Below, in pieces: positions 1 through 22,278 of a stretch of 22,278 nucleotides of DNA. The position numbers and the translations under genes are program-made. The notes under the pieces are model-generated. The model made no database searches. It saw only the letters and a program-made list of their open reading frames with translations, and was not told the DNA's origin. The DNA is from a virus. The DNA lies in IMG/VR virus record IMGVR_UViG_3300042470_000198, positions 1 through 22,278 of that record, one strand, 5' to 3'. Within the stretch, counting starts at the first letter, position 1; every line of letters begins with the position of its first letter.

Positions 1-84
1 CTGATCATAGACTCCGTCAAAACACTCGTTGAGGATTGGCTCAACAATTGACCGAAAGTCTGTACTGCGCATTGGGGCTGCCAT
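1..84 (-). CDS. Probable major capsid protein, N-terminal 28 residues only
   Basis: The gene starts with ATG at 84 and leaves the window at position 1 with the frame still open. A near-perfect ribosome site (AAGGAGGG) lies about 7 bases upstream of the ATG. The visible peptide begins MAAPMRSTDFRSIVEPILNE. I associate this kind of N-terminus, and its place after portal, co-chaperonin, scaffold and a small head protein, with major capsid proteins of uncultured podovirus-like phages. That assignment rests on gene order and recollection of the family, because no capsid fold can be judged from 28 residues. It could be another head protein. Confidence 0.5.
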   Translation of the reverse strand, partial: MAAPMRSTDFRSIVEPILNECFDGVYDQ

Positions 85-97
85 GATCTAGCCCTCC

Positions 98-706
98 TTA
101 AGCAATGGTTACGGGGTAAGCCACTGTTGCGCCTTCGTAGATACCAGCATACTGGAATCTAGCGATTTGAACGCGAACGATGGTATACGCATCACCCCAA
201 GCATTGCCTGGGTACGGGGCAAGATCGATCACACGCAATGCCTTGTTGGAATTGGCGCCTGCCGCACTGGTTCCCATGGTGCATTGCGACAAACCAGTGG
301 TTGTTGAACCAGCGGTTGCGTTAGTGATGTCAAACTCTTGGCCAAGCGCGGTTTGTGCGATCGATCCAGCGGCCTGAATCTCATAAACAACTTGAGGGTC
401 AGTCCAAACATAAGCGATCAATGAACCTGTTTGGTAAGAGGTGCCAGTAGGCCAATAGTTGGAAACACGACGACGGCCCGTAGTGTCAGTCCACTCAACG
501 CCATCAAAAACGCCATAAATGACATTGGTTGTGGCTGGATTGTGAACAACGATGTAACCCGTGGTTGGGTCAAGTGTTACAGCCTGTCCCTTAAGAATGT
601 TAGCTGCATAAGCATCTTGAATAACATTCGCAAGGCCCTGAGCGCGGTCAAGACCGCTCGGGTGGTAGGCAGGCCGCAAACCAAAGGGTGCTGAGGTTGC
701 AGACAT
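98..706 (-). CDS. Putative head decoration or other virion protein (202 aa)
   Basis: The protein is 202 residues, rich in Gly, Ala, Thr, Val and Tyr, with almost no Lys, no Cys pair, and no signal peptide or coiled coil. This composition suggests a compact beta-rich virion protein. It sits 13 bases upstream (in transcription order) of the probable major capsid gene and directly after the scaffold region, where decoration or cement proteins are usual. The start at 706 is the only Met before the conserved-looking APFGLRP segment. No domain is recognised from sequence alone. It could also be a minor capsid or fibre-base protein. Confidence 0.6.
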   Translation of the reverse strand: MSATSAPFGLRPAYHPSGLDRAQGLANVIQDAYAANILKGQAVTLDPTTGYIVVHNPATTNVIYGVFDGVEWTDTTGRRRVSNYWPTGTSYQTGSLIAYVWTDPQVVYEIQAAGSIAQTALGQEFDITNATAGSTTTGLSQCTMGTSAAGANSNKALRVIDLAPYPGNAWGDAYTIVRVQIARFQYAGIYEGATVAYPVTIA

Positions 707-720
707 TTGGAAGCTCCAGA

Positions 721-1269
721 TTAACCCTCGAATACCGGGGGTCGGTTAACGGATGATTTCGCAACATTGCCAAAACCTTCGCCTTCCGTCTTCAGGAGCC
801 TATGCCCTGAACTGTCAACACCCGACTGCAACTCCTCCATACGCTCCATGATCGCTTGAGTTGCTTCCATTGGTTTTTGGTAATGGAAGTGCGTCATGAC
901 GCGCTGGTAGAGATCCATGGGGATCTTGAACAGCAACATCTCGTTGCATGAGATGTGGCCCACATGCTCGCCAGCTTTTACACGGTAATTTTCAAACCCA
1001 GGCAACTCATCTGCAAGCACAGGCGTATACCCAAGTCGAATCCGTTTATCAATGGTGTCGTAGCTATTAGTGGTGGAAAGCCAGCAAAGGTGAAATCCCG
1101 GAATATCTGGGACCTTCGGCAAAGCGCTTTGTGTCCACTCGTCACTCCACATTTGGTCAATGTCCTGTGTACTAGCGAACTGCTCCTCTGCAGGAAGGCG
1201 CGAATGATCTTCGCTTGCGCGAGTATGACGGCCACCTGCAGTGATTGATTTTTTGAGTCTAGATTCCAT
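721..1269 (-). CDS. Head-region protein of unknown function (182 aa)
   Basis: This is a 182-residue soluble-looking protein with a basic N-terminus (MESRLKKSITAGGRH), a central Trp/Pro/Tyr-rich segment and a C-terminal helical stretch with a Met/Glu-rich heptad-like region around residues 130-150. No membrane segment or catalytic motif is visible. It begins 3 bases after the scaffold-like gene stops and ends 14 bases before the next gene, so it is one unit of the head operon. Its position between scaffold and capsid suggests a structural or assembly role. That is inference only, and I do not recognise the family. Confidence 0.6.
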   Translation of the reverse strand: MESRLKKSITAGGRHTRASEDHSRLPAEEQFASTQDIDQMWSDEWTQSALPKVPDIPGFHLCWLSTTNSYDTIDKRIRLGYTPVLADELPGFENYRVKAGEHVGHISCNEMLLFKIPMDLYQRVMTHFHYQKPMEATQAIMERMEELQSGVDSSGHRLLKTEGEGFGNVAKSSVNRPPVFEG

Positions 1270-1272
1270 GGC

Positions 1273-2235
1273 TTACCCTTTCGATGTCCGTTGCTGCGCT
1301 GCTTGTTCCGCGTAACGCTTAATCATGCTGAGTCTTTTTTTTGGGTCATCCCAAAAGCCAGCGTCTTTCATAGCTCTCACCTGGTCGGTGGTCAACTCGA
1401 AAGAATGTCGTCCACCTGCGGACGAAGCGTTTTCACGGCCAGAACTAGTCACAGGACTCCTCGGTTTTCGCCTAGAGGAACTTTCCTCATGTACATCATT
1501 GTATCGGTGTGGTAGGTATCTCCGCAAGCGGTTATCCATCTCATCCCAATAGTCTGATGTTGCTGGGTTCCAACCCTCTGCGTGTAACTGCTCATCGATC
1601 TGTTTAGCAATCTTGCTATCCATATCTTTGCGCTCAGGGTCGAACCACGAATTACGCTCCATCCATGCCGCAATTTGGCGTTGCGTACCAGCATCTGGGA
1701 TGTTTGCCTTTTGCTGGGGCTGGACGGCTTTCTGCTTAAAGTTTTTCAGCGACTCAAGCTTTTGGCGCTCATCAAGCAGCATCTCGTTGGCTTGCGCTGC
1801 CGCCTCGCCATCCTGGGCTTGTACGGCCTCGGCCAACTTCATCTTGGCATACCGCACGCGAAGCTCGCCATCTTGCATAGCTTTGTCAATCTGGGCTATG
1901 TCGTTGGCATGGGTGCGGTGCTCAATGACTGAGAGGCGCTCCATCAACTCTTGATTCTGGCGCTGCAGCAATGCCAGGCGCTCATCCTTCTCGGCCTGTG
2001 TCTTGCGGACTAGGTCCTTCTTGGCGCGGCGTCGCTCGCTCTTGGCCCTGCGTAAGGCTTCAAGCTCATCGTTGGTGGGATTGTCATCCTCATGAAATTC
2101 ATCGTCACCATCAGCCTTTTGCTCAGGTGGCGTGTCATCAGTCGGAGCAATCTGAATGGAATCAGGAAGGTCAACCGTGACGGACCCGTCAGGCTGCTCC
2201 TTGATATTGATTTGCTCTTCATTTTCTGTACTCAT
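1273..2235 (-). CDS. Scaffold-like head assembly protein (320 aa)
   Basis: Residues 1-55 are very acidic and Pro/Asp/Glu-rich. Residues about 55-170 are a long charged helix with coiled-coil character (Arg/Lys/Glu/Gln heptads). Residues about 195-245 hold a Trp-containing segment (AWMERNSWFDPE), and the tail after about 250 is basic and flexible. A long alpha-helical, acidic-then-basic protein between portal and capsid is typical of procapsid scaffolding proteins, which guide capsid polymerisation and then leave. The N-terminal phrase PDGSVTVDLP resembles PDGSAVVYMP in the portal N-terminus, a shared short motif. The start at 2235 overlaps the co-chaperonin stop by 4 bases. Function is inferred from shape and place. 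Confidence 0.65.
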   Translation of the reverse strand: MSTENEEQINIKEQPDGSVTVDLPDSIQIAPTDDTPPEQKADGDDEFHEDDNPTNDELEALRRAKSERRRAKKDLVRKTQAEKDERLALLQRQNQELMERLSVIEHRTHANDIAQIDKAMQDGELRVRYAKMKLAEAVQAQDGEAAAQANEMLLDERQKLESLKNFKQKAVQPQQKANIPDAGTQRQIAAWMERNSWFDPERKDMDSKIAKQIDEQLHAEGWNPATSDYWDEMDNRLRRYLPHRYNDVHEESSSRRKPRSPVTSSGRENASSAGGRHSFELTTDQVRAMKDAGFWDDPKKRLSMIKRYAEQAAQQRTSKG

Positions 2236-2675
2236 AGGAAGGCCTTCGTGTCGAGCGGATTACCCGTAATCTTCGCGATGACTTCATGGTCGTTAATGAT
2301 CATGAATAGCGCGGGATCTTCGCTTTGGTCTTCGCCAGGCACTTTGACCTCCCAGCGATCGCCACCCCACTTGGGGACGCGGATAAAGTCACCGACCACG
2401 CACCACGAGCCTTCAGGCCATGGCTTCATGGTGTCACGATGGCAAAACGCGAGCGGTCCAATCTCAATGACCTTGGCCACTTGCGTGTTCCACTTCTCCG
2501 TCTCTTTGGTCTCTTCAATCAGCATAATGCCGCCCTTGGTGGTCTTCTTCTTGGACCGACGGATCTGTACCATCACACGGCCACCAAGAGGTTTTGCACC
2601 AGGATCTACGCTCGGAAATGCCCAAGCCATCTCAGCGTCGTGAGACGCTACTGGTTCATTCATATTCATCTTCAT
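2232..2675 (-). CDS. Phage GroES-like co-chaperonin (Cpn10 family, 147 aa)
   Basis: Residues 29-112 match the Cpn10 pattern: a PLGGRVMVQ opening strand, a Lys/Thr/Gly-rich segment ending KGGIMLIEE that corresponds to the mobile loop and following beta strand, a VIEIGP strand and a closing VGDFIRVPKWGG strand. Cpn10 proteins form the lid of the GroEL folding chamber, and phage versions (T4 gp31 is the known precedent) help fold the major capsid protein. The 20-residue N-terminal and roughly 35-residue C-terminal extensions are longer than in bacterial GroES (about 97 aa). The gene lies among head genes, which fits a capsid-folding role. Met1, Met3 and Met5 are all possible starts. I chose the first. 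Confidence 0.85.
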   Translation of the reverse strand: MKMNMNEPVASHDAEMAWAFPSVDPGAKPLGGRVMVQIRRSKKKTTKGGIMLIEETKETEKWNTQVAKVIEIGPLAFCHRDTMKPWPEGSWCVVGDFIRVPKWGGDRWEVKVPGEDQSEDPALFMIINDHEVIAKITGNPLDTKAFL

Positions 2676-2841
2676 CTCTCAAAATAGAGTCAATCATCTG
2701 GAGCGTTTGTTCAAAGCCCAGATATATCCCGACCGTGCGCTGATACGCTTCCCAATTCGCAGCATTTCCTGCTGCAAGAGACTGGCTTATTTCAGCCTGG
2801 CGTATCTTGATGTCACGGATCAGGTCCGCTAATGGGTTCAC
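2656..2841 (-). CDS. Small helical protein of the head operon, GTG start (61 aa)
   Basis: The 61-residue acidic protein is predominantly helical by composition and ends DEDEYE. The start codon is GTG at 2841, overlapping the TGA of the upstream 53-aa gene as GTGA. It has no close ribosome site of its own (the nearest AAAGGAGG is about 25 bases upstream), so translation is probably coupled to the upstream gene. Its 3' end overlaps the co-chaperonin start by 20 bases. Function is unknown. Small helical genes between portal and scaffold are common in this kind of operon. Confidence 0.65.
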   Translation of the reverse strand: MNPLADLIRDIKIRQAEISQSLAAGNAANWEAYQRTVGIYLGFEQTLQMIDSILRDEDEYE

Positions 2842-2999
2842 TTTTTCTTAGCCGGCAGTGCGCCTCCTTTGGTTTTAGGTTGTTGGGTTTGGCCTTTGGA
2901 CTGCAGGCTGGTGCCGTCAAGATTTGCGCCCATCGCGATACGCTTGTGATAGGGCACGGCTTCGTTGTCTTTCAGGTTGTTACTGGATGGTTGGGCCAC
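2838..2999 (-). CDS. Small basic protein downstream of portal, GTG start (53 aa)
   Basis: This short gene starts at GTG 2999 with a good ribosome site (AGGAG, 6 bases upstream). It overlaps the last 20 bases of the portal gene and ends in a TGA shared with the next GTG start. The 53-residue product begins MAQPSSNNLKDNEAV and ends in a Lys-rich tail (LPAKKK), with Gly, Gln and Ser in the middle. No fold or family is recognised. The overlaps at both ends and the ribosome site are the evidence that it is real. Without it, the 140 bases after portal would be an unexplained gap in a tightly packed operon. Confidence 0.65.
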   Translation of the reverse strand: MAQPSSNNLKDNEAVPYHKRIAMGANLDGTSLQSKGQTQQPKTKGGALPAKKK

Positions 3000-5547
3000 G
3001 ATTAGCTCCTAAGTTGCGTTGTGCTTCGTTTTGAAGCCGGATAGCAGTCTCAAACTGCTCTGCCTGCAATTGCTCATCCTTCTGGGTGAGTTGTGCAGTT
3101 GCGATGCGCTCCTTGGTGAGGTTGTTTGTGGCGTTCAGTGCCACCTCCAACTGGTCACGCTCGGCTGCGCGTTGTTGATCGCCCTGCAGGCGTGCCATGT
3201 CAATCTGGCCACGCTGCTGCATATCGGCACCTTTAAGTTGCATCTCAGCCTGATCACGCTGTGCGCGCCGCTGAGTCTCAGCCAGGCTGGTTTCCTTGAG
3301 CACTTGTGCCTCAGGCGGTAGTTGCGGCTGGGGCGTAAGTTTCTGCATGGCTTGCATGAGTTGCTGCAGCTTGGGCACCATTTGCTGGAAGGCTGCATTG
3401 GTGTCTTGCATAACATGCTGCGATGCAATAGCAAAGGTCTTGTCGATTTCCGAGGTCAGCATCTTGTTCTCGTAATCGCTTTCTGCCATGGGTTTGCCAC
3501 GAGCCTTGTTCACATAGCCATTCATGCGACCTAAGTACCATAAGACCATGTGCTGCTTGATGTGCTCGAGCACCCGCGGCAGGTAGAACGATGCCATGAT
3601 GGGATTGCCACCAAAGGCAGGGTTAAGCGCGAAGTCCAGGTGCGTTTGGATGTGCGATAACTGGTCCTGATGCGGGTAAGCGTAAGCATTCTGGCCGAGC
3701 GCCATGGCCACATTCTCATCAGACGCTGGGCGCTCCTCGGGAACTGGCGTTCCTTTGAGCAATTCGTTGATGCCAGGGATCTTTAGCTGCTTGAGCAGGC
3801 GCTCTTCAACTGCGCGACGGTCATAAAGGTCAGGTGCCTTATCCGATCGTGCTAAAACCGCCTGAATCTGCGCCATGCGCTGGGTTTCAGAGAAGATATT
3901 GGGATCTGAGACAGGCACCACATCGCCCATGCGCTCAAAATCGCCGGGTTGGACCTCCAAATCGACCACATCCTCACCGCGGCGCATGTCTTCGATGTAC
4001 CAACGGTTAAGGCGCTGCAAAATCTTCAGTACGCGGCCCTGTGACTTGTGCAATCGGGCATGAATGGCCGAAAACACGGCTGCACCCTGCTCAATCAGTG
4101 CCTGTGTCGTGCCTACAGGGGCCTGAGAATTGATGTCAGCGATCTTTTCCTCAGCGGTGGTCACTACACCCTTGGCAGCCTTGTCTAAGAAGCCCAAAAG
4201 CTCGAATAACACGGGGCTTGGGGGGTTAAAAGGCATGGGCATGGCAATCTTGCGGATGTCATCCACACCTGGCGCAGCTTCAATCTCAACAACCTGGGTC
4301 ACATCAGCCTGAACGGACTGGCCTGAGACCTTGGCACCCTTCAGTTTGAGCGTGGCAGGGGCGTTATTGATGTGCGCTGAGTCTAAAAGCGCCCGTAAGG
4401 CTCCTGTAAGTGCTGCTGCCAGGCCGCCAATGAGGTGGGGCATACCAATAGCGTAGGCACCGCGCCATGGGATAAATTTGTACTCGACCACCCAGTCGAG
4501 TTTTTCCATGGTTTCGTCGCCTTCTTCCCAATTGCGGTACAAACCGACCACTTCACGGTCGATTTCATCCACCATTAGGATGTAAGGCGCCATGTCACCC
4601 TTGGAATAGGTGTCATCATCAAGCTCAAGGTAGGTGTAAATGTGAAAAACACGGCGCATCCCGTCGATGTTTTCCTCGGCTTTGCGCCCTTCGATCTTGT
4701 TGTTGGCCTTTTCTGGCCGGGTTGGCTCAGGCTCCAGGCTTACGCGGGTCAAGCTGATGTCGCGATACAGGCCTGCATCAATGCGTTGGTTGAATTCAAA
4801 CTCAGTGATGTCATGAATCTCTGCAGCGCGCTGTGCGGTGTAAAAACTTGTGGCTGCAAACGGGATCAGGACCTTGTCGATGGGCAAAAACTCTGCCACC
4901 GGGCGCATTTTTTTGTCATCCCAGTACAGTTTGAGATACTGAGAGCCGCCAAGGGGCAGTTGCGTGAGCAGTTGCTCTTGCTCATCGCGGAATTCTTCGA
5001 TCTGCTCGATAAGCTGCCAGTTCATCCAATCGCGTTTGCGCTCTGCACGCTTGGTTTTCTCCTCGTCAGTCTCGCCAAGGATCTTGGTTTTGACCGGGCC
5101 ATCAGGTGGGAATAGCTCCTTGATGGTCCTCGAGGCAAAATCCACGCAGGCTTCAGCAATAACGGGGTGGACTACCTTGCTGGCACCGAAGAAAGTAGCG
5201 CCACCAGGGGCGTCTTTGCCCATGCCCGTGCGCTTGATACCCTCTTCGTACTGCTTATCGCGGTCCTCGCGTGCTGTTTTGTCCTTATCCAGCAGGTTTA
5301 AGTAGCGCGATGCCATAGCATCCAGCGTAATGGGATCTATAACTTCTGCTAAGTTCTCGTAAAAGTCGGGATCTTCCAGCGGCCCTTTAGTGCTTGGCAT
5401 GTAAACCACTGCCGAGCCATCGGGAAGCTCTTCAATCTCAGCCTCTTCATCAGGCAACTCGGCTGACATATCAGCGACGGGCACCTCGTCATCGGCCATA
5501 CCGCTGATAAAGCGGCCATAGTCCTGCTCGATGGGCATCTCAGGCAT
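2980..5547 (-). CDS. Portal protein, P22 gp1-like size class (855 aa)
   Basis: At 855 residues this is a large portal of podovirus type. After an acidic N-terminus (residues 1-45) comes a helical body with the segment KVVHPVIAEACVDFASRTIK near residues 125-145 and a central aromatic region. The region beginning DPNIFSETQRMAQIQAVLAR is of the kind seen before the barrel in P22-like portals. The last 130 residues are a Gln/Glu/Arg/Ala-rich coiled coil, matching the long C-terminal barrel helix of P22 gp1. It would form the dodecameric DNA gate at the capsid vertex and contact the terminase. Start 5547 has AAGGA 7 bases upstream and overlaps the previous gene by 8 bases. Identification rests on size, architecture and position. 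Confidence 0.8.
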   Translation of the reverse strand: MPEMPIEQDYGRFISGMADDEVPVADMSAELPDEEAEIEELPDGSAVVYMPSTKGPLEDPDFYENLAEVIDPITLDAMASRYLNLLDKDKTAREDRDKQYEEGIKRTGMGKDAPGGATFFGASKVVHPVIAEACVDFASRTIKELFPPDGPVKTKILGETDEEKTKRAERKRDWMNWQLIEQIEEFRDEQEQLLTQLPLGGSQYLKLYWDDKKMRPVAEFLPIDKVLIPFAATSFYTAQRAAEIHDITEFEFNQRIDAGLYRDISLTRVSLEPEPTRPEKANNKIEGRKAEENIDGMRRVFHIYTYLELDDDTYSKGDMAPYILMVDEIDREVVGLYRNWEEGDETMEKLDWVVEYKFIPWRGAYAIGMPHLIGGLAAALTGALRALLDSAHINNAPATLKLKGAKVSGQSVQADVTQVVEIEAAPGVDDIRKIAMPMPFNPPSPVLFELLGFLDKAAKGVVTTAEEKIADINSQAPVGTTQALIEQGAAVFSAIHARLHKSQGRVLKILQRLNRWYIEDMRRGEDVVDLEVQPGDFERMGDVVPVSDPNIFSETQRMAQIQAVLARSDKAPDLYDRRAVEERLLKQLKIPGINELLKGTPVPEERPASDENVAMALGQNAYAYPHQDQLSHIQTHLDFALNPAFGGNPIMASFYLPRVLEHIKQHMVLWYLGRMNGYVNKARGKPMAESDYENKMLTSEIDKTFAIASQHVMQDTNAAFQQMVPKLQQLMQAMQKLTPQPQLPPEAQVLKETSLAETQRRAQRDQAEMQLKGADMQQRGQIDMARLQGDQQRAAERDQLEVALNATNNLTKERIATAQLTQKDEQLQAEQFETAIRLQNEAQRNLGANRGPTIQ

Positions 5548-8500
5548 GTTTTTTCCTTAGTAATTCAAGGCGCATTGCGTCAAGATTGTTTGAAATACGA
5601 ACCTTGCCACCCTTTTTATATTCATCTTCCTGCATTGCTGCGGCGCCAAGACCTGCTGCTATTGGTATTGCTGACTTAAATGATGTTGATCCTGTGTTGC
5701 CCAAAGAGCCTTTCATTGATAAAGAATCTCTTTGCGGCCCAGTTAAAGCATCTAACAATCTAACTGATGAAGCATTAAAAAAACTTTGAATATTTTGCAT
5801 TTCTTCAGGTGGTATATTGCCTTTGCTTATTAGCACGGCATTGTTTGCATTGGCCCTTTCTAAGCCCTTAAGAATATTAATGGCAGTGCCAGATTTTCTT
5901 AAGTTAGAAAACTGCGCGGCATCAATAGGCATAAAACCAACAGGATAATTTTGGTTGTTTAGCAGCAATACTCCAGTCTGATCGCCAATAAATTTATCTG
6001 CAAACTTTGCAATATCTTTTGGGCCTTGAAACTGAGTTGCATCCATGACCTGCGCTTTTTTCAAGGTGCGCTCAACCATGTCAATTGATTTATTGCGTAT
6101 TGCTGGCGGTATTTTTGTATCTTTTGAAGATGATTTGCTTAATGGATCATAAAACGCAAATTTATCCTTTCCTATAGCTAACATGCCTCGCATTTGAACG
6201 CCAGTGTCCTGAGTCATGTTTAACAAGACATCAGCAAGTCTTTCGTCTGCATTTGATAATTGTGAAACGCCACTTGGATGATTGTGTGAGATGTAAAAAC
6301 CTTTTGCGCCAGGTGTATTGGCAATGGCGCCGACAAGTGAAAACGGTTCAGCGGAGGATTGATTGATCAACCCTACGGTATGCCTGATAACCTGAATTGG
6401 CTTGTTGTTCTCATCAACCACGACAGCTACAAGTTGTTCTTGTGGAGACTTGCGTAAGCCTGCCGTAAGATGGGCTACTTGCTCTGGGGTTTCGGCAACA
6501 TCAAATCCTGTCCTAACTGGCTTGACAGTTGAAAATCCTGTTGTTGTGGCAAATTGTCCAGTTGGCAGTTGTACGGTGGTGATGGGTTGTATGTTGTTAG
6601 GGGTAGGAATTGATGGCACTTGTCCAGGTAAGGAACTTGGTTCTCTGACATTTAATTTTCCTTTTTCTGCCATTTCAGCAGTCATTTCTGCGATGCTTTT
6701 TGGCGCAGCCTTGCTGATCTGCTCAACTGGCTTTGCAGTCAGTTGCGCAGCCTCTATTGCTGGCTCGGCAATTTTTGCCGTTTTTGCAACCCTGCCTATC
6801 GTCGCTGGCAAGCCAAGCATAGGAATCATTGATAGGCCTTGGCCAATCTTCTGAAGGTCGGTTGATCCTGCGCCAGACATATAGCCTTCAGCAAGTTCAC
6901 CTGCGCCTGATGCAATGCGTCCAATAGGGCTTTCCTCAAGCGCTGTAAGCGCTTGCTGTACATCTTCTTTACCTTGGCCATAACCAGGCAATGAACTAAC
7001 GCCACGCGGTGCTGTGCGGCCAAAGAATTGGTCGGTAGAGCCACCAGCTTGCATTCGTGGCGCTCTCATTAGCTCAAGCAACATCGTGTCAGGGTTGTCA
7101 GATATGTGAACTCGCCTTATGGCACCGCCTTGCTTATACGGGGTTACTGGTACTTTTCCAAAGAGCACAGCGCTTGGCTTAGTAGATTGTGGGCTGATAT
7201 ACCCAGCGTAACCATAGTCGCGAATCAGGCGCTCAAGCGCATTGGTTGCTTCGGCAGGTTGCGCCAATCCTTTGTTGCTGCTTGCCGTCATGGGTATGCG
7301 TGTTGTCTCTCTAGCCAACATACTGAGCATGAGCGGATCAGCCGATAAGTCATAAAGGTTTTCGCCCATGGCACGATAACGATGTGGACCCAAGCCAGGC
7401 TCAGGCGTCACGCTTTCGTCGGTGTAAAAATATGTCCTTGGCCTTACTGATCCCTTCTCGCCCAAGCGAGCAGCCTCTTCACCCTTGATACCTGTGCCGT
7501 AAAACGAAGGATCTGTTTCCGTTAGTCCAGCTTGCTTGCTGAAATGCATCATGGGCATACTTACCGAAGTACCCTCTTCAGGCCTGATGAGCGATCGCAA
7601 GTAATCAGGCATCTCACCCTCGTACTTGGTGCTAATGAATTCGGGTGGCAGGAGCACGGGCTTTTGTGGCGCAAACTGGAAGCCATTCCAGGCCTCTTTT
7701 AACTGACCATCAATCTCCTTGACCAGGCCTGTCTTGCCACGGCGATTAGCTTCGTAACGCTGCATGTTCAGTTCGTTGATAGTGCGTTTGAGTGCCGCAT
7801 TCAATGGCGTGTAGTTAACCGTGCTGTTCTGGCCTCGCGTCTCTGCGCTCATTGCAAGTTGCGCTAATGGTGAGTACATCTGACTGTGTGCAGCCCAAGC
7901 TATTTCCTCCCCTTTGGGCCCAAACTCGTTGCCGTGGACGGCATGGCCAAAGAAGTCATGCACAGCGCGGAACTTCTCGTTCTCGTTCAGGCCCGTGATC
8001 GGATCAACATCTTTCAGGTAAGGATGCTCGTCACCACCTTGGAAGACATACAGGTGCTTGTTGCCGTAGACATCCTGCAGCATTTGCTTGCTGTTGCGAT
8101 AGTTGCCCTCGCCTGCGCGATGATACGAAAGGTTGATAGGCAAGCGCTTAAATTGCTCATCGGTCTCTTTGGCTAGCTGCCTGTATGAGGCGGCCAGCAA
8201 TTCATCGTAGTTCTTTGCCCCTGACTGCTGAATGACTTCAGGCATTTGGCTTGCATACTGATCGAAGATCGTCTGCTTGTAAGCAGGGTCCTCGGTGGTC
8301 GCAAGCATGAAGGCGCGACCGATAGGCGCTTGCTTGAGGATTGAACTTTCAGAGATTTCTGGCGGTTGGTAAGGCCTGCCAAAGGCCTCTTGCACATAAG
8401 TATCTGCCGACTGACGAACAAAGTTCGTCGGGTCAGACATTACTTGGCGTACTGTTTCATCCGTAATTGGTTGCGGAACATCGCTTCCAGTTCCTCCTGC

Positions 8501-9199
8501 GGGACGCTGTCTGGCTTCAAGCCCATCGCTTTCGAGCGAGCCTCGACGCTCTCCTGCAGGCGCTTGAGAGACGCTAGGACGGACGCGGTAGAACGGTCCT
8601 TCTGTGGTTGTTTCATATGACACCCCTTGAGCAGGTATTGTCGCAGCCTTTGGTGCTGAGACTTCAGGAATATTTGTTTTGGTTGCGGTTTTCGCTACAT
8701 CTTTAACTGCACCCAAGGCACCAGGCATAGCCGCTGTGGTCCATAGCTGGGGCAAAATAGGTGGCAGCTTGGACTCGCGCAAAAGGCGCTCTAAGCCCTC
8801 GGCAGTGCTCTCGAGGTACTCAGGGCCAAGCTCGGTCTGCATGGGCCTCATATCGCCTGTAATGAACTCCTGAGAGGCTTCTAAGGCGCGTTGCAGTGGG
8901 CTTGTGTCTGAAGGGTCGCCACTCTTCATTGCTTCCTTGATGAAGGCGCCAGCAGTGACGGCAGGTGACACCAAGGTGCGGCCAGCAATTGGTAGGCCTG
9001 TAAGTGCGGCGTCGATGCCACCAGCCAGGCGCGGGGCCACTGTCTCGATGTCTTGCAGGATATTGCCTTGGCCATAGCCTGGTAGCGATGACACACCACG
9101 CTTTGGTGTCTTGCCCATAAAACGATCTAAGGGGCTTCCACCGTCTTGCATGTTGACACCGTACAGAGCCTCGAGCAGTCGTTTGGGATTGGGCATCAT
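5540..9199 (-). CDS. Giant two-module phage protein with JAB/RadC-like metallopeptidase domain (1219 aa)
   Basis: The protein has two modules. Module A (residues about 1-718) holds a Gly/Ala-rich N-terminal region, a conserved-looking block FRAVHDFFGHAVHGNEF with EEIAWAAHSQMYSP (409-444) followed by ETRGQN (453-458), and a region 550-685 rich in Tyr and Phe that I cannot name. Module B (about 719-1219) carries a RadC/JAB-like site: SHNHPSG with His972 and His974, then Asp985, the JAMM zinc-binding pattern. Both modules open with RGVSSLPGYGQG (34-45 and 732-743) and close with a KxGG...ISxNxD-M-LEL tag (689-710 and 1196-1213). The protein resembles the polyvalent proteins described in phages, thought to be packaged or injected. 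Start 9199 has GGAGG upstream. Module B DNA is visibly more AT-rich than module A. Confidence 0.7.
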   Translation of the reverse strand: MMPNPKRLLEALYGVNMQDGGSPLDRFMGKTPKRGVSSLPGYGQGNILQDIETVAPRLAGGIDAALTGLPIAGRTLVSPAVTAGAFIKEAMKSGDPSDTSPLQRALEASQEFITGDMRPMQTELGPEYLESTAEGLERLLRESKLPPILPQLWTTAAMPGALGAVKDVAKTATKTNIPEVSAPKAATIPAQGVSYETTTEGPFYRVRPSVSQAPAGERRGSLESDGLEARQRPAGGTGSDVPQPITDETVRQVMSDPTNFVRQSADTYVQEAFGRPYQPPEISESSILKQAPIGRAFMLATTEDPAYKQTIFDQYASQMPEVIQQSGAKNYDELLAASYRQLAKETDEQFKRLPINLSYHRAGEGNYRNSKQMLQDVYGNKHLYVFQGGDEHPYLKDVDPITGLNENEKFRAVHDFFGHAVHGNEFGPKGEEIAWAAHSQMYSPLAQLAMSAETRGQNSTVNYTPLNAALKRTINELNMQRYEANRRGKTGLVKEIDGQLKEAWNGFQFAPQKPVLLPPEFISTKYEGEMPDYLRSLIRPEEGTSVSMPMMHFSKQAGLTETDPSFYGTGIKGEEAARLGEKGSVRPRTYFYTDESVTPEPGLGPHRYRAMGENLYDLSADPLMLSMLARETTRIPMTASSNKGLAQPAEATNALERLIRDYGYAGYISPQSTKPSAVLFGKVPVTPYKQGGAIRRVHISDNPDTMLLELMRAPRMQAGGSTDQFFGRTAPRGVSSLPGYGQGKEDVQQALTALEESPIGRIASGAGELAEGYMSGAGSTDLQKIGQGLSMIPMLGLPATIGRVAKTAKIAEPAIEAAQLTAKPVEQISKAAPKSIAEMTAEMAEKGKLNVREPSSLPGQVPSIPTPNNIQPITTVQLPTGQFATTTGFSTVKPVRTGFDVAETPEQVAHLTAGLRKSPQEQLVAVVVDENNKPIQVIRHTVGLINQSSAEPFSLVGAIANTPGAKGFYISHNHPSGVSQLSNADERLADVLLNMTQDTGVQMRGMLAIGKDKFAFYDPLSKSSSKDTKIPPAIRNKSIDMVERTLKKAQVMDATQFQGPKDIAKFADKFIGDQTGVLLLNNQNYPVGFMPIDAAQFSNLRKSGTAINILKGLERANANNAVLISKGNIPPEEMQNIQSFFNASSVRLLDALTGPQRDSLSMKGSLGNTGSTSFKSAIPIAAGLGAAAMQEDEYKKGGKVRISNNLDAMRLELLRKKHA

Positions 9200-9201
9200 C
9201 A

Positions 9202-9625
9202 GCCTCCGTTTGCGCGGGATGATAACTCGGCATTCCGTTCAGGCATAGCCTTCCCAGGGGTGGAAGCTAACCACCCTCGCCCACAAGGCGCATTTGATGT
9301 GCCTGCCAGCGTAGCCTTGAGCCAGCGATTCCTTCCATGCACTTGCTGTCTACCACCCTGATCAAGTGCATGTTGCCCGATACCTCGCTGAGAGTTCAGA
9401 TGGCGTGCGACAGGGGTTAGTGCCAGCCAGTGTTTAACTCCGAGCAGCCCATGCAGGCTCATTGCTATCGTGCGGAGTACGGACTGTGCATAAACAAAAA
9501 AAGCCGTTTGGTCTGCGCCCTGGTGGTGTTCCCTTGTAGTGAAAGGTACAAGGGCAGGACGCATACCGAACGACTCTATCTGCACCACACAGACACCATC
9601 ATTGTGGCTAAAGTTGCTCATGGCG
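9202..9625 (-). ncRNA. Candidate large structured RNA between terL and the 1219-aa gene
   Basis: This gap of about 424 bases lies inside a packed operon. In the transcribed (minus) sense it folds into many strong helices: a perfect 10-bp stem 9336-9345 with 9363-9372; an 8-bp stem 9531-9538 with 9547-9554, stacked on 9515-9522 with 9555-9562 (8 bp including one G-U pair that is valid only in the minus-strand RNA); 9431-9442 with 9473-9478 plus 9491-9496; an inner 9443-9449 with 9456-9459 plus 9464-9466; 9284-9289 with 9314-9319; and 9258-9263 with 9271-9276. An alternative is a 140-aa reading frame, ATG 9621 to 9199, whose TGA overlaps the next ATG as TGATG. That frame has no ribosome site and uses many codons rare in its neighbours (ATA, AGA, AGG, CGA, GGA). 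I favour RNA, without certainty. Confidence 0.45.
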
Positions 9626-11056
9626 TCAACTGGCATAGGGATTGGTCCTCGTGATGCCTGCGTCCACATAGTCCTCGGGATCGTAATCATCAGGCGGTAG
9701 CGGGTCGATGTTGAGCCAGCTTGCATCCCTGAGGTATCTGAGCGCCTGGCTGAAACTGTCGCAAAAGTCATCGTGGTCGGTATTCGGAAAGCTGCAGATC
9801 TGCGTGACCATCGCCTCAGCCCAGTCGCGGACATAACCCGGCCTATTGCTGGACTCGGGCACATACACGCGGCCAGCCTTCACGATGTTGGCCACAATCG
9901 ATAAGCGCTGAATCTTGTCAGCCCTGCCGGGGTTGTAAGCCCTCACTGGGATGTGTGCGCGCTGCAGGTCTTGGATCAGCACGATGCCAGCGGCTTTGTC
10001 CTCGACCAGGACCAGGTCCACCTTCTTGGCCGTCTTGCCCTCGCCAAAGATGATCTCGTACTCGTCAATGACCTTGGGCTTAAGATCGGGGTACTGCAGC
10101 CGATCTTGCCAGGCGTCGATGATCAGTACGCACATGCCACCGTCCTGGGGCTTGAAGACACCGAAAGTGATGCTTGCGGTGGGATCGTTGACCGTCTTCT
10201 CGGTGAAGGCGCAGTCATAGCTCTGGACCACAAACTCGAGCTTGGGTATGGGTTTGTCAGCAGGCCAAAGCTTGAACCAGTCGCGCTGCACGATACCGCC
10301 CTCCTCGGGGTCGATGATCTCAGCGTAGATTTCCTGGCGGCCAAGCTTGGTGCCTTCGTACTGCAGGATCTGGCGCTTGAAGTTCTCGGACAGGTTATCC
10401 AGGTTTGAGTAAGTGCTGGCAGTGGTAAGCACCACATCGTCGCCCTCGCGGCTGATCAGGTCGATGATCAGGTCCTTGGGCTTGGGTGTCGTCGTGCAGA
10501 TCAGCCTGGTCTTCATGTCATGCAACTTTAGTCGCATACCAAACTGGATCTGGTCCCAGGCTTCCTGAATGTACTCCCAGGCGGCAAGTTCATCCAACCA
10601 CCCGCCGTGGAATTGCGGACCGCGGAAGCGCTCAGGCTCCGAAGCGGGTATGCCTTTGATCAGCGAGCCGTTGGTCAAGCGTAGCTCGTGCAAGGCCTTG
10701 TTGTAATCAGCGATCAGGACCGCAGGAATCACGCTCAGGAGGCCCGAATCACCCTCGAAGCATGTACCCCTCACATCACTACTCGTTGGCGCCGCCACGA
10801 GCCATCTGGTGGCTTTGTAGGACTGTGCCCACCAGCCGATCTGCTCCGCAGCCGTCCTGGTCTTGCCGGCACCGCGGCCTGCAAGCATCAGCCATATGGA
10901 CCACCAGTCACCGTGCGGTAGGATCTGGTGCTTGAGTGCTCGTGTGAGCCACATCATGCGCCAGGACCAGGCGGCAGCCGCTTGTGGCTCTAGCCTGGTG
11001 TACTGCTCGCGGATCTGTGGATCTTTGAGCAGGACCTCAAGATCACTTGTCCCCAA
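9626..11056 (-). CDS. terL: Terminase large subunit (476 aa)
   Basis: This is the packaging motor ATPase and nuclease, which cuts concatemeric DNA and pumps it through the portal. Visible motifs are Walker A GRGAGKT (60-66), Walker B WLDELAAW (153-160, with the catalytic Glu after Asp), the coupling motif CTTTPKP (187-193), and a C-terminal RNase H-like nuclease with Asp281 in QSYDCAF, an acidic pair near Glu352/Asp353 and Asp433 in HDDFCDSF. The length of 476 is normal for the family. The start overlaps the small-subunit gene by 14 bases. The C-terminal DPLPPDDYDPEDY tail is acidic, possibly a portal contact. The frame is complete, ending in TGA at 9626. Confidence 0.95.
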   Translation of the reverse strand: MGTSDLEVLLKDPQIREQYTRLEPQAAAAWSWRMMWLTRALKHQILPHGDWWSIWLMLAGRGAGKTRTAAEQIGWWAQSYKATRWLVAAPTSSDVRGTCFEGDSGLLSVIPAVLIADYNKALHELRLTNGSLIKGIPASEPERFRGPQFHGGWLDELAAWEYIQEAWDQIQFGMRLKLHDMKTRLICTTTPKPKDLIIDLISREGDDVVLTTASTYSNLDNLSENFKRQILQYEGTKLGRQEIYAEIIDPEEGGIVQRDWFKLWPADKPIPKLEFVVQSYDCAFTEKTVNDPTASITFGVFKPQDGGMCVLIIDAWQDRLQYPDLKPKVIDEYEIIFGEGKTAKKVDLVLVEDKAAGIVLIQDLQRAHIPVRAYNPGRADKIQRLSIVANIVKAGRVYVPESSNRPGYVRDWAEAMVTQICSFPNTDHDDFCDSFSQALRYLRDASWLNIDPLPPDDYDPEDYVDAGITRTNPYAS

Positions 11057-11594
11057 GTTGCCTCTTGCTCTCGAGGTTCTTTAACATGGCGTCAAAGATG
11101 CTGATGTCAGCCTGCATGGCCACGGGATTGTCAGCGTCACCAGCGTGAGTGAGGCGCTCACCGTACTTCTTGGGATTCCACTTGGCCAGCAGCTTGAGCC
11201 GTGTCTCGATCTGCAGCTTACGGTGACCAAGCATGTCTTCCCTGGTAACCGTGATGCCATCTTCAGTCTCAACTTGCTTGGTGCCCCACTTAGGCGTGTC
11301 AGCTAGCTCGAGACATTCCTCGGCCATCTTGTCGTAGCCGATTTCGCGTGCGCGTGCGATTGCTCTGGAAAGACCGACGCCCTCCGCACCCAAAGCATCA
11401 TCTCGATACATCCAATCGTAGATTGTTTGCCATGCTGGCATACCCTCATCTCTGCATATCTGTCTTAATGGCTCAGCGTTACTTAAGCGCTCCACAATCT
11501 CTTGGGCGATCTCAGGGGTGTATTTGCTGGGGCGGCCAGTTTTCTTGGGCGCGGGTTTTGGCGCGGCCTGGGCTTTGGGTTTGGCGGGTTTGGG
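11043..11594 (-). CDS. terS: Terminase small subunit, Sf6-type (183 aa)
   Basis: This DNA-recognition subunit marks viral DNA for packaging. After a Lys/Pro/Ala-rich leader (residues 1-24) comes a helix-turn-helix region GRPSKYTPEIAQEIVERLSN with QICRDEGMPAWQTIYDW (about 20-62), then a long helical oligomerisation segment, as in Sf6-type small subunits. I chose the start at 11594 because GGAAGA lies about 4 bases upstream and the promoter at 11627-11655 would start transcription near 11620. This excludes the longer frame that begins at 11672. The ATG at 11612 remains possible but has a poorer ribosome site. Its stop lies inside terL. Confidence 0.85.
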   Translation of the reverse strand, partial: PKPAKPKAQAAPKPAPKKTGRPSKYTPEIAQEIVERLSNAEPLRQICRDEGMPAWQTIYDWMYRDDALGAEGVGLSRAIARAREIGYDKMAEECLELADTPKWGTKQVETEDGITVTREDMLGHRKLQIETRLKLLAKWNPKKYGERLTHAGDADNPVAMQADISIFDAMLKNLESKRQLGDK

Positions 11595-11626
11595 CATCAC
11601 ATCTTCCAGTGACATAAGATCCGCTG

Positions 11627-11655
11627 ATGATAGGGTTTTGGTGGGCTGGTGGCAA
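11627..11655 (-). promoter_or_regulatory. Sigma70-type promoter for the packaging and head operon
   Basis: On the minus strand the -35 is TTGCCA (11650-11655, 5 of 6 to consensus) and the -10 is TATCAT (11627-11632, 5 of 6), with an exact 17-base spacer. The expected start of transcription is near 11620, just upstream of terS. A 10-base palindrome CTTGCGCAAG lies just upstream (11659-11668) and could bind a regulator. The terminator at 11706-11731 directly upstream separates this unit from the replication operon. Confidence 0.65.
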
Positions 11656-11705
11656 TTACTTGCGCAAGGCAAGCTCTAACTGCTTGATTTTACTACAGCT
11701 TTACC

Positions 11706-11731
11706 AAAAAAAGAACCCCCATTGCGGGGGT
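11706..11731 (-). terminator. Rho-independent terminator of the minus-strand replication operon
   Basis: In the minus strand a 6-bp GC-rich stem (ACCCCC pairing with GGGGGT, positions 11726-11731 and 11715-11720, 5-base loop) is followed by TTCTTTTTTT (11715-11706). This is a classic intrinsic terminator. It lies 53 bases after the last small gene of the operon (stop at 11784). It is a minus-strand terminator because only that strand has the T tract. Confidence 0.8.
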
Positions 11732-11783
11732 GTAACTCTGTTGGGAAGTACAGAGGGGATCTCAGGAAGAACACCAACATGGA

Positions 11784-11900
11784 CTACAACTCAGAGTCTA
11801 AATCCTCCCCGTCGTCTTGGCAATCCTCTTCACGCTCAGCACGCTCGCGCTCACGATAGTACTCATACAACTTGCGGTCCAGCCATGCGTCATAATCCAT
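11784..11900 (-). CDS. Small acidic protein (38 aa)
   Basis: The 38-residue frame begins at ATG 11900 with GGAG 7 bases upstream and starts 4 bases after the stop of the preceding gene. The product begins MDYDAWLDRKLYEYY and continues with an Arg/Glu repeat-like stretch (REREREAE type) and an acidic tail. It is probably a single charged helix. Function is unknown. The ribosome site, tight spacing and position just before the operon terminator support it as a real gene, although it is very short. Confidence 0.55.
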   Translation of the reverse strand: MDYDAWLDRKLYEYYRERERAEREEDCQDDGEDLDSEL

Positions 11901-11904
11901 TTGT

Positions 11905-12090
11905 TTACTCCAGGCTGAGAAAGGTGTTGATGGCATCGCGCAACTCAATGACTTTGTCGCGGTTGATGGCTACTGCTGCATGAGCACCCAACTTCCATAC
12001 TGACAACCATAAGCCATTGTCATGCTCGCTCAATGTAAGACGGTCAACTGCTTCAAGGTCAATACAAGTATCAAATTCTTTTTTGCTCAT
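11905..12090 (-). CDS. Small protein of unknown function (61 aa)
   Basis: This is a 61-residue soluble protein beginning MSKKEFDTCIDLEAVDRL and ending in a helical INTFLSLE. The middle (WLSVWKLGAHAAVAINRD) looks like beta strands of a small alpha/beta domain. Start 12090 has AGGAG 7 bases upstream, in the leader CCAGGAGCAAAC, which is also used by the 12327 gene. No family is recognised. Confidence 0.6.
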   Translation of the reverse strand: MSKKEFDTCIDLEAVDRLTLSEHDNGLWLSVWKLGAHAAVAINRDKVIELRDAINTFLSLE

Positions 12091-12126
12091 GGTTTGCTCC
12101 TGGTGGTGGGGCCGTAGTTCCTGGGT

Positions 12127-12327
12127 TTAATTAGCTAAGGCAAGGCGTGCATGACGGGAAGCCACTGAAAACGCAGTTCCAAATTGTGTACAGCAACCGA
12201 CAATGATGCCGTCCTTGCCGTCGGTAATGTAGTACAGGTTTTTGCCTGCGTGCCATACATGAAAACGCCCGTCACTACCTTTGTGCTTCCAAGTTTTGCG
12301 GTCATCGTTCATCGTTGTTTGTTGCAT
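12127..12327 (-). CDS. Small protein of unknown function (66 aa)
   Basis: This 66-residue protein is rich in aromatic residues in its first half (a DGRFHVWHAGKNLYYITDG segment of beta-hairpin character), followed by a Gly/Cys turn and a C-terminal helix (ASRHARLALAN). Start 12327 has AGGAG 8 bases upstream, in the same leader as the gene at 12090. Met6 is an alternative start without its own ribosome site. No family is recognised. The 58 bases between it and the Ref-like gene contain only the leader. Confidence 0.55.
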   Translation of the reverse strand: MQQTTMNDDRKTWKHKGSDGRFHVWHAGKNLYYITDGKDGIIVGCCTQFGTAFSVASRHARLALAN

Positions 12328-12385
12328 GTCGTTTGCTCCTGGTTGGTTTGCGTTGTTTGCTACTGAGACTCAATCGTACTCTCAT

Positions 12386-12712
12386 TTAATCCACTTGTGT
12401 AGACACACGCCATCCATCCGACAAGTGGTCATGGTAGGCAACTAAACGGCGTGTCACATGCAGCAGTTCAGCCTCATCCACCTGGTAATGCTTAGTAAAC
12501 GCTTTGATACCCATGCCATGGATGCCAGTGCGTCCCCTATGGTGCTCAGGGCATAGCGGTATCGCGTCCCAGTGGCTTGCGCGCTGGGCCATGCCCGTGC
12601 CCTTCCTGGGGTGATGGATTTCACTCGGAGTGCCAGGATTGCCCTGAAGATGGCATAAAACACAACCAATTGCGGCAACTTTGCTCAAATGTTTTTTTTC
12701 TTCTTTATTCAT
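12386..12712 (-). CDS. Ref-family HNH nuclease, chimeric 5' end (108 aa)
   Basis: The protein matches the Ref family (phage P1 recombination enhancement function, a RecA-dependent HNH nuclease): Cys17-x2-Cys20, the EIHHPRKGTGMAQRASH core with His33 and His34, and CPEHHRG with Cys54, His57 and His58 as zinc and catalytic ligands. It would nick or cut DNA during recombination-dependent repair. Codons 1-31 (12620-12712) are AT-rich and recoded, whereas codons 32 onward are GC-rich like the rest of the phage. A remnant of the original first 31 codons survives upstream at 13271-13366. The start overlaps the homing endonuclease stop by 8 bases. There is no good ribosome site of its own, so translation is probably coupled. 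Confidence 0.8.
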   Translation of the reverse strand: MNKEEKKHLSKVAAIGCVLCHLQGNPGTPSEIHHPRKGTGMAQRASHWDAIPLCPEHHRGRTGIHGMGIKAFTKHYQVDEAELLHVTRRLVAYHDHLSDGWRVSTQVD

Positions 12713-13226
12713 AATAGATATAAGTTTTTTGACATTTTATACGGCTAATACAGTTTTTTGACACTCCAAATTTTTCAGCCAATTTGTTTAATGAATCATT
12801 GCTTTGCCTAATTTTTCCAGCTTCTTCATTTGTTAATTTTGCAAATGGATTTTTCTCTCCAGCTTGCCATGTCCCATGTTTTTTCTTATCAGCATGGTTG
12901 TTTTTAATCGTGTCCCATCGAAGATTAGTTAAATAGTTATTAATTCTGATGCCGTCATTGTGACAAGCCTCTTGATTTTGCTCAGGCTCACCTACAAAAG
13001 TGAGCAAGACGAGCCGATGAACAAGCTCTTGTTTCCTGCATCCTCCACCCGTCAAGTTAACGCATTCATAACCATTTTTTGCCACAATTTTTTTTAAGAC
13101 TATGCCTCCTCGTGTTGAAATGCCAAACCGAGTTGGAACAGGCCGTCTTTTTGATCTTATGTTGCCGAAGGCTGAAACTTCATAAAAATTTTCCCAGCCA
13201 AAACACTCTTTCCATAACTCTTCCAT
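12705..13226 (-). CDS. HNH homing endonuclease with NUMOD4 and C-terminal HTH (173 aa)
   Basis: Residues 4-30 are a NUMOD4 motif (WKECFGWENFYEVSAFGNIR). Residues 70-118 are an HNH_3 type nuclease (HRLVLLTFVG, then CHNDGIRINNYLTNLRW, then NNHADKKKHG). Residues 131-165 form a helix-turn-helix (LTNEEAGKIRQ to GVSKNCISRIK) for DNA recognition, the order seen in I-HmuI-like phage enzymes. It makes a nick or break in the intact target gene so that the element is copied in. I chose the start at 13226 because AAGGAGGT lies about 4 bases upstream. The longer frame to 13310 runs back through the remnant. The gene is far richer in A and T than its neighbours. Confidence 0.9.
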   Translation of the reverse strand: MEELWKECFGWENFYEVSAFGNIRSKRRPVPTRFGISTRGGIVLKKIVAKNGYECVNLTGGGCRKQELVHRLVLLTFVGEPEQNQEACHNDGIRINNYLTNLRWDTIKNNHADKKKHGTWQAGEKNPFAKLTNEEAGKIRQSNDSLNKLAEKFGVSKNCISRIKCQKTYIYYE

Positions 13227-13238
13227 GACCACCTCCTT

Positions 13239-13262
13239 TACACCATTGTAGCGAATGGTGTA
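13239..13262 (-). promoter_or_regulatory. RNA hairpin directly upstream of the homing endonuclease ribosome site
   Basis: A perfect 9-bp inverted repeat (TACACCATT and AATGGTGTA, 6-base loop) ends right where the endonuclease ribosome site AAAGGAGG begins. In the minus-strand mRNA it would place a stable hairpin at the 5' side of the ribosome site. It could limit translation, protect the mRNA, or mark the 5' boundary of the mobile element. There is no T tract after it, so it is not a terminator. Confidence 0.5.
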
Positions 13263-13270
13263 CAAAATTG

Positions 13271-13366
13271 CTACTCTGCTGGCGTACCAGGCGTGCCTTG
13301 CAAGTGACACAGCACGCAGCCAATGGCAGCCACCTTATCGAGGTGCTTTTTCTCTTCGTTGGTCAT
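13271..13366 (-). pseudogene. Remnant 5' end of the ref-like gene, cut off by the homing element (31 aa)
   Basis: The frame from ATG 13366 to TAG 13271 encodes 31 residues, 26 of them identical to residues 1-31 of the downstream Ref-like protein (differences at 2, 3, 10, 25 and 30). It ends exactly where the downstream copy continues into the nuclease core, and it includes the first zinc Cys pair but no catalytic His. Its codons are GC-rich like the phage, unlike the recoded copy. The ATG overlaps the upstream stop as ATGA, the original coupled start of the ref-like gene. A 31-aa product may still be made, but it cannot be a nuclease. Confidence 0.8.
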
Positions 13367-13581
13367 AACGCTTTGCGGATCTGCTCAGCATGCTCAATGC
13401 CCCAGCCCCTGCCTTGTGATTGCGCAATCTTTGCGGCGTAAGCCAATCCCGACCTGAAGCCAGCGCTCCAGCCCTCGGCGTACACCTCCTCAGTCCAGCC
13501 CTTATCGTCCTCAAACGCTACGGCGCCGAGAAAGTCAGCCAGGTCTGCCAGCATTTGCTTGTGGCGGCCATCGTTGCTCAT
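13363..13581 (-). CDS. Small phage protein of unknown function (72 aa)
   Basis: This is a 72-residue mostly helical protein beginning MSNDGRHKQMLADLADF. It has an acidic middle (FEDDKGWTEEVYAEG) and a Gly/Ala-rich helix (WSAGFRSGLAYAAKIAQ). I chose the start at 13581, where TGATG overlaps the previous stop by 1 base. A longer frame upstream to 13668 would overlap the previous gene by nearly 90 bases. It ends in the ATGA shared with the ref-like remnant. No family is recognised. Confidence 0.6.
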   Translation of the reverse strand: MSNDGRHKQMLADLADFLGAVAFEDDKGWTEEVYAEGWSAGFRSGLAYAAKIAQSQGRGWGIEHAEQIRKAL

Positions 13582-13907
13582 CAGATCGTGGCCTTGCCCT
13601 CGTTCCTGAGGTTTGCTTGTTCCGTTCTCCAAATGTCCACTCTCGCTTGCGCTGCGATCAAATCCCATCTTAATTTCTCCTCAACTTGCACTGCAATTTC
13701 AATACCCCTCAGCAGTTCAATGTACTCGGGGTGCGCGTAAGCGTCACGCTCTTGAGCGCCTAGCGCTGTCTCAAGCGATTGCTTCATAAGCAAAGCCTTC
13801 TTGCTCTTTCGGAATTCTTCAAGGTACACGCGCTGCGCTTTTGCGTCAGCAAATTGTTTCGCGTGCTTAATGATGTAATCGACTGCGGCGTGCGGATCAT
13901 GCTTCAT
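13581..13907 (-). CDS. Conserved-type phage protein of unknown function (108 aa)
   Basis: This 108-residue highly helical protein has a Lys/Arg/Glu-rich first half and a second half with AHPEYIELLRGIEIAVQVEEKLRWDLIAAQARVDIWRTEQANLR-type sequence (shown here in full only to indicate its heptad character; see residues about 60-100). I recall similar helical proteins near recombination genes in other phages, but their function is unknown. The start at Met 13907 is preferred to 13919 for its weak GAGA ribosome site. It overlaps the preceding gene by 11 bases. Confidence 0.65.
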   Translation of the reverse strand: MKHDPHAAVDYIIKHAKQFADAKAQRVYLEEFRKSKKALLMKQSLETALGAQERDAYAHPEYIELLRGIEIAVQVEEKLRWDLIAAQARVDIWRTEQANLRNEGKATI

Positions 13908-14118
13908 TGTTTTTCTCATTTAAGATGCGTGAAATTTCCCGATCGATGTACCACCGGGCCTTGCGTAAGTCCTCGACCTCGTTGCCCTTGAGGCTTGCGC
14001 GCCAGATGTACTTCACGGCATTGCCCAAACAAAAGTTCATGTGCTCAGTAATCTCGATGCACTCCACACCCGATGGATGTGAGTTGTAATGTTTCGGGTG
14101 ATTGACATTGTCATTCAT
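13897..14118 (-). CDS. DUF3310 family protein (73 aa)
   Basis: The sequence has the DUF3310 hallmarks: VNHPKHYNSHPSGVECIEI near the start, then FCLGNAVKYIWRASLKG, then EDLRKARWYIDREI. This small family is very common in phage nucleotide and replication regions, and its biochemical role is not established. I chose the start at 14118 because GGAGGG lies 6 bases upstream. The frame extends to 14142 without a ribosome site. It overlaps the upstream gene by 8 bases. Confidence 0.85.
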   Translation of the reverse strand: MNDNVNHPKHYNSHPSGVECIEITEHMNFCLGNAVKYIWRASLKGNEVEDLRKARWYIDREISRILNEKNNEA

Positions 14119-14323
14119 GAATGGCCCTCCAAGGTCCGCCATAGGCGCTAGAAATCCAAAATCCTGCTGAGTTGATACTCATCCCCATCCTTTCCATTTC
14201 ATCGCGTGTTTTGCATCTGCGGCTCACCCCAAAATCGCCTGTGCGGTGCTTATCAAAGGCAAAGGTTGAGTTGAAGTAGTTTTTGCAGGCCTGGCACTGG
14301 TTGCGATCACCCGTTAATTTCAT
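14111..14323 (-). CDS. Small zinc-finger-like phage protein (70 aa)
   Basis: Cys10-x2-Cys13, His26 and Cys37 (CQAC, then FAFDKHRTG, then RRCKTRDEM) form a likely zinc-binding site of a short CCHC type seen in small phage proteins between RusA and replication genes. The remaining half (WISSAYGGPWRAIHE) is aromatic and may pack against the finger. The start ATG 14323 has GAGGGTGT just upstream and lies in the last codons of the RusA gene (17-base overlap). It may bind nucleic acid, but no partner can be named. Confidence 0.65.
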   Translation of the reverse strand: MKLTGDRNQCQACKNYFNSTFAFDKHRTGDFGVSRRCKTRDEMERMGMSINSAGFWISSAYGGPWRAIHE

Positions 14324-14699
14324 ACACCCTCACCTTCACGATTCCGGCGATTTGTTTGTTCCTGAAGATCCTCAGGTCCGAGATTTGGTTGTCGTCCTTC
14401 CACACTTGCGCGTGGGTCAGGCTGTCGAGCAGGGACTTGAGCAGGTTGTCGATGTCCCGCTTGCGCTTGTCCGGTGGGAACACTTCGATCTCGACTCGCA
14501 GGTCCCCCTCGAGTTCGTAGGTCTTCACCCCATGTTCCGCTAAGCACAGATTGACCGCCTTGCGGTAGGCCTGGCCCTCCTGCGAAATGTAAACGGTGGC
14601 GAGCTTGCCAATGACTCTGTGCCGCCAGTAAGTGTTTACGGTAGGTGGCCATGGCAATGTAGCCTCAAATGTTGGGGTTGAATCGGTAGGCGTTTGCAC
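14307..14699 (-). CDS. rusA: RusA-type Holliday junction resolvase, GTG start (130 aa)
   Basis: RusA dimers cut four-way junctions symmetrically and clear recombination or replication intermediates before packaging. The diagnostic blocks are present: LPWPPTVNTYWRHR (15-28), PPDKRKRDIDNLLKSLLDSL (75-94) with Asp82 and Asp84, and KDDNQISDLR (101-110) with Asp102 and Asp103. These are the acidic metal ligands. The length of 130 is close to the E. coli protein (120). The start is GTG 14699, with GGAG 7 bases upstream, inside the last 35 bases of the helicase gene. Confidence 0.9.
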   Translation of the reverse strand: MQTPTDSTPTFEATLPWPPTVNTYWRHRVIGKLATVYISQEGQAYRKAVNLCLAEHGVKTYELEGDLRVEIEVFPPDKRKRDIDNLLKSLLDSLTHAQVWKDDNQISDLRIFRNKQIAGIVKVRVYEING

Positions 14700-15573
14700 C
14701 TGCTAGCTCCACAAATTGTTGGGATTGACGGTCAAACCAAAGTCTTAACCGCGGCTCGTGGTCCCCATTTCGTTGCTTCTCACACAGCAACATTGCATCA
14801 GGCTCGGCAACATCCACAATCAAGCCGGCTTCAACGGACCGCTCTTTTTTCTTGTTGCGCCACATGAGCCAGACATTATCGACCTGGTCGGCAATCGATC
14901 CTGAACCTTTCAAATCCACCTTCTGAGGCATGGTCTCATCATTGGCAGCCTTTCGGATGTGATGGACCAGGTGGATGTGCAGGTCAGTGTCTCGAGCCAA
15001 GTTCGTACAGTCCGACACAAAGTTTTTCTGAGCGTTGTAATCATCCTCACCACTTACGCACTTCATTAGGCTATCGATGAAGTAATCATTGACTTTATGT
15101 TGCGTCGCAGCGTAATGGCCAACACCGATAACTTGCTCAGGACCTGTGGCACCTTGTTTGTCATAAAACCAAAGCTTGTCACCAACCCACTTGGCAAAGG
15201 CTTCGTACTGCTCGACACCTGGACATGATGATGCAGTCCACTGTCGGACCATCCTTTGCAAGGTGGTGGTTGGCTTCATCTCAAAGCTTGCAATCAGCAC
15301 TGAGCGGCCTTGCGCAATAAGCTGCAGGGCAATCATGCCTGTGATCAAGCTTTTACCTGAGCCGTTGGTGCCAGCGTAAACCGTAACCTCGGCAGGCCTG
15401 AAGCTGAATCGGTCTTTGACCTTGGGCCAGGGCATGAGCACAGGCTTAGTAGGCTCGGCTTGCAATAAGTCGATGGCTTGCTTGATGATGTCCTTCGCTG
15501 GCCTTACAGATACAGCGGCTTCCATCTCGTGATACCACTGCACAAAATCGATGTTATTTGGGATGCTGTTCAT
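14665..15573 (-). CDS. RecA-fold replicative helicase/ATPase, DnaB/Twinkle-like core (302 aa)
   Basis: This is a single ATPase core without the DnaB N-terminal domain. Walker A is GTNGSGKS (68-75). A Walker B-like strand YFIDSL (164-169) follows, then HLVHHIRK (201-208) and the GSGSIADQVDNVW block (223-235), as in SF4 DnaB/Twinkle and RecA-like proteins. It probably unwinds the fork or acts as the phage helicase working with the DUF1376 protein encoded upstream. The start at 15573 has GGAG 8 bases upstream and an ATGA overlap with the previous gene. The frame to 15594 lacks a better site. A RepA-like or loader ATPase is the alternative. Confidence 0.85.
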   Translation of the reverse strand: MNSIPNNIDFVQWYHEMEAAVSVRPAKDIIKQAIDLLQAEPTKPVLMPWPKVKDRFSFRPAEVTVYAGTNGSGKSLITGMIALQLIAQGRSVLIASFEMKPTTTLQRMVRQWTASSCPGVEQYEAFAKWVGDKLWFYDKQGATGPEQVIGVGHYAATQHKVNDYFIDSLMKCVSGEDDYNAQKNFVSDCTNLARDTDLHIHLVHHIRKAANDETMPQKVDLKGSGSIADQVDNVWLMWRNKKKERSVEAGLIVDVAEPDAMLLCEKQRNGDHEPRLRLWFDRQSQQFVELAGANAYRFNPNI

Positions 15574-15866
15574 TGATCGATCTCCGAGTCCCAAATGAGC
15601 ACTGGGCGCGTTTCTAAGTAGGTGGCAATGATTCGGCCAGGATTGAAGCGCTTGAGCGCCTCTACGGCCTCAAAAACGGCCTCAGAATCGATTCCTGAGA
15701 CATGGATGCGTAATCCCCTGGCCCAGCGGTAGTCCAAATCACCGCGGCTGGCCACAACAACAGGGATTGGCAGGCTTGGATCAGGTTGGCCATCAAAGTC
15801 CACAAAAACGGCCTGTGGAAGCTGGCCTTTAACCTGGCAGGTAAGGACAAACTCGTGCCCCTTCAT
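15570..15866 (-). CDS. Protein of unknown function between replication genes (98 aa)
   Basis: The 98-residue alpha/beta protein has an N-terminal beta-rich half (EFVLTCQVKG, AVFVDFDG, IPVVVAS), a Trp/Arg turn and a C-terminal helix and strand (AVFEAVEALKRFNPGRIIATYLE). It is joined by ATGA overlaps to the replication protein gene upstream and the helicase gene downstream, so it is co-translated with the replisome and may be a loader or adaptor. That is inference from position only. No family is recognised. Confidence 0.7.
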   Translation of the reverse strand: MKGHEFVLTCQVKGQLPQAVFVDFDGQPDPSLPIPVVVASRGDLDYRWARGLRIHVSGIDSEAVFEAVEALKRFNPGRIIATYLETRPVLIWDSEIDQ

Positions 15867-16504
15867 AGCGCACCCGCAAAAGGATCAAGGCTTGCAGGCT
15901 TGGCCTTGCCTTCTTTCTCAGCAAGCACCCAGTTTTGGAAGGTCTTATCCCAATCAAGCTTGGTAGCGTCCTTGCCTGACTTGGCTTGCCAGTAGTTGCA
16001 AAACTTCATGATGGTATGGCTTGGATTCAGATCAGGCCTTTCCTTGCGCATGAAAGCAATCAACTCATCACTCGGTTCCCAGTTTGGAGGCAAGCGCGTA
16101 GCGCGGCTCTCTCTGGTTCTTGGTTCTTGGTTCTTGGTTGGGATCTGTTCCGCATCTGATTTCAGATCTGATTTCAGATCCTTTTCAGCTTCCCAACGGA
16201 TCTGATTCGCACGCTTTGCAGAGGCTGCCTTGGCTTGATACTTACGAATTTCGGCATCAATCCTCTGATGCGTATGTGATTTCAGATCTGAATCGTATGT
16301 GAAATAGATCTGAACCAGACTCCGCACGCAATCCTCCTTGCCACGCGCTCCGATCTTAAAAGCAAGGCTTGGAATATCGTCTGGGAGCGGCTTTTCAGTG
16401 TCGTAATACAGCCAGATCAGCCGCAGGTAGTAGTAGGACTCTTCGGGTGTTAAGGACGAGGTGTCCTTCAAAAAGTCCCCAATATGGTGGGGATAAAAGT
16501 GCAT
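15863..16504 (-). CDS. DUF1376-type replication protein (213 aa)
   Basis: Residues about 1-85 match the DUF1376 pattern: MHFYPHHIGDFLKDTSSLTP, YYYLRLIWLYYDTEKPLPDD and the following helices. This N-terminal domain is found in phage replication initiators or primosome proteins that sit next to helicases. A charged repetitive linker (about 95-135) follows, then a C-terminal region with WEPSDELIAFMRKERPDL and a Trp-containing helix (DWDKTFQNWVL). I chose the start at 16504 because GGAAGG lies 7 bases upstream. Longer frames to 16528 lack that. The linker DNA contains two kinds of repeat (16114-16140 and 16142-16313), as the lambda O gene contains its origin. Confidence 0.75.
   Translation of the reverse strand: MHFYPHHIGDFLKDTSSLTPEESYYYLRLIWLYYDTEKPLPDDIPSLAFKIGARGKEDCVRSLVQIYFTYDSDLKSHTHQRIDAEIRKYQAKAASAKRANQIRWEAEKDLKSDLKSDAEQIPTKNQEPRTRESRATRLPPNWEPSDELIAFMRKERPDLNPSHTIMKFCNYWQAKSGKDATKLDWDKTFQNWVLAEKEGKAKPASLDPFAGAL
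16114..16140. repeat. 7-bp tandem repeat, 3.9 copies, inside the DUF1376 gene
   Basis: The plus strand has tggttct three times plus tggttg. On the coding strand it reads as Asn/Gln/Lys/Pro linker codons. Because 7 is not a multiple of 3, gain or loss of a unit would shift the frame of the replication protein after the linker. Confidence 0.85.
16142..16313. repeat. Iteron-like cluster inside the replication protein gene (possible origin)
   Basis: TGATTTCAGATCTGA occurs at 16157-16171 and 16277-16291. A 13-base partial copy lies at 16169-16181, a diverged copy at 16300-16313, and shorter GATCTG(ATT) pieces at 16142-16147 and 16199-16207. The core TCAGATCTGA is a perfect palindrome, extended to 12 bases (TTCAGATCTGAA) at 16281-16292. 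Repeated palindromic sites inside a phage replication gene resemble the four iterons within lambda O. The coding linker explains some of the repetition (DLKSDLKSD), but not the copy 100 bases away. Confidence 0.45.
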
Positions 16505-16610
16505 TTCATAACCTTCCATCAAAGGCAATCATCACTGAAGTTGGGCGTTGGCAGGCGGGTGATGAAGCCGCTTTTCGGTAGCTAACCTAGCCATGCCCTT
16601 TGGACTTTAC

Positions 16611-16877
16611 CTAATGCTTGGTTGGTGTGCAAGCAAAAGTTTGGATCATCTCGCGCAGCTTGCTATCGACATCTGACCAATAGCTTTCAAAGGCTGCGGC
16701 ACCGTTGTTCTCAGCAATACCTAGGCAGATCTTAGTCAGCATCGTGAGCGCTACGCTGTTGAAGACTTGCTCGGCAAAGTTACTGTCATGCTGCTCTTCA
16801 ATAAGATCGATGTGATGACCGATGCTTTTGACCATCGCAAAAGCTGTCTTGGCTATCTCAATCTCGGTCTTAGTCAT
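16611..16877 (-). CDS. Small helical protein of unknown function (88 aa)
   Basis: The 88 residues are almost all helical in character (TEIEIAKTAFAMVKSIGHHIDL, then QVFNSVALTMLTKICLGIAE). They are hydrophobic enough for a helical bundle but not membrane-like. Start 16877 overlaps the HExxH gene stop as ATGA. A non-coding stretch of about 100 bases, the longest in this operon, separates its stop from the DUF1376 start. Only tiny frames (20 and 8 codons) lie there. No family is recognised. Confidence 0.6.
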   Translation of the reverse strand: MTKTEIEIAKTAFAMVKSIGHHIDLIEEQHDSNFAEQVFNSVALTMLTKICLGIAENNGAAAFESYWSDVDSKLREMIQTFACTPTKH

Positions 16878-17239
16878 TTTATGATTCTCCCCAATCGGTT
16901 CAGGACTGCGTGCTCTTGAGCCACTACCAGATCATGGTTCGGGTTTTGCATTTTGGCTGCCGTTTCGCACAAATCCGCAAGCAGCAAGTGCAACACCTCA
17001 TGAATTGCTAGTGTTTCGACATTGGTAATAAAACCAAAGTCCCCTTCGGAGTTAATTGTCAACCGTATCGATGCATTCTTGCTGACCGTGTTGTATTGCG
17101 TTTGTGCGGCAATTCCATTCCCGATCTGCTCATGCGTGATCGACAAATGCCACTCGGTCATGCCTAATTCATTGATCAATGACTGCACTTTGGCAGCAAA
17201 CCGCTTAAAATCTGAAGCTAAAAAAATATGGGTTTTCAC
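16874..17239 (-). CDS. Small HExxH metallopeptidase-like protein (121 aa)
   Basis: Residues 79-90 read IHEVLHLLLADL, an HExxH zinc motif (His80, Glu81, His84) at the end of a helix, with Glu109/His110 in AQEHAVLN as a possible third ligand. An alpha/beta front half (HLSITHEQIG, ASIRLTINSE) precedes it, as in small zincin-like phage and SprT-like proteins. A protease or DNA-protein crosslink role is possible, but no substrate can be read. The start at 17239 overlaps the previous stop as ATGA. It sits just downstream of three paralogous small genes. Confidence 0.65.
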   Translation of the reverse strand: MKTHIFLASDFKRFAAKVQSLINELGMTEWHLSITHEQIGNGIAAQTQYNTVSKNASIRLTINSEGDFGFITNVETLAIHEVLHLLLADLCETAAKMQNPNHDLVVAQEHAVLNRLGRIIK

Positions 17240-17475
17240 TGCTTACCCCTTGCTCGTATGGCGGCGGCGCATCTCTCAATCGTTGGCCCATGCGTCAATG
17301 CTTTTGAATCTTTTGGCAAAGGAATATCCTCACACACCTTTGCACACGCAGAACGCTCAGCAGCAGCAACAAGGGCGGCGAATGCTTCAAGCTGCCCTTC
17401 CCAACAAGTCCACCCAAGGCCATACTTTGCGATCCCCGCCTTCCGCGCCATCTTGACTATGTCTTCTTGGGCCAT
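17236..17475 (-). CDS. Small paralogous protein 3 with AxRxACxxxC and IRARG motifs (79 aa)
   Basis: It begins MAQEDIVKMARKAGIAKYG, contains FAALVAAAERSACAKVCED and ends ERCAAAIRARGKQ. The same elements recur in the two genes upstream, so this is the third copy of a tandem family. Start 17475 has GAGGTGAGC upstream and lies 2 bases after the previous stop. The longer frame to 17526 would overlap by about 50 bases. Such small Cys-containing proteins are common in phage accessory regions. Their function is unknown. Confidence 0.65.
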   Translation of the reverse strand: MAQEDIVKMARKAGIAKYGLGWTCWEGQLEAFAALVAAAERSACAKVCEDIPLPKDSKALTHGPTIERCAAAIRARGKQ

Positions 17476-17477
17476 GC

Positions 17478-17744
17478 TCACCTCATTCCTCGTATGGCGG
17501 TGGCGCTGTAGTCGGGACGAACCCAATCGCCTTTTGCTATGGCGATGCAGTCGTCCGAATCCAGCATGTAATCGCCTTCAGTGACGCAGTAATCGTCTTC
17601 CTCTTTGATCGCCTTGCAGATGCGATCACGCTCATGATCGGCAACAAGGGCAGCGAAGCGTGTTACAGAACCTAATGGATTTTCGTCAGATCCGTAAGCC
17701 AATCCAGCCTCCCGCGCCAGCTTAATAATTTCCTCGTGGGTCAT
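17478..17744 (-). CDS. Small paralogous protein 2 of the same tandem family (88 aa)
   Basis: It begins MTHEEIIKLAREAGLAYGSD and carries FAALVADHERDRICKAI where its paralog has FAALVAAAERSACAKVC. A longer acidic insert (DDYCVTEGDYMLDSDD) follows, and it ends ATAIRGMR, a variant of the AAIRARG tail. Start 17744 shares ATGA with the previous stop and has AAGGGG 7 bases upstream. The insert and the degraded tail show that this copy has diverged. Function is unknown. Confidence 0.65.
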   Translation of the reverse strand: MTHEEIIKLAREAGLAYGSDENPLGSVTRFAALVADHERDRICKAIKEEDDYCVTEGDYMLDSDDCIAIAKGDWVRPDYSATAIRGMR

Positions 17745-18157
17745 GTGTTTCCCCTTGCTCGTATAGCTTTCTTGCAATCCTCGGCATCAGGTTTGTTTCT
17801 GTAAGCCTCGTCCTCGTCTTCAAATTCTTGATTGCACCAGTCATGAAACATCTGGTCGCACAATGTTGCACACGCCTCACGCTCGGCAGCGATGCGCTCA
17901 TCAATCTGCCAATCAAGTTGTTTGAGCAGGTCTTCCGTGGTGTCACCGTGCCCTGTTGCGTAGCCTTGTCGCATCATCCAAGCGGCCAGCTTCTCACGCT
18001 CGGCAGCCACAGCATCTGCAATTAACTTATCAAGTTGCGAGGCTTTACGCAGCCGGCTTACATGGCCTTTGTCGTACCCGGTTTGCTTTACGATGTCCTT
18101 GATCCTCAAAGACTCGTCCTTGACCAGCATCCTGACTTCAAAGTATCGGTGCATCAT
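17741..18157 (-). CDS. HTH-containing relative of the tandem family (138 aa)
   Basis: Residues about 17-40 (LRIKDIVKQTGYDKGHVSRL) look like a helix-turn-helix. Two copies of an AAERE helix follow (AAEREKLAAWM and AAEREACATLCDQM). The C-terminus AEDCKKAIRARGNT matches the tails of the next two genes. This is therefore a fusion of a DNA-binding head to the small paralog family and may regulate or target them. The start overlaps the upstream stop (AAATGATG). No function is established. Confidence 0.65.
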   Translation of the reverse strand: MMHRYFEVRMLVKDESLRIKDIVKQTGYDKGHVSRLRKASQLDKLIADAVAAEREKLAAWMMRQGYATGHGDTTEDLLKQLDWQIDERIAAEREACATLCDQMFHDWCNQEFEDEDEAYRNKPDAEDCKKAIRARGNT

Positions 18158-18435
18158 TTATCTGTCTTTTTTGAAAATATTTCAGGCTTGTAAACCCGCA
18201 CGCTTGCATCATGCAGGTAGATCACGCGGATCATGTCGTCCACTACAGTCCAGCAAAACTCAAACATCCTGCCACTAGACCCATAGCTGTAACCATCCAC
18301 CAGGCTTTTGCCGAATTCCTTGCATTTGATTTGACGCAAGGTCAGTACGATCTCACCGCCGCCCTCATTGTTGGCAGACCAAGTCTGTGCTGAGACAGCC
18401 ACTGGCAATGCCAGCAAAAGCGCGGCAAGTCTCAT
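18154..18435 (-). CDS. Small exported protein with signal peptide (93 aa)
   Basis: Residues 1-16 form a clean signal peptide (MRLAALLLALPVAVSA then Gln), with a short basic n-region, a Leu/Ala core and an ASA-type cleavage site. The mature part of about 77 residues has Cys38 and Cys61, possibly a disulfide, plus beta-like segments (EIVLTLRQIKC, MFEFCWTVVDDMIRVIYL). It is probably periplasmic. It is odd among cytoplasmic replication genes; superinfection exclusion or envelope modification is conceivable. It is tied by ATGA overlaps on both sides. Confidence 0.7.
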   Translation of the reverse strand: MRLAALLLALPVAVSAQTWSANNEGGGEIVLTLRQIKCKEFGKSLVDGYSYGSSGRMFEFCWTVVDDMIRVIYLHDASVRVYKPEIFSKKTDK

Positions 18436-18647
18436 AGCTTCACAAAAAGGCGCTCGATCCCTTTTTCCTTAACGAAGGTGGTGAAGTCCAAAGGCTTAGT
18501 TGCCAGCACAGCAAAGGTCAGCATGTGAGCCAATTGCGCAGCTTCATAACCGCTGCAGTTTTCAGGGACCGCGATGCGGTGCATAGCGCCATCAATCTCA
18601 ACATCAATAGGACCGATGGGACTAAGTTCAGTTATGTTCAATTTCAT
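18432..18647 (-). CDS. Small protein of unknown function (71 aa)
   Basis: This is a 71-residue soluble alpha/beta protein (VEIDGAMHRIAVPENC, AQLAHMLTFAVLATKP, TTFVKEKGIERLFVKL). It overlaps the regulator gene by 20 bases. The ATG at 18647 has AAGGAG only 1 base upstream, which is too close. TTG 18641 has the same AAGGAG at a good 7-base distance, so the true start may be TTG. No family is recognised. Confidence 0.6.
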   Translation of the reverse strand: MKLNITELSPIGPIDVEIDGAMHRIAVPENCSGYEAAQLAHMLTFAVLATKPLDFTTFVKEKGIERLFVKL

Positions 18648-18816
18648 GCTCCTTGATTGGTGTGTGGATGAGCTTGCCTTTTGTCAGCACAAGCAGTCTA
18701 AAAATAGGCATACGGTCATGCTTGCAGTAGTAATGGACCGTCGAAGGCGCAACGCCCAACAGCCTGGCTGCAGCCCGTATACCACCAACAGATTCAATAA
18801 GGTCTCGAATGTTCAT
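18628..18816 (-). CDS. Cro/YdaS-like helix-turn-helix regulator (62 aa)
   Basis: The 62-residue protein begins MNIRDLIESVGGIRAAARLL, then GVAPSTVHYYCKHDRMP. This is a Cro/YdaS-type helix-turn-helix, with the turn at Gly-Val and a recognition helix STVHYYC. It is the first gene of the minus operon and divides the two divergent blocks, so it probably controls both. The start at 18816 is the right size for the family. Longer frames to 18972 cross the operator region. There is no ribosome site before the ATG. The predicted -10 ends only 6 bases upstream, suggesting a leaderless mRNA. Confidence 0.8.
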   Translation of the reverse strand: MNIRDLIESVGGIRAAARLLGVAPSTVHYYCKHDRMPIFRLLVLTKGKLIHTPIKEHEIEHN

Positions 18817-18817
18817 G

Positions 18818-18837
18818 GCGTTAGCATAATCGAACAC
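18818..18837. promoter_or_regulatory. Operator-like site O2, 2 bases upstream of the regulator ATG
   Basis: Read on the minus strand this is GTGTTCGATTATGCTAACGC, with near-palindromic arms (GTGTT and AACGC, 10-base centre). It shares 13 of 20 positions, including the first nine, with the site at 18875-18894. It covers the predicted -10 of the regulator promoter, so binding would give autorepression. Confidence 0.5.
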
Positions 18838-18851
18838 CCTTGAACATGCAA
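18823..18851 (-). promoter_or_regulatory. Candidate promoter of the regulator and replication operon
   Basis: On the minus strand TTGCAT (18846-18851) and TATGCT (18823-18828) are separated by 17 bases. Both hexamers are moderate matches. Transcription would start at or within a base or two of the regulator ATG (18816), giving a leaderless mRNA as with lambda cI from PRM. Confidence 0.4.
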
Positions 18852-18866
18852 CCACAGGGAAACTTG

Positions 18867-18895
18867 TTGACATAGTGTTCGATACATGAAACACT
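18867..18895 (+). promoter_or_regulatory. Candidate promoter of the plus-strand early block
   Basis: A perfect -35 TTGACA (18867-18872) is followed 17 bases later by a weak -10 AACACT (18890-18895). The operator-like site at 18875-18894 covers the spacer and -10, so a bound regulator would block it. The poor -10 leaves the exact start uncertain. Confidence 0.4.
18875..18894. promoter_or_regulatory. Operator-like site O1 in the divergent control region
   Basis: GTGTTCGATACATGAAACAC has perfect arms GTGTT and AACAC around 10 bases (AGTGTT/AACACT if one base is added on each side). With the related site at 18818-18837 it makes two spaced copies between the divergent operons, the usual plan for a Cro/CI-type switch. 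Confidence 0.55.
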
Positions 18896-18924
18896 TTAGA
18901 CTCCGCAAACTTTAGAGCAAACTC

Positions 18925-19092
18925 ATGGAAAGAAATGATGAATGGCAGTTGATGATGCAAGAGCGCGAGCAAATGACTGAGGAAGCTTTTATCCGTGCCA
19001 AGTTAGGCATGGCTAATGAAAACGATTGGAAATGGCTTGCAAACGAACTCGGATTAGATCTTTACAAAAGGAAAGCAAATGTTGATTTCTGA
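18925..19092 (+). CDS. Small first gene of the plus-strand block (55 aa)
   Basis: The frame runs from ATG 18925 to TGA 19092. It encodes a 55-residue highly charged helical peptide (MERNDEWQLMMQEREQMTEE, then FIRAKLGMANENDWKWLANELGL). It overlaps the SSB-like gene by 14 bases, and the second gene's ribosome site (AAAAGGAAAG) lies within it. It is the first coding region after the divergent promoter. Its own ribosome site is weak (TAGAG). Function is unknown. Overlap and codon pattern support it. Confidence 0.6.
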   Translation: MERNDEWQLMMQEREQMTEEAFIRAKLGMANENDWKWLANELGLDLYKRKANVDF

Positions 19093-19708
19093 TAGCGGCA
19101 GCGACCGCGAATTCAAACTGGCCCCGGCAGGGGTTCACATGGCCATCTGCTACGGCGTGGTTGATTTAGGCACCCAGGGTTACACCTACCTTGGCGAGCA
19201 AAAGCAAGCGCGTCAGTGCCGCATCATGTGGGAGTTGCATGGCGAAGATGCTGATGGCAATCCCCTCACCCTGGAAGACGGCAGGCCCTTGTCACTGAGC
19301 CAGCGCTACACCTTATCGCTTGCTGAGAAGGCCAAGCTTCGCAAGACGCTGATTAGCTGGCGCGGCAGGGAATTCACTGCCCAGGAACTCAAAGGCTTTG
19401 ACCTTCGTACCATCATCGGTGCGCCCTGCATGCTGACAGTGACTCACGCAATCAAGGGTGACAAGACCTTTGCCAATGTCGATACCGTAACCGCGGTGCC
19501 TGCAGCACTCAAAAAGCTTGGTCTGCCCGAAATGGTCAACAAGAAGGTGTACTTCAGCTTTGGCTACTTTGAGGAGGCCCAGTTTGATGCGCTGACTGAC
19601 GGCCTGAAGAAGATCATCATGCAGTCGCCCGAGTGGGACAACAGGCAGCAGATCAAGCATGTTGCCCCGACCAAGCTTGACGACATCGATGATGATATTC
19701 CCTTCTGA
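19079..19708 (+). CDS. SSB-like single-stranded DNA-binding protein with acidic tip (209 aa)
   Basis: The C-terminus reads DDIDDDIPF, which ends in DDDIPF exactly as in the acidic tip of E. coli SSB that recruits partner proteins. The N-terminal 140 residues are beta-rich with a DRE.KLAP.GVH opening, as in phage DUF669-like or OB-fold replication proteins, followed by a long charged helix. It would coat ssDNA in replication or annealing and bind host repair proteins through the tip. The start at 19079 has AAAGGAAAG upstream. It leads the recombination genes. Confidence 0.75.
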   Translation: MLISDSGSDREFKLAPAGVHMAICYGVVDLGTQGYTYLGEQKQARQCRIMWELHGEDADGNPLTLEDGRPLSLSQRYTLSLAEKAKLRKTLISWRGREFTAQELKGFDLRTIIGAPCMLTVTHAIKGDKTFANVDTVTAVPAALKKLGLPEMVNKKVYFSFGYFEEAQFDALTDGLKKIIMQSPEWDNRQQIKHVAPTKLDDIDDDIPF

Positions 19709-19734
19709 TCTTTATAACAGTCAAGGATAACAAA

Positions 19735-19968
19735 GTGCCGTCAAAACAGCTAACCCAAAAAACAGCAGTCGCCAAGCCTGTTGAGAACAAACTTGCTGAG
19801 CGGGATTGGGTAACGATTTGGTATGTCGATGGGGTCATGGTAGTGCCGCACTTCACAAAGCCGCATTTGTGGGTGTGGCCTGGCGGCCAGCTTTTTAATC
19901 CATCAGAACTTCTTAATATGGGCGGCAAGGAATCAACCACATTACTTTGGCCAAGGCATTGGCTGTAA
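19735..19968 (+). CDS. Small protein of unknown function, GTG start (77 aa)
   Basis: The GTG start at 19735 has AAGGA 8 bases upstream. The product is 77 residues: a Lys/Gln/Ala-rich head followed by a Trp-rich beta segment (DWVTIWYVDGVMVVPHF, HLWVWPGGQLF) and an amphipathic end with WPRHWL. No family is recognised. It sits between the SSB-like gene and the winged-helix gene, 10 bases before the latter. Confidence 0.6.
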   Translation: MPSKQLTQKTAVAKPVENKLAERDWVTIWYVDGVMVVPHFTKPHLWVWPGGQLFNPSELLNMGGKESTTLLWPRHWL

Positions 19969-19978
19969 GGATCAAATC

Positions 19979-20296
19979 ATGTTTAACGATGATGATCTCC
20001 CACCACATCAAAGGCACAGTGACACAAGCACTGAAGCCGCAGAGCTTATAGCGCCCAAGTTTGGCACCCTGATGTTCAAGCTTCTCGAGGCCTTTAAGAA
20101 CCGCCCCTACTCGGGCTTGACGGACGAAGAAGGGCAAATTCTGCTTGGCATGGAAGGCAACACTTACAGGCCTTGCCGGGTAACCCTCATGGACCGCGGC
20201 TGGCTTGAGGACAGTGGCCAGCGCAGGCTTACTCGATTCAAACGCAAGGCCGTGGTCTGGATTCTCAAACCACCTAAAACGGACGAGCTATTCTGA
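19979..20296 (+). CDS. Winged-helix DNA-binding-like phage protein (105 aa)
   Basis: Residues about 15-95 look like a winged helix: APKFGTLMFKLLEAFKNRP, then GLTDEEGQILLGMEGNTYRP, then RVTLMDRGWLEDSGQRRLT, a wing-like end. Such proteins are frequent next to phage recombinases and may bind DNA or act as regulators. Start 19979 has AAGGATC upstream. The stop overlaps the next ATG (TGATG). Confidence 0.7.
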   Translation: MFNDDDLPPHQRHSDTSTEAAELIAPKFGTLMFKLLEAFKNRPYSGLTDEEGQILLGMEGNTYRPCRVTLMDRGWLEDSGQRRLTRFKRKAVVWILKPPKTDELF

Positions 20297-21039
20297 TGGA
20301 AGTAAAAGCACAACCTAGCGAGGCTGGACACTGGTACACGCGTACCGGCGAGCCGATGTACCAGGTCAAATCAAATGCCGGCCACCTGCGCAATACAACG
20401 CTCAGGGACGCTCGCAAGTATGACCTGGTACCTTCAGTCACCACTATCCTCAATTGCGCCGCTAAGCCTGGTCTGGAGGCCTGGAAACAGCAACAGATCT
20501 TGCTTGCTGCCATGACGCTACCCAAGCGTGATGACGAGTCCCTGGACCAGTACGCTGACCGAGTCCTGAAGGACAGCAAAGAGCAAGCTGCTGAGGCTCG
20601 CGACCTGGGCACCGCTATCCATGCGAAGGTCCAAAGCGCTTTTGAAGGTGGACCGCCGAATGAGTCTTATCTCGCCGTCAAGGCGGTCCTTGATCGGGCC
20701 TATGGCAAGCAAGAGTGGGTCAGCGAGAAGTCTTTCTCACACCCGCAAGGCTTTGGTGGCAAGTGTGACCTGCACTGCAAGGTAGCGGTCATTGACATCA
20801 AGACCAAAGCCTTTGGGCCACAGGATGATCCGCAAGGCTTCGATGAACACTTGATGCAGCTAGCAGCCTACCGATCAGGATTGATCCTGCCTGATGCGGC
20901 CTGTGCCAATGTGTTTGTGAGTACAACCCATGCTGGCCTGGTATCACTCTTCGAGTGGACCAAGGCTGATGTCGAGAGAGGTTGGTTAATGTTCGAGTCG
21001 CTTTTGAAGTATTGGCAGGCAAAAAATAATTATCAGTAG
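20296..21039 (+). CDS. PD-(D/E)XK nuclease, RecB/Cas4-like phage exonuclease (247 aa)
   Basis: The catalytic set is visible: GTAIHAKVQ (105-113, conserved His), Glu144 in VSEKSF, Asp158 in GGKCDLH, Asp167 and Lys169 in VIDIKTK, and QLAAY (188-192) after the core. This is the order of RecB-family PD-(D/E)XK exonucleases. Together with the SSB-like protein it forms a likely end-resection and annealing pair in phage recombination. The start at 20296 overlaps the previous stop by 1 base (TGATG). After the stop, 117 bases hold the promoter at 21082 and a 5' hairpin. Confidence 0.85.
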   Translation: MEVKAQPSEAGHWYTRTGEPMYQVKSNAGHLRNTTLRDARKYDLVPSVTTILNCAAKPGLEAWKQQQILLAAMTLPKRDDESLDQYADRVLKDSKEQAAEARDLGTAIHAKVQSAFEGGPPNESYLAVKAVLDRAYGKQEWVSEKSFSHPQGFGGKCDLHCKVAVIDIKTKAFGPQDDPQGFDEHLMQLAAYRSGLILPDAACANVFVSTTHAGLVSLFEWTKADVERGWLMFESLLKYWQAKNNYQ

Positions 21040-21081
21040 TACGAGTGGTAGCTCCTGGGTGGATGAACGGTCGGATAGGCT

Positions 21082-21110
21082 TTGACAAGTGGATTAAACA
21101 AGCCTAAGAT
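21082..21110 (+). promoter_or_regulatory. Sigma70-type promoter of the downstream small-gene unit
   Basis: TTGACA (21082-21087, perfect) and TAAGAT (21105-21110, 4 of 6) are separated by 17 bases. Transcription would start near 21117, at the foot of the hairpin 21117-21134. This gives the small genes from 21157 their own control. Confidence 0.6.
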
Positions 21111-21116
21111 TCATTC

Positions 21117-21134
21117 CATAGCAACTTCGCTATG
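21117..21134 (+). promoter_or_regulatory. 5'-terminal mRNA hairpin ahead of the 97-aa gene
   Basis: CATAGC pairs with GCTATG across a 6-base loop (21123-21128). With transcription starting near 21117 the mRNA would open with this hairpin, a known way to protect the 5' end. The ribosome site AGGAG (21146-21150) lies downstream, outside the stem. Confidence 0.45.
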
Positions 21135-21156
21135 TAAGCAAACCCAGGAGCAAAAA

Positions 21157-21450
21157 ATGCAAAACGACATCGCAAACATCACCGCAGCATCAGTCGACCA
21201 ACTCGGCGCATTGCTCGCCCAAATCGCAGACCTGACCAAGCAGGCTGACGCAATCAAAGACGCCATCAAGGACAGCGCTAGCAACGGCGGCGCCAAGTCT
21301 GTTGAAGGCTCACTCTTCAAAGCTACCTACACCGAGACCAATCGTTGCGTCTTTGACAAGGACGCCTTCATCAAAGCTTTCGGTGCCGAGGCTTATGCCA
21401 AGTACACCAAGACCACCGCTGTGTTCAGCGTCAAAGTTACCAGCCGCTAA
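21157..21450 (+). CDS. Small phage protein of unknown function (97 aa)
   Basis: This is a 97-residue protein with a helical first half (VDQLGALLAQIADLTKQADAIKDAI) and an alpha/beta second half (FKATYTETNRCVFDKDAFIKAFG, then FSVKVTSR). Start 21157 has AGGAG 6 bases upstream. The longer frame to 21082 begins inside the promoter and is rejected. I associate similar proteins with phage recombination regions, but no role is known. Confidence 0.7.
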   Translation: MQNDIANITAASVDQLGALLAQIADLTKQADAIKDAIKDSASNGGAKSVEGSLFKATYTETNRCVFDKDAFIKAFGAEAYAKYTKTTAVFSVKVTSR

Positions 21451-21456
21451 TCAACT

Positions 21457-21471
21457 GGGGGCCTAGCCCCC
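21457..21471 (+). promoter_or_regulatory. GC-rich intercistronic hairpin
   Basis: GGGGGC pairs with GCCCCC across a 3-base loop (CTA), 3 bases before the ribosome site GGAGG of the next gene. It lacks a following T tract, so it is more likely a processing or stability element than a terminator. Confidence 0.4.
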
Positions 21472-21483
21472 TTGGAGGACGCC

Positions 21484-21693
21484 ATGATCAAACTGATTGA
21501 ATCTGACAAATACGATCTGCGTATGCAGGTCTGCAATGTGGTCGAGACGGCCAACAACTTGAACCGCACATTGGCAAGTGAGTATCAAGATCTTGATGGC
21601 TATCAACTCAACGCCTTCGCTCGCTTGCAAAAAGAAATGGAAGAGCTTGAGTCGATGTTCAAGCACATCAGAAACAGGAGGAGAGCAGCATGA
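21484..21693 (+). CDS. Small helical protein of unknown function (69 aa)
   Basis: The 69 residues are charged and helical (MIKLIESDKYDLRMQVCNVV, then LNAFARLQKEMEELESMFKHI) with a basic Arg tail, suggesting a coiled-coil or DNA-contacting small protein. Start 21484 has GGAGG 5 bases upstream. A TTG start further upstream would include the ribosome site. It overlaps the next gene by 4 bases. Confidence 0.65.
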   Translation: MIKLIESDKYDLRMQVCNVVETANNLNRTLASEYQDLDGYQLNAFARLQKEMEELESMFKHIRNRRRAA

Positions 21694-22046
21694 GCATGCC
21701 AGAAATCGTGAAGCGCACAGTTGCGCAGGCCATCAAATTGCTTGACGCATCAGGTGTTAAGTACAAGATTATTGACCAGGACGGCAATGAGTTTGGTGAT
21801 CTTATTGTTTCCACGCCTAAAAAAACTAGCAAGACTTATAAGCATCCGCCGGGGACAATGTACAGGTTTTATCACCCGTTGATCAAAGACATGAAAGTTG
21901 GCGATGTTGTTGCTATCAAAAACTTTGACTTCGAGCCAAAAGCATTGCAAGGCGCAATCACTGGATGGGCTACAGAGCATTGGGGCAAAGGGTCTTACAA
22001 GACTTGTGTTGTTGGTTCCGATGTTGAAATTCTTCGTTGTTCATAA
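21690..22046 (+). CDS. Protein of unknown function (118 aa)
   Basis: The start at 21690 shares ATGA with the previous stop and has GGAGGAGAG about 8 bases upstream. The product has a helical front (IVKRTVAQAIKLLDASGVKY), a beta-rich middle (YKIIDQDGNEFGDLIV, MYRFYHPLIKDMKVGDVVAI) and a C-terminal strand set. It looks like a small beta-barrel or SH3-like protein. I do not recognise a family. Its DNA is a little more AT-rich than the exonuclease gene. Confidence 0.65.
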   Translation: MSMPEIVKRTVAQAIKLLDASGVKYKIIDQDGNEFGDLIVSTPKKTSKTYKHPPGTMYRFYHPLIKDMKVGDVVAIKNFDFEPKALQGAITGWATEHWGKGSYKTCVVGSDVEILRCS

Positions 22047-22056
22047 GGAGGCGAAT

Positions 22057-22245
22057 ATGAAAACAGGTGGACCAGCGTTTCCAATCAAAGGTCCAGTAAT
22101 GACTAGCGATGAGCAAGGCATGACCCTGCGCGACTACTTTGCGGCCAAGGCCATGCAAGCACTGGCGCAGGGGAATTATTTTGATGCAACCGCGAGGCAG
22201 GCTTACATGATTGCAGACGCCATGTTGAGGGAGAGGGAGAAATGA
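22057..22245 (+). CDS. Small conserved-type phage protein with MTLRDYFAAKAM motif (62 aa)
   Basis: It begins MKTGGPAFPIKGPVMTSDEQ and contains MTLRDYFAAKAMQ, a signature shared by many small early phage proteins of unknown function. Start 22057 has AAGGAGG about 7 bases upstream. The ending helix (AYMIADAMLREREK) is charged. The stop overlaps the next gene as ATGA. Confidence 0.75.
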   Translation: MKTGGPAFPIKGPVMTSDEQGMTLRDYFAAKAMQALAQGNYFDATARQAYMIADAMLREREK

Positions 22246-22278
22246 CACCCGGCTCACGCGTGAAGACACCTCGAGGGC
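22242..22278 (+). CDS. Start of a further small gene, cut by the window edge
   Basis: ATG 22242 overlaps the previous TGA and follows a purine-rich ribosome site (GAGGGAGAGGGAG). The first 12 residues read MTPGSRVKTPRG, which resembles small phage proteins of unknown function. Its length and end are not visible. Confidence 0.6.
   Translation, partial: MTPGSRVKTPRG

What the first reader, a model, noticed from the sequence alone, without database searches (positions are those of the whole stretch)
9202..9625. Large, strongly folded RNA candidate between terL and the next late gene
A gap of about 424 bases in a packed phage operon holds at least six helices, including a perfect 10-bp stem (9336-9345/9363-9372) and two stacked 8-bp stems (9531-9538/9547-9554 and 9515-9522/9555-9562). 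One G-U pair works only in the late-transcript sense. Nested, bulged helices also appear at 9431-9496. Placement next to the packaging genes invites comparison with phage packaging RNAs and large ornate phage RNAs. No known family is recognised by eye.
Basis: partly seen in the sequence, partly recalled or inferred. Interest (0 to 1): 0.75.

Follow-up and report, generated by a model that had tools for sequence, protein, structure and literature searches.

The report
Two-part pseudoknotted phage RNA locus
Between two phage genes lies a roughly 400-base RNA locus of a family not found in the Rfam catalogue: a short knotted RNA with its own promoter and terminator, followed by a second knotted RNA domain. 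In related uncultured phages it almost always sits just in front of the DNA-replication genes, so it may be an RNA-based control of how these viruses start copying their DNA.

Summary
Window 9242-9629 (minus strand) is one member of an RNA family found in well over 100 metagenomic phage contigs, absent from Rfam and not found in cultured phages by DNA similarity. Part 1: a sigma70-type promoter (TTGACG-N17-CACAAT, 9629-9601) drives a ~100-nt RNA ending in an intrinsic terminator (T7, 9502-9496); its 5' hairpin loop pairs with the terminator's internal bulge, and the pairing covaries. Part 2 (9489-~9242): a structured domain with a loop-to-downstream pseudoknot; 24 of 31 pairs change on both sides, 0/500 shuffles match, and 35 G.U against 2 A.C cells fix the strand as late-sense. 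The rival 140-aa frame is broken by indels in relatives.

The packaging idea is not supported. The terL slot is an optional site: 98%-identical relatives have only 39 nt there, and a second type sits there in opposite orientation. In a large phage clade the element lies, always in the same direction, upstream of an O/DnaT-like replication gene (71 of 77 loci), one copy per genome; in one complete genome it marks the GC-skew minimum.

Best guess: an RNA-based replication-initiation control locus that can move. The RNA is near certain; its function is inferred.

The parts
9601..9629 (-). sigma70-type promoter, TTGACG-N17-CACAAT; its -35 box overlaps the terL stop codon
   Evidence: 9 of 12 consensus bases; in homologs TTGACA-N17-CACAAT (L019/L081), TTGCAA-N17-TATCAT (L042), TTGCAT-N17-TACACT (L117) at the same place
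9496..9596 (-). short RNA (~100 nt) from predicted start to terminator U-tract
   Evidence: 65 distinct homologous RNAs of 90-195 nt (median 115)
9579..9593 (-). 5' hairpin UCUG-UGUGGUG-CAGA; its loop is one strand of the pseudoknot
9519..9528 (-). bulge CACCACC on the 3' arm of the terminator hairpin; pairs with the 5' loop (pseudoknot)
   Evidence: GUGG(A) x (U)CCAC 100% paired in 12 sequences with 3 double-sided changes; cognate loops match better than non-cognate, permutation p = 0.0002 in 65 RNAs
9503..9574 (-). long hairpin of the intrinsic terminator, with inner hairpin 9531-9554
   Evidence: hairpin closed by a T-run in 68 of 89 homologs by a strict rule, many others have TTTTGCTTTT
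9495..9502 (-). U-tract of the terminator (TTTTTTTG)
9242..9489 (-). module 2, second structured RNA domain; 3' limit approximate
   Evidence: covariance model R1 match 9489-9321, 160.5 bits; conserved 3' motif GGG(G)AANCUAUG ends near 9242
9436..9478 (-). H1 stem ACUCCG/CGGAGU enclosing the conserved ACGAUAGCA loop and H2 hairpin GAGCCUGCAUGGGCU (9446-9460)
   Evidence: H1 4 of 5 pairs with double-sided changes
9376..9400 (-). H3 hairpin UCUGAACUCUCAGCGAGGUAUCGGG; its loop CAGCGA is one strand of the second pseudoknot
   Evidence: 100% paired, 6 of 7 pairs covary
9322..9330 (-). AAUCGCUGG, partner strand of the second pseudoknot
   Evidence: 100% paired with H3 loop, 5 of 6 pairs covary
9336..9372 (-).
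   Evidence: 8 of 8 pairs with double-sided changes in 41 sequences

Best explanation
Window 9242-9629 is a self-contained phage RNA locus read on the minus strand. Shown by comparison: (1) a sigma70-type promoter makes a ~100-nt RNA that ends at its own intrinsic terminator and is locked by a loop-to-bulge pseudoknot; (2) directly downstream, on the same strand, lies a ~250-nt RNA domain with its own pseudoknot. The two parts can be exchanged between phages and can be parted by a small inserted gene. Inferred: the native job is control of replication start. In the home setting the locus stands just ahead of O/DnaT-like initiation and helicase-loader genes, one copy per genome. The short RNA, or read-through into module 2, would regulate or prime replication initiation (an RNA-based origin or origin regulator). 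In the window's phage the locus has been moved by recombination into a permissive slot behind terL, where it works as an independent unit and where the terminator must be passed by late transcripts.
For: RNA and strand: (covariation, cognate loops, 35 G.U against 2 A.C). Transcription unit. Home setting: upstream of, and on the same strand as, the F2 replication-initiation gene in 71 of 77 loci with enough sequence and in all but one of the close relatives; all 35 covariance-model hits in the 41 such loci tested are on the gene's strand. F2 matches only the C-terminal part of replication initiation proteins (phrog_270, 161-257 of 383), F10 only the C-terminal part of O-like proteins, F9 is a P-like helicase loader, F26 a primase/helicase; initiators without a DNA-binding part would fit an origin recognised through RNA (inference). 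One copy at most in each of 38 records and one in the complete circular genome MW202674.1, where the site is the global minimum of cumulative GC skew and the strongest skew change of 733 positions tested. Other records show a skew change from minus to plus there too (G008, G011, G015, G028).
Against: At the terL slot the locus is optional, can be in either orientation, and shows no skew change (G001, G004, G005). The 55.8-kb relative L011 has none that model R1 can find, so that lineage must start replication in another way. At the home site the skew change coincides with divergent gene strands, so it is confounded; in G021 and G016 there is little or no change. No pairing between the short RNA and module 2 exceeds non-cognate pairs (7.48 against 7.19). 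How module 2 is transcribed past the terminator is unknown. No expression data.
Confidence: 0.4

Rival explanations
1. A trans-acting regulatory or anti-host RNA cassette: the short, terminated, pseudoknotted RNA is the product, acts on host or competing-phage RNA or protein (decoy, antisense, defence inhibitor), and module 2 is a linked second RNA with a like role. The variable but self-complementary loops would be specificity elements.
For: Own promoter and terminator in nearly all members; movable, orientation-free and optional in the terL clade; modules shuffle (L165 carries a window-like short RNA on a B module, L097 a B-like short RNA on an A module); loops change fast while staying self-complementary.
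Against: Near-universal and position-fixed ahead of replication genes in the F2 clade, which is unusual for an accessory weapon; at most one copy per genome; no target known.
Confidence: 0.3
2. A selfish mobile RNA element that inserts between genes and sometimes carries cargo genes (HNH endonuclease, small ORF), spreading by homing-type recombination.
For: Different places in related genomes (terL slot here; early region in L082 and L090); both orientations; an HNH gene (PF13392) sits between the two parts in L136, and a ~90-aa ORF in L114, L127, L129, L156, L185 and L195.
Against: No target-site duplication or sharp insertion boundary; most copies have no cargo; never more than one copy per genome; near-fixation in the F2 clade; strong purifying selection on structure.
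Confidence: 0.14
3. A cis-acting leader: promoter, pseudoknot-controlled attenuator and 5' untranslated structure that regulates the next gene on the same strand.
For: Order promoter - terminator - structured domain - gene, always co-directional with the F2 replication gene; in the window it is in the sense of the late operon.
Against: The B type at the terL slot reads against both neighbours; genes of different kinds follow it; a cargo gene can sit between the parts; some B-type copies are parted from F2 by over 700 nt (F1-F2 gap 1233-1598 nt).
Confidence: 0.1
4. A packaging RNA or other late-function RNA tied to terminase.
For: Place next to terL in the window.
Against: Near-identical TerL with an empty slot; opposite orientation in B; most copies lie by replication genes; TerS and TerL present.
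Confidence: 0.02
5. A protein gene (140-aa frame 9199-9621) with chance helices.
For: The frame is open in the window, L001, L002 and L019.
Against: Frame shifted or stopped in L018, L033, L039 and L051; no family match; base changes are compensatory in stems.
Confidence: 0.01

Closest known systems
ColE1-type RNA I / RNA II replication control
   Same: Short RNA plus a larger structured RNA near a replication start; primosome-type partner proteins next door; orientation and place free.
   Different: Here the short RNA is on the same strand as the larger one, not antisense to it, and a terminator lies between them; no priming shown.
Large ornate phage/bacterial RNAs (GOLLD, ROOL)
   Same: Large structured RNAs with no known protein product, found much in phage and metagenomic DNA (PMC12286853 abstract for their oligomeric structures; the rest from general knowledge).
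   Different: No Rfam match; smaller; two-part with an internal promoter-terminator unit; set by replication genes.
phi29 pRNA
   Same: ~100-nt phage RNA with two complementary loops (general knowledge).
   Different: Phage has TerS; slot often empty next to near-identical TerL; most copies far from packaging genes.
lambda oop / phage antisense immunity RNAs (c4, CI RNA)
   Same: Short terminated phage RNA near the replication or control region.
   Different: Not antisense to a neighbour in the home setting; tied to a large second RNA domain.
Type III toxin-antitoxin RNAs (ToxI)
   Same: Promoter, pseudoknotted RNA, terminator, then a second unit.
   Different: No repeats and no ToxN-type gene downstream.
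HDV-like nested pseudoknot ribozymes
   Same: Strand order of the short RNA (loop strand, outer stem, inner hairpin, loop partner, outer stem) resembles the HDV order.
   Different: 5' strand lies in a closed hairpin loop, no P4, ends in a terminator, no Rfam match.

Membership tests
any Rfam 15 family | covariance-model match at or near the curated score | tested here: not met
   window: none at gathering score, none up to E = 5 for 9100-9700; B type: only chance-level hits; nine homologous loci: no hit on the element
GOLLD / ROOL | match to the Rfam models | tested here: not met
ColE1-type RNA I/RNA II origin | short RNA antisense to the 5' end of the longer RNA | tested here: not met
   promoter, terminator and module 2 are on the same strand
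ColE1-type RNA I/RNA II origin | RNA primes DNA synthesis at the site | not testable with these tools
   GC-skew minimum in MW202674.1 is consistent but confounded
phi29-type packaging RNA | constant association with the packaging motor | tested here: not met
   empty slot beside near-identical TerL; replication setting elsewhere
intrinsically terminated phage sRNA | own promoter plus hairpin and U-tract, conserved in homologs | tested here: met
intrinsically terminated phage sRNA | transcript observed | not testable with these tools
   no expression data
type III toxin-antitoxin RNA | tandem repeats upstream of a ToxN-family gene | tested here: not met
   no tandem repeat unit visible in the element and no such neighbour among the annotated families
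group I / group II intron | intron core recognised by Rfam | tested here: not met
protein-coding gene | frame kept in homologs | tested here: not met

The most novel reading that the evidence does not exclude
A new class of RNA-based replication origin or origin regulator in double-stranded DNA phages: a pseudoknotted, terminated RNA plus a pseudoknotted RNA domain replaces protein-iteron recognition next to initiators that keep only their primosome-contacting part, and the whole origin can move to other sites, such as behind terL in the window.
Probability: 0.3. Interest if true: 0.93.

Novelty: categorically new. Interest (0 to 1): 0.8.

Why it matters
An RNA family with this much covariation, two pseudoknots, its own promoter and terminator, and near-fixation ahead of replication genes in a large group of uncultured phages has no match in Rfam, and no description of it turned up in the papers searched here. 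If it controls or primes replication it would show an RNA-based way for tailed phages to start DNA synthesis and explain initiators without a DNA-binding part. It also gives an easily tested element: a ~400-bp piece with natural presence/absence pairs and swappable modules.

Tried and rejected
(1) Protein frame 9199-9621: broken in relatives. (2) Packaging RNA: empty slots and opposite orientation. (3) RNA on the + strand: first favoured because the B type, read in terL sense, matches the + strand of the window; rejected when promoters, U-tracts and G.U counts put the RNA on the minus strand. (4) Cobalamin-like or FMN-like riboswitch in the B type (CCGGTGCAAATCCG motif): Rfam gives only chance scores. 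(5) tRNA/tmRNA: none by ARAGORN. (6) The idea that the locus and an iteron-type origin exclude each other in the terL clade: L011 and L037 (no element) carry GGGGCGWACA / GTAACCCAGGGTT repeats and the window has none, but L055 has both an element and repeats, and several relatives have neither; not supported. (7) Pairing between short RNA and module 2: no excess over non-cognate pairs. A longer duplex-energy test timed out. (8) Homologs in deposited phages: none by DNA similarity (the hits are 32-nt stretches, two of them annotated as terminators); the complete metagenomic genome MW202674.1 has one by model, MW202545.1 none. (9) Bacterial genomes: one hit of the motif in 84,980 genomes; it lies in a MAG without the surrounding family features and looks like chance.

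Full report
What is there. Folding energy alone is modest on both strands (z = -1.88 and -1.80, 5 of 100 shuffles as good) and Rfam has no match, so the question had to be settled by relatives.

Relatives at the same place. TerL of the window has at least 598 IMG/VR stretches encoding relatives; the best 80 were fetched. Downstream of terL, many relatives with 96-99% identical TerL have only a 39-nt gap carrying the ribosome-binding region of the next gene. Others carry the window's element (type A: L001, L002, L018-L020, L033, L039, L051, L057, L059, L060), a different ~415-nt element (type B: L023, L025, L027, L028, L042, L064, L078), or other insertions. The slot is therefore a permissive insertion site, and the element is optional there.

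Not a protein. The 140-aa frame is closed or shifted in L018, L033, L039 and L051 by 1-2 nt indels, and it matches no family.

One family, two orientations. Pattern scans of IMG/VR gave 59 and 58 stretches for motifs of types A and B, against one chance-like hit in 84,980 bacterial and archaeal genomes. Type B read in terL sense matches the opposite strand of type A: shared motifs, and a chimaeric copy (L097) that continues from an A-type domain into a B-type part. So the same RNA sits at the terL slot in either orientation.

Strand and transcription unit. Promoter-like boxes lie at the same place in member after member, for example TTGACA-N17-CACAAT (L081), TTGCAA-N17-TATCAT (L042) and TTGCAT-N17-TACACT (L117). 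A long hairpin followed by a T-run comes ~100 nt later in 68 of 89 copies by a strict rule; many of the others have the interrupted run TTTTGCTTTT. In the window this is 9629-9601 (promoter) and 9574-9496 (terminator), minus strand. Of 28 pairs in module 2, 35 cells are G.U and 2 are A.C when read on the minus strand. The RNA is therefore in the late sense here.

Structure. Short RNA: a 5' hairpin whose loop pairs with a bulge on the 3' arm of the terminator hairpin. In 12 aligned RNAs 96.9% of cells pair, 13 of 19 pairs change on both sides, and the loop pairing is 100% kept with three covarying pairs. In 65 distinct RNAs the loop fits its own bulge better than those of other RNAs (mean 6.29 against 4.51 nt, permutation p = 0.0002). 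Examples: GUGGUG/CACCAC in the window, GUGAGAG/CUCUCAC in L033, GUCGAAG/CUUCGAC in L112, GUGACGGCA/UGCCGUCAC in L115. Module 2: H1, H2, H3, H4 and a pseudoknot between the H3 loop (CAGCGA) and a downstream strand (UCGCUG) with changes such as AGAGA/UCUCU, UGCGA/UCGCA and UAGCGA/UCGCUA; 24 of 31 pairs change on both sides, 0 of 500 shuffles reach any of the five measures. The window scores 160.5 bits with the resulting model R1 and has a single match; the window's sequence is one of those the model was built from, so that score is no independent test.

Modules and cargo. Short-RNA types and module-2 types are exchanged: L165 and L187 (type B module) carry a short RNA almost like the window's, L097 (type A module) a B-like one. 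In L114, L127, L129, L156, L185 and L195 a small ORF, and in L136 an HNH endonuclease gene (PF13392), sits directly ahead of module 2; in the five of these copies printed further upstream (L114, L127, L129, L136, L185) promoter, short RNA and terminator are still there beyond the inserted gene. The two parts therefore need not be contiguous.

Home setting. Most copies are not near terminase. Families next to the element include replication initiation proteins of which only the C-terminal part is present (F2, F10), a P-like helicase loader (F9), primase/helicase (F26), thymidylate synthase (F7) and RusA. Starting from F2 instead of from the RNA, 80 loci were fetched: 71 of the 77 with enough upstream sequence have the element upstream of F2 (between F1 and F2 where F1 is present), among close relatives all but one. 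All 35 model hits found in the 41 such loci tested are on the strand of the replication gene. Records never have more than one copy. In the complete circular genome MW202674.1 (36,633 bp) the only copy (5120-5283) has promoter, 8-bp loop pairing (UUGGCGGA/UCCGCCAA), terminator and module 2, is annotated as tiny hypothetical proteins on the other strand, and lies at the global minimum of cumulative GC skew; its skew change ranks first of 733 positions. The same direction of change is seen in G008, G011, G015, G017, G018, G022 and G028, hardly in G016, not in G021, and not at terL-slot copies. Because genes diverge there, skew does not prove an origin.

Reading. Established by comparison: a real, strand-specific, two-part RNA locus under strong selection for structure, phage-borne, mobile and single-copy. 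Inferred, about 40%: it controls or primes replication start. For: fixed place and direction ahead of initiator and loader genes, single copy, initiators without a DNA-binding part, skew minimum, freedom of place and orientation. Against: it is optional in the window's own clade, and L011 has none that R1 detects over 55.8 kb, so that clade must have another way to start. Rivals are a trans-acting sRNA cassette (about 30%), a selfish RNA element (about 14%) and a cis-acting leader (about 10%).

Literature. Searches of the open-access library for phage structured RNAs, RNA-primed origins and phage replication RNAs found no description of this family. GOLLD and ROOL (PMC12286853) are the nearest in kind; the Rfam models do not match.

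Noticed in passing
L070-L074, terL (match stops at residue 446 of 476): An intein-like insertion splits terL near the C-terminus (ends VHNC before the host CDAF...) with an HNH-type ORF nested inside in another frame.
   Followed up: partly
L214 (L011 record, 54874-55089 of the contig): Hammerhead-ribozyme-like sequence CCACGG-CUGAUGAG-...-CGAAA-...-GUC-CCGUGG in a relative without the element; below Rfam's gathering score.
   Followed up: partly
L213:10675-10820 (L011) and G006:53226-53361 (L037): Iteron-like repeats GGGGCGWACA and GTAACCCAGGGTTGC in relatives that lack the element; absent from the window at the corresponding divergent region (18.6-18.9 kb).
   Followed up: yes
L030:1131-1202: int-alpA RNA (RF02996, 40.6 bits) in a relative of the terL clade.
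   Followed up: no
window 5540-9199: 1219-aa virion-operon protein with a RadC-like JAB domain (PF04002) at 904-1014, highly mosaic among relatives.
   Followed up: no
window 11715-11731 and following T-run, minus strand: Strong terminator ACCCCCGCAATGGGGGT TCTTTTTTTG just upstream of terS.
   Followed up: no
L150 upstream of module 2: Two terminator-type short RNAs in tandem ahead of one module 2.
   Followed up: no
L082:2469-2823 and L090:597-951: A type A copy ~81% identical to the window's lies in the early region of phages that share window genes (21690-22046), i.e. the same element at a different place in the same clade.
   Followed up: partly
L114, L127, L129, L156, L185, L195 directly ahead of module 2: A ~90-aa ORF (...YYAVEIKHRVGIERGK...) without Pfam match (tested for the L129 copy), inserted at the same point in A and B types.
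   Followed up: partly
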